This document shows positions 1-64,000 of a DNA stretch of 64,000 nucleotides, one piece after another. A program made the translations under genes and the position numbers. Origin of the DNA: Bacteroidota bacterium. Its GTDB lineage: Bacteria; Bacteroidota; Ignavibacteria; Ignavibacteriales; Melioribacteraceae. The DNA lies in contig JAHJUE010000014.1 in assembly GCA_018829205.1 (NCBI GenBank), forward strand, positions 1 through 64,000. Reading direction: 5' to 3'. The first letter of the stretch is position 1. Each line of letters starts with the position of its first letter. The notes beneath the pieces are model-generated. The model had not been told where the DNA came from. It ran no database searches and saw nothing but the letters and a program-made list of their open reading frames with translations.

Positions 1-2952
1 ATCAGTTGTTACTTTCAAAGTGACAAAATATAAACCAGATTTGCCGTAAGTATGATCGGCTGTTTTTCCTGTTCCGGTATTCCCGTCTCCGTAATCCCAT
101 TCGTATGAAACAATATTATCGGATTTGCCGTTGGAATTTGAAGCGTCGAATTTTACAATTGAATTAACCGGCGCTGAGTTTACTGATGCAAATACTGCTT
201 CGGGAGCTTCATTCACAATTACAGTTAATTCATCTGCCGAAGAGTTATCGCATTGCCCGATAGTTTCGCCTGTTATGGATAGCACAACTTTGTAAATTCC
301 GGCTTTAGTATATGTATGTTTAGGCGAAGCTCCTCCGCCTGTTGTGCCGTCGCCGAAATCCCATGTATAATTGTTTACAACTCCGTCGGCATCGGTAGAT
401 TTAGTTCCGTCGAATCGTATTTCTTCAAACGCGCAAACTTCCATATCTTCACCGGCGTTTGCTACAGGTGATTCAATAACAGTTATTATTTTTGTATCGA
501 TGTCTTTGCTGCATTTAAGTCCGCTGTCGTCTTCAACTGTAAGTTTTACTTGAAACACGCCCCCTTTATAATAACTTTTAACGGGATTAATACCTTCGGC
601 AAAAGTACCGTCACCGAAATCCCAAGAATATTTAAGCAGACCGTTTTCGGGATCGAATGATTTGCCGCCGTCAAAAGGAACAAATTCTCCGGCGCATATT
701 ACCAAATCCTCCCCGGCCTCCGCTACAGGTGGCTTATTTATTAACACAGTAATTGAAACGTTATTTTTAGAATTGTTTAATCCTGTTCTATCGTCTACGG
801 TTAAAACAACGGGGAATGATCCTTTTGTTTTGTACTCATGTGAAACTTTTATTCCATTGGTCAGCGGTGTACCGTCTCCGAAGTCCCAATTATACGTTAG
901 TAAATCGCCGTCGGGATCAAATGAATCGGATGCGTCAAATGAAATTAAAGAAGAGCATGTAATAATATCGTTTCCAATTATTGCCGTTGGAGAATTGTTT
1001 ATTCTTATACTAACTGTATCCGAAGATTTATTATTTACCGCGCCGCTAAAGTCTTTTACGGTTAATACAACTGTGTATAATCCGGGATTTAAAAAGCTTC
1101 TTTTTATTATCTGTTTATCTGAATTGTTTTTTCCGTCGCTGAACTCCCAAAAATAATCTAGTTTGCCGCCGTCAATATCGTATGACGTATTTCCGCTAAA
1201 TTCAATTTCCTGACCCGGCGCAGCAATAATATCAGGTCCGGCATATGCTGCCGGTCTGTTATTGACTATAACAAGAGCATCGTCATAGTCAATTGCATAT
1301 TCATGATTTGTATTATCCGTAACTTGAAGACGCACGGTATAATTCCCGGGATTTAAAAAAGTATGATTGATTTGTTTTCCTTCACCGGAGCTGCCGTCGC
1401 CAAAATCCCACATATAAGAAATTATCTCACCGTCAGGGTCAATTGAATTAATGCCGCTGAAAGAAATTTCTTTCCCGGGTTCTGTAACTATATCAGGACC
1501 GGCATCGGCAATCGGTTTTTTATTAATAATAACATTTATAGAAGTAGTGTTTTTGTTATTCGGCAATTGCGAATCATCAGTAACTTGCAGATTTACCTTA
1601 TAAATTCCTGGATTTGAATAAATATGTTTTACCGACATCCCGGTGTCAGTAGAACCGTCGCCGAAATCCCAAAAATAATTACTAATTTTTCCGTCGGGAT
1701 CATCGGAAGCAGAAGCGTCGAAATTTACCTCGCTTGAACTAACCAGTATATCTTTGCCCGCGTCTGCAACCGGAGGCTGATTCAATTTAACGGTAAAGTT
1801 TATGTAGGATGAATTTTCAACACTTCCGCTTTTATCTTTTGCAATTAGAATGCAATTGTATTCGCCTGATTTTTCATATTGATGCGATACGTTTATTCCG
1901 TTTAAACTCGAGCCGTCGCCGAAATGCCAAATAAATTCCATTTGATCGCCGTCGGCGTCTTTTGATAATGAAGCGTCGAAAGTTTTTTTATTCCATTGTT
2001 CGGAAGAATAAACCTGTTTAATAGGAACAGGTCTGTTGTTCGGCCTCTTATAATATATTGGAAGGGGAAGAGGTATAATATTTGAATTATTATCTGAGAT
2101 ATAAAGTGTAACATCGTTTTTATTATCTTTAAATCTTGCGAAGTTAATTCCAACGGGATTACCTTTCTCTAAATCTGAGAGTTCAATTATTGATGAAGTC
2201 CAAACACCGTCGCCCGAAGCATTAAGAGCCAAATTAGATCTAAATGGAGTATCAAAATTTAATTCCGCTCCGTCCATATCAAAATTATGGAGAGTATATT
2301 TACCGTCAAAACCGTCATTAAATTTTACCTGCGTCGATGAGAATAATTTATTATTTCTTAATGTAGGAGCGTAGGAAAACAGATCAATTCCGTTTACCGG
2401 CTGATTTGAATCCGGATTTCCGCTTATAAATAAATCAAAAATATTGCCGTCGGTTCCGTACCCGCCTTCTACGAGCAATTTAAAATTATAATGTCCGTTA
2501 ACTAGTTCTCCGTTTTTCTTATCAACCTTAACGTATGTTACCCATTTATTATCAAGCTCAAAATCATTTGAGTATATTTTTTTATATAATAATTTACCCG
2601 ATTCTGATTCTATTATGTCTAAATTATTATTTGTTTTTTCATTCGGCATAATATTGTTTATCCCGAATAAAGAAAAAATTGTTTCAGTATTATAAACGGC
2701 AACTTCCTGGTCAATTGACCCGTAGCAGTCAGGATCAAAAATTCTTATATAAAAATTATCGGGAGCGGATTCTGATACTTTTATAAAAAAAGCCTGTTTG
2801 TAATTATCATCTCCCGCTGTTATAGGTGATTGTCTGCCGTAGGTAATATAAAAAGCATTTTCCTGAGCATTCATATTTAATGATAAACAGAAAATAATAA
2901 ACAGTATTAAAAGTTGATTTGTCAAATTGAATCTGCCAATATTTAATTTCAT
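1..2952 (-). CDS. Secreted PKD-repeat protein, C-terminus beyond window
   Basis: An open frame of 984 codons runs off the left edge with no stop. I place the start at the ATG at 2952, which is followed by a signal peptide (residues about 1-30, hydrophobic core LLILFIIFCLSL, end near NAQ). Residues about 30-300 form an N-terminal region I do not recognise. After that come eight PKD domains of about 85 residues each, each with a W-x-F-G-D-G type core (variants WHFGDG, WEFSDG, WDYGDG). PKD domains are beta-sandwich modules found in secreted and surface proteins, where they act as spacers or binding modules. The gene lies 20 bp downstream of the LysM/FecR gene on the same strand, so the two are probably cotranscribed. 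A C-terminal sorting domain, if present, would lie outside the window. Adhesin, surface-layer or enzyme-carrier roles are all possible; the catalytic part, if any, is not visible. Confidence 0.85.
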   Translation of the reverse strand, partial: MKLNIGRFNLTNQLLILFIIFCLSLNMNAQENAFYITYGRQSPITAGDDNYKQAFFIKVSESAPDNFYIRIFDPDCYGSIDQEVAVYNTETIFSLFGINNIMPNEKTNNNLDIIESESGKLLYKKIYSNDFELDNKWVTYVKVDKKNGELVNGHYNFKLLVEGGYGTDGNIFDLFISGNPDSNQPVNGIDLFSYAPTLRNNKLFSSTQVKFNDGFDGKYTLHNFDMDGAELNFDTPFRSNLALNASGDGVWTSSIIELSDLEKGNPVGINFARFKDNKNDVTLYISDNNSNIIPLPLPIYYKRPNNRPVPIKQVYSSEQWNKKTFDASLSKDADGDQMEFIWHFGDGSSLNGINVSHQYEKSGEYNCILIAKDKSGSVENSSYINFTVKLNQPPVADAGKDILVSSSEVNFDASASDDPDGKISNYFWDFGDGSTDTGMSVKHIYSNPGIYKVNLQVTDDSQLPNNKNTTSINVIINKKPIADAGPDIVTEPGKEISFSGINSIDPDGEIISYMWDFGDGSSGEGKQINHTFLNPGNYTVRLQVTDNTNHEYAIDYDDALVIVNNRPAAYAGPDIIAAPGQEIEFSGNTSYDIDGGKLDYFWEFSDGKNNSDKQIIKRSFLNPGLYTVVLTVKDFSGAVNNKSSDTVSIRINNSPTAIIGNDIITCSSLISFDASDSFDPDGDLLTYNWDFGDGTPLTNGIKVSHEYKTKGSFPVVLTVDDRTGLNNSKNNVSITVLINKPPVAEAGEDLVICAGEFVPFDGGKSFDPENGLLKYSWDFGDGTFAEGINPVKSYYKGGVFQVKLTVEDDSGLKCSKDIDTKIITVIESPVANAGEDMEVCAFEEIRFDGTKSTDADGVVNNYTWDFGDGTTGGGASPKHTYTKAGIYKVVLSITGETIGQCDNSSADELTVIVNEAPEAVFASVNSAPVNSIVKFDASNSNGKSDNIVSYEWDYGDGNTGTGKTADHTYGKSGLYFVTLKVTTD

Positions 2953-2972
2953 TAAAGGCTCTGATTTATGTG

Positions 2973-5276
2973 TTAAAATTTATACGATTTACTATTACCC
3001 AAATAATCTTCAAGTAAAATGGAATTTATTTTGTATTTATTATTTTGCGATTTAAGTATTTGAATATTTCCTTCGTAATGATTCGATTTTCCATCCAATC
3101 TTAAATAAGCTTTTAACGGTTCGCCGTTTAACTCATAATTTACTTGTGCGGTTCTTTTTAATTCCGATTTATCATTAGCTTCAACGGAAATTTTTAAAAT
3201 CTCAAAACTGCCGTCTAATTCAATTTTAATTTTTTTACTCATTAATACCGGCGGGTCGGTATCTAATAAAATATTCTTTTCGATTATTGTTGAATACCCG
3301 GAATTATTTTTTGCTTCAAACAATATTTTATTAACACCATTGTTCAGCGCTGCAGAATATGAAAAGTTATTTTCTTCAACCGTGACAATTTTATTATTAA
3401 TTAAAAATTCATCCGTATTCTCTATGGTTCCAGAAACAACTACTGTATCTTCGGATGTTGAAAGGGGGATAAAATTTAAATTTATTTCCGGTTCAGAAGA
3501 TATAACATTTATACCGAAAACCATTTCACCTTTATATCCGGCCGGAGTTTCTACAAGAATTTTATAATTATTTTCCTTGTTTAAGTTTGAAAGCAGAAAT
3601 TCGAATTTCCCGTTTTCATCCGCGGTTGTTTTTAGAATACCTATTCCTTCATTAGAATATACTTTTATTAAACTGTTTGATCTTGTTGATCCATATATCG
3701 TAATAGATTTTTGATGCGAGATTATAATGTTATTATTATCCGTAAGATTTTTATTTGAAAGTTTTATTTCAACATCCGGATTCGATTCATAAATTATATT
3801 TTTCTGAATTACAGTTTCATTATTGCCGAGGTCGACAGCTTTTATGCTTATTTTATTAAATCCTTCAGATAAAGAATAATTTTTTTCAAATCTGCCAGTT
3901 GAATCGGTAAATAAATTTTCTCCGTTTATAAAAAGGGATATTCCTGTTTCGGTTAAACCTGAAAATAAAATATTCTTTTCTTTGGTGATAAAATTATCAA
4001 CCGGCGAATCAACAATTAAATACGGAGGAGTTCTGTCTTCTTTAATAATAAAAAATCCGATTTGGCTGAAGGGTCCGGGGAATCCGATTTCATCAATTGC
4101 AGCTACACGCCAGTAATATATTCCTGCCGCTAAATTTTTAACTTTGTAATCAGTTGTTTTTAATTCTTTATTTGATTCAATTATACTTTCAAATGATTTA
4201 TCGCCTGAAACCATAAAGAAATATTTTTCCGCCCCGGCTGTAGCCGACCATTTAAAATCTACATCAGGCAAATAAAAAGTTTTTTCAAATTCAGGCTGAA
4301 ATAATCCCGGGGCAGGGAGCAGTGATTTTGGTTTTGATGGAACACCGTCGTCAGGTACTACAGAGCCTTGATTTTCCTTTATTACTACCATAGAATCATT
4401 TGCTGTAACGGATATCTCGCCGTTATAATTTGCGATTTTTGTCTCTTTGTTTTCCTTTTGAACCCAAAATAGTTTTGAATCGATTTTTGTATCAAGTCCC
4501 GGTATAGTTAGATTAAAATCCTTTTTTTTACCGTTGCCTAAAAGCAGCGCATAAGCTTCTCCTTTTTCCAAGTTTACGGACGCTCTTCTACGGTTCTGAA
4601 GAAGATCTACTCTTGAGCTTTGGATAACCGCCTGCGAGTTTTCGTAAAGCCTGATTTTGCTTAGGTCTTTAAACGATATTTCCGCATAGGAGTTGGATAA
4701 TGTACGCGTACGGTATTGTTCAAATAATTTTGAATATAACTCCGCCTCATTCCAAATAAGTTCACTCGGCTTTTTATTTTCGACATCTCCTTTTTTGTAA
4801 GATATTAGAGCTGTACCGGAGGTATTGGATTTATTCTGCGACTCAACTATTGCTTTGTCGGCTTCTTCTTTTGCCTTAAACGCTAATATTGTGCTTTCTT
4901 CAATATTGCCGTTTTTTCTTTTAGTGATGGCTTCTTCGTATAATGAGTTGGATTTAACTATTAAATCTTCGGCGAATAATTTTGCTCCGGATTTCGAAGC
5001 TTCGCTGATAGCTGTAATTGCGCTGTTAAGAGCATCCTGATTTTTTTGAATTGAGGCGATTGGAATTACAAGTTTTAAACCTTTTTTTATATCCGCAGGC
5101 GAAGAAAGTTTATTCGCCCTAAGTATATCTTCCCACAAATTTGAATCGCCAAGGTATTCATCCGCTATACTTCTTATTGTCTGATTTTCTTTAACGGTTA
5201 TTGTAATATTTTTCTGAGCAAATAAAATATTCGACGTTAAAATTATCAAGAAGATCAAGGTAAAATTATTTATCAC
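2973..5276 (-). CDS. Secreted LysM-FecR protein with Fn3/Ig-like tail
   Basis: A 767-residue exported protein. Visible parts in order: signal peptide (1-20, ending LFA-Q); a LysM peptidoglycan-binding module (about 22-72); a charged helical stretch rich in Ala, Lys and Glu (about 75-150); a FecR-type domain (about 180-310, with the pattern of an element that raises envelope stress or sensing proteins); a fibronectin-III-like domain ending in the typical YYWRVAAID strand (about 325-415); then several bacterial Ig-like modules (about 420-700). LysM would tether it to the cell wall. It sits between a histidine kinase (61 bp upstream) and a giant PKD protein (20 bp downstream), all on the same strand, which suggests a three-gene envelope-sensing or surface-assembly operon. 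No enzyme motif is visible. The domain calls are by pattern and the role is inference. Confidence 0.8.
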   Translation of the reverse strand: MINNFTLIFLIILTSNILFAQKNITITVKENQTIRSIADEYLGDSNLWEDILRANKLSSPADIKKGLKLVIPIASIQKNQDALNSAITAISEASKSGAKLFAEDLIVKSNSLYEEAITKRKNGNIEESTILAFKAKEEADKAIVESQNKSNTSGTALISYKKGDVENKKPSELIWNEAELYSKLFEQYRTRTLSNSYAEISFKDLSKIRLYENSQAVIQSSRVDLLQNRRRASVNLEKGEAYALLLGNGKKKDFNLTIPGLDTKIDSKLFWVQKENKETKIANYNGEISVTANDSMVVIKENQGSVVPDDGVPSKPKSLLPAPGLFQPEFEKTFYLPDVDFKWSATAGAEKYFFMVSGDKSFESIIESNKELKTTDYKVKNLAAGIYYWRVAAIDEIGFPGPFSQIGFFIIKEDRTPPYLIVDSPVDNFITKEKNILFSGLTETGISLFINGENLFTDSTGRFEKNYSLSEGFNKISIKAVDLGNNETVIQKNIIYESNPDVEIKLSNKNLTDNNNIIISHQKSITIYGSTRSNSLIKVYSNEGIGILKTTADENGKFEFLLSNLNKENNYKILVETPAGYKGEMVFGINVISSEPEINLNFIPLSTSEDTVVVSGTIENTDEFLINNKIVTVEENNFSYSAALNNGVNKILFEAKNNSGYSTIIEKNILLDTDPPVLMSKKIKIELDGSFEILKISVEANDKSELKRTAQVNYELNGEPLKAYLRLDGKSNHYEGNIQILKSQNNKYKINSILLEDYLGNSKSYKF

Positions 5277-5337
5277 AAATTTATTCCCGCTTTAAGATCA
5301 ATATTTGTACTGAGAATTATTTAATCAAAAATTAAAT

Positions 5338-7266
5338 CTAAATATAATTTGCCGCCGGAACTTCTACAATAAACGATGCGCCTTTTCCTAATTCGCTTTC
5401 GCACCATACTTTTCCATTCATCATTTCAATAAGTTTTTTTACTATTGATAATCCAAGTCCGGTGGAATGTTCACCGCCTGTGGGACGGGCGCTAAGTTTC
5501 GCAAATTTCCCGAATAGTTTCATTTTATCTGCGTCGCTTAATCCGGGCCCTTCATCTTTTACCGTAAAACGAATAAACGAATCGCGCTGTTCCATAGTTA
5601 TAAAAATATTTTTATCGTTTGGTGAAAATTTAACAGCATTCGAAATTAGATTATCCAGTATTTGAGTCATTGAGTTACTATCGGCTATGGCCGTTGTATT
5701 CTCGCCGATTACATTCAGTTTCAGATTAATATTTTTATTTTTCGCTTTATCGGAATTCACGGCAAATACTTCGTTTAGATTATTCTTGATGTCTATTTCT
5801 TCAATTTGAAGATTTATTTTTCCTTCCTCAATTGCGTTTACGTCCAGCAGAGTTTTAATGATTGTAAACATTCTTAAAGAAGTATCGAAAATAATTTTTG
5901 AAAACTCTTCAATTTCAGGACGCGATAAATTATTATCCATTAATATTATTTCAGAAAAGCCCTGAATTGAAACAAGAGGATTTTTTAAATCATGAGCTGC
6001 AATTCCAAGAAATTCATTTTTTTCATTATTAAGTTCAATAAGAGTATCGTTAGCCTGTTTTAATTGGACGTTTGATTTATTCAGTTCTTCAGTTCTTAAT
6101 GCTACTTTATCTTCCAATGTTCTGTTGTATTCTTCTAGTTCTCTGTTCTGCTTTTCGATTTTCGCAAAACTTTCTTTTAACGAATTGCTCATTTTCATTA
6201 AAGTTTCGGCTAGGACTCCAATTGAATCCTTTGCTTGATAATCAATTTTAACGTCAAAATTTCCGCCCGAAATTTCTTCTGCAGCTTTGCTAATTCTTTG
6301 AATCGGTTTGCTTATTTCTTTTGAAAATACTCCGCCGCCTATAAAAGCAATTACCAGTCCAATAAAAAGCCAAACCATTAAGGAATTCTGGATTGAGTTT
6401 ACAGCCGAATATGCTCTTTGTTCATTTATCTCAGCTATCACAGCCCAATCAAGATTTAGAGGGAATGCGTAACATCCTACAATATTTTCACCGTTTTCAT
6501 TTTTGAAATTTGATATTCCTGAAATTCTCGAGTTTGATTTTAATATTTTTTTTGAGTCTTCAATAATTTGAGATTTTTCAGCCGCTGTTCCAGGTTCAGA
6601 GAAAACGGGATTCCCGGTAGCGTCTATTAAAGTGATTTTCCCGTTATTGTTAAAAGGGTGTTCTTCAATTCTTTCAGAAAGTTTATTTAGCGATACTGTT
6701 ATATATAAATATGCGTCCGGCGAACCTTTTATATCTACAGGCAGAATTACAGTGGCGAGCCATGTATCAATTTTTTTTATATATTTTTTGCCTGTTAGAG
6801 AATTCGGACTAATCTTAAAATTTTGTAAATCGTTAAAATCAGGCTGCAGAATTTCCTGAGGGTTTAACGATTGTTCTTTCAGCTTATTCAGGAATTTATC
6901 TTTGTTAACATTTAACGCCGACACAAAATTATCCGGCGAAACTTCAAATAACAAATTAAGCGAAACAATATCTTCCTTATTTTCTATTCCGGCTGCCATA
7001 ATGGAAGTTTTTTCATTGGCGCCCAGATATTCATTCTCAACCGCAATTTTAATAAGCAGCAGATAATCAAGCAGATTATTCTTATAAAATGAATTTATTT
7101 CTTCGGCCAAATTATTTGCTGTTGATATAAGTTCATTATTGGTTGAACTTTTTAATTCGTCCTTTGTAATAGAAATAATATTGGTATCCGAAATAATAAG
7201 CGGCGCAAGAGATATTATTAAAGCAAAAAATACAAGTTTTTTCTGCCATGATATTTTTTTTAGCAT
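5338..7266 (-). CDS. Membrane sensor histidine kinase (Cache-like, HAMP, HisKA)
   Basis: A 642-residue kinase. TM1 is at about 10-28. A large extracytoplasmic sensor region follows (about 30-285, Cache-like by length and position), then TM2 (about 292-312, VWLFIGLVIAFIGGGVF), a HAMP linker (about 315-365), a coiled coil (about 365-410), a HisKA box AAHDLKNPL with the phospho-accepting His425, and a HATPase_c domain with N box (NLISNAVKFS), G1 (DEGPGL) and G2 (STGLGLSIV). It autophosphorylates and passes phosphate to a response regulator, but no regulator gene lies next to it, so it is an orphan here. The downstream same-strand neighbours are the LysM/FecR and PKD proteins. The kinase may control or be informed by that surface apparatus; this is inference. 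Confidence 0.9.
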   Translation of the reverse strand: MLKKISWQKKLVFFALIISLAPLIISDTNIISITKDELKSSTNNELISTANNLAEEINSFYKNNLLDYLLLIKIAVENEYLGANEKTSIMAAGIENKEDIVSLNLLFEVSPDNFVSALNVNKDKFLNKLKEQSLNPQEILQPDFNDLQNFKISPNSLTGKKYIKKIDTWLATVILPVDIKGSPDAYLYITVSLNKLSERIEEHPFNNNGKITLIDATGNPVFSEPGTAAEKSQIIEDSKKILKSNSRISGISNFKNENGENIVGCYAFPLNLDWAVIAEINEQRAYSAVNSIQNSLMVWLFIGLVIAFIGGGVFSKEISKPIQRISKAAEEISGGNFDVKIDYQAKDSIGVLAETLMKMSNSLKESFAKIEKQNRELEEYNRTLEDKVALRTEELNKSNVQLKQANDTLIELNNEKNEFLGIAAHDLKNPLVSIQGFSEIILMDNNLSRPEIEEFSKIIFDTSLRMFTIIKTLLDVNAIEEGKINLQIEEIDIKNNLNEVFAVNSDKAKNKNINLKLNVIGENTTAIADSNSMTQILDNLISNAVKFSPNDKNIFITMEQRDSFIRFTVKDEGPGLSDADKMKLFGKFAKLSARPTGGEHSTGLGLSIVKKLIEMMNGKVWCESELGKGASFIVEVPAANYI

Positions 7267-7385
7267 GGTTGATACGCTCTAGTTTGTTTTTGTATAGCTA
7301 AATGATTTGTTGTTAAATGTAAGTAAAAAATCAATAATAAAGAACTCAAACTCAGTATAAGCATCCGTTCAAATATTAAACATAA

Positions 7386-8279
7386 TTACCTATTGAAGCT
7401 GAACAATTTATATAACATTAATCTGGTAAAGTTAGTTCTATTAGATAGAGAAAATAAATCCCATAAACTAATATTCGGATTTCCGCATAAATAAATATCT
7501 TTCCAACAAGGATTAAATTTATTTTTGAAATTATAGAGACCTTTATAATTATACGCGAAGTGAAACAACTTCCCGATAGAATTAACTATAAATTCTTTTG
7601 TATTCGTGATGTTTTTATTAGTGAAGGAAATAAACGGGACTTCTCCCAGGCTGAATTCATCGGTATTGTAAATTTTCAATTTTTGAAATGTATTATAAAT
7701 TAATGTTTCCATTACACCAACCGGGGCGTTTGATTTGCGGAGAAGAAGTTCTGTATGAAATTTTGTTTTTGAATTTCTTGAAACCATTACTGCACCGAGC
7801 CATTCGTTTTTATTATTCTCAAAAGTAAATAGTTTCATTCCTTCTATAAATTTTGTCATGAATAAATACTTCAATTGAGGTTCCTTGGCATGCGAAGTGC
7901 ATTCTTTAAATAAATTCAGTTTGCCGGCAATTATATCGGAGTAATTATATTCTAAAACCTTACCATGACGCGAACCCCTTCTAATCAATTCTTTCAGAGA
8001 TCTCTTTTCAAAATGATTATTATTAAAATTTAGTACTGCTTCGCGTCCGGTATTAATTCTTTTATATCCGCATTTAATTAAATCGTTTGAAATTGATTCG
8101 TCGCAGCCCCTTATTAGGATTTTGTTATTAGGATATTTTTTATTTATTTCATCAATAAAATTTATTTCCGGCGATTGAATTAGAGCAAGCCAGATTGAGT
8201 GGTTGCGGAATAAATTCAGTGACTCAATTAGATTTGGACCGGCAGGGGAGTAAATCCAGCTTAAAGGAAGATTGTTCAT
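7386..8279 (-). CDS. DUF2156 / MprF C-terminal-like GNAT-fold protein
   Basis: A 297-residue soluble protein. The C-terminal part (FKNKFNPCWKDIYLCGNP) matches the signature seen at the end of the phosphatidylglycerol lysyltransferase catalytic domain (DUF2156), where a K-F-N-P-x-W-x-x-x-Y-L motif is typical. The middle (RRGSRHGKVLEY, then GAVMVSRNSKTKFHTELLLRK) fits the duplicated GNAT fold of that family. MprF proteins move an amino acid from a tRNA to membrane lipid and normally carry an N-terminal flippase of many TM helices. None is present, so lipid transfer is not proven, and a peptidoglycan- or other acyl-transferase role is possible. An AAGGA sequence at 7 nt spacing precedes the ATG at 8279 and lies inside a short repeat. 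It is the last gene after cydB and 119 bp before the sensor kinase. Confidence 0.6.
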   Translation of the reverse strand: MNNLPLSWIYSPAGPNLIESLNLFRNHSIWLALIQSPEINFIDEINKKYPNNKILIRGCDESISNDLIKCGYKRINTGREAVLNFNNNHFEKRSLKELIRRGSRHGKVLEYNYSDIIAGKLNLFKECTSHAKEPQLKYLFMTKFIEGMKLFTFENNKNEWLGAVMVSRNSKTKFHTELLLRKSNAPVGVMETLIYNTFQKLKIYNTDEFSLGEVPFISFTNKNITNTKEFIVNSIGKLFHFAYNYKGLYNFKNKFNPCWKDIYLCGNPNISLWDLFSLSNRTNFTRLMLYKLFSFNR

Positions 8280-8282
8280 TTA

Positions 8283-8350
8283 GTGTTCCTTGCGACGTAG
8301 TATCTTTGTGGCGGGAAAACAGTATGCCTCGAAGACACAAAGCCACGAAG
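8283..8350. repeat. Short intergenic repeat (CTTTGTGGC type)
   Basis: The stretch between cydB and the DUF2156 gene reads, on the minus strand, as TTCGTGGCTTTGTGTC followed about 20 nt later by CCGCCACAAAGATACTACG. GTGGC-TTTGTG and its inverse form an imperfect inverted pair. Similar cytosine/thymine-rich CTTTGTGGC-like elements are common between genes in Bacteroidota-type genomes. It supplies the Shine-Dalgarno-like AAGGA for the downstream gene. The family assignment is from memory of such elements, not from a search. Confidence 0.4.
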
Positions 8351-8351
8351 A

Positions 8352-9380
8352 TTAATAACTCATGGAATCAATTTTTACTTTACCTCGGAATATCCAGTAA
8401 ATACTGATTGTATATGCAAGTACAAACGGTATTCCTATAATTGCAATTGTAAGCATTATGCCTAATGTTTTTTGCGAAGAAGCCGCGTTATAAATTGTTA
8501 ATGAGTTTTCAGGGTTCGGGAATGAATAAACAATATTTGGAAACAATCCGATTGCGAATAATGCAAGTAAAGCAATTATACTTGCGCACGAGGATAGAAA
8601 AGCTTTGAATTCATTTCCATTGTGAATTTCCCTTGGAATATTCGCGACGGCCAGCATATTTAATACCGCAACTAAAAACAATACCGGCTCGGCTTTAAAA
8701 TGATCAACCATGTGCGGGTAATAAATCAATGTAGCCATAGTTGCGGTTACATAACATATAACAAAAAATATAATCGTATTGTTAACCCAGCCGCGTACTT
8801 TATCCTGAAGCGAGCCTTCGGTTTTCATTACTAAATATATTGCGCCGTGCATCATAAATAACGAAACTGTTGTCAGCCCGACAAGCACAGTATATGGAGT
8901 TAATAAACTAAAAAAACTTCCGTAAAATTCTTTTTCGGGAGTTAGAGGAATTCCTGTTACTATATTGCCCAATGCCACGCCCATTAAAAAAGCAATAACA
9001 ATACTCGCAATACTGAAGGCAACGTCCCATGTCTGCCTCCATTTTTTAGAAGGACGTTTGCTTCTAAAATCAATAGCCACGGCTCGGAAAATCAAACCGA
9101 AAAGCAAAAGCATAAACGCGGTATAAAACCCTGAGAAAACCGTAGCATATACGTGAGGGAATGCCGCGAATAATGCGCCGCCGCCCGTTACAAGCCATAC
9201 TTCATTTCCGTCCCATACCGGGCCAATTGAGTTTATTAATATTCTTCGCTCGGTATCATCCTTAACAAACAAATGAAGTGCGCCGACTCCTAAATCGAAT
9301 CCGTCAAGAATAGCATAACCGGCCAGCAGAACACCTATTAGTATAAACCAGATTGTATTTAAGTCGAATGTGAATTCCAT
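8352..9380 (-). CDS. cydB: Cytochrome bd oxidase subunit II
   Basis: A 342-residue protein with about eight or nine TM helices. It forms the second subunit of the cytochrome bd quinol oxidase, which reduces O2 to water with high affinity using electrons from quinol. Family signatures are clear: GYAILDGFDLGVGAL near residue 20, GPVWDGNEVWLVTGGGALFAAFP near 53, and the C-terminal IPFVLAYTISIYWIFRGKV. I use the ATG at 9380 rather than an upstream ATG at 9404, because AGGGA lies just before it and the protein then begins MEFTFDL like its relatives. It follows cydA on the same strand with a 116-bp gap that contains a palindromic repeat. No CydX-like small ORF is apparent after it. Confidence 0.97.
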   Translation of the reverse strand: MEFTFDLNTIWFILIGVLLAGYAILDGFDLGVGALHLFVKDDTERRILINSIGPVWDGNEVWLVTGGGALFAAFPHVYATVFSGFYTAFMLLLFGLIFRAVAIDFRSKRPSKKWRQTWDVAFSIASIVIAFLMGVALGNIVTGIPLTPEKEFYGSFFSLLTPYTVLVGLTTVSLFMMHGAIYLVMKTEGSLQDKVRGWVNNTIIFFVICYVTATMATLIYYPHMVDHFKAEPVLFLVAVLNMLAVANIPREIHNGNEFKAFLSSCASIIALLALFAIGLFPNIVYSFPNPENSLTIYNAASSQKTLGIMLTIAIIGIPFVLAYTISIYWIFRGKVKIDSMSY

Positions 9381-9396
9381 AGTTTCTTTCCCTTTG

Positions 9397-9495
9397 TATG
9401 TCATTCCCGCATGTTATCGCGGGAATCTGATTACTTAACATTTATAGATTCCGGCCTGCCTGACAGTAGGCAAATAAAAAGATTGCCGGAATGAC
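9397..9495. repeat. Palindromic repeat between cydA and cydB
   Basis: A roughly 100-bp element with GTCATTCCCGC at one end and GCCGGAATGACG at the other, which are imperfect inverted ends. Inside are ATTCCCGC/GCGGGAAT (9399-9426) and the hairpin TGCCT-GACAGT-AGGCA (9457-9472). This looks like a REP/BIME- or MITE-like intergenic element. It breaks up the cydA-cydB operon and could form strong mRNA stems. A shorter relative of the same CATTCCCG core lies at 13864-13887. Confidence 0.6.
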
Positions 9496-9496
9496 G

Positions 9497-10867
9497 TTAC
9501 TTTCCAATCACAAGCTTCTGATGCTCATATTCAGATTGTATCGTATCAGGTTCTTCAGGCCCGTGCTGAATTTTTTCATTCAATAAATATATAAACAACA
9601 CAAACAGCAAAGCATAAATTATTGCAAACAAAACAAGAGAAAAAATGATTTGATTCGCCGTCACAACTTTTGAAAGTCCCTCCGAAGTTTTTAACAAGCC
9701 GTAAACAATCCACGGCTGACGCCCGACTTCCGCTGAAATCCATCCTATTTGATTTGCTATCTGCGGTCCGAGTACCGAAAATATAAATACTATTAAGAGC
9801 CATTTTTTATTAAACAAAGTTCCGCGCCACCAGAAAAACAAACCGAGCAGACTGATTCCAATTAATGAAAACCCAATGGCTACCATTAAATGATAAGTTT
9901 GAAAAACTAAATTTACCGGCGGACGCAAATCTTCGGGGAAAGAATTTAATCCCGTTACAGGTTTTTCCGTATCGCCGTAAATTAAATAGCTAAGCATTCC
10001 GGGAATTGCGATTCCGAATTTAACTTCCTGTTCATCTTCATTTACCCATCCGAATAAATAAAGAGGGGCGGGGGAAGATGAATCAAAATGAGCTTCGTAT
10101 GCTGCAAGTTTGGCGGGCTGGTTTTCACTTACGCCGACCGCGCTTGAGTGTCCAGTATATAATTGAAAAAGCGATGCGCATGCTGCGACAATCAAACCAA
10201 TTTTTAAAGAAGCTTTCGCGAAATCCAAATGTCTGTTTTTATAAATATAATAGGCGCTAACACTAATTACTAAAAAAGCTCCCGCAAGCCACGCGCCGGA
10301 AATTGTATGCGAAAGCCTGTCAACGGAAGATGGATTAAAAACCATAGCCCAGAAGTCTGTTATTTCCGCTCGAGCGTTTATGCCTTCTCCTACAATGTGA
10401 TAACCGGCTGGAGTCTGCTGCCATGAGTTCGCTACAACAATCCACACCGCGCTCATCATTGAACCGAGCGATACCATAATTGTTGAAAAAAAATGAACCT
10501 TTGGAGATACTTTATCCCACCCGAAAACAAGAATCGCAAGAAATCCTGATTCTAGAAAGAATGCGAAAATTCCCTCCGCGGCAAGCGCGCTTCCGAATAC
10601 GTCGCCGACGTATCTTGAATAGGTTGACCAATTTGTGCCGAACTCAAATTCCATAACAATGCCGGTAGCAACGCCGAGGGCGAACGTTAATGTAAAAATC
10701 TTTACCCAGAATTTTGTCATTCTTTCATAAAGTTTGTTCCCGGTTTTTAAATACATTCCTTCCATAATTACAAGGATAACACCGAGTCCAATACTTAACG
10801 GGGGATAGATGTAATGAAAAGCGATTGTAAAAGCGAATTGAAGACGTGCGAGAATTTCTGTTTCCAT
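9497..10867 (-). CDS. cydA: Cytochrome bd oxidase subunit I
   Basis: A 456-residue multi-TM protein, the heme-bearing and quinol-oxidising subunit of cytochrome bd. Seen: the N-terminal helix [15 protein letters not shown] with His18 in the place of the E. coli axial heme ligand His19; the [31 protein letters not shown] block with the conserved Glu residues; the quinol-loop region [15 protein letters not shown]; and [25 protein letters not shown] near residue 385, a hallmark of CydA. The protein is shorter than the E. coli enzyme (522 residues), which fits the short Q-loop type. cydB follows on the same strand. The start ATG at 10867 has no strong ribosome binding site. The upstream 150-bp gap to the divergent SPOR gene should hold the promoter, though I could not identify it. 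Confidence 0.97.
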
Positions 10868-11017
10868 AATGATCTTTTATATTTGTTTATCGCAACTTAA
10901 GAAATTTTGAAACATGATTAAAGATAAGTTGTACTATAAATTGTAAATTATATTCAAAATATTTTATAATATGCAAAGAGTTAAAATATTTGCTAAATTA
11001 TAACATAAAAATTTCCG

Positions 11018-12214
11018 ATGAGAACTATGATTAAAAAATTCTTCTTTATTTCATTTGTAATTATACTTTTCGGTATAAGCGCTTCCGCGCAAATTCCAAA
11101 GAATAAATGGTGGATTGTTCAGGATTTACCCGATAAAATTGTTTATATAGATACATCCGCGGTAAAGCTTACCGAAAATCAAATTTCGGTTTGGAGTTTG
11201 GTTGTTTACCGTTCACCAATCAAATTAAACGCTTTCAGAGAAGAGATATCAAGAATCAAATCACAGTATATGTTTAATGTAGCCAATAAAAAATACGCTG
11301 TAATCGGAACATTGTATTACGATAATAAAAGCAGAATTGTGGGAGAATCAATTAGTCCGGCAATTACCGGAAGCGGGGATAAATTTACTCTTGTAATACA
11401 GCCGGGATCTCCTGTTGAAAAAGTATTTGAAAAAGCGCAGGAGTTTTTGAATTCAGGTTCACTTCAATCAGAGCCAAGTGAAATTGCTTCGGCTGATGAA
11501 CAAATAAATACCGGAAGTGAAACGTTAGCTCAAATTCCCGATACATCGAACGGAGAAGAAACCAGGTTTGAGCAGGTTCCGGAATTTAAATTACCCGATG
11601 ATCCGTTGTCATTGGAAACATTTGAAGAAGCAGTACCTAAAAAACCTGAAGTCGATTCTGTTATAATATCCGAAACCGAAGAAGATGAAGATGCACCTCC
11701 TGTTGATCCTACAATATATAAAGGTCCCACAGCCAAAGAAATTATAGGGGATAATAACGTATCTACAGAAGAAGGAAACGCTATAAGTGTTGAAGTTTTA
11801 AATCCCGGCGACAGAAGGGTTTATGATCCGGTTTCCGGAAAGTATATTACATTAGGCGGCGGATCGGAGACAAAAAAAACTGAGGCTAAACAGGATGATA
11901 AACCGAAACAGGAAAATATAACTCAAACTCAAAAAGTTGCCGCTCCGGTTAAATCGGCGTCATATAATGCGAGCAGCGATAAAAATGTAAAAGGAAATAT
12001 ATGGAGTGACGGAAATTTATTTGTTATTCAAGTTTCTTCATGGAAGACTAAAAGCGTCGCGGATAATGAAGTTAATAAGCTAAAAACAAACGGACATAAC
12101 GCGTTTGTTTTTGAAGTTTTTCTATCATCAAAAAAATCAACTTATAACCGTGTACGTATCGGATATTTTAATTCTCTTACTGAAGCGGAAGAATACGCGA
12201 AGAAATTACGTTAG
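11018..12214 (+). CDS. Secreted protein with adhesin-E-like and SPOR domains
   Basis: A 398-residue exported protein. A signal peptide (1-25, ending SASA-Q) is followed by a small beta-domain (about 27-140) whose opening KNKWWIVQDLPDKIVYIDTS resembles the surface-adhesin protein E fold. A long acidic, low-complexity linker (about 145-320, rich in Glu, Asp, Pro, Ser) leads to a C-terminal SPOR domain (about 328-397, LFVIQVSSWKTKSVADNEV then YNRVRIGYFNSLTEAEEYAKKL). SPOR domains bind glycan strands lacking stem peptides, typically at division septa, so the protein probably sits in the periplasm on peptidoglycan. It stands alone, divergent from cydA. A second ATG lies three codons in and could be the real start. 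The adhesin-E assignment is weaker than the SPOR call. Confidence 0.75.
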   Translation: MRTMIKKFFFISFVIILFGISASAQIPKNKWWIVQDLPDKIVYIDTSAVKLTENQISVWSLVVYRSPIKLNAFREEISRIKSQYMFNVANKKYAVIGTLYYDNKSRIVGESISPAITGSGDKFTLVIQPGSPVEKVFEKAQEFLNSGSLQSEPSEIASADEQINTGSETLAQIPDTSNGEETRFEQVPEFKLPDDPLSLETFEEAVPKKPEVDSVIISETEEDEDAPPVDPTIYKGPTAKEIIGDNNVSTEEGNAISVEVLNPGDRRVYDPVSGKYITLGGGSETKKTEAKQDDKPKQENITQTQKVAAPVKSASYNASSDKNVKGNIWSDGNLFVIQVSSWKTKSVADNEVNKLKTNGHNAFVFEVFLSSKKSTYNRVRIGYFNSLTEAEEYAKKLR

Positions 12215-12225
12215 AATTTCAAATT

Positions 12226-12337
12226 GCAGATTACAAGATTTTAGTTACGATAAAAAATCAAAAGCACAATAATACAGATAATTTGTTTTGGAATTAATTT
12301 GAACTTTTACAAAATCGGCAATCTGTAATCTGTAATT
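12226..12337. repeat. Imperfect inverted repeat between convergent genes
   Basis: Between the convergent SPOR gene and the kinase gene lies CAGATTACAAG (from 12236), with the inverse AATCTGTAATCTGTAATT near 12318-12336. The shared core is CAGATTACA. The two arms are about 80 bp apart. It may act as a loose bidirectional terminator or be a small intergenic repeat. No T-run terminator of the classic kind is seen. Confidence 0.35.
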
Positions 12338-13676
12338 AAAACCTCAGCGTAAAAGTAGTTTCTTTATTTGGTATTGAACTTACACGAATATTTCCGCCGT
12401 GCGCTCTTATAATTTGCCTTGACAAACTTAAACCAATTCCTGAACCGTCCTTTTTTGTAGTATAAAACGGAATGAATATTTTTTCCTGCACGTCTTCGGG
12501 AATACCGAAACCGTTGTCCGTTACCTTTATTATAATTTTTCCTCTTTCATTAGTTCTTGCGCTTAAATTTATTTCTGGGTTGCCTCTTCCCGAAAGAGCA
12601 TTCATGGCGTTGATTATTAAATTAATTAATACCTGCTCTATCATTTCGGAATCGGCAGTTAATGATAAAGTTTCTGGAAATACTTTACAGTCAAATTTTA
12701 TATTCTGATCCAGCAATTTCTGTTTCATTAATTTTTCCACTCTGTCGAATAATTCTTTAATAGGAAATATTTGAAAGTTGGGTTTTGGAATTCTTGTCAG
12801 ATTTCTGTAATTATCGACAAAATGAATTAATCCTTCGCTTCTTTTTTGAATTGTATTTACTGCGTCGGTGATATCTTTAAGTTTCTCTTCGGAAAACACA
12901 TAATCGCCTTCAGTGTGATTATTAATCATCAAGTTTATTGTTGAGGCAAGTGAAGAAATAGGAGTAATTGAATTCATTATTTCATGGGTTAAAACCCTTA
13001 TAAGTTTCTGCCATGCTTCCATTTCTTTTTCTTCAAGTTCTGTCTGAATATTCTGAATTGAAACAAGGGTGTAATTTGTGTTCCGCATTTTAAATTCAGT
13101 TGCGTATAAAATCAGCTGTACTATTTCATCCGAATCAATAATCTTAATTGTTTTTTTATCGCCTGAGTTTAACGTGAGAAACGTATCTGAAATTCCTTTT
13201 GTGATTTTATCCAGGGATTTTACATTATTCAGGTATGGGATGTTAAGAATTTTTTTTGCCGCGTTGTTTAACAATTCAACCTTTCCTTCTTTGTCAAATG
13301 AAATTAACCCAACGCCGATATGCTGCATAACGGTTTGAAGGTACCGGTAATTTTCTTCTTTCTCGCTTCTAGTGGATTTAAACTTATTTATAACTTCGTT
13401 AAACGCTTCGCGTAATGAATCGAAACTTTTATCGTTCGGCATACCTGTAAAGGTCTGCGAGAAGTCGCTGTATTTTATTGAAAGAATAAAACGCGCAAGT
13501 TCTTTATTTGTAGTATCAATAAAACGTATTAAAGAAAAAATCTGATATATTATTATTAAAAAAAGAATCCCTATTGTAGCTGTGAACTCGGTATTGTAAT
13601 AAACATAAACTTCAAGCAGTATTGAAGCGCAGAGAAGAAAAATTCTAAAAATGAGATTAAGGCGGAAACTTTTCAT
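12336..13676 (-). CDS. PAS sensor histidine kinase of the efflux locus
   Basis: A 446-residue NtrY/AtoS-like kinase. Two TM helices at the N-terminus (about 7-25 and 30-50) leave almost no periplasmic loop, so the sensed signal is probably within the membrane or cytoplasmic. A HAMP-like/linker region (to about 105), a PAS domain (about 112-215), HisKA box VLTHEIMNSITPISSL with His231, and a HATPase_c domain (N box NLIINAMNAL, G1 DNGFGI, G2 GSGIGLSLS) follow. It is encoded 225 bp downstream of the NtrC-type regulator on the same strand. Its partner should be that regulator, and the target the divergent efflux operon beginning at 15541. In this bacterial group such pairs commonly control MacB-type ABC exporters; that link is inference from position. 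Confidence 0.9.
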   Translation of the reverse strand: MKSFRLNLIFRIFLLCASILLEVYVYYNTEFTATIGILFLIIIYQIFSLIRFIDTTNKELARFILSIKYSDFSQTFTGMPNDKSFDSLREAFNEVINKFKSTRSEKEENYRYLQTVMQHIGVGLISFDKEGKVELLNNAAKKILNIPYLNNVKSLDKITKGISDTFLTLNSGDKKTIKIIDSDEIVQLILYATEFKMRNTNYTLVSIQNIQTELEEKEMEAWQKLIRVLTHEIMNSITPISSLASTINLMINNHTEGDYVFSEEKLKDITDAVNTIQKRSEGLIHFVDNYRNLTRIPKPNFQIFPIKELFDRVEKLMKQKLLDQNIKFDCKVFPETLSLTADSEMIEQVLINLIINAMNALSGRGNPEINLSARTNERGKIIIKVTDNGFGIPEDVQEKIFIPFYTTKKDGSGIGLSLSRQIIRAHGGNIRVSSIPNKETTFTLRF

Positions 13677-13863
13677 TAAGTTTAATAATTATTTGAAATG
13701 AATTTAAGACTAATTTGGAAATGAAAGCAACTTAAAAACAAATGCGAAAATTCTATATCTGAAATTCAGAACCTTTTCGAAATTATGTTTTATATATTCA
13801 AATTTTGCAAATAAGTACTGTTAGTTTTCGTATTCTGAATTGAGTGCTTATCAATTCAATTAA

Positions 13864-13887
13864 AATTCCCGTAAAAAAGTGCGGGAA
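13864..13887. repeat. Hairpin of the CATTCCCG repeat family
   Basis: ATTCCCG and CGGGAAT face each other over a ten-base spacer. The core matches the ends of the element between cydA and cydB. It lies between the regulator gene (stop at 13902) and its kinase gene, so on the minus strand it sits after the regulator stop codon. It has no T-run, so it is a weak terminator at best. Confidence 0.5.
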
Positions 13888-13901
13888 TGAGAAGCGATTA
13901 A

Positions 13902-15284
13902 TTATATATTATATTTTTCCATTCTCCTATAAAGTGATGTTCGAGTTAATCCCAATTCCTTAGCCGCTTGAGTTATATTTCCGCTGTTTTTTGTTATAAC
14001 TTTTTTAATAATCATTTTTTCAACTTCATCAAGATTATAATTTTCAAGAACAATTCCGTCTTCGCCTCCGTACATTTCGGCCGAGGTAAAAAGGAAATCC
14101 GACGGCTGCAGTATGTTGTCTTCGCATAAAATAATAGCTCGTTCAATTGAATGCTGAAGTTCTCTTACATTGCCGGGCCAAAGATAATTTTCAAGTTTTT
14201 TTATTGTCATAGACGCGAATTTAATTTCAGGTTTGTTGTATTTCTTTTTATAAATTGACAAATAATATTCTGCAATAAGCTCAATATCAACTTTTCTTTC
14301 CCTTAAAGGAGGAATTTTTATTTCAACAGTATTAATTCTGTAAAGAAGATCCTGTCTGAATTTACTTTCACTTACCATTTGATGCACAGGCTGGTTTGTT
14401 GCGCATATAAGTCTTATATCTATAGGTTTATATTTGTTTGAACCTACCCTGGCTACTTCGCGGTTCTGTATAACTGTTAAAAGTTTTGCCTGAAGTTCAA
14501 GCGGAAGATTACCAATTTCATCCAGAAAAAGTGTTCCTCCCGAAGCAATTTCAAATCTACCTGCGCGGTCTTCTTTAGCGTCGGTAAAAGAACCTTTTAC
14601 GTGCCCGAATAATTCGCTTTCAAAAAGGGATTGACTGATTGAACCCATATCAACATTAATGAATGCTTCATTTGCCCTTTCGGATTGTTTGTGCAATGCC
14701 CGGGCAACTAGTTCTTTTCCTGTACCGTTTTCGCCGAGTATTAAAATGTTGGCATCGGTTTTTGCTACTTTTGAAATAGTATTAAAAACTTTTTTCATTT
14801 CCGGGGATGAGCCTATTAAATCATGAAAACGTAAATTCAAATCTTCGTTTAATAATTTTTGTCTGCTGCGGAGATTATCAATTTCCACTTTTGATTCACG
14901 TAGTTTTAATGCGGCGGCAAGGGTTGCCAAAAATTTTTCGTTCTGCCAAGGTTTTAGTACAAAATCCGTTGCGCCTTCTTTTACAGCCTTTACGGCTGTT
15001 TCAACATCACCGTAAGCTGTAATTAATATAACTACGGCCGAAGGGTCTATTTTAAGTATTTCATTCAGCCAGTAAAATCCTTCCTGACCGCTTGTCATAT
15101 CCTGAGTAAAATTCATATCAAGAAATATCACATCATAATTATCTTTCTTTAACAACTGAGGAATAAGCTGAGGGTTTTTTTCGGTATGTACAAAACCGAC
15201 ATGCGCCTTAAGGAGAAGTTTTGCCGCAAAAAGAATATCTTCATTATCATCAATTACCAAAATATTAGAATTTCCAGTAGTCAT
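13902..15284 (-). CDS. NtrC-family sigma-54 activator of the efflux locus
   Basis: A 460-residue response regulator with the full AtoC/NtrC layout: receiver (about 7-120, phospho-acceptor Asp56 in IFLDMNF, Lys111 in KPW), AAA+ domain with Walker A GENGTGKE (184-191), the sigma-54 contact loop GSFTDA (231-236), Walker [11 protein letters not shown] (249-258), arginine-finger region, and a Fis-type HTH ([21 protein letters not shown], at the C-terminus). The contact loop differs from the usual GAFTGA at two positions; a similar GAFTDA loop is in the second NtrC protein of this window (45057-46451). It is divergent from the adaptor gene at 15541, with a 16-bp palindrome and a sigma-54-like promoter in between, so it probably activates the efflux operon with its kinase partner at 12336. 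Confidence 0.93.
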
Positions 15285-15366
15285 ATTTTCCTCATATTAT
15301 CTAACAATTACTTCAAATTACATTCCCGATTTAATTGTCTGAAATATAACAATAAATAATTAATTA

Positions 15367-15382
15367 TGTACGCATGCGTACA
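15367..15382. promoter_or_regulatory. 16-bp palindrome, probable activator binding site (UAS)
   Basis: TGTACGCATGCGTACA is a perfect 16-bp palindrome in the 256-bp gap between the NtrC-type regulator and the divergent efflux adaptor gene. Its centre is about 145 bp upstream of the start site expected from the sigma-54-like promoter, a usual distance for an NtrC-family enhancer. Fis-type HTH dimers bind dyads of this size. Function is inference. Confidence 0.6.
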
Positions 15383-15496
15383 CCACTGTCACAATAGCGT
15401 GCAAAATACATCATAATCAAATTTTTTTAGAAACTTTGTATAACATTTACGAATCACTGTCGTCTAAAATTCCAGTTATCAAAAAATATTTGCACG

Positions 15497-15510
15497 GGCA
15501 CGAATATTGT
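15497..15510 (+). promoter_or_regulatory. Sigma-54-like promoter of the efflux operon
   Basis: GGCACGAATATTGT fits the sigma-54 pattern: GGCACG at -24, ten bases between the two key dinucleotides, and TTGT at -12 where TTGC is usual. It is preceded by G, not the usual T. Predicted transcription starts near 15521, ahead of the AAAAGG binding site and ATG at 15541. The same GG-N10-GT form occurs at the TRAP operon (44926-44941), next to another NtrC gene. Confidence 0.6.
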
Positions 15511-15540
15511 TTTTAATTTTTAACAAAAGGGACTTTTTAC

Positions 15541-16794
15541 ATGGATAAGAAAATAGAAAGGAAAGGATGGCCGCCGAAAAAAATTGCAACAATTGGGGCA
15601 AGTTCATTATTTGTTGTGATTATACTTTATACCTTTGTTTTCGGCGATCAAAGTTCTAAACTTAATGTGGAAAAAGAGAGAATAACAATTTCTACAGTTA
15701 GAATGGGACCGTTTCAGGAATTTATTCCGGTTACCGGTAATGTTACTCCTATTGAAACATTCTTTCTCGATGTTTCGGAAGGAGGAAGAGTAGTTGAAAA
15801 ATATGTTGAAGAAGGCGCGTTTGTAAAAGTGGGCGACCCGATTATTAAACTTGAAAATCCTCAATTATCCCTCAGTATTATTTATAACGAAGCTCAGGTA
15901 TTCCAGCAAATTAATAACCTGCGCGCTACAAGACTTTCCTTTGAACAAAATAGATTAAGCCTTAAAGCGCAGTTGCTTGATCTTGAATACGATATTCTTG
16001 ATATGAAAAGGCAATATGAAATAAATAAAGAAATGTACGAAAAGAATCTAATCTCGAAAACAGAATTTGAAAGAACCAGAGACCGTTACCGCTATAATGT
16101 ACAGAAACGTGATTTGACATATGAAAATTATATTCAGGATTCTTTATTCAGAACAGCTCAAATAAATTCTTTGGAATTATCAGTCAAACAGCTGCAAGCC
16201 AGTCTTGACGCAACCAAAAAACAATTGGAAAACTTAACAGTCCGCGCGCCTATTAATGGTCAGCTTACGGCTCTGGTAGGAGAAATAGGAGAATCAATAA
16301 GCGCGGGGCAGAATTTAGGTCAGATAGATAATATAGATTCATATAAAGTGGAAGTATTTATCGACGAGCATTATATAACCAGGGTTTCACCGGGACAAAG
16401 GGGAGAGTTCCCTCTGGGGGGAAGGAACTATTCTCTTGTTATCAAAACTGTATATCCTCAGGTAAACAACGGACGGTTTAGGGTTGATATGCATTTTGAC
16501 GGCAATGTCCCGGAAAATATTAGAAGAGGTCAAACAACCCATATCAAACTTGAATTGGGTGAATCGAAAGAAGCGTTATTGGTGGATAGGGGGGGATTCT
16601 ACCAGACAACAGGCGGGCAGTGGGTTTTTGTGCTTGATGAATCAGGCAATTCCGCAGTCCGCAGAAATATAAGATTAGGCAATCAGAATCCTCAGGTATT
16701 CGAAGTTCTTGAAGGACTGCAGCCCGGAGATATGGTTATAACTTCCTCGTATGATAATTACGGTGATATTGAGAAATTAGTAATAAATGAATAA
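15541..16794 (+). CDS. HlyD/MacA-type periplasmic adaptor subunit
   Basis: A 417-residue membrane-fusion protein. One N-terminal TM helix (about 15-33) anchors it in the inner membrane. A lipoyl-like half (VSEGGRVVEKYVEEGAFVKVGDPIIKLEN, about 78-107), a long coiled-coil hairpin (about 110-230), the second lipoyl half (LTVRAPINGQLTALVGEIGESI, about 232-254), a beta-barrel domain and a membrane-proximal domain follow. Such adaptors link an inner-membrane ABC exporter to an outer-membrane TolC channel. No tolC gene is visible in this window. It is the first gene after the sigma-54-like promoter and 33 bp upstream of the first ABC ATPase. Substrate is unknown; MacB-type systems handle peptides, lipoproteins or macrolides. 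Confidence 0.9.
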   Translation: MDKKIERKGWPPKKIATIGASSLFVVIILYTFVFGDQSSKLNVEKERITISTVRMGPFQEFIPVTGNVTPIETFFLDVSEGGRVVEKYVEEGAFVKVGDPIIKLENPQLSLSIIYNEAQVFQQINNLRATRLSFEQNRLSLKAQLLDLEYDILDMKRQYEINKEMYEKNLISKTEFERTRDRYRYNVQKRDLTYENYIQDSLFRTAQINSLELSVKQLQASLDATKKQLENLTVRAPINGQLTALVGEIGESISAGQNLGQIDNIDSYKVEVFIDEHYITRVSPGQRGEFPLGGRNYSLVIKTVYPQVNNGRFRVDMHFDGNVPENIRRGQTTHIKLELGESKEALLVDRGGFYQTTGGQWVFVLDESGNSAVRRNIRLGNQNPQVFEVLEGLQPGDMVITSSYDNYGDIEKLVINE

Positions 16795-16827
16795 AAAAAT
16801 AATAGTCATAAACTAACGGAGTGAAAA

Positions 16828-17523
16828 ATGATAAGAACAGTTGATTTGGTAAAAGTATACCGTACCGAAGATGTTGAAACAACAGCTTTAAATAAGGTAA
16901 ACATTGATATCAAAAAAGGCGAGTTCGTTTCTATAATGGGACCATCCGGCTGCGGTAAATCAACCTTATTAAACATATTGGGTTTATTAGATAATCCTAA
17001 TGGCGGTGAATTTCATTTCTTGGATCATGAAGTTTCGAAATACAGCGAAAGACAAAGAGCCCAGTTAAGAAAAGAGAATATCGGATTTGTATTCCAGAGT
17101 TTTAACCTGATTGACGAATTAACTGTTTTTGAAAATGTTGAATTGCCGTTGTTATATTTGGGCTATTCTTCCAGCGAAAGAAAAGATAAAGTAAATGCGG
17201 TTCTTGAAAGAATGGAAATTATGCACAGAACTTCTCACTTTCCTCAGCAGTTATCAGGAGGTCAGCAGCAGAGAGTTGCCGTTGCAAGAGCAATTGTAAG
17301 CAATCCTAAAATTATATTAGCTGATGAACCTACAGGTAACCTTGATTCCGAACGCGGAGACGAGGTTATGAGTCTGTTGACTTCGCTAAATGAACAGGGA
17401 ACAACAATTGTAATGGTGACTCACTCTCCAACTTATGCAGAATACGGAAACAGGGTTATACATTTATTCGACGGTCACGTTGTTACCGAAAACATTAAAG
17501 ATAAAGAAAAGTTTCACGTTTAA
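16828..17523 (+). CDS. ABC transporter ATPase, MacB/LolD type (intact)
   Basis: A 231-residue ATPase with every catalytic motif: Walker A GPSGCGKST (38-46), Q-loop (FVFQSFNL, Gln90), signature LSGGQQQRV (142-150), Walker B IILADEP with a D-loop NLD (171-173), and H-loop His199 in VTHS. It should power the MacB-like permeases encoded downstream. Binding site ACGGAGTG precedes the ATG. The stop codon at 17521-17523 is directly followed by the left inverted repeat of the four-helix-bundle cassette. Its closest partner is the second ATPase at 18072, which aligns without gaps over the first 200 residues. Confidence 0.95.
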   Translation: MIRTVDLVKVYRTEDVETTALNKVNIDIKKGEFVSIMGPSGCGKSTLLNILGLLDNPNGGEFHFLDHEVSKYSERQRAQLRKENIGFVFQSFNLIDELTVFENVELPLLYLGYSSSERKDKVNAVLERMEIMHRTSHFPQQLSGGQQQRVAVARAIVSNPKIILADEPTGNLDSERGDEVMSLLTSLNEQGTTIVMVTHSPTYAEYGNRVIHLFDGHVVTENIKDKEKFHV

Positions 17524-18022
17524 AGGAAACCGGAAAAGGGAGGCTGAAAACCGGAGAATTTTTATCGGTATTTCATTCATATTTTGAAAAATCCAAATAT
17601 TAGTTAAATTATATAATTTTTAATTAATATTTGGAGTTTAAATGAAAGTAGAAAAATTCGAAGATTTATTGGTTTGGCAGGAATCTATGGATTTAGTTGT
17701 TCAAACCTATAAAGTATTTGAATCTTCAAAAGATTTTGGTTTTGTAAATCAAATACAAAGATCATCAGTTTCAATTCCTTCTAATATTGCGGAAGGATAT
17801 GAAAGACAAACAAATAAAGAATTCATTCAGTTTTTATATATTGCAAAAGGTTCATCTGTGGAATTTAGAACTCAATTATATTTGTCAAAAAGATTAAATA
17901 AAATTGAAGAAGAAAGTTTTGAATTTCTTTTAAATAAATCTCAAAAAATATCTGCTATGCTTGTTAAATTAATAAAAACAAGAAAAGAAAAATTTGTTTA
18001 ATAATTCGGTTTCCGGTTTCCT
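17524..18022. mobile_element. Inserted cassette with 13-bp inverted repeats around a four-helix-bundle gene
   Basis: AGGAAACCGGAAA at 17524-17536 is exactly the inverse of TTTCCGGTTTCCT at 18010-18022. Between them lies one gene, 17642-18001, with about 105 bp of AT-rich leader. The left repeat begins at the base after the stop codon of the first ABC ATPase. Outside the right repeat, more TTTCCGG/GTTTCCG copies run to about 18053. No transposase is present, so it would be a passive insertion or a repeat-borne gene. The element interrupts what would otherwise be a tight ATPase-ATPase pair. Confidence 0.55.
17642..18001 (+). CDS. Four-helix-bundle protein (23S rRNA intervening-sequence family)
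   Basis: A 119-residue soluble all-helical protein. The opening FEDLLVWQESMDLVVQTYKV and the central block NQIQRSSVSIPSNIAEGYER, then EFIQFLYIAKGSSVEFRTQL, are the marks of the S23/intervening-sequence-protein family. Relatives are encoded inside 23S rRNA insertions in some spirochaetes and as free-standing genes between unrelated genes in many Bacteroidota and candidate phyla. They form small four-helix bundles, pentameric in the solved family members; the cellular role is not known. Here the gene is flanked by 13-bp inverted repeats and sits between two ABC ATPase genes it has no evident link with. A GGAG binding site lies just before the start. Confidence 0.9.
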   Translation: MKVEKFEDLLVWQESMDLVVQTYKVFESSKDFGFVNQIQRSSVSIPSNIAEGYERQTNKEFIQFLYIAKGSSVEFRTQLYLSKRLNKIEEESFEFLLNKSQKISAMLVKLIKTRKEKFV

Positions 18023-18071
18023 GTTTCCGGAATCCTAAAAAAGGTGTCGGTTTCCGTTCACAGAGGGAAAG

Positions 18072-18734
18072 ATGATAAAACTTGTTAATCTCGATAAGTA
18101 TTACAAAAACAAATTCATTAAAACCTACGTTCTTAGAAATATTAATCTCGAAATTAATGAAGGTGAATTCGTTTCAATAATGGGACCTTCGGGCTCAGGC
18201 AAATCAACCTTGCTGCATATTTTGGGGATGCTGGACTCACCCTCGGAAGGCGAATATTATTTCTTTAACGAACCGGTTCATAAAATGAGTGAAAGACAGC
18301 ATTCCGAGCTGCATAAAAATCATATCGGTTTTGTTTTTCAAAGTTATCATTTAATCGATGAGTTAACTGTTTTTGAAAATCTTGAAACTCCGCTGCTTTA
18401 TCAAAAAGTGAAATCGTCGGAACGAAAAGCGATGGTTGCCGATATGCTTGATAGATTTAAAATGGTTGCTAAAAAAGATTTATTCCCAAATCAATTATCC
18501 GGCGGACAGCAGCAGCTTGTCGCAATCGCCCGAGCAATAATATCCAATCCCAAAATAATTCTTGCCGATGAACCTACTGGCAACCTTCATACAAATCAAG
18601 GTAAAGAGATAATGGACACACTAAAAAAATTAAATGATGAAGGCAAAACTATTATTCAAGTTACGCATTCCGAAGAAAACGCAAAGTACGGCAATAGAAT
18701 TATTAATTTGATGGACGGCTGGATAGAAAAATAA
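18072..18734 (+). CDS. ABC transporter ATPase, MacB/LolD type (degenerate motifs)
   Basis: A 220-residue ATPase that aligns gap-free with the one at 16828. Kept: Walker [11 protein letters not shown]-loop FVFQSYHL, Walker B IILADEP, H-loop His199. Changed: the base after the signature glutamines is Leu149 (LSGGQQQLV, where Arg is near-universal), and the D-loop Asp is His173 (NLH instead of NLD). Both changes affect the dimer interface around ATP. It may be the weak half of a heterodimer with the first ATPase, or regulate rather than drive transport. A 119-bp gap with a hairpin separates it from the first permease. The ATG follows AGAGGGAAAG. Confidence 0.93.
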
Positions 18735-18756
18735 AATTTGATTTTTGAATTTTATT

Positions 18757-18785
18757 AGGCACAGTTGGGGTGGATTGTGCCTTTT
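18757..18785 (+). terminator. Hairpin with short T-run after the second ATPase
   Basis: AGGCACA (18757-18763) pairs with TGTGCCT (18776-18782), followed by TTTTATATTTT. The loop is about 12 nt. It lies 68 bp before the first permease ATG, so it may reduce transcription into the permease genes rather than end it. Confidence 0.5.
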
Positions 18786-18853
18786 ATATTTTAAAGAGTA
18801 ACGTTTTAGCAAGTAGGTTTGTCAAAACTTGAACAAACTAAATCGAGGGGACT

Positions 18854-21220
18854 ATGCTAAATAATTATTTTAAAATTGCTTTTCGAAATATCTTTAAATA
18901 TAAATTACATTCTTTTATAAACATTTTCGGTCTAGCAGTCGGCTTTGCGTCAAGCATAATTATCTTCCTTTATGCCAATTGCGAACTTACATTTGATGCT
19001 GTTCACGGTAAAGCGGAAAACATTTATCAGGTTTATAAAGAAAGGATTACTCCGGCCGGTACGCAATTAGCGCGCGACACATGGTTCCCCATGGCTAAAA
19101 CTTTAAAGGATGATTTCCCGGGTGTTGAAAAAGCCGCTCATTATTTTGATGAAACCACATGGTTGATAATTGGTAACAAAAAATTTGAAGAAACGGTAAC
19201 ATACGCCAGCAATGAATTATTTGATATCTTCACGCTGGAGTTTGTGAAAGGGAGAAGCGCTGAACCTTTTAAAAATATTAATTCTGCTTATATCACTGAA
19301 ACACTTGCAGACAAATATTTCGGGAATGAAAATCCAATTGGCAAAAATATAAATATAGATTATCAAAAGGATTATACAATTTCCGGTGTTATTAAAGATT
19401 TACCGGCCAATTCTACATTGCAGATCAATTTTTTAGTATCCTCCGAAAGTATAAATAATGTGGAAAGACAATATACAAATTGGAGCAGTTCATTCTTATC
19501 TACTTATATTTTATTAAACCATAATACTTCTAAAGAAAGTATTGAAAAATTATTTCCTGACTTTATTGAAAAAACATGGGACAAGCAAACAAGAGAATCA
19601 ACTAATTTTAAGTTAACACCGTTACTTGACCTTCATAATGAAGAAACGGACTCAAATCAAAAAGCATTTATACTTATCGCAATAGCTTTGGGGATTCTTT
19701 TGATAGCAAGTATTAATTTTGTGAATCTTACAACAGCTAGATCAATAGAACGCGCAAAAGAAATAGGTCTTAGGAAAGTAATTGGTGCATCGAAGTTAAG
19801 TTTGATACAGCAGTTTTTAAGCGAATCTTTATTACTGGTTTTTATATCTCTCATTGCTGGACTAATAATAGTGGAAATTCTTTTACCCAATTTTAATTCA
19901 TTATATAATTTGGATTTACATATAAGTTACTTGGATAATCCTATAATCATTCTGCAGATAATTGCTCTAAGTATGCTTATTGGTTTGTTTTCAGGTCTTT
20001 ACCCGGCATTTTATTTGTCTAAACTAAAACCTGTTGATTCGCTAAAAGGTGAAAACAGAATAAACTTAAGGAAGATTAATTTACGTCAGCTGCTTGTTAC
20101 ATCTCAATTTGCGATTTCAGTCGTTCTGATAATCGGAACAATTATTATGTGGCAGCAGATAAATTTTATGCGCACGGCCGACTTAAATTTTGATAAAGAA
20201 CAATTAGTAACAATACCAATTACACTTTCCGATTTCAAAAATAAAGAAGCGGCTCAAACCAGATTGGAATCTCTTAAAAATGAATTGCGTAAAAACAGCA
20301 ACATAATTTCGGTTGCATCATCTTCGCATGTGCCCGGGATGTGGCAGGATTGGTTTACATTTGTTTATCCATCCGACAGGAATAAAGAAGAAAGATTAAG
20401 AATGAGAATTGCAGTTGTCGATGATAAATATTTTGAAACCTTTGGTATTAAATTTTTGAAAGGGAGAAATTTCGATAAAAATATTAAGAGTGATGAGGAA
20501 GGTGTAATACTAAATGAAGCGGCATTAAAAGCCATTGGATGGAACGATGTTGAAAACAGACAATTTATACGCGGAGAAAACAGACTTAATCTTTTAGGGG
20601 TTGTAAAAGACTATAACTATGAATCACTTGCTGTTGGAGTTGAACCTGTTTTTCATATTTATAGAAGTGAAGAAAATGCCGTTCACAATTATGTCTCAAT
20701 TAAGCTTGCTTCAAATAATTTTGCCGAAACAGTTGAATACATAAAAGAAACATTTAAAGAATTGGATACTGAAAGAAATTTTGAATTTAATTTTATCGAT
20801 GAAAGTTTTGCGCGGCTTTATGAATCCGAAGAGCGAATGGCTTCCATAATTTCATATTTTACTATAATAGGTATTATAATTGCAAGTTTAGGGCTATTCG
20901 CACTTGCTTCGCTGACTGTTATAAGAAAGAGAAAAGAAATAGGTGTAAGAAAGGTGCTGGGAGCATCAACATCTAAAATAGTATTCTCATTCACAATTAA
21001 TTTTATGAAATTAACATTGGCCGGAATATTTGTAGCTCTTCCTTTATCATATTATTTGTTGGATGAGTGGCTGAACGATTTTGCCTTCAGAGTCGCTTTA
21101 AATCCGATATGGTTTATTTCAGGGAGTCTAGCTGCAATAATTATATCTATGCTTACTGTATTATATCAAGCATTCAAAGCTGCAAATGCCGATCCGGTTA
21201 ATTCATTAAGAAACGAATAA
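18854..21220 (+). CDS. MacB/FtsX-family ABC permease 1
   Basis: A 788-residue permease of the long Bacteroidota type. TM1 at about 21-43 (INIFGLAVGFASSIIIFLYA) is followed by a MacB_PCD periplasmic domain (about 45-250), an FtsX helix bundle (about 270-400, with the AREKEIGLRKVIGAS-like coupling segment ERAKEIGLRKVIGASK), a second TM and periplasmic domain (about 415-650), and a second FtsX bundle (about 660-780, KRKEIGVRKVLGAS). It ends ...ADPVNSLRNE, the usual family tail. It is expected to act with the ATPases and adaptor upstream as a mechanotransmission exporter. The ATG at 18854 follows GAGGGGAC. Whether each permease forms homodimers or mixed dimers with permeases 2 and 3 is unknown. 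Confidence 0.93.
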   Translation: MLNNYFKIAFRNIFKYKLHSFINIFGLAVGFASSIIIFLYANCELTFDAVHGKAENIYQVYKERITPAGTQLARDTWFPMAKTLKDDFPGVEKAAHYFDETTWLIIGNKKFEETVTYASNELFDIFTLEFVKGRSAEPFKNINSAYITETLADKYFGNENPIGKNINIDYQKDYTISGVIKDLPANSTLQINFLVSSESINNVERQYTNWSSSFLSTYILLNHNTSKESIEKLFPDFIEKTWDKQTRESTNFKLTPLLDLHNEETDSNQKAFILIAIALGILLIASINFVNLTTARSIERAKEIGLRKVIGASKLSLIQQFLSESLLLVFISLIAGLIIVEILLPNFNSLYNLDLHISYLDNPIIILQIIALSMLIGLFSGLYPAFYLSKLKPVDSLKGENRINLRKINLRQLLVTSQFAISVVLIIGTIIMWQQINFMRTADLNFDKEQLVTIPITLSDFKNKEAAQTRLESLKNELRKNSNIISVASSSHVPGMWQDWFTFVYPSDRNKEERLRMRIAVVDDKYFETFGIKFLKGRNFDKNIKSDEEGVILNEAALKAIGWNDVENRQFIRGENRLNLLGVVKDYNYESLAVGVEPVFHIYRSEENAVHNYVSIKLASNNFAETVEYIKETFKELDTERNFEFNFIDESFARLYESEERMASIISYFTIIGIIIASLGLFALASLTVIRKRKEIGVRKVLGASTSKIVFSFTINFMKLTLAGIFVALPLSYYLLDEWLNDFAFRVALNPIWFISGSLAAIIISMLTVLYQAFKAANADPVNSLRNE

Positions 21221-21254
21221 AATATTTATTCAATAAAGTTATTGAGGGGGAAAA

Positions 21255-23684
21255 TTGCTTAAGAATTATTTTTTTATTGCTCTTAGAAATATATTTAAAT
21301 ACAAAATTTATTCACTCATTAATATTGTTGGGCTGGCTGTTGGAATTACCTGCACGATATTAATTCTTTTGTATGTAACCGACGAAATATCATTCGATAA
21401 GTTTCATTCAAAAGCCGATAGAATTTATAGAGTGATAGAATATATTGATCCGGCCGAAAGATCTTCAAGTCTTCCGTTCCCGACTTCAGAGGCAATGCTT
21501 ACCGATTTCCCAAACTATATTGAAAACTCAGTTAGGTTTTTTAATTTTCAAACGTCAACTCTTACAATAGAATATGCGCCTGAAAACGGACAGCGCCTGC
21601 TGTTTAATGAGCCTCATATATTCTTTGCCGATTCCACTTTTTTCAAAGTATTCGATTTTAAATTATTGCAGGGTAATCCCAATGAAGTATTGAATAAGCC
21701 GGATTTAGTGCTTGTTACAAAATCAACCGCACAAAAATATTTTGGTAATGACGATCCGGTTGGTAAAAGAATTCGTTTTGAAGGTCAAACAGAATTAACG
21801 GTTGCCGGGGTTCTGGAGGATACACCATCCAATTCTCATTTTAAATTTGATTTTATTATTTCATTTGCAACATTAGATCAGTTCGGGTTTACAGGTAATA
21901 ACGGGGGCTTCAACTGGTATTGGAATCCCTGCTGGACATATATAACATTAAAAGAAGGCGTGAACCCTAAGACGCTGCAGGATCAGTTCCCGGATTTTGT
22001 TCAAAAATATTTTCATCCGGCAATTAAAGACTTAACAAGATTGGAACTTCAACCATTAACAGATATACATTTGTATTCCAATCTTGATTATGAAATTGCA
22101 GCCAACAGCGACGTTACGCTAGTTTATATTTTCGGGATAATTGCCGTCTTTATTCTTGCAATAGCCGGTATAAATTTTATTAATCTTTCAACAGCCCGGT
22201 CGATGAAAAGGGCAAGAGAAGTAGGTGTTCGAAAAGTAATGGGAGCTCTTCCACAGCAGCTCATCGGCCAGTTTCTTGCCGAATCAGTTTTGTTCAGTTT
22301 AATTGCAATATTGTTGGCAATTCCGTTTGTTTATTTATTCCTGCCGGGTTTAAATGCGCTTGCTGCAAAACAGATATCATTTACATTTATTACCAGCGGT
22401 GTTTTCTGGGCTGCACTGTTTTCAATTGTTGTACTTGTTGGATTAGTGGGAGGAATATATCCCGCTTTGTTCCTTTCATCATTTCAGCCCGTGAAAGTTT
22501 TAGCAGGAAAAGTCGGGAAATTAGGATCGGGCGCCATGCTCAGAAAATTATTGGTTGTTGCCCAATTCGCTATTTCAGGGATACTGATAATCGGGACAAT
22601 AATTACTTATAACCAGCTTAATCATCTAAGAAGCGCAAACCTTGGCTTTGATAAAGATCAGGTTCTCCTGCTGCCGATTCAAAGAACTCCAATTGGAGGA
22701 CAGCAATACTATCAATTTGTTGATAGAATGAAAAATAGTGAGAATATCATTCAGGTCTCTGCAGGCAATATGGTAATGGGTACCGAAACTCAGACGGCAA
22801 GCTACATTATTGAAGGTAAGGACAAGGAAATAATGATGAGTACATATTTTGTAGAACCTGATTTCGGCAAAACATTGGGTATGGAATTTATTGCAGGAAG
22901 AGATTTCAGCACCGAGTTCGCTTCCGATACGGCTAGCGGTATTGGGGGAGTAATAATCAACGAATCATTTTTAAAATTAGCCGGCTGGAATACCGATAAC
23001 GCATTAGGCAAAAGAGTTACAGGCACGCTCGAAGGTGAGATGAGAGTTATTGGTGTAGTTAAGGATTTTCACTATACATCTTTGCGGCAGCCCGTAGCAC
23101 CTTTTTTATTCGTAATAAATCCGAACTCCCAGGCCAGACAGTTTTTTAGGTCATTTGCTTACATTAGAATCAAGGGGAATAATTATAAGAATGCTATTGC
23201 AAATATAGAGAGTATATTTAAGGATTACGTTCCAAACAGACCTTTTGAATATTCTTTTCTTGATGAAAAAATAAACTCGCAGTATAAAGGAGAAGATTCA
23301 CTTGGAAAGATAGCAACGGTTTTTTCTTTAATGGCAATTTTTGTGGCCTGTTTAGGATTGTTCGGTTTATCTTCCTTTACTGCTGAACAGCGTACAAAAG
23401 AAATAGGGATTAGAAAAGTTGTAGGCGCAAGTGTTGGGACTATTGTAATGCTTCTTTCAAAACAATTTTTGATTTTAGTTGCAGTCGCAAATTTAATTGC
23501 ATGGCCGTCTGCATTTTATTTAATGAATTTATGGTTGAGTAATTTTCAAACAAGAACTAGTATTGATTTGCTTCCGTTCATTACGGCAGCTGTATTTACG
23601 TTTGTAATAGCATTTGCCACAATGAGTTTTCAGGCAATAAAAGCCGCGCAGGCAAATCCCGTAAAGTCTCTTAAGTACGAATAG
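21255..23684 (+). CDS. MacB/FtsX-family ABC permease 2 (TTG start)
   Basis: An 809-residue paralogue of permease 1 with the same plan: N-terminal TM, PCD domain, FtsX bundle (KRAREVGVRKVMGAL), second TM and PCD, FtsX bundle (TKEIGIRKVVGASV), tail ANPVKSLKYE. The start is TTG at 21255, six bases after GAGGGGG; the protein then begins LKNYFFIALRNIFKYK, matching the paralogues, so the TTG is credible. The 34-bp gap to permease 1 indicates cotranscription. Divergence in the PCD domains from permeases 1 and 3 suggests different partners or substrates; this is inference. Confidence 0.93.
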   Translation: MLKNYFFIALRNIFKYKIYSLINIVGLAVGITCTILILLYVTDEISFDKFHSKADRIYRVIEYIDPAERSSSLPFPTSEAMLTDFPNYIENSVRFFNFQTSTLTIEYAPENGQRLLFNEPHIFFADSTFFKVFDFKLLQGNPNEVLNKPDLVLVTKSTAQKYFGNDDPVGKRIRFEGQTELTVAGVLEDTPSNSHFKFDFIISFATLDQFGFTGNNGGFNWYWNPCWTYITLKEGVNPKTLQDQFPDFVQKYFHPAIKDLTRLELQPLTDIHLYSNLDYEIAANSDVTLVYIFGIIAVFILAIAGINFINLSTARSMKRAREVGVRKVMGALPQQLIGQFLAESVLFSLIAILLAIPFVYLFLPGLNALAAKQISFTFITSGVFWAALFSIVVLVGLVGGIYPALFLSSFQPVKVLAGKVGKLGSGAMLRKLLVVAQFAISGILIIGTIITYNQLNHLRSANLGFDKDQVLLLPIQRTPIGGQQYYQFVDRMKNSENIIQVSAGNMVMGTETQTASYIIEGKDKEIMMSTYFVEPDFGKTLGMEFIAGRDFSTEFASDTASGIGGVIINESFLKLAGWNTDNALGKRVTGTLEGEMRVIGVVKDFHYTSLRQPVAPFLFVINPNSQARQFFRSFAYIRIKGNNYKNAIANIESIFKDYVPNRPFEYSFLDEKINSQYKGEDSLGKIATVFSLMAIFVACLGLFGLSSFTAEQRTKEIGIRKVVGASVGTIVMLLSKQFLILVAVANLIAWPSAFYLMNLWLSNFQTRTSIDLLPFITAAVFTFVIAFATMSFQAIKAAQANPVKSLKYE

Positions 23685-23710
23685 AGTTTCTGAATTTGTT
23701 ATTTGTTTTT

Positions 23711-23884
23711 ATTGTTCGTCTTCGGACAATCATGTAATAATTCCGAACAGGGTTACTCTATGTATAAGAGAATTCGAATTAAATAAAGAAGAAATTTCAG
23801 GCTCGGAATTTGCTAATTATAAAGAATACCCACAATCTGTTTGCCATGCAGCCGGGACCCCAAAATTACCTGGCTGCATTTTTT
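23711..23884 (+). ncRNA. Structured leader of permease 3 ending in a terminator (candidate attenuator)
   Basis: The gap between permeases 2 and 3 folds well by eye: hairpin ATTGTTCG/CGGACAAT (23711-23730), a long-range pair AATTCCGA (23739-23746) with TCGGAATT (23803-23810) that encloses a small CTCT/AGAG stem, and then a strong terminator at 23846-23884. The terminator ends 23 nt before the ATG of permease 3, and no promoter fits in between. A regulated leader, rather than a terminator for permease 2 (160 nt upstream), is likely. No known riboswitch class is recognised. Confidence 0.4.
23846..23884 (+). terminator. Strong intrinsic terminator before permease 3
   Basis: ATGCAGCCGGG (23846-23856) pairs with CCTGGCTGCAT (23869-23879), 11 pairs with one G-T, closed by a 12-nt loop, then six T residues at 23879-23884. 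The AGGAG site of permease 3 follows at about 23898-23902. Confidence 0.8.
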
Positions 23885-23907
23885 AAGAAGCAAAACTAGG
23901 AGTCTAT

Positions 23908-26292
23908 ATGTTTCTTAATTATTTAAAAATTGCTTTAAGAAATTTAGCAAAGAATAAACTTTATTCTTTTATTAACATTTCAGGTCTAGCTTTCGGAATA
24001 ACCTGCTTCCTTTTAATTTCGATCTATTTAAACAACGAACTTTCTTATGATAATTTTCATAACGAACCGGAAAAGATTTTTAGAATTTTAAGAGATAATG
24101 AGGATCCGGATAATCACTATTTGATAGGTTACACTTCAGGTCCTTATGCAAATGCATTAAAAAACGATTACCCTTCTTATATTCAATCTGTAACAAGGGT
24201 TATGGCAAACGACGGAGTTGTTGATTACAAAGACAAGACTTTTAGAGAAGAAAGATTTTTCTTTGCTGATTCAAATTTTTTTGAGTTTTTTAATTTCCCA
24301 TTACTAATCGGCGATAAAAAATCTGTATTAACGGATGCAAATAATGTTATCATATCAAAAGAAACCGCCAAAAAATATTTTGGTGATGCCAATCCGGTTG
24401 GTGAGGTAATTACTGTTGATAAAGAAATGCAATTTAAAATTACCGGAGTTTTCGACAATAATAATTTGAACTCTCACTTAAAATTTGATTTTCTCGGTTC
24501 TCTACTTCTGATTGAAAAATATAGGTGGTTTTCGGGGTGGTGGAATAACGCACTTTCAACTTATATCAAGGTATCAAACCTCAATGCCGAACAGAAACTT
24601 AAAGAACTTTTTCCCGGATTTATGGATAAATATTTCGGTGAGGATTTTAAAAGAATCGGAAATAAAATAGGACTTACGATTGAGCCGTTGGAAGATATTT
24701 ATTTCAATAATCAAACTCAGTTTGATTTTGCCGATCATGGAAATAAAACTTCGGTTTATATATTTTCGGTAATCGCTTTCTTTATTCTTTTTATAGCATG
24801 TATAAATTTTATGAATTTATCAATTGCCGTTTCAGCCGGAAGATCAAAAGAAGTAGGATTAAGAAAGGTAATAGGCGCCGAAAAAAAGAATATAGCATAT
24901 CAATTTATAGGCGAAGCGATAGTTTACTCTTCAATTGCATTTGTAATTTCAATTCTTCTGCTTGAAATTATACTCCCGTATTTCAATTCGTTTATCGGTA
25001 AAACACTTTTTATTAATTATGGCAACATTGGTTTAGCTTTAGCGTCTTTAATATTTATAATAATTGTTGGGATAACGGCTGGCGGATATCCCGCTTTTGT
25101 ATTATCAACAGTACAGCCGGCGAAAATATTAAAAGACGACGGCGCTTCATTTAAATCCGGCAAAAGCATTTTACGGCGTATTCTTGTCGTTACTCAATTT
25201 GCGATTTCAATTATATTAATTATCGGTACAATATTAATCACAAAACAAATGAATTATCTTTCAGATGCGAATCTTGGTTTTAACAAAGAGCAGGTAGTTT
25301 TACTAAATGTTGACAATGGAACATTCAGAAAAAACATCCCAAGATTTAAAGAAATATTAGAGAGAGAGTCCGGTGTTAAAAGTGTTACGGCTATGTCGGG
25401 GGAACCGGGGGGATTCCACGACAATTATGCATTTAAAATTGAAGATAAAGGAGAAGAATATGTTAGAATGAGAATCCTTCTTTGCGATGAAGATTACTTA
25501 AAAACTTTCGGAATAAAAGTAATTGAAGGAAGAGATTTTTCAGAAGATTTTGTTACAGATCAATCCGAAGCTATGATTCTAAATGAAACAGCTGTAAAAT
25601 CTCTCGGCTGGACTCCCCAAACTGCTGTCGGCAAGTTAATCTTAATTAATTTTATTGAAACGACTTATAGACGAGTTATTGGAGTAGTAGAAGATTATAA
25701 TTTTACATCGCTCAAAAATAAAATTGAACCGCTCGCAATTGCTGTTAGAGGTGATTTTAGAAAAGCAGCCGTAAAATTAAATGGAGATGATGTTAAAGGT
25801 ACTCTTAAGACTATTGAAAAAGCTTATGCATCTGTGTCTCCGGGATATCCTTTTGAATATGAATTTCTTGATGAAAGTTTTGATAAGTTGTATAAATCCG
25901 AACATGACGCGCAAATTCTGTTCAGAAATTTTTCTGTAACTGCAATTTTAATAGCATGTCTAGGTCTGCTTGGATTAGTAATGTACTCTGCCGAACTTAA
26001 AAGAAAAGAAATCGGTATCAGAAAAGTTTTAGGCGCCTCTGTTGCCGGAATTGTAGCTTTAATCACGAAAGAGTTTTTAATTCTAGTCGTTATTGCAAAT
26101 TTTATTGCATGGCCTATATCTTATTATTTTATGAATGAATGGCTAAGTGATTTTGCTTATAAAATTAATATAGGATTAGAGTCGTTTTTAATATCGGCGC
26201 TTATAGCATTTGCTATTGCGGTTATTACAATTGGATTTCAGGCAATAAAAGCGGCGCTCGCTAATCCCGTCAAATCAATAAAATATGAATAA
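23908..26292 (+). CDS. MacB/FtsX-family ABC permease 3
   Basis: A 794-residue permease with the same fold as its two neighbours. Marks: N-terminal RNLAKNKLYSFINISGLAFG, first coupling segment SAGRSKEVGLRKVIGAEK, second KRKEIGIRKVLGASV, tail ALANPVKSIKYE. It has its own leader with a terminator just before the start, so its dose may be set apart from permeases 1 and 2. The DoxX gene follows after two bases, hence is surely cotranscribed. It would use the ATPases encoded upstream. No ATPase gene lies beside it. Confidence 0.93.
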   Translation: MFLNYLKIALRNLAKNKLYSFINISGLAFGITCFLLISIYLNNELSYDNFHNEPEKIFRILRDNEDPDNHYLIGYTSGPYANALKNDYPSYIQSVTRVMANDGVVDYKDKTFREERFFFADSNFFEFFNFPLLIGDKKSVLTDANNVIISKETAKKYFGDANPVGEVITVDKEMQFKITGVFDNNNLNSHLKFDFLGSLLLIEKYRWFSGWWNNALSTYIKVSNLNAEQKLKELFPGFMDKYFGEDFKRIGNKIGLTIEPLEDIYFNNQTQFDFADHGNKTSVYIFSVIAFFILFIACINFMNLSIAVSAGRSKEVGLRKVIGAEKKNIAYQFIGEAIVYSSIAFVISILLLEIILPYFNSFIGKTLFINYGNIGLALASLIFIIIVGITAGGYPAFVLSTVQPAKILKDDGASFKSGKSILRRILVVTQFAISIILIIGTILITKQMNYLSDANLGFNKEQVVLLNVDNGTFRKNIPRFKEILERESGVKSVTAMSGEPGGFHDNYAFKIEDKGEEYVRMRILLCDEDYLKTFGIKVIEGRDFSEDFVTDQSEAMILNETAVKSLGWTPQTAVGKLILINFIETTYRRVIGVVEDYNFTSLKNKIEPLAIAVRGDFRKAAVKLNGDDVKGTLKTIEKAYASVSPGYPFEYEFLDESFDKLYKSEHDAQILFRNFSVTAILIACLGLLGLVMYSAELKRKEIGIRKVLGASVAGIVALITKEFLILVVIANFIAWPISYYFMNEWLSDFAYKINIGLESFLISALIAFAIAVITIGFQAIKAALANPVKSIKYE

Positions 26293-26294
26293 AC

Positions 26295-26759
26295 ATGTTT
26301 ATTATAAGAAAACTTATTAAAACTTCGGATGATATAAATCTTTTTATTATTAGAGTAGTCGCCGGCTTTGTTGTTTTAATGCACGGCTTCCAAAAATTTT
26401 TAGGTATGTTCGGCGGGCATGGTCCGCAGTCAACTATGGATTCATTTAACGAATGGTTTGGTTTCCCGCACTTTTTGACATTGCTTGTAATTCTTTCTGA
26501 TTTTTTCGGGTCATTGTTTTTAATTATAGGGGTCTTTACAAGATTTATGGCAGCTTCAATTTCAGCCGTTATGATAGGCGCAATTATTTTTGTGCACGGA
26601 AGATGGGGATTTTATATGAATTGGTACGCCGAACCAAGAGGCGAAGGATTTGAGTTCCATTTACTTGTACTTGCAATAACCGTTGTTCTAATAATTTCGG
26701 GAGGCGGAAAATGGTCCGTTGATTATTTTTTGCATCAGAAAATAGCAAACAAAAATTAA
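26295..26759 (+). CDS. DoxX-family membrane protein
   Basis: A 154-residue protein with four TM helices. The opening FIIRVVAGFVVLMHGFQKFLGMFGG and the block LVILSDFFGSLFLIIGVFTRFMAASISAVMIGAI are the DoxX pattern. DoxX proteins are small inner-membrane proteins linked to quinone or thiol redox in some systems and of open function elsewhere. It starts two bases after permease 3, so it belongs to the efflux operon by position. No clear binding site of its own is visible, which suggests translational coupling to the permease. Confidence 0.85.
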   Translation: MFIIRKLIKTSDDINLFIIRVVAGFVVLMHGFQKFLGMFGGHGPQSTMDSFNEWFGFPHFLTLLVILSDFFGSLFLIIGVFTRFMAASISAVMIGAIIFVHGRWGFYMNWYAEPRGEGFEFHLLVLAITVVLIISGGGKWSVDYFLHQKIANKN

Positions 26760-26806
26760 AATGTTTCGTCAAATTTTCTGTTCATAACAAAAACATTGGG
26801 GGAGAT

Positions 26807-27109
26807 ATGAAGGACATTTGTATACCGATTCCGCATTTCGAAGAGAATCAAATCGCTGAAGTTGCCGTAACGGTAAACGGTAAGAAACAGCATTTTAATT
26901 TTAGAGTTGAATCTTTTCCTTGGAGCCTGCACACCGACGATAATCAAAATAGAGATGATCCCGATGTTTCGGATAAAATTTTAACTCTTAGGAATATGAT
27001 TGAAACTTACGACAGAAATTGGGAATTAATTCAAATATTCACTCCAAAGTCGGACTCTCATTTTATTCAAGTTCTTTTCCGTCAGCGTCAAACCGCAAAA
27101 ATTTCTTAA
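26807..27109 (+). CDS. Small conserved-looking protein of unknown function
   Basis: A 100-residue soluble protein I do not recognise. It has no signal peptide or TM helix and no cysteine motif (a single Cys near residue 4). It mixes acidic and polar residues (HTDDNQNRDDPDVSDK) with a predicted beta start (IAEVAVTVNGKKQHFNFRVES) and a helical middle (SDKILTLRNMIETYDRNWELIQIF). A good binding site (GGGGGAGAT) precedes the ATG and a strong terminator follows, so it is a real gene. It lies 47 bp after doxX and could be the last gene of the efflux operon. Confidence 0.65.
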   Translation: MKDICIPIPHFEENQIAEVAVTVNGKKQHFNFRVESFPWSLHTDDNQNRDDPDVSDKILTLRNMIETYDRNWELIQIFTPKSDSHFIQVLFRQRQTAKIS

Positions 27110-27120
27110 ACTATCCGTTA

Positions 27121-27150
27121 AAAACGCAGATTAATATTCTGCGTTTTTTT
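27121..27150 (+). terminator. Intrinsic terminator ending the efflux locus
   Basis: AAAACGCAGA (27121-27130) pairs perfectly with TCTGCGTTTT (27138-27147), loop of seven, then a run of seven T. It closes the transcript of the 26807 gene and separates it from the porin operon. Confidence 0.9.
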
Positions 27151-27294
27151 AATTTCAAAAAAATCGATAATAAGATAGAATTTACTTGTATTCTTCCGTG
27201 TCGCTATTTATATTAAGTCTAAATAAAATTAGCAACAATGTAATCTTCACTTTTTTGCTGATTATCAAACATTCTTAATTTATTGGAGGAATAT

Positions 27295-28365
27295 ATGGGC
27301 AGTAAATTTGTTTTTTCTTTTTTGATAATTTTATCTTTATTTATAAATATATATGCGCAGGACGATTTTGAATTTAAGCCTGGCGCAACAATAGGAGGAT
27401 ACGGCGAACTTCATTACAACTACGTAAAACCTGAAAACACAGAAGCCACAAAGTCGCTGGATTTTCATAGATTCGTTCTTTTTTACGGTTACAATTGGAC
27501 CGAAAAATGGTCGTTAAAAGCAGAAGTTGAACTTGAACATAACTTTGTTCAAGGCGGGCAGGGAGAACTTGAATTAGAACAAGCATATATAAATTATCAT
27601 CATGCCGATTGGTTTGGATTTCAGATAGGGGTTGTGCTTCCTTCGGTTGGATTAATTAATGAGTATCATGAACCGCCGCTTTTTTTAAGCGTTGAAAGAC
27701 CTGATTATCACAATAAAATTATTCCAACCACGTGGTTCGGAAACGGAGCATCTGTTTACGGGTTTTATAATGGATTCAGTTATAAAGCTACTATCATGGA
27801 AGGATTAAACGCCGATAAATTCAGCGCGTCCGGCGCAATTAGAAGCGGCAGACAAAAAGGATTTAAATCAAACGCGGAAGATTTTTTATACAATGTTAGA
27901 GTTGACTATTTGGATATACCGGGATTGAAAGTAGGCGGTTCTTTTACATATAATAACGCAAACGGCGAAACTGTAGATAATGCAATTACTTTAATTGAAG
28001 GCCATGCTCAATACAATTCTGACAATATTATAAGCACCTTCGAATTAGGGAATATTTCTTATGATAAAGGAAATGTAGAACAATCTTTTGGTTATTATTT
28101 TGATCTTGGTTATAATATTGGCGGCTTGTTAAATTCCGATATGCAGATAATTCCGTTTTTCAGATGGACGCAATATAATACTGCCGCTTCAAGTCCGCTG
28201 GGCCTTAGTTTCGAAGAACAATACGAAGTAAAAAAATGGATGATCGGTTTGTCATTAAAACCGATAAGTTCGGTTGTATTTAAAGTCGATTATGCCGTTC
28301 AAACATCGGGAGCAAATGACGCTGAAACAAACTTGTTCAACTTCGGCGCCGGATATATGTTCTAA
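27295..28365 (+). CDS. Outer-membrane porin-like beta-barrel
   Basis: A 356-residue secreted protein. I start at the ATG at 27295, five bases after GGAGG; an upstream in-frame TTG at 27283 lies before the binding site. Signal peptide to about residue 20 (IYAQ). The mature part opens with the GATIGGYGELHYNYV strand, then alternates short aromatic beta strands up to a terminal Phe (FNFGAGYMF), as in 16-strand-type porins; the YGYNWTEKWSLKAEVELEHNFV stretch is typical of the phosphate-selective porin group in this lineage. It is followed by an FMN-binding protein and a TM protein on the same strand, so it may be an outer-membrane port for that redox set. Substrate not known. Confidence 0.8.
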   Translation: MGSKFVFSFLIILSLFINIYAQDDFEFKPGATIGGYGELHYNYVKPENTEATKSLDFHRFVLFYGYNWTEKWSLKAEVELEHNFVQGGQGELELEQAYINYHHADWFGFQIGVVLPSVGLINEYHEPPLFLSVERPDYHNKIIPTTWFGNGASVYGFYNGFSYKATIMEGLNADKFSASGAIRSGRQKGFKSNAEDFLYNVRVDYLDIPGLKVGGSFTYNNANGETVDNAITLIEGHAQYNSDNIISTFELGNISYDKGNVEQSFGYYFDLGYNIGGLLNSDMQIIPFFRWTQYNTAASSPLGLSFEEQYEVKKWMIGLSLKPISSVVFKVDYAVQTSGANDAETNLFNFGAGYMF

Positions 28366-28383
28366 ACTTAAAAACTAAATTTT

Positions 28384-28920
28384 ATGAAAAAAATATTAAT
28401 AATTATATTATTAGCGGCAGTAAATTTTCCGGCAGCTTCCGCCTCAATTAAGGAAGATACTGAATCTCTTATCCGGGAAAAATTAGGAGATTCTATTACT
28501 ACTGAATTTATTAAATATGAAATTCCAAAAGATATTAAAAAACAGATTGAGACGGAGTCGCGGCAGAAATTCTACGGCGACTTCGTTTATATCTACAAGG
28601 TTTTTCAAAATAATAAATTTCAGAATTTAGTTATTGTCGATAATGTTTACGGTAAATCAATGCCTATTACATTCCTAGTAATTTATGATACTAGCGGCGT
28701 TATATATTCAAGCGGAATTATTAAATACCGTGAACAATACGGAGGCGGCGTAAAAAGCGGTGAGTGGAATAAACAGTTTAACGGCAAGGACCATAAATCT
28801 GTTTACGAAGTCGGCAAGGATATAAGCGCGATTTCGGGAGCTACTATCTCTGTAAACTCAATTACAAGAGGAATAAAAAAACTAACTTTACTCGTTAATA
28901 AAATTAAAGATTCTTTATGA
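28384..28920 (+). CDS. Exported FMN-binding-domain protein
   Basis: A 178-residue protein with a signal peptide (1-20, ASA) and an FMN_bind domain of the NqrC/RnfG kind. The motif SGAT at 151-154 marks Thr154 as the likely site of covalent FMN attachment by an ApbE enzyme; the Asp that often sits three residues before the motif is Ser148 here. The block YREQYGGGVKSGEWNKQFNGK is also typical. It probably carries electrons outside the cytoplasm. It overlaps the next gene by four bases, so the two products likely act together. No apbE gene is seen in the window. Confidence 0.88.
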   Translation: MKKILIIILLAAVNFPAASASIKEDTESLIREKLGDSITTEFIKYEIPKDIKKQIETESRQKFYGDFVYIYKVFQNNKFQNLVIVDNVYGKSMPITFLVIYDTSGVIYSSGIIKYREQYGGGVKSGEWNKQFNGKDHKSVYEVGKDISAISGATISVNSITRGIKKLTLLVNKIKDSL

Positions 28921-29417
28921 AATATGAATTAAATAAACTTGATAAATCGCTTAAGAATTTTCTGGCGTCATTCCTTATTGTTCTTTCAATAGGTGTGGGT
29001 GTCGGATTAATATTTGTAAACCAGACAACAAATTTTTCAGCCGAAGGAGCTGTGGAAAGATTTAACGGAAGCGGCGAATACGAGGATGATAATTTTGAAA
29101 TTAAAGAAAACTATGCAAAATCCGTTTCCGAAATGCTTATGACTACACATAATCATATAATAGGTTTTTCATTTATTTTTTTTATGAACGGACTTATTTT
29201 TTATTTTAATTCAATCATAAAAGGATTTTGGAAAAACTTCCTATTAATTGAGCCGTTTCTATCAATTCTACTTTCATTCGGATCTATTTGGGGTATGAGA
29301 TTTATACACAGCGGTTTTGTTTATGTGACCGTTATTTCCGCAATTTTAATGTATGCTTCTTTTTTTCTGATGGCAGGAATTTCATTGTATGAATTAAAAA
29401 TTAAAAGAAGTTTATAA
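28917..29417 (+). CDS. Small membrane protein with heme-like histidines, partner of the FMN protein
   Basis: A 166-residue inner-membrane protein I do not recognise by family. One TM helix near 15-35, an extracytoplasmic acidic loop (about 40-72), and three more TM helices (about 78-98, 107-128, 133-156). TM2 opens with TTHNHIIGF (His78, His80), and TM3 to TM4 holds RFIHSGF (His131). Paired histidines near helix ends could bind heme b, which would make it a quinol-linked electron donor to the flavoprotein encoded just upstream (four-base overlap). This is inference. It ends two bases from the convergent EamA gene without a visible terminator. Confidence 0.6.
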   Translation: MKYELNKLDKSLKNFLASFLIVLSIGVGVGLIFVNQTTNFSAEGAVERFNGSGEYEDDNFEIKENYAKSVSEMLMTTHNHIIGFSFIFFMNGLIFYFNSIIKGFWKNFLLIEPFLSILLSFGSIWGMRFIHSGFVYVTVISAILMYASFFLMAGISLYELKIKRSL

Positions 29418-29419
29418 TT

Positions 29420-30349
29420 TTATTCAATTGTATTGTTGCTATTTCTATTCCTTTGTACTCTTATTCCGGAAACTTTAAAAATACTAATAAGAAGTATTGC
29501 TACTCCTGTCCATTGTACTATATCAAGTATATTATCCCTTAGTATATACTCTAGAATAACCGCGGTTAATGGAAACGCAAGCTCGCATATAGTTGCAACC
29601 GAAGCCGTAACATTTTTTAACCCGAAATAATATAAGAAAATCGCAAGTCCGCCAGTTGTAAAAGCAATAACAAGAAATATAAGAATTTGAGCTGCGGTTA
29701 TTTCAGCTATGGATTTAATCTCTCCAAAACTTAGAATAATGATTAACATTATTATGGATGTAATCGTAAATCTTAGATAGGTACCTAATTCAAATCCGAC
29801 ATTTTTTAAAGCTCTTTTACTAAAAACTGTAGAAGATCCGAAACTTAAAGCGGCAATTAACGCAAACAGAGCCGCATAAGCTGTTTTATCACCTGCATTA
29901 ACATTCGGTAAATTAGTTCCGAAAGTCATTAAGTATGCTCCAAGGATTGCCCCGGCAGCCCAAAGAAAAAATATTTTAGGCAGTCTCTCTTTCAGTATTA
30001 TTGCAGCCAGTAAAATTGCGAACAACGGCTGAAGTTTTTGAATAAGTATTACAATGGAAAGATTTACAAAATCTACATAAAATAATGCCTTTGTAATCGC
30101 CATTGTTCCTATCGCACCGCCGAACAGCGCAACTCCTCCGAAAGAAAGCCAGTCCTTTGTTTTAAGCTCTTTAAGTTTAGGAATCTGTTTTATAAAAAGC
30201 GGTGATAGAATAAGCGCCACAATGGAGCTTTCAATAAAAACTACAAGCGATACCGGGAGAGTATAAAGAGACGGACGCAGAATTATTCCGTCAACTCCCC
30301 ATAATGCCGCGGCTGTTATTACGAATAACGGCGCAAATTTTTTCATCAT
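29420..30349 (-). CDS. EamA/DMT-family transporter
   Basis: A 309-residue protein with ten TM helices in two repeated halves (EamA domains about 8-140 and 155-300). Characteristic stretches: FVITAAALWGVDGIILRP at the start, LQPLFAILLAAIILKERLPKI at the end of the first half, and ELAFPLTAVILEYILRDNI in the second. DMT transporters export or import metabolites, often amino acids; the substrate cannot be read from sequence. It converges on the 28917 gene with two bases between stops, and is divergent from the rhodanese gene. Confidence 0.9.
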   Translation of the reverse strand: MMKKFAPLFVITAAALWGVDGIILRPSLYTLPVSLVVFIESSIVALILSPLFIKQIPKLKELKTKDWLSFGGVALFGGAIGTMAITKALFYVDFVNLSIVILIQKLQPLFAILLAAIILKERLPKIFFLWAAGAILGAYLMTFGTNLPNVNAGDKTAYAALFALIAALSFGSSTVFSKRALKNVGFELGTYLRFTITSIIMLIIILSFGEIKSIAEITAAQILIFLVIAFTTGGLAIFLYYFGLKNVTASVATICELAFPLTAVILEYILRDNILDIVQWTGVAILLISIFKVSGIRVQRNRNSNNTIE

Positions 30350-30542
30350 TTATACTTATTAATTAATACTTCGGGTTAATATATTTTGAAAGCGAAAGAT
30401 AAAAAATAAATCGTTAATTAGGATTTATTATTATATGTTTTTTATCTTTTATGTATTACTTTGTAATGCACATGATATTTTTAGACAAACAAAATATATA
30501 AACTTACCGCGAAGTTTAATACTTATTAGAAAGGAGTTCACA

Positions 30543-31406
30543 ATGAGTGAATTTATAAATAGAGGATATATTCATCATAATGTTCTGGTATCAACCGATT
30601 GGCTTTTGGAACATATTAACGATGAAAATATAAGAATTGTTGAATCCAATGAAGACGCGCTCCTTTACCCGAGCGGTCATATTCCCGGCGCCGTTCAGGT
30701 TGATTGGACAGCGGATTTAAATCACCCGGTTATGCGTGATTATCTATTCCGGGATAATTTTGAAGAATTGATGAAAAGAAACGGAATATCGAATGATACT
30801 ACCGTTATTTTTTACGGCGATAAAAATAATTGGTGGGCATGCTACGCGCTGTGGATTTTCCAGTTGTACGGACATAATAATGTTAAAATTATGGACGGCG
30901 GTAGATTAAAATGGATCAAAGAAAATAAACCTTTGACCAAGGATATTCCTTCTTACGAAGTTGCGGAATATAAAGCAAAGATTAGAGACGATTCCGAAAT
31001 ACGTGCTTTCAGAGACGATGTACTCGCCCATATTTCTCAGGGACTTCCATTAATTGATGTTAGAAGCCCCGAAGAATTTTCAGGACAAAGACTGCATATG
31101 CCCGATTATCCGAATGAAGGGGCTTTACGGGGAGGACATATTCCCGGCGCGGCCAATATTCCATGGGCAAGAGCAATTAATCCGGATGACGGTACATTTA
31201 AAACCGCTGAAGAACTAAAAGCAATTTATGAAGGAGAAAAAAATCTGCATAAAGATGATGATATTATCGCATACTGCAGAATAGGTGAAAGAAGCAGCCA
31301 TACCTGGTTCGTTCTAACATATCTTCTCGGTTATGATAATGTAAAGAATTATGACGGAAGCTGGACCGAATGGGGCAACCTTGTCGGTGTTCCTATTGAT
31401 AAATAG
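30543..31406 (+). CDS. Thiosulfate/3-mercaptopyruvate sulfurtransferase
   Basis: A 287-residue protein with two rhodanese domains. The C-terminal domain carries the active loop CRIGERS with the catalytic Cys245; the N-terminal one is a non-catalytic copy ([10 protein letters not shown] region). The loop is closer to thiosulfate sulfurtransferases (CRxGxR) than to the CGSGVT loop of mercaptopyruvate enzymes. It moves sulfane sulfur between donors and acceptors such as thiols, cyanide or protein cysteine. I begin at the ATG at 30543, six bases after AAGGAG; an upstream in-frame start would add 36 residues without a binding site. It is 141 bp upstream of sufE, with a palindromic repeat between them, and may hand sulfur to Fe-S assembly. 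Confidence 0.92.
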
Positions 31407-31410
31407 ATAT

Positions 31411-31522
31411 GAGACGGGAGACACAAGAAATTTAAACACAATCCGCAGGGGCGGATCAAGATGTTAGTATCATTATAAATTATTATTTAATTTCTGTTTG
31501 CTGTCTCCGGTTTCCATCTTTC
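31411..31522. repeat. Palindromic element between rhodanese and sufE
   Basis: GGAGACACAAGAAATTT (31417-31433) is partly inverse to AATTTCTGTTTGCTGTCTCC (31489-31508). In the centre is the hairpin ATCCGC-AGGG-GCGGAT (31441-31456). This is a MITE/REP-like arrangement. It lies in the transcript and could attenuate sufE. Confidence 0.55.
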
Positions 31523-31547
31523 AATTTACGAGAAAGTTTAAATAATT

Positions 31548-31982
31548 ATGAATGTTTATCCTACTAAACTCAAAGAGATTATTAATACGATTTCAATGTT
31601 TAAAGATCAGAATGATAGAATAAATGTGCTGATTGATTACGCAGAAAAATATAAAGAAGTGCCCGTAAATATTGCTGTACGCCCTTATGCAAATGAACAC
31701 AAGGTAGAGTACTGCGAATCGGAAGCTTATGTGTGGGCTAAGAAAAATAATGACGGTACAATCAAATTGTACTTTGCAGTTGAAAACCCGCAGGGAGTTT
31801 CGGCAAAAGCATTATGCTCTATTTTGGATGAAGGACTCTCCGGTGAAACTCCTGAAAGTATATTAAGTGTTAAACCTGATATTGTTCTTGAAATTTTTGG
31901 GCAGTCATTGTCAATGGGTAAAAATTTAGGTCTTACCGGAATTGTACAAATGGTACACCGTTTTATTAAAAGCGGTAGATAA
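31548..31982 (+). CDS. sufE: SufE-family sulfur acceptor
   Basis: A 144-residue SufE-type protein. SufE takes persulfide sulfur from cysteine desulfurase SufS and passes it to the SufB scaffold for Fe-S cluster building. The catalytic Cys is Cys56 in HKVEYCESEAYVWA, aligned to the CxSxVW site of the family; here Glu and Ala replace some neighbours of the usual GCqSxVW. The C-terminal part (GLSGETPESILSVKPDIVLEIFG, GLTGIVQMVHRF) is also standard. It follows a rhodanese, which could provide sulfane sulfur. No sufBCDS genes lie in the window. Confidence 0.88.
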   Translation: MNVYPTKLKEIINTISMFKDQNDRINVLIDYAEKYKEVPVNIAVRPYANEHKVEYCESEAYVWAKKNNDGTIKLYFAVENPQGVSAKALCSILDEGLSGETPESILSVKPDIVLEIFGQSLSMGKNLGLTGIVQMVHRFIKSGR

Positions 31983-32172
31983 TATAGATTTTAAAATTAT
32001 GGTTTTTATAATCTCTTTTTACAATATGCATAAATATTTGATAGACTTAATATTTACGTTCCGGAATTTTTGCAAAAGTTTTATATACAACTGACAGCTG
32101 CTTAACATTTTGAAATTATTTTTCTATTTAAATTATCCTTAATAATTCTCAAATAATTATTCGGCGGTATAA

Positions 32173-34659
32173 ATGAGCTTTATTATTTCAAAATATTTTA
32201 GCTGGCTTCAAAAAGATAATCCGGTTGGAGAGGTAGAAAAATATCCTGAAATAGATTCTAACGGTGAAACCTCAGTTAAAGGGATTTATATAATTGGTGA
32301 TTTAACGGGAATTCCTTTATTAAAACTTGCAGCCGAAAGCGGTAAAAAAATAATTAATATTCTGCTAGAAAACTCCGACTTAAAAAAATTAAAAGAAGAG
32401 AATAAGTTAGATGAAATTTATGATGTAATTATTATTGGAGCCGGACCCGGAGGTATAGCCGCCGGACTCGAAGCTTCAAAGCATAATCTGAAATTTAGAA
32501 TTCTGGAATCAGCTCAAAAATTTAATACAATCAATAATTTTCCGAAAGGCAAACCTATTTTTGCCGAACCGAATGATTTTATTCAGAAGTCCGAATTAAA
32601 AATTGACGACGGTACGAAAGAATCCCTCCTTAACAATCTTGAAAATCAAATTAAAAATATTGATCTGCCGGTTGATGAAGGTGTTACTGCGGATACGATT
32701 AAAAAAGTCGGGAATCATTTTCTTATCACAACAAATTCAGGCTCATATAAAACATTTAAAGTAGTGCTTGCCATAGGCAAATCCGGCAATGCAAGAATGT
32801 TAAATATTCCCGGTGAAAACCTGGGGAAAGTTTATAACAGATTATTTGATCCGGCCGATACAACAGATCATAAAGTATTAATAGTAGGAGGCGGCGATAC
32901 TGCTCTTGAAACAGCTTATGCCTCTGCTGAATATGCGGAGTCGGTTACAATTTCTTACAGGAAAAATTCCTTCTCAAGGCCAAAAGATGGGAATCTTGAA
33001 AAACTGAAAGAACTTGAAACTTCAGGCAAGGTAAAAATTTTATTAGAGACAAACGTAAAAGAAATAAAAGAAAATTCGGTATTACTTTTAGAAAAAAACG
33101 GCAATGAAATAGAGATTGAAAATACCCTGGTTTTTTCAATGATAGGAAAAGAACTGCCTGTAGATTTTTTTAAACGAAGTAATATTAAAATGGAAGGGGA
33201 GTTAAACCTTACTTTAAAACTTCAATTTGTTTTATTAATACTTGTTTCAGGGATAATTTATTTCGGAAAAAGCAGCGCCGACTTTTATAAACATTTTTTC
33301 GATAAATCGGAAGGCTGGGGCGATTTAATTTCTTATTTGTTTAAAGGAGAATTCTGGTACAAATTTATTACGCTACCTGGAGTTTTGGTTTCAACTTTGT
33401 CATCCGATTCTGTTAGAATATGGAGCGTTACAAAATATATTAATGCATCTGTTGCTTATCTATCTTTTACATGCGCAGTTATATTAGGTATTTATTTATT
33501 GGCAAAATTCTTAAAAGATAATTTCAATTCATTCACATTTGATTGGAAAACTTTTAAATATTTCTATTTTATATTCATCGGTATTTTTTTTGCGGTTGTT
33601 TTTTTCGGATCCCGTTATTTCGGAATAAACTTGTTTGAAAAGTCGCAGAGTTTTTATTATACAGGACTCTACTCACTTACAATATTAATTTTTGGATTAA
33701 GAAGAATTTATGTAAAACCGACAAAATATATAAAACTTCAAACGTGGAGCTTAATTATTATTCAAGCCTTGCCGCTCTTTATTCTTCCGGAGATTATTTT
33801 GCCCTGGCTCGGAAGTTTGGGCGCTCTTGGTACTGAAAACGGATTTATTTTTACTCAAGTTTTCCCTAAAGAAAGTTACTGGCGGGCATACGGGTTTATT
33901 TTAGCATGGCCGCTTAATTTCAGTAATCTTTATAACGGCAGCATTACTTCCTTCTGGCTTCTGTTCAGCCTGTTTCAAACATTTTTATTTATTCCATTTA
34001 TAGTTTATAGATGGGGCAAGGGAGCTTATTGCGGCTGGATATGCTCATGCGGTGCGATGGCCGAAACCTTGGGGGACGAATACAGAACGCTTGCGCCTCA
34101 CGGACCTAAAGCTAAAAAGTGGGAAAACTTCGGTCAATGGGCCTTGCTTGCAGCGTTTATAATAACAGGATTAAAATTGATTAGTATTCTATATAATATT
34201 GAAATCCCTGTTATAAATGAAAAAATATCCCATGCATCCGATTTTCTTCATAAATTTTATTATTTAGGAATTGACGTAATTTTCGCCGGTGTACTGGGCG
34301 TTGGAGTTTATTTCTTTTTAAGCGGAAGAGTCTGGTGCAGGTTCGGATGTCCGCTAGCTGCGCTAATGCATATTTACTCAAGGTTTTCGCGGTACAGAAT
34401 ATTTTCGGAAAAGAAAAAATGTATATCCTGCAACATATGTACAAAGGTTTGTCATATGGGAATTGACGTAATGAACTATGCGAATAAAGGAATTCCAATG
34501 AATGATGTTGAATGTGTGCGCTGTTCGGCGTGTGTTGTTAATTGCCCCACCCAGGTTTTATCGTTCGGTTCGCTGCCCAAAGCGGATACGGATAATAAAT
34601 TATATAAAGAAATAGAGCTTCAAATTCTTAATAAAAACGATTGGAGAAGCGGACTGTAA
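32173..34659 (+). CDS. Flavoprotein fused to a NapH/NosR-like polyferredoxin membrane protein
   Basis: An 828-residue fusion. Residues 84-340 form a two-Rossmann FAD/NAD(P)-dependent reductase (IIIGAGPGG at 86-94; GGGDTALE at 239-246) with no CxxC disulfide. A segment KGIYIIGDLTG at 36-46, which normally ends such flavoproteins as the FAD-binding GD box, comes before the first Rossmann motif, so the flavodomain looks circularly permuted. From about 345 to 690 six or more TM helices follow, with the cysteine pairs CGWICSCG and WCRFGCP of NapH/NosR type. The C-terminal tail has two [4Fe-4S] motifs, CISCNICTKVC and CVRCSACVVNC. It should pass electrons between a cytosolic pyridine nucleotide and a membrane or outer partner. 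Neighbours are sufE and zwf, both apart by 140 to 190 bp. The donor and acceptor are unknown. Confidence 0.85.
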   Translation: MSFIISKYFSWLQKDNPVGEVEKYPEIDSNGETSVKGIYIIGDLTGIPLLKLAAESGKKIINILLENSDLKKLKEENKLDEIYDVIIIGAGPGGIAAGLEASKHNLKFRILESAQKFNTINNFPKGKPIFAEPNDFIQKSELKIDDGTKESLLNNLENQIKNIDLPVDEGVTADTIKKVGNHFLITTNSGSYKTFKVVLAIGKSGNARMLNIPGENLGKVYNRLFDPADTTDHKVLIVGGGDTALETAYASAEYAESVTISYRKNSFSRPKDGNLEKLKELETSGKVKILLETNVKEIKENSVLLLEKNGNEIEIENTLVFSMIGKELPVDFFKRSNIKMEGELNLTLKLQFVLLILVSGIIYFGKSSADFYKHFFDKSEGWGDLISYLFKGEFWYKFITLPGVLVSTLSSDSVRIWSVTKYINASVAYLSFTCAVILGIYLLAKFLKDNFNSFTFDWKTFKYFYFIFIGIFFAVVFFGSRYFGINLFEKSQSFYYTGLYSLTILIFGLRRIYVKPTKYIKLQTWSLIIIQALPLFILPEIILPWLGSLGALGTENGFIFTQVFPKESYWRAYGFILAWPLNFSNLYNGSITSFWLLFSLFQTFLFIPFIVYRWGKGAYCGWICSCGAMAETLGDEYRTLAPHGPKAKKWENFGQWALLAAFIITGLKLISILYNIEIPVINEKISHASDFLHKFYYLGIDVIFAGVLGVGVYFFLSGRVWCRFGCPLAALMHIYSRFSRYRIFSEKKKCISCNICTKVCHMGIDVMNYANKGIPMNDVECVRCSACVVNCPTQVLSFGSLPKADTDNKLYKEIELQILNKNDWRSGL

Positions 34660-34801
34660 TTAATACCGGTTTTATGTATTCTGATTATAAACAGTAGCAT
34701 CATATAATTTACAAATTACTGTCTGAATTGATGTTTAACTATATATTCAACATATTTACCCAACAATTAACTCTAACTAAGAAATTATTGAAAGCGTATA
34801 A

Positions 34802-36325
34802 ATGATAATTCCAGATAATCATATTTTAGTTATTTTCGGCGCGTCCGGTGATTTAACAAAACGTAAATTAATACCGGAGGTGTTTAATCTTAAACTGCAG
34901 AATCTTCTGCCTAAGGGATTCGCTATTTTAGGCGTGTCCCGTACTGAAATTTCAGATGAAGATTTTAGGCAGGAAATGAAGTCCGCAATTAAGAAATTCG
35001 GCAATAATAAACCGGATGAAAGTATTATTGACGAATTTGTTAAATCAATTTATTATACATCAATAAATACAAAAGAATTTGATGATTATAAAAAGATTAA
35101 AGATAGATTAATTCAGCTCGATAAAATTCATAATTCTAATGAAAATTATATCTTTTATTTATCAACGCCGCCGAGTTTATATGGAATTATTCCGCGGAAT
35201 TTGGGAAAGCATGGACTTAATGATCAATCGGTCGGATGGAAGAAACTTATTGTTGAAAAACCGTTCGGTTATAATTTGAAATCCGCAGTTGAACTTAATA
35301 AAATTATTAAAGAATATTTTTTAGAAGATCAGATATACAGAATCGATCATTATCTTGGAAAAGAAACGGTCCAGAATGTACTTGTAACCAGATTCGCAAA
35401 CGGAATATTCGAGCCTCTTTGGAACAGAAACTATATTCATCATATTGAAGTTACATCTGCCGAAAGCATTGGCGTTGAAGGAAGAGGAGGTTATTACGAA
35501 GGCTCAGGAGCGCTGCGCGATATGATTCAGAATCATCTTCTTCAGCTTGTTGGACTTGTAGCAATGGAAGCGCCTTCCTCTTTCGATTCAAACGCAGTAA
35601 GAAATGAAACGTTAAAAGTTTTTGAATCCCTTCGTCCTATAAATAAAGAAAATGTCGCAGAACAGGTAATAAGAGGTCAATATATAAGCTCCAAAATTAA
35701 GGGAGAAGAAATTAAAGGCTATAGGGAAGAAGAGGGCGTAAATCCCGAATCGAAAACCGAAACATTCGCCGCGGTGAAATTTTATATTGATAACTGGCGT
35801 TGGGGCGGCGTCCCTTTTTATATTAGAAGCGGTAAACGTCTTCCTACAAGGGTTAGCGAAATTGTTGTTCATTTTAAAGAAACTCCACATTATTTATTCG
35901 CTAAAAGAAACCAAATGGAAGGATGCAATCAGCTCGTTATTCGTATTCAGCCGGATGAAGGAATATTATTAAAGTTTGGCATGAAGGTTCCGGGCGCGGG
36001 ATTTAAGGTGCAAAACGTAAATATGGATTTTCATTACAGCGATTTATCAAACGCTTATATTCCAACGGCTTATGAAAGACTAATTCTTGATTGTATGATC
36101 GGAGATTCAACACTGTATGCCAGAGGTGACGCGGTTGAGGCTGCATGGAAATTTATTGACCCTATTCTTCAAGCATGGGAAGAAGACAAATCAATTAAAA
36201 TATTCGGCTATCCGGCAGGTACATGGGGACCTGAAAAAGCGGATGATCTAATTGAAGAAGGATATATAACATGGCGATATCCATGTAAAAATTTATCGGA
36301 CGACGGAAATTATTGTGAGTTATAA
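34802..36325 (+). CDS. zwf: Glucose-6-phosphate 1-dehydrogenase
   Basis: A 507-residue enzyme that oxidises glucose-6-phosphate to 6-phosphogluconolactone with NADP or NAD, the first step of the oxidative pentose-phosphate or Entner-Doudoroff branch. Motifs: Rossmann FGASGDLTKRKLIPEVF (near residue 12), the catalytic RIDHYLGKETVQNV (His in RIDHYLGKE near 180), and the substrate-binding YYEGSGALRDMIQNHLLQL. Length matches the family (about 490-510). It overlaps pgl by eleven bases. Confidence 0.97.
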   Translation: MIIPDNHILVIFGASGDLTKRKLIPEVFNLKLQNLLPKGFAILGVSRTEISDEDFRQEMKSAIKKFGNNKPDESIIDEFVKSIYYTSINTKEFDDYKKIKDRLIQLDKIHNSNENYIFYLSTPPSLYGIIPRNLGKHGLNDQSVGWKKLIVEKPFGYNLKSAVELNKIIKEYFLEDQIYRIDHYLGKETVQNVLVTRFANGIFEPLWNRNYIHHIEVTSAESIGVEGRGGYYEGSGALRDMIQNHLLQLVGLVAMEAPSSFDSNAVRNETLKVFESLRPINKENVAEQVIRGQYISSKIKGEEIKGYREEEGVNPESKTETFAAVKFYIDNWRWGGVPFYIRSGKRLPTRVSEIVVHFKETPHYLFAKRNQMEGCNQLVIRIQPDEGILLKFGMKVPGAGFKVQNVNMDFHYSDLSNAYIPTAYERLILDCMIGDSTLYARGDAVEAAWKFIDPILQAWEEDKSIKIFGYPAGTWGPEKADDLIEEGYITWRYPCKNLSDDGNYCEL

Positions 36326-37052
36326 ATTAAAAATATTTGAAACGCCAGAAGAAGTCGCAAAAGCATTCGCGGAAGATATTAAGGAAACAGTAGAAAAAAA
36401 TATTTCTGAGAAAGGTGAGTGCAATATTTCACTTTCAGGCGGAAGCACGCCGAAACTTCTTTTTGATATTCTTGCGAAAGAATATTCAGATAAAATTAAT
36501 TGGAAAAATATTAATTTCTTTTGGGGTGATGAAAGATGCGTCCCGCCAAACGACAATGAAAGTAATTACGGAATGACAAAAAAACATCTTTTTGATTTTA
36601 TTAATTTACCGGAAGAAAATGTTTATAGAGTTAAAGGAGAAGATGAACCGGAAAAAGAAGCGCTTCGATACGGGGAGTTGATAAAGACTAAGATAAAGAC
36701 CGGGATTGAGGTTAATAATTTTCCGGTATTTGATTTGATGATTTTGGGAATGGGGGATGACGGGCATACAGCTTCGATTTTCCCGGATATCATTGAATTG
36801 TGGGATTCACAAAATATTTGTGAAGTTGCGGAACATCCGGTCACAAATCAAAAAAGAATTACAGTAACAGGTGGAATTATAAATAATTCCAAGAAAATTG
36901 TATTTTTAATAACCGGAAAAAACAAAAATTATGTTCTTAAAAAAATAATTAATAAAGAAGAAGATTATTTAAAATACCCGGCAGCTCTTGTTCAACCTGT
37001 TTCCGGTGAATTATTTTTTTATATAGATAAAAACGCAGCAATTAATTTATAA
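36315..37052 (+). CDS. pgl: 6-phosphogluconolactonase
   Basis: A 245-residue protein of the DevB/Pgl type that hydrolyses 6-phosphogluconolactone. Motifs: NISLSGGSTPKLLFDIL, WKNINFFWGDERCVPPNDNESNYG and FDLMILGMGDDGHTASIFP. It starts with GTG inside the end of zwf (eleven-base overlap, translational coupling), so the two products are made together and act in sequence. A palindromic repeat follows in the gap before the PGI gene. Confidence 0.96.
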   Translation: MSYKLKIFETPEEVAKAFAEDIKETVEKNISEKGECNISLSGGSTPKLLFDILAKEYSDKINWKNINFFWGDERCVPPNDNESNYGMTKKHLFDFINLPEENVYRVKGEDEPEKEALRYGELIKTKIKTGIEVNNFPVFDLMILGMGDDGHTASIFPDIIELWDSQNICEVAEHPVTNQKRITVTGGIINNSKKIVFLITGKNKNYVLKKIINKEEDYLKYPAALVQPVSGELFFYIDKNAAINL

Positions 37053-37060
37053 TCAAATGT

Positions 37061-37085
37061 AGTGGTCGCATACTATGCGATCACT
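37061..37085. repeat. 25-bp palindrome between pgl and the PGI gene
   Basis: AGTGGTCGCATA and TATGCGATCACT are inverse over a single central base, with one G-T pair. It resembles short GATCGCAT-type intergenic palindromes common in this group. It is followed by another possible start region and the PGI ATG at 37117. Confidence 0.55.
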
Positions 37086-37116
37086 TCGTGCAGACATAAA
37101 ATGTGAGAGAAAATTT

Positions 37117-38814
37117 ATGAAACTTACTTTAGGCAAAGAACAAAAAATTTACGATGACAAATTTAAAAAATTAGTCGATGGAAAAGTAATTGAAAGAATC
37201 TGGAACAGGGATCACACTGTATGGAGTGATGATCCTACTGAAATTTCAAATAGACTTGGCTGGCTTGACAGTCCGCAGAACTCTCTTAACGTATTAAAAG
37301 GAATTAATGAATTTGTCGATTCCGTAAAAAAGGAAGGATTTACAAACGCGCTTTTAATGGGAATGGGAGGGTCGAGCCTTGCTCCCGAAGTTTTTAGATT
37401 TACATTTGGCGTAAAAGACGGTTGTTTAGATTTAGATGTTTTGGACAGTACTGATCCGGGAGCAGTTCTCGAAAAAGAAAGAAAACTTGATTTTTCGAAA
37501 ACATTATTTATTGTTTCTACTAAATCGGGCGGGACAGTAGAAACCATGTCGTTTCTAAAATACTTCTACAACAGAGCTTTAGATGTATTAGGTAAAGATG
37601 TTATAAATAAACACTTTATAGCGATCACTGATCCCGGCAGCGGGCTTGAAGATTTAGCAAAATCACTTAATTTTAGAAAAATATTTTTAAATGATCCCAA
37701 TATAGGAGGCAGATATTCTGCATTATCCTTGTTCGGGATTGTCCCTGCCGCGCTAGTAGGAATTGATGCAGAAAAATTACTCCTCAATGCGTTAACAATG
37801 GCCGACGAATGTAAATTAAATTCAGAACAAAACTCAGCCGCTGTTTTAGGTGCTGTTATGGGAGCATTAGGAGAAAACGGTAAGGATAAAATTACATTTA
37901 TTATGTCGCCAAAAATTAAATATTTCGGAGCATGGGTTGAACAGCTTATTGCCGAAAGTACGGGTAAAAACGGAAAAGGGATTCTTCCTGTGGATCTGGA
38001 GGAAATTACCGAACCGATATATTATTCCGTTGATAGATTATTTATATATATGAAATTAGCCGGTGATTCAGAGTTTGATTCGAAAGTTGAAAAACTTAAA
38101 TCCGCTGGATTTACGGTAATCGAAATAATTCTAAATGATATTTATGATTTCGGCGGTGAGTTTTTAAAATGGGAATTGGCCACCGTTGTAGCAGGATGGG
38201 TTCTAAATATTCAGCCCTTTGATCAACCTAATGTTGAATCGGCAAAAATTGTCGCCCGCAGGATGATGAAAACTTATACTGACGAAGGCAAACTTCCGGA
38301 ACTAACCGCTTCACTTGAAGAAGATGGTATAAAAGTTTATGGTGATATTGAAACTACAAATCTGCGAGATGTATTTATAGATTTTTTAAATAATTACAGC
38401 AAAGGTGATTTAAACGGAAACGGAAGAAGTTATGTATCTATTCAAGCTTATATCAAACCTTCTGATGATGCCGCAGAAGCTCTGTTTAATTTAAGAACCG
38501 TTATTCAGAAAAAATATCAATTAGCTACTACGGTAGGATTCGGTCCACGTTTTCTACATTCAACAGGACAGCTTCATAAAGGTGATGCCGGAAATGGATT
38601 ATTTATACAATTTACAGCACATATGCCGGAAGATATTGACATTCCGGAAAACCCAGGAAAAAGAAAATCTTTCTTTTCGTTTGCTGTATTAAAAGACGCT
38701 CAAGCATTGGGAGACAGACAGGCATTACTGGATAATAAACGCAAGTTTATAAGATTTGATTTAGGAAAGGATGTAATTGGCAATCTTAATAAATTAGCCG
38801 GAACGATTAAATAA
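37117..38814 (+). CDS. Phosphoglucose isomerase (PGI domain of the Tal-PGI type)
   Basis: A 565-residue SIS-fold isomerase interconverting glucose-6-phosphate and fructose-6-phosphate. Motifs: MGMGGSSLAPEVFR (near residue 80), STKSGGTVETMSF (near 130), and the C-terminal HSTGQLHKGDAGNGLFIQF. In sequence style it is the PGI half of the bifunctional transaldolase-PGI protein; the N-terminal transaldolase half is missing and no tal gene is in the window. I use the ATG at 37117 rather than one at 37075, which lies inside the end of the palindrome-bearing gap. zwf, pgl and this gene share the strand and form a glucose-6-phosphate node. Confidence 0.9.
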   Translation: MKLTLGKEQKIYDDKFKKLVDGKVIERIWNRDHTVWSDDPTEISNRLGWLDSPQNSLNVLKGINEFVDSVKKEGFTNALLMGMGGSSLAPEVFRFTFGVKDGCLDLDVLDSTDPGAVLEKERKLDFSKTLFIVSTKSGGTVETMSFLKYFYNRALDVLGKDVINKHFIAITDPGSGLEDLAKSLNFRKIFLNDPNIGGRYSALSLFGIVPAALVGIDAEKLLLNALTMADECKLNSEQNSAAVLGAVMGALGENGKDKITFIMSPKIKYFGAWVEQLIAESTGKNGKGILPVDLEEITEPIYYSVDRLFIYMKLAGDSEFDSKVEKLKSAGFTVIEIILNDIYDFGGEFLKWELATVVAGWVLNIQPFDQPNVESAKIVARRMMKTYTDEGKLPELTASLEEDGIKVYGDIETTNLRDVFIDFLNNYSKGDLNGNGRSYVSIQAYIKPSDDAAEALFNLRTVIQKKYQLATTVGFGPRFLHSTGQLHKGDAGNGLFIQFTAHMPEDIDIPENPGKRKSFFSFAVLKDAQALGDRQALLDNKRKFIRFDLGKDVIGNLNKLAGTIK

Positions 38815-38840
38815 TAGCAAAATTAGACAATTATGAAATT

Positions 38841-38870
38841 AAATCCCGGTTTTATCCGGGATTTATTTTA
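38841..38870 (+). terminator. Intrinsic terminator after the PGI gene
   Basis: AAATCCCGG (38841-38849) pairs with CCGGGATTT (38856-38864), loop of six, followed by ATTTTA. It ends the zwf-pgl-PGI transcript. Confidence 0.85.
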
Positions 38871-39063
38871 ATCGAAAATCATTATAATTATTAACTATAA
38901 TTACATACTTACTAAAATGAACAATAAAAGCCTAACTGCAATGATATTTTCAGGGCGAGTTATTGAAACTTTTCGAAAAACACTGCGTCATATCACTTCA
39001 AAATAAAAAAAATAGTATAGCAAAAAGTAATTACTGTAATAAAAAATCTTTAAAGGGAATTTC

Positions 39064-40392
39064 ATGCAGAATAAATATAATAGATTTCTTAAAAACCGAT
39101 TAAATACATCGATAATACTTTCTTTTTCCAAATATAATTTTATGAGTTTTGCAGGTGTAATTAAATTGTCAATGTTGGTATTGTTTTTAAATATTATCGC
39201 AATCCCTTCCTTGTTGAAAGCACAGAATTGGGAGCAAATTAGTGTAATTGGTTCAAACCAGATACTTTCAATAACCGAGCATAATAATAGAATATTTGCA
39301 GTTTCAGCGGATCAAATTTATGAAAGCGATGAAAATGGTAATTCATGGAAACCACTTCCTGTTATACCTATTACTGGAAGCAGTTTCTATACGATTTATT
39401 CTTATAAGGGTATTTTGTATATCGGAACAGTCAATGAGGGAATATTCAGAAGTGCAGACCATGGCAATAGCTGGGGAATAATGAATACTGGGCTGCCGCA
39501 ATCGGCATGGGGAATAGTTGAATTAGCAGCAATAGGTGATAGCCTTTTCGCTGCAACAGATTTTAACGGTGTTTACGTTTATAATCTTTCCGTTAATTCT
39601 GGATGGAAAGAATTTAATACCGGGTTATTTCAATTTGGAGCAAGTTCAATTTTTGCTTCCGGCAACTGCCTAGTTGCAAACCTTGGTTACTACCTTTTTG
39701 TAAGATCTAATAATCATTCGGAATGGAATACTGTTTTTGTCGATTCAACCGAAATACAGAGGTTATTTTTCGATTTTATAATTCAGGACAATTATTTATT
39801 TGCCGGAACTGACAATGGTATATATAGAGGATCTCTTGAAGGTACAAACTGGGTAAGTGTAGATATTGATGCATTTCCAACACGTGATATCGGCGCTTTC
39901 GCAGTAGACGGTAACCGACTATACGCAGCATTGCTTTTTGGCGGTGAACACTGGATTTTTTCGAGTGATGACTATGGAGATAACTGGGAAATTAAAGCTC
40001 ATGAATTTTCATGGTTATATGATATGCTGGTTTTCAAGAATCGTATTTGGGCCGCCAGGTTGGACGGACTTTGGTCTAATAGTATTGACGGGAGTACAAA
40101 TATTGATGAACCTGTTTCATCGATTCCAGATAATTTTTATTTAAGTCAAAATTATCCGAATCCTTTCAATCCTTCTACAAAAATTGAGTATTCTGTTCCG
40201 CAAAATGGTTTTGTTTCAATTAGTGTTTATAATTTATTGGGACAGAAAATTTCGAGCTTGGTGAATGAATATCAACAGAAGGGGAATTATAATATTATCT
40301 TTAATGCAAAGGATATACCAAGCGGCACCTACTTTTATATGATTAAAACCAAAGATTTTACTCAGACGAAAAAAATGGTATTATTGAAATAG
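39064..40392 (+). CDS. T9SS-sorted beta-propeller (BNR/YCF48-like) protein
   Basis: A 442-residue secreted protein. A long N-terminal region carries a signal helix ending near residue 54 (LLKAQN). The body has several propeller blades with SSDDYGDNWE, SADHGNSWG and ENGNSWKPL turns of the BNR/sialidase-like repeat. The C-terminal 80 residues match the type IX secretion sorting domain: NYPNPFNPSTKIEYSVP, then LLGQKISSLVNEYQQKG, then IPSGTYFYMIKT, ending KKMVLLK. The tail directs transport over the outer membrane by T9SS and cleavage or anchoring at the surface. A bidirectional terminator follows. The ligand or function of the propeller is unknown. Confidence 0.9.
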   Translation: MQNKYNRFLKNRLNTSIILSFSKYNFMSFAGVIKLSMLVLFLNIIAIPSLLKAQNWEQISVIGSNQILSITEHNNRIFAVSADQIYESDENGNSWKPLPVIPITGSSFYTIYSYKGILYIGTVNEGIFRSADHGNSWGIMNTGLPQSAWGIVELAAIGDSLFAATDFNGVYVYNLSVNSGWKEFNTGLFQFGASSIFASGNCLVANLGYYLFVRSNNHSEWNTVFVDSTEIQRLFFDFIIQDNYLFAGTDNGIYRGSLEGTNWVSVDIDAFPTRDIGAFAVDGNRLYAALLFGGEHWIFSSDDYGDNWEIKAHEFSWLYDMLVFKNRIWAARLDGLWSNSIDGSTNIDEPVSSIPDNFYLSQNYPNPFNPSTKIEYSVPQNGFVSISVYNLLGQKISSLVNEYQQKGNYNIIFNAKDIPSGTYFYMIKTKDFTQTKKMVLLK

Positions 40393-40503
40393 GTTATCTA
40401 AAATATACATAAGAAAAAAATGGTAATATTGATTTAACACGTTCTATTCCGTTTCTACAATAATTAAGAATTGTAATTACTAAGTATAAATAAAATTGTT
40501 GAT

Positions 40504-40535
40504 AAAAAAGAGTTCCTTACGGAACTCTTTTTTTT
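40504..40535. terminator. Bidirectional intrinsic terminator
   Basis: A perfect 13-bp stem, AAAAAAGAGTTCC (40504-40516) with GGAACTCTTTTTT (40521-40533), loop TTAC. The A- and T-runs make it work on both strands, ending the propeller gene on one and the TRAP operon on the other. Confidence 0.95.
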
Positions 40536-40538
40536 ATA

Positions 40539-42281
40539 CTAAACCGATTCATTAGCAGTTTTTGTGAAGAATTTTTTCTTGATAGGTTTCCACCAAGCCC
40601 CGCTTAAGAAATAAGAATAGGCGTATGTTCCAATAATAATTAAAATGAACACTTTTACAATATCCCAAACATCTCCCTGAAGTGAAAACGCGGGTACAAA
40701 TCCAAATAAGAAAGGACCGAGATATAAAAACTTGGCAAACTTAAATGCAGTGAACGCCGTTTTCCACATTGGCGCCTTTGCTATAGTAGCTCCCGCAAAC
40801 GCGGCTATACATACAGGCGGAGAAATATTTGAATCCTGCGACAGCCAATAAACAATCATATGAGCGGCAATAACGTTTACACCAAGATGGGTTAAAGCCG
40901 GTACGGCAACAACCGCTGTAATAAGATAAGCTGCTGTTACTGGAACACCCATACCGAGAACTAAGGAGGCAAGCGCAATAAAAAATATAGTTAATACTAA
41001 ACTGCCTGCCGCCAATTCAATTACAATATCGGCAAATGTAAGTATCAATCCGCTGAAGGTAAGCATAGAAATGATAATACCGATAATTCCGACAGTCGCG
41101 CCAATTTTTAAGCTGCTTTCAGTTCCTTGAACCGAGGCTTCAACAAAACCTTTCAGATCAATTCTTGTATCTTTTTTAAACCAGCTTACGATTATGCAGC
41201 TTACAATTCCCATAACGGCCGCAAAACCCGCTGAGAATCCGTAAAGCATTAAAATTGTTATGATGCCGAGAGGAGAAATGTAATACCATTCTTTCTTAAA
41301 TATTTCCCATGCCGGAGTTGTACTTTTTTCGCCGTTTATATTATGCATTTTCGCTTCGTAATGAACCATTACAAAAACGCTGAAGAAATACATAAAGGCG
41401 GGGAATATGGCAACAAGCATAATATAAGAATATGGAAATCCGGTAAGTTCAGCCATAATAAATCCGCCTGCGCCCATAATAGGGGGCATAAACATTCCTC
41501 CTATTGAGGCAGCAGGTTCAATTGCTCCGGCAACATGAGATCTGAATCCCGCCTTTTTCATTAATGGAATTGTAAATGCGCCGGTTGAAACTGTATTTGC
41601 GATTGCGCTGCCTGAAATTGATCCGAACAAAGCGCTGGCTATTACCGCCACCTTTGCGGGTCCGCCGGTTTTATGTCCAACAGCCGCGAGAGGAAAATCA
41701 ATAAAGAACTTCTGCGCTCCCGATTTTTCAAGAAACGCGCCGAATAAAACAAACAGAAGAACATAGGTTGCAAGCACATTAGCCATTATTCCGAAAACGC
41801 CGTCTTCTTTAAAGAATATTGTTGTGCACACTCCTAAAAATGTATCTCCGGGATGCATAATTAAATCGGGGGCAAATTCGCCGTAGACTCCATAAGCGAG
41901 CATTACAACACCAATAATAACGAAAACGGAACCAACCGCTCTTCTTGCGATTTCAATTCCCAGTATTACACCAACCGCGGCTACCCATTGGTCAAGTTCT
42001 GTTTCAGCTCCGGCTCTGTAATTAAGCGCTTCATAATTGTAAATCCAATAAACAACAGCGCCCGCGGCCAAAAGCATTAATGTATAATCCAAAACTCTGA
42101 ATGCCGGGTGTTTCGATTTGTAAAGCATAAACACTAATATATATGTAACGAATACATAGATGCCCCTATGCAATTCGGTAGAAGCCGGAATCCAGACTGC
42201 GGATACGGAATAGAAAAGTACCAGAAAAACCGACAAGGCGCTGAATACTAATTTTTCATATTTATTTAATTGATCGTACAT
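40539..42281 (-). CDS. TRAP transporter fused permease (TAXI type)
   Basis: A 580-residue permease with about 15 or more TM helices, joining the small DctQ-like and the large DctM-like parts in one chain as TAXI-type TRAP systems do. DctM marks include SALFGSISGSAIANTVSTGAFTIPLMKKAGF, MFMPPIMGAGGFIMAELTG and NISPPVCIAAFAGATIAKA. It imports a substrate delivered by the periplasmic TAXI protein at the cost of a sodium or proton gradient. It is the last gene of the porin-usp-TAXI-permease operon (24-bp gap) and is followed by the shared terminator. TAXI systems transport organic acids, among them glutamate and 2-oxoglutarate in known cases; the substrate here cannot be read. Confidence 0.95.
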   Translation of the reverse strand: MYDQLNKYEKLVFSALSVFLVLFYSVSAVWIPASTELHRGIYVFVTYILVFMLYKSKHPAFRVLDYTLMLLAAGAVVYWIYNYEALNYRAGAETELDQWVAAVGVILGIEIARRAVGSVFVIIGVVMLAYGVYGEFAPDLIMHPGDTFLGVCTTIFFKEDGVFGIMANVLATYVLLFVLFGAFLEKSGAQKFFIDFPLAAVGHKTGGPAKVAVIASALFGSISGSAIANTVSTGAFTIPLMKKAGFRSHVAGAIEPAASIGGMFMPPIMGAGGFIMAELTGFPYSYIMLVAIFPAFMYFFSVFVMVHYEAKMHNINGEKSTTPAWEIFKKEWYYISPLGIITILMLYGFSAGFAAVMGIVSCIIVSWFKKDTRIDLKGFVEASVQGTESSLKIGATVGIIGIIISMLTFSGLILTFADIVIELAAGSLVLTIFFIALASLVLGMGVPVTAAYLITAVVAVPALTHLGVNVIAAHMIVYWLSQDSNISPPVCIAAFAGATIAKAPMWKTAFTAFKFAKFLYLGPFLFGFVPAFSLQGDVWDIVKVFILIIIGTYAYSYFLSGAWWKPIKKKFFTKTANESV

Positions 42282-42305
42282 TAAATTCTCCTCTCGGGAA
42301 AAATT

Positions 42306-43256
42306 TTATTTTAAAATACCTTGTTCTTTCCAGAATTTTTCTGCGCCGGGATGAAGTGGAGTAACAATACCTTTGGTTCCGTGTTTTACTGTCATTTCAA
42401 CAGCTGATTTATGTACTTCGATCATATATTTAAGGCTTTCGGCACTATAAACATTTTTTAAAAGATTATATACTACGTCAGCAGGAACATCTTTATTCGC
42501 TACCCAAATAGTTGCGTCCTGAAAAGTCTTTACGTCCTTATCCTGTCCGCTGTAAGTGTTAGCCGGTATTATAACTTCGGCGAAGTAGGGGTAATCTTCA
42601 AATAATTTTGCTTCTTCTCCCGCGCCGTAAGTATTTAAAACCGTAACATCGGATTGAAGAGCCGCTTCAAGCACAGCAGCGTTTGGGAATCCGGCGAATA
42701 CCCAGAATGCGTCTAACTGACCGTTATTAAATGCGTCGGCTGCTCCGCGGTAGCCTAAAAATTCTTTTCCCATATCATTCCAAATGCCAAGCTGTCTGAA
42801 ATATATTTCAGCGTTAGCCGCCGCGCCGGAACCTGCGTTTCCAACACCCACTCTTTTACTTTTGAGTTGTTTAGGATTAGTTATGCCTGAATTTTTTTTA
42901 ACAACCAATTGAGCTGGCGCGCCGTAAAGGAAAGAAACCGCCATTACATTTTCATATGTTTTTGTATCGTTAGGAAGTTTGCCTTTAATTCCAGCGTAAA
43001 CGTGACCTGAATATGCAACTCCGAATTGCGATTTGCCTGAATTAACGGTTCTAATATTTTCAATAGATCCGCCCGAGGCGCTAGCTAATACTTTAGCATT
43101 ATTTTTTTTAGCAAGTGTCGCAATCGCGCTTGCATAGTACTGAAAAGTTCCGCCTGAAGGTCCGCCGGAAAATTTATACATCTGCGCTGATGTAATTTCG
43201 GGAAAAAGAAAAACAGCGAATAAAGTCATTGTAACTAGCAAATTTATTTTTTTCAT
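42306..43256 (-). CDS. TAXI-family TRAP substrate-binding protein
   Basis: A 316-residue periplasmic binding protein. A signal peptide (1-24, TSAQ) precedes the TAXI core: SGGPSGGTFQYYASAIATLA, GSIENIRTVNSGKSQFGVAYSG, and VGNAGSGAAANAEIYFRQLG. I take the ATG at 43256 with AAAGGAG seven bases ahead, in place of an in-frame ATG at 43280 within the usp gene. It hands substrate to the fused permease encoded 24 bp downstream. It lies ten bases after the usp stop, so all four genes are probably on one message driven by the sigma-54-like promoter at 44926. Confidence 0.95.
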   Translation of the reverse strand: MKKINLLVTMTLFAVFLFPEITSAQMYKFSGGPSGGTFQYYASAIATLAKKNNAKVLASASGGSIENIRTVNSGKSQFGVAYSGHVYAGIKGKLPNDTKTYENVMAVSFLYGAPAQLVVKKNSGITNPKQLKSKRVGVGNAGSGAAANAEIYFRQLGIWNDMGKEFLGYRGAADAFNNGQLDAFWVFAGFPNAAVLEAALQSDVTVLNTYGAGEEAKLFEDYPYFAEVIIPANTYSGQDKDVKTFQDATIWVANKDVPADVVYNLLKNVYSAESLKYMIEVHKSAVEMTVKHGTKGIVTPLHPGAEKFWKEQGILK

Positions 43257-43266
43257 TTTAACTCCT

Positions 43267-43740
43267 TTAGGATTTATCATTTAACAATTTTCTAACGACT
43301 AATACCGAACATTTTGCGTGTCTAACAACTTTTTCGGTAACGCTTCCGTAGAATACATTCTGAATACCGCTTAAACCTCTTGTAGCTATAACAATAAGGT
43401 CAACATTATTTTCGGCTTCGTTCAGAATTTCGTGATAAGGTTTTCCTTCTTTAACAATTTTACTGCATCTGTCTTTTTGACCCGGCGCGTATTCTTCAAT
43501 TAAATGGTCAAGTTTTTCTTCATAGAATTCCTGCATTTTATCTTTAAGACCTTCTATATTTTCTTCGGTTAAAAAGAAGACAGGCTTTTTGTAAATATCT
43601 TCCGTAATTACATGAAGAAAAACGAGTTCGGAACCGTGCTGTTTTGAAATATCAACAGCTTGTTTAATTGCGAACATCGAACAATGACCGTCGCATTCCG
43701 AAAAGTCGGTTGGTATTAATATTTTTTTTGGTGCGAACAT
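43267..43740 (-). CDS. Universal stress protein (UspA family)
   Basis: A 157-residue soluble UspA-fold protein. Marks: KILIPTDFSECDGHCSMFAIKQAVDI at the start and the ATP-binding G-x2-G-x9-G-S/T pattern near the end (ATRGLSGIQNVFYGSVTEKVVRHAKCSVLVVRK). In TRAP operons of other bacteria (the TeaD case in Halomonas) a Usp of this type binds ATP and regulates the transporter, so a similar role is likely. It lies 23 bp after the porin gene and ten bases before the binding-protein gene. Confidence 0.92.
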   Translation of the reverse strand: MFAPKKILIPTDFSECDGHCSMFAIKQAVDISKQHGSELVFLHVITEDIYKKPVFFLTEENIEGLKDKMQEFYEEKLDHLIEEYAPGQKDRCSKIVKEGKPYHEILNEAENNVDLIVIATRGLSGIQNVFYGSVTEKVVRHAKCSVLVVRKLLNDKS

Positions 43741-43762
43741 TATATTCTCTTTCGTTTAGTTA

Positions 43763-44890
43763 TTAGAATTTGAAATCGAAATCAACTTCCAATTTATTTC
43801 TTGTTCTTAAGTTTCCTGCATCGTTATCATATTTCATCAATCTCCACTGAGGAGCAATTGAGAATTCGCCGGCATCGCTTTTATATATTGTAAACTTATA
43901 TGAAAGCCATGAGTAGAGGAAATCGTTATTGTTTTCCGGTTTAATCTCATATTTGTTGTTTAACGCGCCTAATTCACCGAACCATGTTAATGTACCCGGT
44001 CCTAATTTACCGGTTAATTTGACTCTTGCTTTCCAGGCTGAATATTCGTTTCCAACCATACCGTATTCTGTGTAATTTATTTCTGATTCTGTTTTAGAAG
44101 AAGTTGAATAGAACATTCCGGCCGACAAAGTGAAGTTCCCAAGTTTCGGTGCTGTTAAATTGGCTCCCAAAGTTAAAGGCGCTGCGGCTGAATCCGCGAC
44201 TGTAAACATAACCATCGGCTGTAATTTCCAATCGCTTGCCGAGAATTCATAATCGGCTGCAAATGTATACTGATCATTAATATTATCAATCTCGTTTCCG
44301 TCTTTATCTTCCAAAGCAAAACCGCGCGCGTCGTCAATATATCCGCTCAAGGTTAGTTTTCCGGGTCCTGCTTTAAAATAAACTGAAGCTCCGTAAAGAG
44401 CGTCCGTGTTAAAAATGAAGAAAGGTATGTCAATCATTAAACTAGGGAGATAATGAACGTCGTAAACAATATTATTAAAACTATTTACGCCGAACAATCC
44501 GATTTTAAATCCGAAATCCGGTGTAGTTCTGCCTCCGTATAATTCCATAAAATCGACGCTCATTCTTTTTCCGTTTTCTCTATAATCTTTTCCGTAAGCG
44601 CCGAAAACATCTGCATTTAAACCCGTTGCCATTTTTCCGTAGTATGCAATTCCGTTATGACCGAGTTTTGTAGATAAAAAATATCCGTCGCCGATATCGG
44701 CTTTCAGATTTAATCTAATTCTATACATATAATAAAAATCTGATTTATTAGTACCGCCGGCTTCAGACCTATCATCCAAATCCATACGAGGTCTGAATCT
44801 TGCGTCGCCGCTAATTTGAATTTGTGCGTAAATCAAATCCGCAGAAAGAATGAGAATCATCATAAAAGAAACAGTAATTATTTTTTTCAT
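43763..44890 (-). CDS. Outer-membrane porin of the TRAP operon
   Basis: A 375-residue secreted beta-barrel. Signal peptide 1-22 (YAQI). The mature protein starts QISGDARFRPRMDLDDR and continues with alternating strands up to a terminal Phe-Lys-Phe. Its pattern (YRIRLNLKADIGDGYFLSTKLGHNG, RMSVDFMELYGGRTTPDFGFKIGLFG) is porin-like. It is the first gene after the sigma-54-like promoter, so it is coregulated with the TRAP system and likely allows its substrate through the outer membrane. AAGGAG precedes the ATG. Confidence 0.85.
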   Translation of the reverse strand: MKKIITVSFMMILILSADLIYAQIQISGDARFRPRMDLDDRSEAGGTNKSDFYYMYRIRLNLKADIGDGYFLSTKLGHNGIAYYGKMATGLNADVFGAYGKDYRENGKRMSVDFMELYGGRTTPDFGFKIGLFGVNSFNNIVYDVHYLPSLMIDIPFFIFNTDALYGASVYFKAGPGKLTLSGYIDDARGFALEDKDGNEIDNINDQYTFAADYEFSASDWKLQPMVMFTVADSAAAPLTLGANLTAPKLGNFTLSAGMFYSTSSKTESEINYTEYGMVGNEYSAWKARVKLTGKLGPGTLTWFGELGALNNKYEIKPENNNDFLYSWLSYKFTIYKSDAGEFSIAPQWRLMKYDNDAGNLRTRNKLEVDFDFKF

Positions 44891-44925
44891 TTGTTACTCC
44901 TTGATTATTGAGTTCATTTTAATTA

Positions 44926-44941
44926 GACAAATAAAGTGCCA
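44926..44941 (-). promoter_or_regulatory. Sigma-54-like promoter of the TRAP operon
   Basis: On the minus strand, TGGCACTTTATTTGTC has TGGCAC at -24 and TTGT at -12 with ten bases between the key GG and GT. Transcription is predicted to start near 44915, upstream of the porin gene. It lies between the NtrC-type regulator (stop at 45057) and the operon and has the same GT at -12 as the efflux promoter at 15497-15510. Confidence 0.65.
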
Positions 44942-45014
44942 TAATGAGATTAATAAATCTTATTTGATTTTATGTGAAAATAGAACAATTAAAAGTTTAG
45001 GAATGTTGTTTAAG

Positions 45015-45052
45015 TGGTGAATATTCACCAGTCCGGTGAAAACCTGCCGGAC
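45015..45052. promoter_or_regulatory. Tandem dyads, probable enhancer of the TRAP promoter
   Basis: TGGTGAATATTCACCA (45015-45030) is a perfect 16-bp palindrome. It is followed directly by GTCCGG (45031-45036) and its inverse CCGGAC (45047-45052). Dyad centres are 19 bp apart and about 107 and 127 bp upstream of the predicted start, as for NtrC-family enhancers. No T-run follows on either strand, so this is not a terminator. Confidence 0.6.
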
Positions 45053-45056
45053 AAAA

Positions 45057-46451
45057 CTAATTCTCTTTTTGAGCGATATTCAACTTTACAAGTTTATATC
45101 TTAAAGTTTCTCTGGGAATTTTTAGGATTCGCGCAGCTTGTGAGGTATTTCCGTTAGCAATTTCGAGTGCTTTCGTAATTAATTTTTTGTCAATTTCTGT
45201 TAAAATTTCTTCGTAAGTAAATTTTTCGAGATCCAGTTCGCTGTTGCCGATTTTAATTTCTATTTCATGCCTGTTATTTATAAAGTCGGCGGCAATATCG
45301 TAAACTTCTATAACGGGGTTTTTCTGAAGTATGTATGTTCTTTCGACAACATTTCTTAATTCCCTTACATTTCCCGGCCAGCTGTAGTTTTTTAACGCTT
45401 CAAGCGCATCATCGGAAAATCTCTCAATTTTTTTTGTAAACTTGGAATTAAACTGATTCAGGAAATGATTAACAAGAAGTATTACATCATCGCTTCTTTC
45501 ACGGAGAGGGGGGAGTTCAACCCGCAGAACATTTAACCGGTAATATAGATCTTCCCTGAACTCAGAATTTTTTATCGCCTCTTTTAAATCTTTATTTGTC
45601 GCGGCAATTATTCTGAGATCTATATTTAAATCCTTATTGCTGCCAAGTCTTCTTATTTTTTTGTTTTCAATAACGCGAAGTAGTTTTGCCTGAAGAGATA
45701 AACTCATTTCACCGATTTCATCAAGAAACAAGGTGCCGCCGTCGGCTATTTCCAACAGTCCTACTTTTTTATTTTTAGCGTCGGTAAAGGCTCCTTTTTC
45801 ATAACCGAACAATTCGCTTTCCATCAGCGTTTCGGGAATAGACGCGCAGTTAAGTTCTACAAATGATTTATCGGCTCTCGGACTTAAATTATGAATGGCG
45901 CTTGCAACAAGTTCTTTACCGCTTCCGCTTTCTCCGGTAATAAGTACTGTACCCGAATCATATTTGGCGAATTCCGAAATAAGTGATTTAACACTTTTAA
46001 TAATTTCACTTTGTCCAATAATTGAATCGAAACCTTGAATTTCTTTCTGCTGTACTTCAAGTTTCTGTACCTTTTTTTTAAGGGAGAGAGTTTCAAAAGC
46101 AAGTTTTGTTATAAGTTTTATCGCGTCGGCTTTAAATGGTTTTTTAATATAATCATAAGCGCCGAGTTTAATAGCGTTAACTGCCGATTCAACCGAAGCA
46201 AAGCCTGTAATAATAATTACAAGAAGATCAGGCTCAATATTTTTTACTTCCTGAAGCAGATCAATTCCATTCATATCCGGAAGGTTTATATCCAGGAAAG
46301 CAAGATCATAATTATTATTTTTAATTGCTTTAAGACCTTCTTCAGCCGTTTCAATAAGATCAACTTCATAACCGCTTTGAGCGAAAATTTCGTGAAGATT
46401 AATTCTTATAAACTCTTCGTCGTCAATTACTAATATTTTTTTATTCATCAT
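45057..46451 (-). CDS. NtrC-family sigma-54 activator of the TRAP locus
   Basis: A 464-residue DctD/NtrC-type response regulator. Receiver domain with Asp54 (AFLDINLPDM) and Lys in IKKPF; AAA+ domain with Walker A GESGSGKE, sigma-54 loop GAFTDA (GAFTGA usual), Walker [12 protein letters not shown]-terminal Fis-type HTH (NGNTSQAARILKIPRETLRYKLVKL). The kinase gene lies four bases upstream on the same strand. The porin, Usp and TRAP genes follow, with a sigma-54-like promoter and tandem dyads between, so this regulator surely controls that operon. The start could be the first or the second of two adjacent ATG codons; neither has a strong binding site. Confidence 0.94.
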   Translation of the reverse strand: MMNKKILVIDDEEFIRINLHEIFAQSGYEVDLIETAEEGLKAIKNNNYDLAFLDINLPDMNGIDLLQEVKNIEPDLLVIIITGFASVESAVNAIKLGAYDYIKKPFKADAIKLITKLAFETLSLKKKVQKLEVQQKEIQGFDSIIGQSEIIKSVKSLISEFAKYDSGTVLITGESGSGKELVASAIHNLSPRADKSFVELNCASIPETLMESELFGYEKGAFTDAKNKKVGLLEIADGGTLFLDEIGEMSLSLQAKLLRVIENKKIRRLGSNKDLNIDLRIIAATNKDLKEAIKNSEFREDLYYRLNVLRVELPPLRERSDDVILLVNHFLNQFNSKFTKKIERFSDDALEALKNYSWPGNVRELRNVVERTYILQKNPVIEVYDIAADFINNRHEIEIKIGNSELDLEKFTYEEILTEIDKKLITKALEIANGNTSQAARILKIPRETLRYKLVKLNIAQKEN

Positions 46452-46455
46452 AATT

Positions 46456-49400
46456 TTATTTCAATACTGGTAAGGTTATTATAAACAGAGCGCCGCCGGT
46501 TGCTTTGTTCTTCGCCGTTATGGTTCCTTCATGTTCGTTTATTATTGAATGGGTTATCGCCAGTCCCAGTCCAATACCTTCTTTCCTGTTGGAATAGAAA
46601 GGTTCAAATATATTTTTAATTTCGGAATCTACAAATCCTTTTCCTGTATCGGAAATAATTATTTTATATTTTTCATCATCGTTTCCGTTTTTTATTAAAA
46701 TTGTCTCAACGAATAGTACTCCGCCGCCGGGCATAAATTGAATTGAGTTTACAATAATATTTAACAAAGCCTGTTTTATTTTTTCGGAATCCATATTAGA
46801 ATCGGGAATATTTAGGTCAAATTTATTGAGTAATTTAATACCTGCTTTATTAAACTGCTGGTTTGACAGGTGGAGTATGTTATTGATAACCGTGTTTATA
46901 TTATCCATCCGCATACGGCTTTTACCCGGCACGGCATAATCCAGGATTTCTTTTACAAGGTTGTCAAGTCTTTCTATTTCGCTAAGCGCGTTAATGAGTA
47001 ATTTAGAATGTGAACTATTTTGTATTGATAATTGATCGTGCAGGTTATCAAGATAAAGAGATAAACCTGTAAGAGGATTTCTTATTTCGTGAGCAATTCC
47101 GGCCGCGAATTTTCCTAATGAAGCAAGTCTGTCTATTTTCTGCAGTTCTTCGTCAAGTTTCTTTTTCTCCGAAACATCTTCAAGCACAATAATTGACCCG
47201 GTATGGATATTATTTTCAAATATTCTCGAGGCGTTAATATTTAGATATTTAGTTTTACCAAGTATTTCGACATACAAATTATAACCTCTGAATATTCCTT
47301 CTATCTCTAAGCCTGCGCGCATTTTGTTTAATAACGGTTCGGCGTTCTCAAGCAGATTCCAAATATTATCTCCAATATTTACATTTTCATCAAGCTCAAG
47401 TATTTCAATTGCCGCTTTATTAATTGAGGTAATTATTCCTCTTCCGTTGGTTGAAACAACGCCGTTCAACATATTTGAAACTATATCGGCCACAAAATTT
47501 CTTTGCGAGATTATTTCCGTATACAATCTTGTGTTTTCAATTACGCGCGAAGCCTGATTGGCAAGTATCTGCAGAGAATTAATATCAGTTTCCGAAATTC
47601 TATTTCCTGTTCTTAATTTATCTGCGCCAAGAATTCCTATTATTTTTTCCTTTACTCTTAAAGGCACAAATACAAAGCTGTTGCTTTTAGCAATTGTTCT
47701 AATTTTTTTATCCAGTTCCGTCGCGTGCGCATAATTTTCAAAATCATCTACGAAAATAATCTCGCCAGTTTTAACAACGCGGGTTTCAATACAATCCGCG
47801 CGCGAAATATTATGAACCGATTTCATTGCAACTTTCTCTTCTTCATCGGTGAATCCGAACATTTCTCTATATTCCAGGTATCTGCCTTCGTCATCGAGCA
47901 TATATAAAATTGCCCTGTCGAAATTAACGCTTTCAACGCATGTTCTTAATATAATTTTGAGCACGGTATTAAGTTCAAAGGTTGAACCAATAATGTTGCT
48001 GATGCTTTGTATGCTTTTTAATATTTTGAGCTGGTATTCAAGGTCTGAGGTATAAATTTCAATATCTTTTTTAGAACTCATTAATTCGTTATAAGATAGA
48101 AGAAGTTCGTTCCTGCTTTTCTCAAGTTCATTAGCCATTTTATTGAACGAATCGGACATAATCCCAATTTCGTCATTTCGATTAAGTTTTATTCTTTTTT
48201 CAAGTTCTCCGCCTGCTAGTTTTTTTGAGAAGTTAGTTAATTCAATAATAGGTTTCGTAAAATTTTGGGTAAGCAGAAAAGAAAATAGAATTGATAATAA
48301 AAGTGTGATTGAAATGATTAAGAAAATATTATCGATAAAAAAATTAAATGTTGCCGCTACTATTTTTTTAATCTCAGAAGATGCAGAATGAAATTTTGTG
48401 GTTTCAGTACCAAGTGTAACGCCGCCGAAAACACCATGTTTTTTATATTCGCCTCTGTTATAAAATATGGGAGTATAAACCATTATTTTTTTTACGCCGC
48501 CTATATTAGTCGTAACAACTTTACCTGTTTTCTTTTTCCTTATTTCATCTGCGGCAAAAGGATAATTTTCATGGATAAATCCTGCGGAGTCAAGATTAAA
48601 AGGAATAAATCCTTCTTTAATCATGTCAGGCGGGGTTAATTTGTTATATGCCGGCACCAAATTTCCTTTTTTATCAACACCTCTTATATCCCATAATTTA
48701 GGATGAGTAATTATCCATCCTTCATCATCAAAAATAAAGGCGTAATCGCCCGATTGATATTCGGAAACAAGAATTTCTTTCTCATTGTTTGGTAAAATAT
48801 GCTGGGTAAATTCCATAAAGTGGCGGTGATCAATACCGAGAACTACAATACCTTTTTTTATTCCCTTATTATAAATAGGCATTGCTAACCGGAAAACACC
48901 GTCATAAGTAATCAGATTCTCCGATTCTTCAATCTCTTTGATTGATACAAAAAACCCGTTTAAACGCGAAATATAAATATCATTTGATGAAAGATTTATT
49001 GTTTTGCTGAAATAATCTTCGTTAAGGTAGGTAGTATTAGCAGGGATACTAACATTCTTTAATGCCGAAAGCGGGGAGATTCTGTTTCCAATTATTTTTA
49101 CTTTTTCATAACCGTTTATATCAATAAAAGCAATTTCTTTATAAAGCGGAATAAACGATCTTTGTCCAATTGAATCATTTTTTGTAGTACGTTCCCATAC
49201 TTCCGACTTTTTATTCTTAGCAAATTCCAAATACAAATTCGGGTTTTGCTCAAGTTCGGAAAGTTCAAATAAATCAATCTCGCTGTTTCTTAAAAATTTT
49301 TCTACATCTCTGGCAATACCTGTGGCCTGAATTAATAGATTCTTCTCGATATTTTTATCAATCATTGCGGCCGAATCGTCAACAATTTTTTTTGCGGATG

Positions 49401-49554
49401 AATTCAGGGATATGGAAGTAATTATTCCTAATACAAGAACTGGGACAATCGAAAAGAATAAAAGCGTAAATAGAAATTTCCGGAATATGCCCGATTTATT
49501 TTTAGAAAATATTTTTATTCCCATTTGTTCAATATTTTTATTCTTAAAAAACAC
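46456..49554 (-). CDS. Large sensor histidine kinase (Cache, HAMP, GAF, PAS)
   Basis: A 1032-residue kinase. TM1 at about 28-50; a long periplasmic double-Cache region (about 52-400); TM2 (about 408-432); HAMP (to about 485); coiled coil; GAF domain (about 530-685); PAS domain (about 695-800); HisKA box GIAHEIRNPLTGL with His822; HATPase_c with G1 DTGKGF and G2 EGIGLGLAIT. It should sense a small molecule through the Cache region, probably the organic acid handled by the neighbouring TRAP system, and phosphorylate the NtrC-type partner four bases downstream. The start used is GTG at 49554, which has no good binding site; an ATG at 49524 is also possible and would remove ten residues. Confidence 0.9.
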   Translation of the reverse strand: MFFKNKNIEQMGIKIFSKNKSGIFRKFLFTLLFFSIVPVLVLGIITSISLNSSAKKIVDDSAAMIDKNIEKNLLIQATGIARDVEKFLRNSEIDLFELSELEQNPNLYLEFAKNKKSEVWERTTKNDSIGQRSFIPLYKEIAFIDINGYEKVKIIGNRISPLSALKNVSIPANTTYLNEDYFSKTINLSSNDIYISRLNGFFVSIKEIEESENLITYDGVFRLAMPIYNKGIKKGIVVLGIDHRHFMEFTQHILPNNEKEILVSEYQSGDYAFIFDDEGWIITHPKLWDIRGVDKKGNLVPAYNKLTPPDMIKEGFIPFNLDSAGFIHENYPFAADEIRKKKTGKVVTTNIGGVKKIMVYTPIFYNRGEYKKHGVFGGVTLGTETTKFHSASSEIKKIVAATFNFFIDNIFLIISITLLLSILFSFLLTQNFTKPIIELTNFSKKLAGGELEKRIKLNRNDEIGIMSDSFNKMANELEKSRNELLLSYNELMSSKKDIEIYTSDLEYQLKILKSIQSISNIIGSTFELNTVLKIILRTCVESVNFDRAILYMLDDEGRYLEYREMFGFTDEEEKVAMKSVHNISRADCIETRVVKTGEIIFVDDFENYAHATELDKKIRTIAKSNSFVFVPLRVKEKIIGILGADKLRTGNRISETDINSLQILANQASRVIENTRLYTEIISQRNFVADIVSNMLNGVVSTNGRGIITSINKAAIEILELDENVNIGDNIWNLLENAEPLLNKMRAGLEIEGIFRGYNLYVEILGKTKYLNINASRIFENNIHTGSIIVLEDVSEKKKLDEELQKIDRLASLGKFAAGIAHEIRNPLTGLSLYLDNLHDQLSIQNSSHSKLLINALSEIERLDNLVKEILDYAVPGKSRMRMDNINTVINNILHLSNQQFNKAGIKLLNKFDLNIPDSNMDSEKIKQALLNIIVNSIQFMPGGGVLFVETILIKNGNDDEKYKIIISDTGKGFVDSEIKNIFEPFYSNRKEGIGLGLAITHSIINEHEGTITAKNKATGGALFIITLPVLK

Positions 49555-49823
49555 ATGTGACTATAAAGGGAAATATGCACTATAAAATTTCAAGTTAATG
49601 TATCATAATTCTTTTTAAAGAACAAAAGGATTTAAAAGTCTCATAGCAAATGAATACAAAAGAAAATTTTATCATGCTGACAAATAAAAATTAACAAATT
49701 TGTTTAATCCAGTCGCGGCGGAATAATTAGGACCGCTTATCTTGAGAGACAATAAATTACATTCTATTACTCGAATTATATAACTATCTTTTATTCCAAA
49801 TTAAAACTGAATTATAAGGATAA

Positions 49824-50801
49824 ATGAAACTTATGAAATTAATCCCTGCAGTAATTATTATGTTCTTATCAGCAGCTAATTTAACTTATGCTCAGAATAC
49901 GGAAATAGGAAGAATCGGTATAATGCCGTTTGTTTCTGAATCTATCGACCGCATAACATTAAACAGCGCGGAAGCAATTCTGCGTCTTGAACTTTCCAAA
50001 TTAAGTGAGATGGAAATAGTTACGGCTAAATCGTTAACTGAAGAGATTAAAGACTCGAACTGCCATTCTTCCGAATGCATTGAAAAGTTCGGCGAAAAAT
50101 TAAATGCAGAACAGGTTGTAACCTGCAATTTTCTGGTACTTGGTCAGAAGATTATCATTGAATATTCCGTTTACAGCATTGCCGAAAAGAAAATTATAAT
50201 CAGTGATAGTATTATCTCTATGTCGATAGAGGAATTGGATATAATAATGAAAAGAATAGCAATGAGTATTATAAGAAATGAATCAGCAAAATTAACGGCT
50301 GAAAAAGGGGTAATAACGGAAGAGGAAAGTCAAAAACCATTGCTTCGCGGCGGCGGCACATTTTACGGATTATCTTTAGGCTATCTTTTTCCTCTTACAG
50401 GTTTCGGCGATTCGGAAAGATCTTTTACAATAGATTTAAAAATTGGGGCGGAGCTCGAAAATTTCGATTACGGCATTCAGCTGTTCGGCCGCCAGGGTTT
50501 TGGAGTTAATATATATTCCTCATACCTGTTGACGAAAGATGATTTTTGTCCCTACATCGGCGCGGGAATTGGATTCCATTGGCTTACCAATCTGCAGAAT
50601 AATTATTATTACATGGTCGGTGATATGTACGAATTTAATCAGGATAATGGACGGGAAGACGGTATTGAGCTTCAACTAAATTCCGGATTAAGAATATTCA
50701 ACACTTATAAAATGAAAATAACAATCAATTTGACATTCGCTCATACTTTTAATGATTACAATAGCGATAGTTTTATTTTTACAATAGGATTTTTAAGATG
50801 A
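49824..50801 (+). CDS. Secreted protein, nucleotide-regulator-like N-domain plus outer-membrane barrel
   Basis: A 325-residue exported protein. A signal peptide (1-23, TYAQ) is followed by a 130-residue alpha/beta domain (RIGIMPFVSESIDRITLNSAEAILRLEL, then VTAKSLTEEIKDSNCHSSECIEKFGEKLNAEQVV) whose pattern resembles the CsgG/DUF2380-like domain of envelope lipoproteins. The last 150 residues (from GTFYGLSLGYLFPLTGF) look like an eight-strand outer-membrane barrel ending IFTIGFLR. A Cys pair near 68-73 (CHSSEC) may form a disulfide. It stands alone between the TRAP kinase and a lipoprotein gene. The role is not known; domain calls are by pattern. AAGGA precedes the ATG. Confidence 0.65.
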   Translation: MKLMKLIPAVIIMFLSAANLTYAQNTEIGRIGIMPFVSESIDRITLNSAEAILRLELSKLSEMEIVTAKSLTEEIKDSNCHSSECIEKFGEKLNAEQVVTCNFLVLGQKIIIEYSVYSIAEKKIIISDSIISMSIEELDIIMKRIAMSIIRNESAKLTAEKGVITEEESQKPLLRGGGTFYGLSLGYLFPLTGFGDSERSFTIDLKIGAELENFDYGIQLFGRQGFGVNIYSSYLLTKDDFCPYIGAGIGFHWLTNLQNNYYYMVGDMYEFNQDNGREDGIELQLNSGLRIFNTYKMKITINLTFAHTFNDYNSDSFIFTIGFLR

Positions 50802-50872
50802 TATAAATTTTTGCGTTGAAAAATTATATAAATATGTTTTTTTCGCTACAAATTTAATTAAAGTAAAATAAT

Positions 50873-51262
50873 ATGAAAAAATTTATAACGTTAATAATTA
50901 TAATTCTTATCGCGGGATGCGGAGACGATTCAAACTCAGTAACTCCGGCCGAATACAGCTATTACGGAAATATCGCTTATGAAAGTCTATCTGCCGAAGA
51001 AAAGTCAAACTTGCTTGACGGCAATAAGCCATTTAAAGTGGAGCAGGGAATATACGGCATGATAAAAGAAAGCGATGTTCTGATTTTAAATGAAAATGAA
51101 AAATTTTATTTCTTAATAAGCGAAAGCAGTGTTTTATTAAATAACGGACAGAAATTATTCGCAGTTTATTTTAACACCATACATGACTCTTTGTTGGGAC
51201 CGCTTGTTATTATAGTTGATCCAGAATCAGAAAAAGCAGTTGGAGCGGGTCTGCGCATGTAA
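50873..51262 (+). CDS. Small lipoprotein of unknown function
   Basis: A 129-residue lipoprotein. The lipobox LIAGC (Cys16) with a run of hydrophobic residues before it shows export and lipid attachment. The mature part has no family I recognise; it mixes short beta strands (EKFYFLISESSVLLNNGQKLFAVYF) with polar loops. The upstream gap to the barrel-protein gene is 71 bp, on the same strand. Its 3' end overlaps only a noncoding extension of the DUF486 frame. Confidence 0.65.
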   Translation: MKKFITLIIIILIAGCGDDSNSVTPAEYSYYGNIAYESLSAEEKSNLLDGNKPFKVEQGIYGMIKESDVLILNENEKFYFLISESSVLLNNGQKLFAVYFNTIHDSLLGPLVIIVDPESEKAVGAGLRM

Positions 51263-51332
51263 ATATCAAAGAATTGTTTTCATAAATTTCATTTCTTTAA
51301 TTATGTTTGCTCTCAATATAATTGAGGTAAAC

Positions 51333-51674
51333 ATGCCAGTAATTTTACAAACCGGTTTTCTACTAGTTTTATCTAATATTTTTATGACCTTCGCATGGTA
51401 TGCGCATTTAAAAAACTTAAGCACTAAACCTTTGATCATAGCTATTGCGGTAAGCTGGGGATTAGCGTTTTTTGAATACGTGCTTCAGGTACCGGCAAAC
51501 AGAATTGGACATAGTGAATTGAATTTATCTCAATTAAAAATTATGCAGGAAGTAATTACACTTTCCGTATTCGTTCCGTTCTCAATATTTTATATGGGTG
51601 AAAGCATTAAACTAGATTATATTTGGGCTGGATTATGTATGCTTGGTGCTGTATATTTTATTTTCAGAAGCTAG
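51333..51674 (+). CDS. DUF486 family four-TM protein
   Basis: A 113-residue inner-membrane protein with four TM helices. The start ATG at 51333 follows GAGGTAAAC; an upstream in-frame extension overlaps the lipoprotein gene and lacks a binding site, so I exclude it. The stretch LVLSNIFMTFAWYAHLKNL and the central SWGLAFFEYVLQVPANRIG are the DUF486 signature, a small-multidrug-resistance-like group of unknown role. The next gene starts twelve bases later, so the two may be cotranscribed. Confidence 0.85.
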   Translation: MPVILQTGFLLVLSNIFMTFAWYAHLKNLSTKPLIIAIAVSWGLAFFEYVLQVPANRIGHSELNLSQLKIMQEVITLSVFVPFSIFYMGESIKLDYIWAGLCMLGAVYFIFRS

Positions 51675-51686
51675 AAAGAAAATATT

Positions 51687-52124
51687 ATGAAATCAGTTAA
51701 AGAATCAATTTCACTGCCTGTTGATCCTAACAAAGCTTTAAATATGTTCTTGGATTTAAAAGAAATGAGAAACTGGTGGGGAGTGGAAAGAGGATTTATT
51801 GATCCTAAGCCTGGCGGATGCTGGACTGTAGCATGGGAAATTTCCGAGAAAGGATTTGGTTATGTATCCACTGGGGTTATAAAAGAAATACAATTAGGTA
51901 AAAATATTGTAATTGAAAATTTGGTTTATTTAAATCCGGCGAAATCTATTCTGGGACCTATGACTTTAGACATAAAAGTTGAAGAAGCAAAAGAGAATAC
52001 AATATTAACTGTTGAGCAAAGCGGTTACGGGGAAGGGGATGATTGGTTTTGGTATTATAACGCGGTAGTCGAAGGATGGCCGCACGCATTAAAATTATTG
52101 CATAATCATTGCTTAGCAAAATAA
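51687..52124 (+). CDS. SRPBCC (AHSA1-like) domain protein
   Basis: A 145-residue cytosolic protein with the START/Bet v1-like fold used to bind hydrophobic ligands or partner proteins. The opening VDPNKALNMFLDLKEMRNWWGVERGFIDPKPGG and the C-terminal WFWYYNAVVEGWPHALKLLHNH suit the activator of Hsp90 ATPase-like subgroup. Ligand unknown. It begins twelve bases after the DUF486 gene. Confidence 0.8.
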   Translation: MKSVKESISLPVDPNKALNMFLDLKEMRNWWGVERGFIDPKPGGCWTVAWEISEKGFGYVSTGVIKEIQLGKNIVIENLVYLNPAKSILGPMTLDIKVEEAKENTILTVEQSGYGEGDDWFWYYNAVVEGWPHALKLLHNHCLAK

Positions 52125-52210
52125 TAATATCTATAATTATTTTATTTATTATGCGCGGATAATTTTATAGATTCTTATAAAAATTTACTAATTATTGAAA
52201 GCGGAGCTTA

Positions 52211-52858
52211 GTGAAAGTATTAAAAGAACTATTCGATAAAAACTCAGAGTGGTCAAAAAAAATTACCGCAGAAGACCCAGAGTTTTTTGCAAAACTCTCC
52301 AAACAGCAAAACCCAAAATATTTATGGATAGGATGTTCCGACAGCCGCGTTCCCGCAAATCAGATTGTCGGACTGCTGCCCGGTGAATTATTTGTCCACC
52401 GCAACGTTGCCAATGTTGTTGTTCATACCGATTTAAACTGTCTTTCAGTTATGCAATTTGCCGTTGACGTATTAGAAATCGAACATATTATAGTATGCGG
52501 ACATTATGATTGCGGTGGAGTAAAAGCCGCGCTGAATAATGTGCGTCACGGGCTTGCGGATAATTGGCTGCGTCATGTTCAGGATGTAAGTCTTAAATAC
52601 AGTCAGGAGCTTAATCAAATTTATGATGAACATAAACGGGTAGATAAATTATGCGAATTAAATGTCGTTGAACAAGTATTGAATGTCTGCCAGACAACAA
52701 TATTACAGGACGCTTGGGAACGAGACCATAAAATTTCGGTGCACGGCTGGGTTTACGGTTTAAGCGACGGACTTCTTAAAGATTTAAATATGTGCATTTC
52801 AGCTCTTGATGAAATAGGCGATTCATATCAAAACGCTGTTAATAATTTATTTAAATAA
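52211..52858 (+). CDS. can: Beta-class carbonic anhydrase
   Basis: A 215-residue enzyme interconverting CO2 and bicarbonate. Zinc ligands by alignment with E. coli Can: Cys42 and Asp44 in GCSDSRVPANQ, His98 and Cys101 in CGHYDCGGV; Arg46 pairs with Asp44. It starts with GTG at 52211 after GCGGAG. Length and spacing match the E. coli protein (220 residues). The VOC gene follows eleven bases later. Confidence 0.96.
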   Translation: MKVLKELFDKNSEWSKKITAEDPEFFAKLSKQQNPKYLWIGCSDSRVPANQIVGLLPGELFVHRNVANVVVHTDLNCLSVMQFAVDVLEIEHIIVCGHYDCGGVKAALNNVRHGLADNWLRHVQDVSLKYSQELNQIYDEHKRVDKLCELNVVEQVLNVCQTTILQDAWERDHKISVHGWVYGLSDGLLKDLNMCISALDEIGDSYQNAVNNLFK

Positions 52859-52869
52859 ACGGAGGGATT

Positions 52870-53298
52870 ATGTCCGAAATTAAAAAAAGAGTTACAGGTA
52901 TCGGCGGAATATTCTTTAAAACCGGCGATCAAAAAAATATAAAAGAATGGTATAACAAACATCTTGGTCTGGCGCTTGATGAGTATGGTTCAGTTTTTGA
53001 ATTCAGACTAACAGATAAACCGGATCAGAAAGGGTATGCGGTATGGAGCCCTTTTAAGGATGATACAACTTATTTTCAGCCTTCGGAAAAAGAGTTTATG
53101 GTTAATTACAGGGTTGAGGATTTGCAATGGCTGGTAGAACAGTTAAGAAATGAAGGTGTTGAAATTGTTGATGAAATAGAATCATATGATTACGGCAAGT
53201 TTGTGCATATTATGGATCCCGACGGAAATAAAATTGAATTGTGGGAACCTGTCGATAGCGAGTTCACAAAATTGTACGATGGCAAAACAACTCATTAA
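52870..53298 (+). CDS. VOC-family (glyoxalase-like) protein
   Basis: A 142-residue protein with two beta-alpha-beta-beta-beta repeats. The C-terminal FVHIMDPDGNKIELWEP is the typical VOC metal-site half with Glu near 127. The first half has KEWYNKHLGLALDE. Metal-dependent chemistry on a small molecule is likely; the reaction is not readable. It lies eleven bases after the carbonic anhydrase gene, with a GGAGG site. Confidence 0.85.
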   Translation: MSEIKKRVTGIGGIFFKTGDQKNIKEWYNKHLGLALDEYGSVFEFRLTDKPDQKGYAVWSPFKDDTTYFQPSEKEFMVNYRVEDLQWLVEQLRNEGVEIVDEIESYDYGKFVHIMDPDGNKIELWEPVDSEFTKLYDGKTTH

Positions 53299-53530
53299 TA
53301 TTTTTGAAATCATTTATTCTTGCTTACTGTTTTGATGAGGTTTTTAAGGATCTAAAAAATAATATTGCCTTAAATATTTCGGTAACTTTTTTTGCTTATG
53401 GATTTAACTAGTTTTAAATTAAAAATGTTGAATAAATGCTTACTCAAAACTGATTTGATTTGACTGAAACAGTTATTAAAGATGAAGGTATTTACGACGC
53501 CGTTTGTTTTACTGTTATAAAGGAGTAAAT

Positions 53531-53851
53531 ATGTTTTATAAGAAAAATAATTCGGGATATATTGAAAAACTTCCCGGACTAAATATTAAAACACTTGTTC
53601 ACGGTGAAAGAACATCTTTTACCGAAATGATACTTAAAAAAGGAACACTCGTTCCGCTTCATAAACATGTCCATGAACAAACTGGCTATATGGTAAAAGG
53701 TAAACTATTGTTTAACATAAACGGAGAAGAAATATTGGCGGAATCCGGAGACAGCTGGAATATTGGGTCCAATATTGAACACAGTGCCGAAGCTATTGAA
53801 GATACATTATTGATTGAAGTATTTTCTCCTGTTAGAGAAGATTATTTATAG
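53531..53851 (+). CDS. Small cupin-domain protein
   Basis: A 106-residue single cupin. The metal-binding motifs are seen as HKHVHEQTGYMVKG (His, His, Glu-like positions and the closing Gly) and, later, GSNIEHSAEA (second His). The ATG at 53531 follows AAAGGAG; an upstream in-frame ATG has no site. Such proteins bind sugars, small acids or act as dioxygenases; the role here is unknown. It converges on rmuC with five bases between. Confidence 0.85.
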   Translation: MFYKKNNSGYIEKLPGLNIKTLVHGERTSFTEMILKKGTLVPLHKHVHEQTGYMVKGKLLFNINGEEILAESGDSWNIGSNIEHSAEAIEDTLLIEVFSPVREDYL

Positions 53852-53856
53852 ACTGA

Positions 53857-55179
53857 CTAATCGTCCGCTTGCCCCAATAAAGTATTTGAAAGTGTCTTTG
53901 TAGCTTTAGCCCCAAGGTCCTTCAGATTTTCAACTCGTCGTACAATATTACCGCTGCCTTCAGAAAGTTTTTTCATTGCCGAATCATAACTTTCTTTTGT
54001 CGAGTCTATTTTTTTACCGATGTTGGATAAGTCTTCAACAAATCCCACAAACTTATCATAAAGAGCTCCGCTTTGACGGGCTATTTCAAGAGCGTTTTTG
54101 TTCTGGTTTTCCTGACGCCAAATACTTTCAATTGTTCTTAAAGTAGCGAGAAGAGTAGAAGGACTGACAATAACTATATTTCTTTCGAACGCGTCATAAA
54201 ACAAATTAGGTTCGTTCTGAACAGCTAACGCAAAAGCAGGCTCAATAGGAATAAATAAAAGTACGAAATCGGGAGAATTTAAATCATAAAGAGTTTGGTA
54301 TTTCTTTTCACTAAGATTTTTAATATGACTGCCTATAGAACGTATATGATCTTTTAAAAATACCGCTTTATCATTCTCATTATCCGAAGATACAAATCTT
54401 TCATAAGCTACAAGCGAAACCTTTGAATCAATAATTATATTTTTATTGTCGGGCAAATATACTACAACATCAGGCTGATATCTTTTACCGTCTTCGCTTT
54501 TATGACTTTCCTGAACTTTATACTGATCACCTTTAACGAGTCCTGATTTTTCCAGAACGCTTTCAAGAATAAATTCACCCCATGTACCCTGAGTTTTTGA
54601 ATCTCCCTTTAACGCTTTTGTTAAATTATCTGCGTCGTGACTCATTTGTTTATTAAGTTCGCTAAGAGTTTTTATCTGTTCAAGCAGGGAAGAACGGCTC
54701 TGCGTATCGGCGTGATGAATATCATTTATTCTTTTCTGAAATTCATTAATTTTATCCCCAAGAGGATTCAGCAATCCCTGCACAAGTTCTTTATTCTGAT
54801 CGGTAAATCTTTTGCTTTTATCCTCCAATATCTCGTTGGCCAAATTCTTAAATTCATTTCTGAAACTTTCCTGGATATTTTCAATTTCTTCTTTATGTTC
54901 TTTTAATCGAAGCTTCAGATTTTCATTTTGTTCTGTAACTTTAACAAAATCATTAGAAGTTTCTGAATATTTATTCCTAACCGATTCTAATTCATGCTTT
55001 AATTCCGATACCGTCAACTCGAAAAATTTGTTTTTTTCTTCGGCTTTCGTTTTATCGGTTTTGATAGATTCAACTTCTTCAAATGGAATTCCCTTTGAAC
55101 TCGAATACTTTGATTTAGCAAATAAAATTCCTATAAATAATCCTATTACAATTCCGGCAGCTAAAAATATAATTTCCAT
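53857..55179 (-). CDS. rmuC: DNA recombination protein RmuC
   Basis: A 440-residue RmuC. N-terminal TM helix (about 5-22, IFLAAGIVIGLFIGILFA), long coiled coil (about 30-185), then the RmuC nuclease-like core: KTQGTWGEFILESVLEKSGLVKGDQY, PDVVVYLPDNKNIIIDSKVSLVAYERF, FVLLFIPIEPAFALAVQN and VSPSTLLATLRTIESIWRQENQNKNA. RmuC limits recombination between inverted repeats in E. coli. Antisense frames over the coiled coil are shadows. Confidence 0.96.
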   Translation of the reverse strand: MEIIFLAAGIVIGLFIGILFAKSKYSSSKGIPFEEVESIKTDKTKAEEKNKFFELTVSELKHELESVRNKYSETSNDFVKVTEQNENLKLRLKEHKEEIENIQESFRNEFKNLANEILEDKSKRFTDQNKELVQGLLNPLGDKINEFQKRINDIHHADTQSRSSLLEQIKTLSELNKQMSHDADNLTKALKGDSKTQGTWGEFILESVLEKSGLVKGDQYKVQESHKSEDGKRYQPDVVVYLPDNKNIIIDSKVSLVAYERFVSSDNENDKAVFLKDHIRSIGSHIKNLSEKKYQTLYDLNSPDFVLLFIPIEPAFALAVQNEPNLFYDAFERNIVIVSPSTLLATLRTIESIWRQENQNKNALEIARQSGALYDKFVGFVEDLSNIGKKIDSTKESYDSAMKKLSEGSGNIVRRVENLKDLGAKATKTLSNTLLGQADD

Positions 55180-55282
55180 AAATTTCTATTTTGATTTGAT
55201 GTTGAAAGAAAATGATTTTATAAAATTAATTAATCAATAAGGATAAACTTCGGGAAAAGGAGAATTTATAGATACGCAAATT

Positions 55283-55603
55283 TTATTTTTCATCGTCGCT
55301 AGTTTTATTAAGAACCTGGAATCTTTGCGGTTTTGACGCAGCTTTGTTTGCAACAACATGTTTACGGTGTTCGGTTGTATTTACATAAAGTTTTTGCGAA
55401 TCGGCGCTTGAAGTGTAGTTAACTGTTTTTTTTCTTGTCCCGGAATTATGTTCGTTATTTTGTGTTGTTGTTTTATTAACAATATGTTCTTCTTCTTTTT
55501 CTTTTTTTATAAATTTTGAGTATATGTATGATATAATCAAAACAACCGCGAAAATAATTGCAACGACCAGCAGAACCTGCTGAAAAAATGGGATTAGATC
55601 CAT
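55283..55603 (-). CDS. Small single-TM protein of unknown function
   Basis: A 106-residue protein with one TM helix (about 7-30, QVLLVVAIIFAVVLIISYIY), a lysine-glutamate-rich stretch (FIKKEKEEEH), and a basic, polar cytosolic tail of low complexity. No known domain is seen. It is upstream of rmuC on the same strand (103 bp apart). It may be a membrane-anchored adaptor. The gene is plausible but not strongly supported by family. Confidence 0.5.
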   Translation of the reverse strand: MDLIPFFQQVLLVVAIIFAVVLIISYIYSKFIKKEKEEEHIVNKTTTQNNEHNSGTRKKTVNYTSSADSQKLYVNTTEHRKHVVANKAASKPQRFQVLNKTSDDEK

Positions 55604-55742
55604 AAAAGTATTTTTCTTTCAAATTTAATTATACGAATATATTAAAATGTACGGCCAATTTCACATATGAATTATTTAGTAAATAGTAATGATAGAATGA
55701 AACAAAAGTAAACACAAAAAAGCAAATCAGAGTTCAGAATAA

Positions 55743-56177
55743 TTAAGCAACTTTAAATCTTATTCTTAAAATTCCGTTTTCGAATCCGGTCGATATAATT
55801 TTAAATTCACCAATTTCTTTTGTCGATTTTACATGCTCACCTCTGCACGGACATATATCATAATCGCCAATCTTTATAATTCTAACCGTATCGCCTGCGT
55901 CTTCGGGTAGTTTTTCAAGACTTACAAATTTATCCGCTTCTTCGCGTGTTAAAAAATCTTCCGTAATTTCCATATCCATATTTATAATATTGTTAACGCG
56001 AGTTTCTATTTCGGCGGTTTCATCAAGTGTCAATTCTCTGTCAAAGCGGTAGTCACACTTTGATTTTTTCTTCTCAATATGAGCGCTGAAAGAACGACCT
56101 TTATTGAACATTCTTACCATGGTTTGATTTAATATATGTTCAGCGCTGTGCATTTCCGGCGGATAAGATTTGCTCAT
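55743..56177 (-). CDS. AlaX-like alanyl-tRNA editing protein
   Basis: A 144-residue stand-alone editing domain of the ThrRS/AlaRS second-additional-domain type. The zinc site is complete: His10 and His14 in HSAEH, and Cys111 and His115 in CRGEH (CxxxH). The mid-protein KCDYRFDRELTLDE and C-terminal GFENGILRIRFKV are typical. It should hydrolyse mischarged tRNA, such as seryl-tRNA(Ala). It differs from full AlaX by lacking the C-Ala region. The surrounding gaps hold no clear partner. Confidence 0.88.
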   Translation of the reverse strand: MSKSYPPEMHSAEHILNQTMVRMFNKGRSFSAHIEKKKSKCDYRFDRELTLDETAEIETRVNNIINMDMEITEDFLTREEADKFVSLEKLPEDAGDTVRIIKIGDYDICPCRGEHVKSTKEIGEFKIISTGFENGILRIRFKVA

Positions 56178-56391
56178 TTAATCCTCTAATGAAATTAAAG
56201 CGAAAAATAAAATATTTGATGTTTAAATACATGTAATATTTTTTACATTGATATCTTTAATAAGCCGGTTTATTTTTGCAAGAAAACTGCCAATTCATAT
56301 TCTACAAATCATTTATCTATGAAAATGAAATTATGTGTCATACTATTATATAAACAGATAAATTGTTTTGCAGTAATTTGGAGTTAGCAAG

Positions 56392-57354
56392 GTGAAATTA
56401 TTTTTAATATTAATATTATCTGCGTCAATCTTTTTTATTTGCTGCGAAGAAAAAACGAATCCCGTAATAGTTGATAAAAACAACCCTCCAAAAATTATTT
56501 CTTTAACTTCACAATCAAACACTGCGGGCGGTCTGGATTTAATTCAGCTTGTATGTTTGGCGTCGGACATAGACGGCGATAAATTGGAATATAGCTGGTC
56601 GGCAATAAATGGCAGTATCTCGGGCAACGGAAGTATTGTTTATTGGTCAGCTCCTAACGCGCTAGGAAATTACTTAATTATTTGTACCGTAAATGACAAT
56701 AAAGGGGGAACTGTTAGCGATTCCATTGTAATAAATGTTGAAACGCTTTCTAATCTGCCTCTTCAAATTACACAAATTAAACTGCTGAATCAGGGAAGAA
56801 TTGAAAACGGCCAGATAGTAGAAATTATGAGCGAGACAAATAAAATAGAATCCGAATCTTTGAAATATAAATGGAATATTCACGGCGGTTCATTTGATAG
56901 TTTTATAAGTACCGAGAAAATTTTAAAATTTAATCCGCTCGAAGAAAAAGGATATATTATTTCTAATATTGTATGGAATAATAAAAATGAATATGATTAT
57001 AAATCGATCAATTTAATTGTGGGTGACACAATCGCAGGAAATGATTATGTAAAAATGATGAACCTTTTTGCTTCAAAAAACAGTTACAACAGTAATGATA
57101 CTCTTATTGTATATTTTTATGCCGTTACATCGGACCACAGTCCAATTGATTATGAAATTACAGTTAACGGATTTTCAAACAGCGGCGGATTTCAGATTTC
57201 TTCCTCATTTGATACTTCGGCTAAACCATTTATATTTGCAGAACTTAATAAGTTCATTAATGAAGATAAATACACCTTAATAATTTCATGCTGTGCTTTT
57301 GATAATAAGAAAGGATCAGATATTAAATTTTTGGAAACAACTGTTGTTCGATAA
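56392..57354 (+). CDS. Lipoprotein with PKD/Ig-like domains
   Basis: A 320-residue predicted lipoprotein starting with GTG at 56392 (after GGAGTTAGCAAG). The signal ends in FFICC with the lipid Cys near residue 17-18. Residues about 32-115 form an Ig/PKD-like beta-sandwich (QLVCLASDIDGDKLEYSWSA, then GNYLIICTVNDNKGGTVSDSIVINV), and the rest has two more similar sandwiches. It would sit on the outer membrane or surface. No enzyme motif is seen. Confidence 0.7.
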   Translation: MKLFLILILSASIFFICCEEKTNPVIVDKNNPPKIISLTSQSNTAGGLDLIQLVCLASDIDGDKLEYSWSAINGSISGNGSIVYWSAPNALGNYLIICTVNDNKGGTVSDSIVINVETLSNLPLQITQIKLLNQGRIENGQIVEIMSETNKIESESLKYKWNIHGGSFDSFISTEKILKFNPLEEKGYIISNIVWNNKNEYDYKSINLIVGDTIAGNDYVKMMNLFASKNSYNSNDTLIVYFYAVTSDHSPIDYEITVNGFSNSGGFQISSSFDTSAKPFIFAELNKFINEDKYTLIISCCAFDNKKGSDIKFLETTVVR

Positions 57355-57519
57355 CTAAAAACTAATTACCTAAATTCTTTAACAATTATTTTAAAAACAG
57401 TTTTACCTATAAGCGGCTAAAAAAAATCCCCTTTCCATTAAATGCTTTTTTGTTTCAATACTTATCTATTAATATATTCCATACAATAATTTTTTTATTT
57501 ATATACAGGAAGGCAAGAG

Positions 57520-58368
57520 ATGAATAAATTATCCTTAACTATATGTTTTATCTTTTATCTATTCTTTATTAATAGTTCTACGAAGGGATTTGAATTGAAA
57601 GGAAAAATAATTAAAAAAAGTATGATTAGCAGCGTTACTCACAGCAGCAGAGATTATCTGATTTATATCCCGGAAAATATAAATAATGACGAAGAAATTC
57701 CGGTTCTTTTATTCCTTCACGGCAACGGCGAAAGAGGCAATGATGTTAATACTGTGAAAATCCACGGACCGTTAAAAGAAATTGAAAACGGGAGAGAATT
57801 CCCATTCATAATTATCGCACCTCAAATGCTGCCTTTCCCTGATGACTATAATCACAGTCCAAATTTAAATAGTCATTTAATTGACTGGACAAAAAGACAA
57901 TCGATGAAAAGAGAAACATTTAATGCTAAAAATAGGTATGAAACACCTTATCCGCCTTATGGCTGGGATATACTTGAAAAAGATTTGATTGCTTTAATTA
58001 ATAATACAGTTAAAGAATATAACGGTGATAAAAACAGAATATATATAACCGGATTAAGTTACGGCGGTTATGGTACATGGTATATGCTTTCAAAATATCC
58101 GGAGATATTTGCGGCCGGAGTTCCAATTTGCGGGGCAGGGAATCCCGAAGACGCAAAAAAAATTGGAAAAACACCTGTTTGGCTTTTTCACGGAGGAAGA
58201 GACCGTGTAATTCTACCTCAATGGTCGCTTGAAATGGCCGATTCACTTGATGCGGCGGGGGGAAATATAATTGTTACTGTTCACGAAGATTTAGCTCATA
58301 ATTGCTGGACAAGGGTTTATTCAGGCAAGGATATGTACGATTGGCTTTTAAATAATACAAAAAGATAA
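57520..58368 (+). CDS. Secreted alpha/beta-hydrolase esterase (PHB-depolymerase-like)
   Basis: A 282-residue exported hydrolase. Signal segment at 1-23. Motifs: oxyanion region LLFLHGNGERGNDVN, nucleophile GLSYGGYGTWYML (Ser), acid GGRDRVILP (Asp), and catalytic His in DLAHNCWTRVY. These place it in the secreted carboxylesterase/PHB depolymerase-like group (peptidase S9-type fold also possible). It lies after a lipoprotein gene with its own AAGGC-type site. Substrate unknown. Confidence 0.85.
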   Translation: MNKLSLTICFIFYLFFINSSTKGFELKGKIIKKSMISSVTHSSRDYLIYIPENINNDEEIPVLLFLHGNGERGNDVNTVKIHGPLKEIENGREFPFIIIAPQMLPFPDDYNHSPNLNSHLIDWTKRQSMKRETFNAKNRYETPYPPYGWDILEKDLIALINNTVKEYNGDKNRIYITGLSYGGYGTWYMLSKYPEIFAAGVPICGAGNPEDAKKIGKTPVWLFHGGRDRVILPQWSLEMADSLDAAGGNIIVTVHEDLAHNCWTRVYSGKDMYDWLLNNTKR

Positions 58369-58543
58369 AAATTCTTTTAATTTTTTATTGTGATTTCTCA
58401 GATAACAAGTTATTTTTACCAGATATATTATTTAAAAAATGGAGTAAGTTATTTCCTTTCTGATAATTTGCCCGATTTTTAGTCATCACTTTTTTTATAT
58501 GAACTTCATAAAATAGGATAATAGACAATTATTATTTAAGAAT

Positions 58544-59893
58544 ATGGGAAAACACAAAATCAAAAAAGGTTTGGATCTGCCGATTACCGGCGCCCCCGAA
58601 CAAAATATCTCCGAAGCAAATAAAGTTTCTAAGATTGCAATTATCGGAGATGATTACGTCGGAATGAAACCTACAATGCTTGTAAAAGTCGGCGACAATG
58701 TAAAACTCGGTCAAATTCTATTTACCGATAAAAAGATGGAAGGAATTAATTTTACATCTCCCGGCGCGGGAAAAGTTGTTGAAATTAACCGCGGCGAAAA
58801 AAGACATTTTCAATCAATTGTTATTCAGCTTGAAGGGCATGAAGAAGAAACTTTTAAATCATTTACCGATGCTGAAATCAAAACAATTGACAAAGAAACG
58901 GTTAAAACACAGCTTTTAACTTCAGGTCAATGGCAGTCATTAAAATCGCGTCCGTTCAGTAAGGTAGCCGACCCGGCGACAGTACCGCATTCAATATTTG
59001 TTACCGCTATGGATTCTAATCCGCTGGCGCCCTCGATTGAAAAAGTACTTGAAGGATCTGAAAATGATTTTCAAACAGGTCTTTTTCTGCTTACAAAATT
59101 AACCGACGGTAAAATATTTATTTGCAAATCAACGGGCTCAAATATACCTGTCATAGATTCAAATCAGATTTCAGTGGAAGAATTTGAAGGTCCGCATCCT
59201 TCAGGAAATGTTGGCACTCATATTCATTTTGTAGATCCGGTGGGAAGAAAGAAAAGTGTTTGGTACATAAACGCTCAGGATTTAGCGGCAGTGGGATACT
59301 TATTCAAAACCGGCAGAATTAAAACAGAAAGAATAGTATCATTAGCCGGACCTTCGGTAAAGAATCCAAAATTGTTAAAAACTAGATTGGGTGCCTGTCT
59401 TTCAGAATTAACAAACGGCGAATTAAAAGATGGAGAAAACAGGATTATTTCAGGCTCTGTACTTTCAGGCGTTAAAGCGGAAGGAGCATACTGCTATTTA
59501 GGTAAATTCCATCAGCAAGTTTCAGTTGTTCCAGAAGGCAGAGAAAAAAAATTCTTAGGCTGGTTAACTCCTGGTTTTGATCTTTTTTCGGTAAAAAGAA
59601 TTTTGGCTTCAAGTCTAACCCCTAATAAAAAATTTAATTTTAATACATCTACAAACGGCGGCGAAAGAGCAATTGTGCCGATTGGCAGTTACGAGCAGGT
59701 TATGCCGCTTGATATTCTTCCTACATATTTATTAAGATCATTAGCCGTTAATGATGTTGAAGAAGCGGAAAAATTAGGAGTATTAGAACTCGACGAAGAA
59801 GATTTAGCATTATGCACATATGTTTGTCCTTCCAAATTGGATCACGGACATGCATTAAGAAGAAATTTAACTTTAATTGAGAAGGAAGGATAG
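58544..59893 (+). CDS. nqrA: Na+-translocating NADH:quinone reductase subunit A
   Basis: A 449-residue cytosolic subunit of the Nqr pump. Starts [20 protein letters not shown]; barrel-sandwich block [32 protein letters not shown] (about 46-77); Pro/Gly core [27 protein letters not shown]-terminal [19 protein letters not shown]. NqrA is linked to quinone binding. It lacks a clear RBS. It is the first of six genes, overlapping nqrB by one base. Confidence 0.97.
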
Positions 59894-61095
59894 TGAAGTT
59901 CTTAAAAGAATTTATTGAGAAACAGGAACATCATTTTGAAAAAGGCGGAAAACTTGAAAAGTTTTTTCCGCTTTACGAAATGACCGCTACATTTATGTTT
60001 ACTTCCGGTACGGTTACCAAAAGCGCCTCGCATGTAAGAGACGCGATGGACCTGAAAAGGATGATGATAATGGTTGTATATGCATTAATACCTGCGGTGT
60101 TAATGGCCTTATTTAATACCGGTTATCAGGCTAATGTTGCTCTGCAGCAATTAGGATTAAGTACGGTTGAAAGCTGGCAGGGAAATGTAATTGAATGGCT
60201 GGGAATTGGGTTTGATAAGGCAAGTCTTTTATCAAATGTTATTCTCGGTTCATTATACTTTTTCCCTATTTATATTGTTACTATCGCTGTCGGCGGTTTT
60301 TGGGAGGTAGTTTTTGCTACCGTTAGAAAACATGAAATCAACGAAGGATTTTTAGTAACAAGTTTATTATTTCCTTTAATATGCCCTCCCGATATTCCTT
60401 ATTGGCAAGTTGCTCTCGGAATTTCATTCGGCGTTGTTATTGGTAAAGAAGTATTCGGCGGTGTAGGAATGAATATCTTAAATCCTGCCTTAACCGGAAG
60501 AGCTTTTTTATTTTTCGCCTATCCGGCGCAGATTTCCGGAGATAAGGTCTGGACAGCAATTGACGGTTTTTCACAAGCCACACCATTGGCTCAATACGCC
60601 GATACCGCTATGAATGTAACATTCTCATGGTGGGACTCATTTATTGGTTTGATTCCCGGCTCTATGGGAGAGACATCGACATTAGCCTGCATAATTGGCG
60701 CAGTTGTTTTAATTGCCACTGGTGTCGGTTCCTGGAGGATTATGCTTAGTGTCCTACTTGGAATGATTGGTACATCATTATTATTTAATTTAATAGGCAG
60801 TTCAACAAATCCGATGTTTGGTGTTACTCCAGTTTGGCATCTTGTATTAGGCGGTTTTGCTTTCGGTACTGTATTTATGGCAACCGATCCTGTCAGCGCC
60901 GCATATACGACAGGAGGGAAGTGGCTGTATGGTTTGTTGATTGGAATTTTAGTTGTGCTTGTTAGAGTTGTTAATCCGGCATTCCCAGAAGGAATGATGC
61001 TTGCAATATTATTCGCTAACGTATTTGCTCCTATTCTGGATAGGATATTTATTAATGCGAATATAAAAAGGAGGTTGGCTAGAAATGTCGGGTGA
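59893..61095 (+). CDS. nqrB: Nqr subunit B (covalent FMN)
   Basis: A 400-residue membrane subunit with about ten TM helices. Flavinylation motif at 224-230 is DGFSQAT, with Thr230 as the expected FMN site; the residue before Ala is Gln, where Gly or Ala is usual. GTG start at 59893 overlaps the nqrA stop. Conserved stretches include [38 protein letters not shown] and [20 protein letters not shown]. NqrC begins inside its last codons. Confidence 0.97.
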
Positions 61096-61885
61096 TAGTA
61101 CAAAAAAGACGATAATAGTTGCTTTAGGCGTTTGCCTTGTTTGTTCGGTTTTAGTTTCTTCCGCCGCAGTGGCGTTGAATTCAATTCAAGAAGATAACAA
61201 AAGAATTGACAAGCTTAAAAATATTCTTGAAGCAGGTGATTTATACACCGATAAAGGTTCTATTGAAAAAACCTATAAAGATAAAATAGAAGGAATCATC
61301 ATTGAACTAAAAACAGGTGAAGTTTTACCTGAAGAAAAACATTCCGAAAAACTTAATGTAGCAACTTTTAATATTGAAGAAATGGCTGATGATGCTGAAT
61401 ACGGCGTTGATATTCCTGCAGATGAAGATATTGCCGGAATTAAATCAAAACCAAAATATATGCCTGTATATGAAGTGAAAAATAAAGATGAAGTTGAAAA
61501 ATATATATTCCCGATTTACGGAAAAGGTTTGTGGTCAACTTTATACGGATTTATAGCTATTGATAAAGATCTGAAAACTATTAGAGGAATTACTTTTTAC
61601 CAGCATGGTGAAACTCCGGGTCTCGGCGGTGAAGTTGATAATCCCAAATGGAAAGCTTCATGGAACGGGAAAAAGGCCTTTGGTGAAAATAATGAAGTGA
61701 AAATAAATATATTAAAAGGGAAGGTAGATCCTTCGGATTCGAATTCTGAATTTAAAGTCGACGGTTTATCGGGCGCTACGATTACAACGCGCGGAGTTGA
61801 TAATTTTGTTAAGTACTGGCTCGGTGAACACGGATACGGTCCTTTTATTGAAAATTTAAGACAGGAAGGGAATCAGCATGAGTAA
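61085..61885 (+). CDS. nqrC: Nqr subunit C (covalent FMN)
   Basis: A 266-residue subunit with one TM helix (about 8-28) and a periplasmic FMN-binding domain. Flavinylation motif SGAT at 229-232 (Thr232 expected site) within [23 protein letters not shown] site precedes the ATG, which lies inside nqrB (eleven-base overlap). The acidic middle ([22 protein letters not shown]) is longer than in some relatives. Confidence 0.96.
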
Positions 61886-62498
61886 ATACACAAAACAACT
61901 TCTTGATCCCATATTTAATAATAACCCAATAGCACTGCAGATTTTGGGAATTTGTTCTGCGCTTGCAGTTACATCAAAATTGGAAACTTCAATCGTTATG
62001 GCGCTTGCGGTAACCCTGGTCACAGGTTTTTCAAATTTGTCTGTCAGTCTTATAAGAAAACATATTCCCAGCAGCATTAGAATATTAGTTGAAATGACGA
62101 TTATCGCTTCACTTGTAATTATTGCCGATCAGCTTATTAAAGCTTTTGCTTTTGACGTTAGTAAACAATTATCGGTTTATGTGGGACTGATTATAACCAA
62201 CTGTATTGTAATGGGAAGAGCAGAGGCTTACGCGCTTCAAAATCCTCCAATACCAAGTTTAATTGACGGACTTGGTAACGGTATCGGATACAGCTTTGTA
62301 CTGTTATTTGTGGGATTTTTCAGAGAGTTAATAGGTTCGGGAAAACTTTTGGGATATACGGTTTTCTCATTAAACACAGACGGCGGATGGTATAACCCGA
62401 ACGGTTTATTTTTGCTATCGCCGAGTGCTTTTATTTTGATAGGTCTGCTTATCTGGATGATAAGAACTAAAAAACCAGAACAAGTAGAGGAGGATTAA
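61878..62498 (+). CDS. nqrD: Nqr subunit D
   Basis: A 206-residue membrane subunit with six TM helices, half of the NqrD-NqrE pair that holds a membrane [2Fe-2S] site. Cys26 (LGICSALAV) and the Cys of [12 protein letters not shown] are the expected ligands. It overlaps nqrC by eight bases. Rnf also has such a pair (RnfA/E), but NqrA and NqrF make this an Nqr set. Confidence 0.96.
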
Positions 62499-62501
62499 GA
62501 A

Positions 62502-63113
62502 ATGGTTGAACATTATTTGAGCTTATTTATTAAATCAATATTTATTGAAAATATGGCTCTCGCATTCTTTCTCGGAATGTGTACCTTTCTTGCAGTCTCA
62601 AAAAGAATTGAAACTGCGGTTGGATTAGGTATTGCTGTTGTTGTTGTTCAGGCAATAACTCTGCCTGTTAACAATTTGATTTATCAGAATGTATTAACAA
62701 AAGGAGCGCTTGACTGGGCCGGACTTGGTAATGTTGATCTTACATTTTTAGGATTGATTACCTACATAGGCGTTATTGCGGCAATGGTTCAGATTTTAGA
62801 AATGACTTTAGACAAATTTGTACCGTCACTTTATAACGCTCTTGGCATTTTTCTCCCTCTTATTACTGTAAACTGCGCCATTCTCGGCGGTTCGTTGCTG
62901 ATGGTTGAAAGAGATTATAATTTCGGGGAAAGTGTTGTTTTTGGTTTGGGTTCGGGAATAGGTTTCGCGCTTGCAATTATTGCGCTTGCCGGAATCAGAA
63001 CCAAAATGAAATACAGCAATGTGCCTCCGGGTTTAAGAGGATTAGGAATTACGTTTATTACAGCAGGTTTAATGGCTATCGCGTTTATGTTATTTTCCGG
63101 AATTCAATTATAG
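62502..63113 (+). CDS. nqrE: Nqr subunit E
   Basis: A 203-residue six-TM subunit, inverse partner of NqrD. Cys27 ([11 protein letters not shown]) and the Cys of [13 protein letters not shown] should complete the membrane [2Fe-2S] site. It starts three bases after the nqrD stop, following GAGGAGG. Confidence 0.96.
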
Positions 63114-63125
63114 AGGTTTTATTTA

Positions 63126-64000
63126 ATGGAAGGAACAAGTTTAGTATTATTTGGCGTAGTAATGTTTACGCTTATTGTTTTAGTCCTTGTGATGGTAATT
63201 CTATTTGCCAAATCAAAGCTGGTTGCTTCGGGCAACGCTAAAATATTAATTAATGAAGATGATGAAAAAACATTAACGGTACCGCTTGGCGGAAAACTGT
63301 TAAATGTGCTTGCCGAACAGCAAATATTTATTCCTTCTGCATGCGGAGGAGGAGGCACATGCGGCGAATGTAAAGTTCAGATTGTTGAAGGAGGCGGCGA
63401 TGTGCTTGCAACCGAAAAAACAAAACTTAGCCGTAAACAAATCAGAAATCATTACCGTTTATCTTGTCAGGTTCCCGTAAAAGGTGATTTGAAATTAGAA
63501 CTCGAACCTGAAATCTTCGAAATCAAAAAATGGGAGTGTACTGTTAAATCAAATCATAACGTAGCTACCTTTATTAAAGAATTGGTTCTTGAACTTCCGG
63601 CAGGCGAGAAAGTTGATTTCCGCGCCGGCGGTTATATTCAAATTGAAGCTCCGCCTCATACTGTTGATTACAAAGATTTTATTATCGAAGAAGAGTACAG
63701 ACCGGATTGGGATAAATTTAATATTTGGCAGTACAAATCTGTTGTTAAAGAGCCGATTGTACGCGCTTACTCAATGGCCAGTTATCCCGAAGAAGAAGGC
63801 ATTATTATGCTGAACGTACGTATTGCTACGCCGCCACCTAGAATGCCGAATGTGCCTCCGGGACAGATGTCTTCGTTTATATTTGGATTAAAACCAGGCG
63901 ATAAAGTAACTATTTCAGGTCCCTATGGTGAATTCTTCGCTAAAGATACCGAAGCTGAAATGGTTTTTATTGGCGGAGGTGCCGGAATGGCGCCTATGCG
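63126..64000 (+). CDS. nqrF: Nqr subunit F, cut by the window edge
   Basis: The start at 63126 follows GAGG. 291 codons are seen before the window ends. TM helix (about 7-28), then a plant-type [2Fe-2S] ferredoxin domain with Cys73, Cys79, Cys82 and Cys114 ([16 protein letters not shown]), then the FAD domain ([18 protein letters not shown]) and the start of the NAD part ([10 protein letters not shown]). NqrF takes electrons from NADH. Length to the edge is as expected for a protein of about 400 residues. Confidence 0.97.

What the first reader, a model, noticed from the sequence alone, without database searches (positions are those of the whole stretch)
32173..34659. Flavoprotein with a displaced GD box fused to a NapH-type polyferredoxin
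Seen: the FAD GD-box segment KGIYIIGDLTG (36-46) comes before the first Rossmann motif GAGPGG (89-94), and nothing like it follows the second Rossmann half. Then TM helices, two cysteine pairs and two [4Fe-4S] motifs follow in the same chain. No CxxC disulfide. Such a permuted reductase joined to a membrane polyferredoxin would move electrons from NAD(P)H to the membrane or back. The partner is not in the window.
Basis: partly seen in the sequence, partly recalled or inferred. Interest (0 to 1): 0.6.

Follow-up and report, generated by a model that had tools for sequence, protein, structure and literature searches.

The report
Permuted flavoprotein fused to membrane polyferredoxin
The gene codes for a membrane electron-transfer protein whose flavin-binding domain has its parts in a swapped order, found in many bacterial phyla and in several of them beside genes for making arsenic-containing sugars, a link not yet tested in the laboratory.

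Summary
The 828-aa ORF (32173-34659) has its FAD "GD box" at residues 36-46, before GxGxxG (89-94), and none was found between the NAD(P) domain and the membrane part. A profile of the N-terminal segment alone matches 20 PDB sequences, all superfamily flavoproteins in their GD-box region. GD is kept in 47 of 48 aligned sequences.

The permuted head has a second setting: behind a 2[4Fe-4S] ferredoxin, beside genes with about 20 and 28-43 CxxCH motifs in 7 of 7 neighbourhoods. The membrane module is a NapH relative with its own CX3CXC motif. As a separate gene it has a conventional flavoprotein gene just upstream in 44 of 50 loci. So one module is fed by two kinds of head.

Among 38 genomes of the window's kin, fused gene and ArsS are in 9 each, 8 shared. 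The arsenosugar link is not exclusive: 20 of 45 more distant carriers have ArsS. Most likely: NADPH to FAD to Fe-S to membrane, a redox unit of organoarsenic clusters. FAD contact, acceptor and direction are not shown.

The parts
32173..34659 (+). the whole gene: permuted NAD(P)H/FAD reductase fused to membrane polyferredoxin, 828 aa
   Evidence: ORF; full-length homologues
32239..32403 (+). displaced FAD-binding (GD-box) segment, residues 23-77; GD box GDLTG at 42-46
   Evidence: profile search, 20 of 20 PDB hits at the GD-box region of superfamily flavoproteins, E 3e-5 to 0.009; weaker stretches against glutathione reductases in the whole-protein search; G42 50/50, D43 49/50
32413..33198 (+). 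FAD Rossmann half (GAGPGG 89-94) and NAD(P) Rossmann half (GGGDTALE 239-246), YpdA/TrxR-like core, residues 81-342
   Evidence: Pfam Pyr_redox_3 86-341; YpdA structures Z 24.4, rmsd 2.7 (alignment starting at residue 80 and running on to 767); basic residues R263 48/48, R269 47/48, K271 46/48
33208..34320 (+). membrane region, residues 346-716, nine long helices of which probably eight cross
   Evidence: DSSP on the AF2 model; hydropathy averaged over 48 aligned sequences
34030..34050 (+). CX3CXC motif C620-GWI-C624-S-C626
   Evidence: invariant cysteines in 48 of 48; also in 50 of 50 standalone modules
34336..34353 (+). CX3CP motif, residues 722-727
34420..34545 (+). two [4Fe-4S] motifs, C750xxCxxCxxxC760-HMGIDV and C781xxCxxCxxxC791P
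   Evidence: Pfam Fer4_9 749-795 over cut-off; weak fold match to 2[4Fe-4S] proteins, Z about 5; conservation
34802..38814 (+). downstream neighbours: zwf, pgl and a phosphoglucose-isomerase-type gene (NADPH-producing pentose phosphate route); context, not part of the protein
   Evidence: NCBIfam TIGR00871 and TIGR01198 over cut-off, NF007080 below cut-off; the zwf-type and PGI-type neighbour clusters occur in 4 (the window's included) and 7 of 65 loci

Best explanation
It is an NADPH-dependent membrane electron-transfer unit made as one chain. The head is a YpdA/thioredoxin-reductase-like flavoprotein that has been circularly permuted: the C-terminal strand-GD-box-helix segment that normally completes the FAD site now comes first. 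That leaves the C-terminus of the NAD(P) domain free to run straight into a membrane module. Proposed path: NADPH reduces FAD; FAD passes single electrons to the two cytosolic [4Fe-4S] clusters; these pass them to the CX3CXC/CX3CP membrane site and on to a membrane or extracytoplasmic acceptor. Shown by sequence: the parts, their order and conservation, and the exchange of this head for a canonical one of another subfamily in the split form. Inferred: FAD contact, NADPH as donor, direction, cofactors. Biological role, most likely: the redox unit of arsenosugar-type (ArsS) gene clusters, with the DUF547 protein as a candidate acceptor or co-worker. Within this, I put 0.85 on the anatomy (lowered from 0.9 for the alignment caveat under evidence against), about 0.75 on NAD(P)H-to-membrane electron flow, about 0.6 on the arsenosugar link, and only about 0.4 on an extracytoplasmic acceptor as against the radical-SAM enzyme or quinone.
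For: Permutation. Same permutation in a second family with an N-terminal ferredoxin; that family sits beside genes with about 20 and with 28-43 CxxCH motifs in 7 of 7 neighbourhoods. Head homology: YpdA Z 24.4. Split form: a flavoprotein whose GD box is conventionally placed (seen in L141) on the same strand just upstream of the standalone module in 44 of 50 loci. Fused and split modules are two sides of one branch, support 100* in a quick tree, and share CX3CXC. Arsenosugar link: among 38 genomes (the window's own and its relatives) fused gene in 9, ArsS over cut-off in 9, DUF547 in 9; fused and ArsS overlap in 8, the ninth fused genome (68% complete) having an ArsS fragment at a contig end; Fisher p 1.6e-6 without correction for kinship. 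In the class, 14 of 14 ArsS genomes of the phylum sample have the module, 6 fused and 8 split, against 3 module genomes without ArsS. Neighbourhood: at least one of ArsS, TIGR04169-like, DUF2064/TIGR04282-like or DUF547 in 31 of 65 loci, ArsS in 12, from Ignavibacteria, Aminicenantes, Chrysiogenales, Fibrobacteres, Chitinivibrionales and Spirochaetes (names). In G066 the split pair lies within about 10.5 kb together with ArsM, PNP, ArsS, TIGR04169-like and DUF547 genes. NADPH: conserved R263/R269/K271; zwf and pgl next door.
Against: Direction, acceptor, activity and FAD contact are untested. In the structural alignments many rows run on from the head to model residues 752-767, that is, a sequential aligner gives a few residues of the ferredoxin part the place of the C-terminal segment of YpdA/TrxR; it cannot by design pair the N-terminal segment with it, so this neither shows nor excludes that residues 36-66 fill the site. 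The nearest subfamily, YpdA, reads LAGVVCGG at that place in three relatives looked at, so it lacks the Asp of the GD box. Of 45 more distant genomes carrying the fused gene or a piece of it, only 20 have ArsS over cut-off; it is missing from all six Scalindua/Anammoxibacter genomes, although draft assemblies can hide genes. In 296 genomes of the phylum, 113 ArsS-positive genomes lack the fused gene and 3 of 10 fused-gene genomes (one genus) lack ArsS (p 0.056). 23 of 69 genomes with the module lack ArsS and 74 of 120 ArsS genomes lack the module. ArsS or TIGR04169 lay inside the fetched stretch in only 7 of 50 split loci, and those 7 were chosen for fetching because ArsS was near. Four of the 44 flavoprotein pairs served as queries and match themselves. 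In the window's genome the three gene sets lie on three contigs. 34 of 65 loci showed none of the markers, though many flanks are cut short. NADPH over NADH is read from three basic residues by analogy recalled from E. coli TrxR.
Confidence: 0.55

Rival explanations
1. A general NAD(P)H-to-quinone or NAD(P)H-to-periplasm electron-transfer unit with no special tie to arsenic. Its presence beside ArsS genes reflects shared lineages or a common redox need, as for the multiheme-cytochrome operons that hold the other permuted family.
For: 23 of 69 module genomes lack ArsS; 25 of 45 more distant genomes with the fused gene or a piece of it lack ArsS over cut-off; the sister permuted family sits in cytochrome operons; NapH-like modules are reported to serve many different oxidoreductases (PMC8238504, passages read).
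Against: Near-identical distribution of fused gene, ArsS and DUF547 among 38 genomes; ArsS near the gene in several phyla; flavoprotein-module pairs inside clusters.
Confidence: 0.3
2. The low-potential reductase that keeps the radical-SAM enzyme ArsS reduced: NADPH to FAD to 2[4Fe-4S] to ArsS, with the membrane part perhaps using ion-motive force for the uphill step.
For: Radical-SAM enzymes need a low-potential electron donor (established knowledge); ArsS co-distribution and nearness; Fe-S clusters presumably on the same side as the NAD(P)H head.
Against: Most ArsS genomes of the phylum sample lack the module (74 of 120), and module genomes without ArsS exist; no ion channel signature was looked for.
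Confidence: 0.2
3. The N-terminal segment is a vestige and does not bind FAD; the flavin site is completed in another way (for example by another part of the chain or a second subunit) or the head is inactive.
For: Direct FAD contact could not be measured, as no coordinates or cofactors were available; structural alignments run on into the ferredoxin part; one homologue has GSLSG instead of GDLTG (L084).
Against: GDLTG in 42 and GD in 47 of 48 aligned sequences; strand 38-40 and helices 42-45, 50-66 predicted with good confidence; the second permuted family keeps the segment as GELGG in 7 of 7 aligned.
Confidence: 0.08

Closest known systems
YpdA / Bdr bacillithiol disulfide reductase and thioredoxin-reductase-type ferredoxin-NADP reductases
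   Same: FAD and NAD(P) Rossmann halves and fold (7a7b Z 24.4, rmsd 2.7, 270 residues aligned, of which a few lie beyond the head); no CxxC in the FNR and YpdA types (recalled)
   Different: GD-box segment moved from the C- to the N-terminus; fused to a membrane module; score 130.5 against a YpdA cut-off of 339.9
NapH / NosR / PceC (RdhC) membrane Fe-S proteins
   Same: membrane helices, CX3CP at the second motif, two C-terminal [4Fe-4S] motifs as in NapH and NosR (motifs of these proteins as described in PMC5928378, passages read)
   Different: first motif CX3CXC, three invariant cysteines; no FMN-binding domain among the Pfam matches; own NAD(P)H/FAD head; 55.4 bits against a NapH/MauN cut-off of 213
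MsrQ-like, PepSY-like and NQR/RNF-like proteins with an NAD-binding domain (PMC8238504, passages read)
   Same: one chain that joins a cytosolic NAD(P)H domain to a membrane electron-transfer domain
   Different: their NAD domain is PF00175 and their membrane parts are haem- or flavin-based or PepSY-type; here a permuted Pyr_redox head and a polyferredoxin
Arsenosugar (ArsM/ArsS) gene clusters
   Same: neighbours or co-occurring genes score over the curated cut-offs for ArsS, TIGR04169 and TIGR04282, and TIGR04283, ArsM NF038099 and PNP (in the window's genome or G066); the ArsM-like and TIGR04283-like neighbours tested are below cut-off
   Different: no title or abstract start listed by my searches names a flavoprotein-polyferredoxin component (passages of one paper read)

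Membership tests
two-dinucleotide-binding-domain flavoproteins (disulfide-reductase superfamily) | FAD GxGxxG and NAD(P) GxGxxG/A Rossmann motifs | tested here: met
   Pyr_redox_3 and Pyr_redox_2 over cut-off; glycines invariant in 48 aligned sequences
two-dinucleotide-binding-domain flavoproteins (disulfide-reductase superfamily) | GD-box segment after the NAD(P) domain | tested here: not met
   segment lies N-terminal; none seen in residues 300-360
thioredoxin reductase | redox-active CxxC | tested here: not met
   no Cys before residue 434; 81.1 bits against cut-off 343.45
YpdA/Bdr | curated family score | tested here: not met
   130.5 bits against cut-off 339.9
NapH/MauN/NosR ferredoxin-type membrane proteins | two CX3CP motifs | tested here: not met
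   first motif is CX3CXC (48 of 48, with P before the third Cys in 2), second is CX3CP; the genome's own NapH-like paralogue L003 has two CX3CP there
NapH/MauN/NosR ferredoxin-type membrane proteins | two C-terminal [4Fe-4S] motifs | tested here: met
NapH/MauN/NosR ferredoxin-type membrane proteins | curated family score | tested here: not met
   55.4 against 213.05 (NapH/MauN), 36.5 against 234 (NapH), 39.1 against 1000 (NosR)
NapH/MauN/NosR ferredoxin-type membrane proteins | fold of the membrane part | tested here: inconclusive
   no solved membrane relative came up for the module
arsenosugar biosynthesis clusters | gene lies with ArsS or its cluster genes | tested here: inconclusive
   yes in 12 of 65 loci for ArsS and 31 of 65 for any marker; not in the window, where ArsS and DUF547 are on other contigs
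arsenosugar biosynthesis clusters | needed for an arsenosugar product | not testable with these tools
   no experiment possible

The most novel reading that the evidence does not exclude
Many bacterial arsenosugar-type clusters include a dedicated, undescribed NAD(P)H-driven membrane redox unit built on a CX3CXC polyferredoxin. Evolution has supplied its flavoprotein head twice from different subfamilies: once as a separate conventional gene, once as a fused, circularly permuted YpdA-like domain whose permutation made the fusion topologically possible. The same permuted head, joined to a ferredoxin, drives operons with cytochromes of about 20 and up to 43 haem motifs.
Probability: 0.4. Interest if true: 0.78.

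Novelty: new variant of a known kind. Interest (0 to 1): 0.62.

Why it matters
A natural circular permutation of the disulfide-reductase fold, kept across many phyla and in two domain settings, would be a clear case of how rearranging a fold opens a free terminus for fusion. The head exchange (separate conventional gene or fused permuted domain) on one membrane module points to a function that can be tested directly. If the arsenosugar link holds, it names a redox component for a bacterial pathway about which I found little in the papers searched, and gives DUF547, a domain of unknown function, a context.

Tried and rejected
Chance or an annotation artefact of the N-terminus (wrong start, chimeric assembly): rejected, since separate genomes from many phyla keep the segment and another family shares it.

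A normal GD box overlooked after the NAD(P) domain: looked for in residues 300-360 and not seen. In the same call the regular expression for the N-terminal box matched only 41 of 48 rows; by alignment 47 of 48 have GD and one GS.

Thioredoxin or bacillithiol disulfide reductase: rejected for lack of cysteines and curated score.

Solved relatives of the membrane module: none found; only the ferredoxin part matched, weakly. This is no evidence of a new fold.

Direct test that residues 36-66 touch FAD: not possible, as the model comes without coordinates.

Papers: searches. Nothing in the listed titles and abstract starts described a permuted flavoprotein of this kind or an arsenosugar electron-transfer unit. 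I read passages of PMC8238504, PMC5928378 and PMC12159101; all other papers only as listings. The held library lacks most subscription journals.

Rows dropped: the first alignment holds the window's sequence and 49 of the 67 loci; A1 holds the window's and 47 (L070 and L081 left out of those 49). The neighbour count holds the window's own L001 and 64 of the 67 loci (L030, L032 and the Clostridium reductase L091 left out); some are near relatives of each other. Of 59 genomes with a standalone module, 50 were fetched (L106 and L136-L184); 9 were not. In the head tree only 8 of 14 standalone rows were parsed, and the fused label needs two changes, the long-branch row L084 standing among the canonical rows. 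The loci of G178 and G207 are rich in G+C by the look of their ORFs and my ORF calling there was unreliable, so I drew nothing from their neighbours.

Scalindua L076 and L078 and Blastocatellia L083 have the gene in two reading frames; they were not repaired and were only counted as pieces.
Full report
What is there. The ORF at 32173-34659 (+) codes for 828 aa. Pfam finds Pyr_redox_3 at 86-341, Fer4_5, and a 4Fe-4S dicluster at 749-795. Curated NCBIfam models for YpdA and NapH match far below cut-off.

The GD box is displaced. A profile made from the N-terminal segment alone (48 sequences, 66 positions) matched 20 distinct PDB sequences at E<=0.01 (best 3e-5); all 20 are glutathione, trypanothione or glutathione-amide reductases, dihydrolipoyl dehydrogenases, a soluble transhydrogenase or AhpF, matched at one segment that holds their GD box (visible in the two printed alignments, for the others recalled). 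The whole-protein search had already shown weaker stretches of the same kind (residues 27-77 against 298-349 of a glutathione reductase). In residues 300-360 no such segment was seen in the window protein or the other 47. Among the 48 the box reads GDLTG in 42, GD in 47 and GS in one. The AlphaFold2 model (mean pLDDT 82.5, pTM 0.73) places a strand at 38-40 and helices at 42-45 and 50-66. VIA-align puts residues from about 80 on against the N-terminus of YpdA (Z 24.4, rmsd 2.7, 270 residues). Many of these alignments run on to residues 752-767, giving a few residues of the ferredoxin part the place of the reductase's C-terminal segment; a sequential aligner cannot pair the N-terminal segment with it. 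I could not measure the FAD contact, because coordinates are not given. The nearest subfamily, YpdA, reads LAGVVCGG there in three relatives looked at, so the Asp of the box is not shared with it.

A second family with the same permutation. Relatives of the window's genome hold proteins of about 445 aa in the order hydrophobic N-terminus, two [4Fe-4S] motifs, GELGG segment, FAD Rossmann, NAD Rossmann, stop. In 7 of 7 neighbourhoods examined this gene follows a gene for a protein of about 290-320 aa, membrane-like by eye, and precedes genes with about 20 and with 28-43 CxxCH motifs (in L125 the first cytochrome is broken into two frames, and some stretches are cut at the end). In a quick tree of the FAD-NAD core the 8 parsed rows form one clade (100*); the fused label needs two changes, with the archaeal long-branch row L084 apart. 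The search of the window's own genome showed no such standalone protein.

The membrane module and its two kinds of head. Alone, the module (window residues 340-828) has relatives in 69 of 296 genomes of the phylum, 10 of them with the fused gene. Of the 59 others I fetched 50. In 44 of 50 a flavoprotein gene matches on the same strand within 1.5 kb upstream of the module's match (four of the 44 supplied the queries). The two tested are of the NirB/NorW/CoA-disulfide-reductase kind, below the cut-offs, and the one read through has a conventional GD box at about residue 277 of 446. All 50 modules carry CX3CXC. A quick tree of 48 fused and 49 split modules puts the two groups on the two sides of one branch with support 100*. 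So one membrane module is fed either by a separate conventional flavoprotein or by a fused, permuted one. I take this as the best evidence that the head passes electrons to the module. Papers on NapH, NosR and PceC describe or propose the membrane module as an electron carrier between quinol and extracytoplasmic enzymes (PMC5928378 and PMC8238504, passages read).

Link to organoarsenic clusters. Among 65 loci of the fused gene or its pieces, 12 have ArsS, 9 the TIGR04169-like protein, 12 a DUF2064/TIGR04282-like protein and 22 a DUF547 protein within the fetched flank; 31 have at least one (with small profiles built here). Representatives are over the curated cut-offs for ArsS, TIGR04169 and TIGR04282. 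Among 38 genomes (the window's and its relatives) the fused gene is in 9 and ArsS over cut-off in 9, overlapping in 8; the ninth fused-gene genome, 68% complete, has an ArsS fragment at a contig end, and the ninth ArsS genome (G029) has the split form. DUF547 is in the same 9 genomes as ArsS. In the phylum sample all 14 ArsS genomes of the window's class have the module, 6 fused and 8 split, while 3 genomes of the class have the module without ArsS. In the window's own genome ArsS and TIGR04169 lie on contig C22, and DUF547 with TIGR04282 and TIGR04283 on C1. In G066 and G151 the split pair lies in a stretch with ArsS, TIGR04169-like, DUF547 and DUF2064 genes; in G066 ArsM (NF038099) and purine-nucleoside phosphorylase genes were confirmed by curated models.

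Limits of that link. Of 45 more distant genomes holding the gene or a piece, 20 have ArsS over cut-off and 31 have DUF547 (0 of 14 control genomes have DUF547). In 296 genomes of the phylum, 46 of 69 module genomes have ArsS against 74 of 227 others (p 5e-7), but 7 of 10 fused-gene genomes against 113 of 286 gives only p 0.056. None of these tests corrects for kinship. ArsS or TIGR04169 was inside the fetched stretch in 7 of 50 split loci, all among those fetched first because ArsS was near (most later stretches reach about 5 kb to each side). The association is real in several lineages but not exclusive.

How it most likely works. Three basic residues (R263 48/48, R269 47/48, K271 46/48) stand about where thioredoxin reductase binds the NADPH phosphate (recalled), and the window gene is followed by zwf and pgl, so NADPH is the likely donor. 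If both the head and the [4Fe-4S] clusters are cytosolic, an even number of membrane crossings is needed; the model shows nine long helices, of which 392-410 is the least hydrophobic, so eight crossings is my reading. Electrons would go from NADPH to FAD to the [4Fe-4S] pair and the CX3CXC/CX3CP site, then to an extracytoplasmic partner, quinone, or back to a cytosolic enzyme such as ArsS. The neighbouring DUF547 proteins mostly begin with signal-like hydrophobic segments (sequences, judged by eye), which is why I slightly favour an extracytoplasmic partner.

Novelty. All single parts are known kinds. The permutation kept across phyla, the CX3CXC module, the head exchange and the organoarsenic context were not named in the titles and abstract starts that my searches listed, which cover only an open-licence library. 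I rate it a new variant of a known kind.

Noticed in passing
L122-L128 (neighbourhoods of the standalone permuted ferredoxin-flavoprotein): Conserved order: 290-320-aa membrane-like protein, (TPR-type protein in 4 of 7, one of them tested), ferredoxin-permuted flavoprotein, cytochrome with about 20 CxxCH, giant cytochrome with 28-43 CxxCH. Looks like an NAD(P)H-to-outside electron export operon.
   Followed up: partly
window 27283-29417 (+): Outer-membrane-barrel-like protein, FMN_bind protein (28384-28920, with SGATIS, like the covalent flavinylation motif) and a small protein without a Pfam match: a possible extracytosolic flavinylated electron carrier.
   Followed up: no
G029 contig C5 (L106 9585-12244, minus strand): Split flavoprotein and membrane polyferredoxin next to a citrate lyase alpha gene, in the only genome of the 38 with ArsS over cut-off but no fused gene.
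   Followed up: partly
first [4Fe-4S] motif, window residues 750-766: CISCNICTKVCHMGIDVM is nearly constant across phyla, with His after the fourth Cys in 50 of 50; split modules mostly have CISCGNCSTYCE there. The constancy suggests a docking or tuning role.
   Followed up: no
L071, L081, L083 (Acidobacteria/Blastocatellia): Genes of the clusters identified in L071 as ECF sigma factor and zinc-finger anti-sigma factor sit just upstream of the fused gene in these three loci, hinting at stress control.
   Followed up: no
L076, L078 (Scalindua), L083 (Blastocatellia): The gene is spread over two reading frames in these assemblies; assembly error or decay, not resolved.
   Followed up: no
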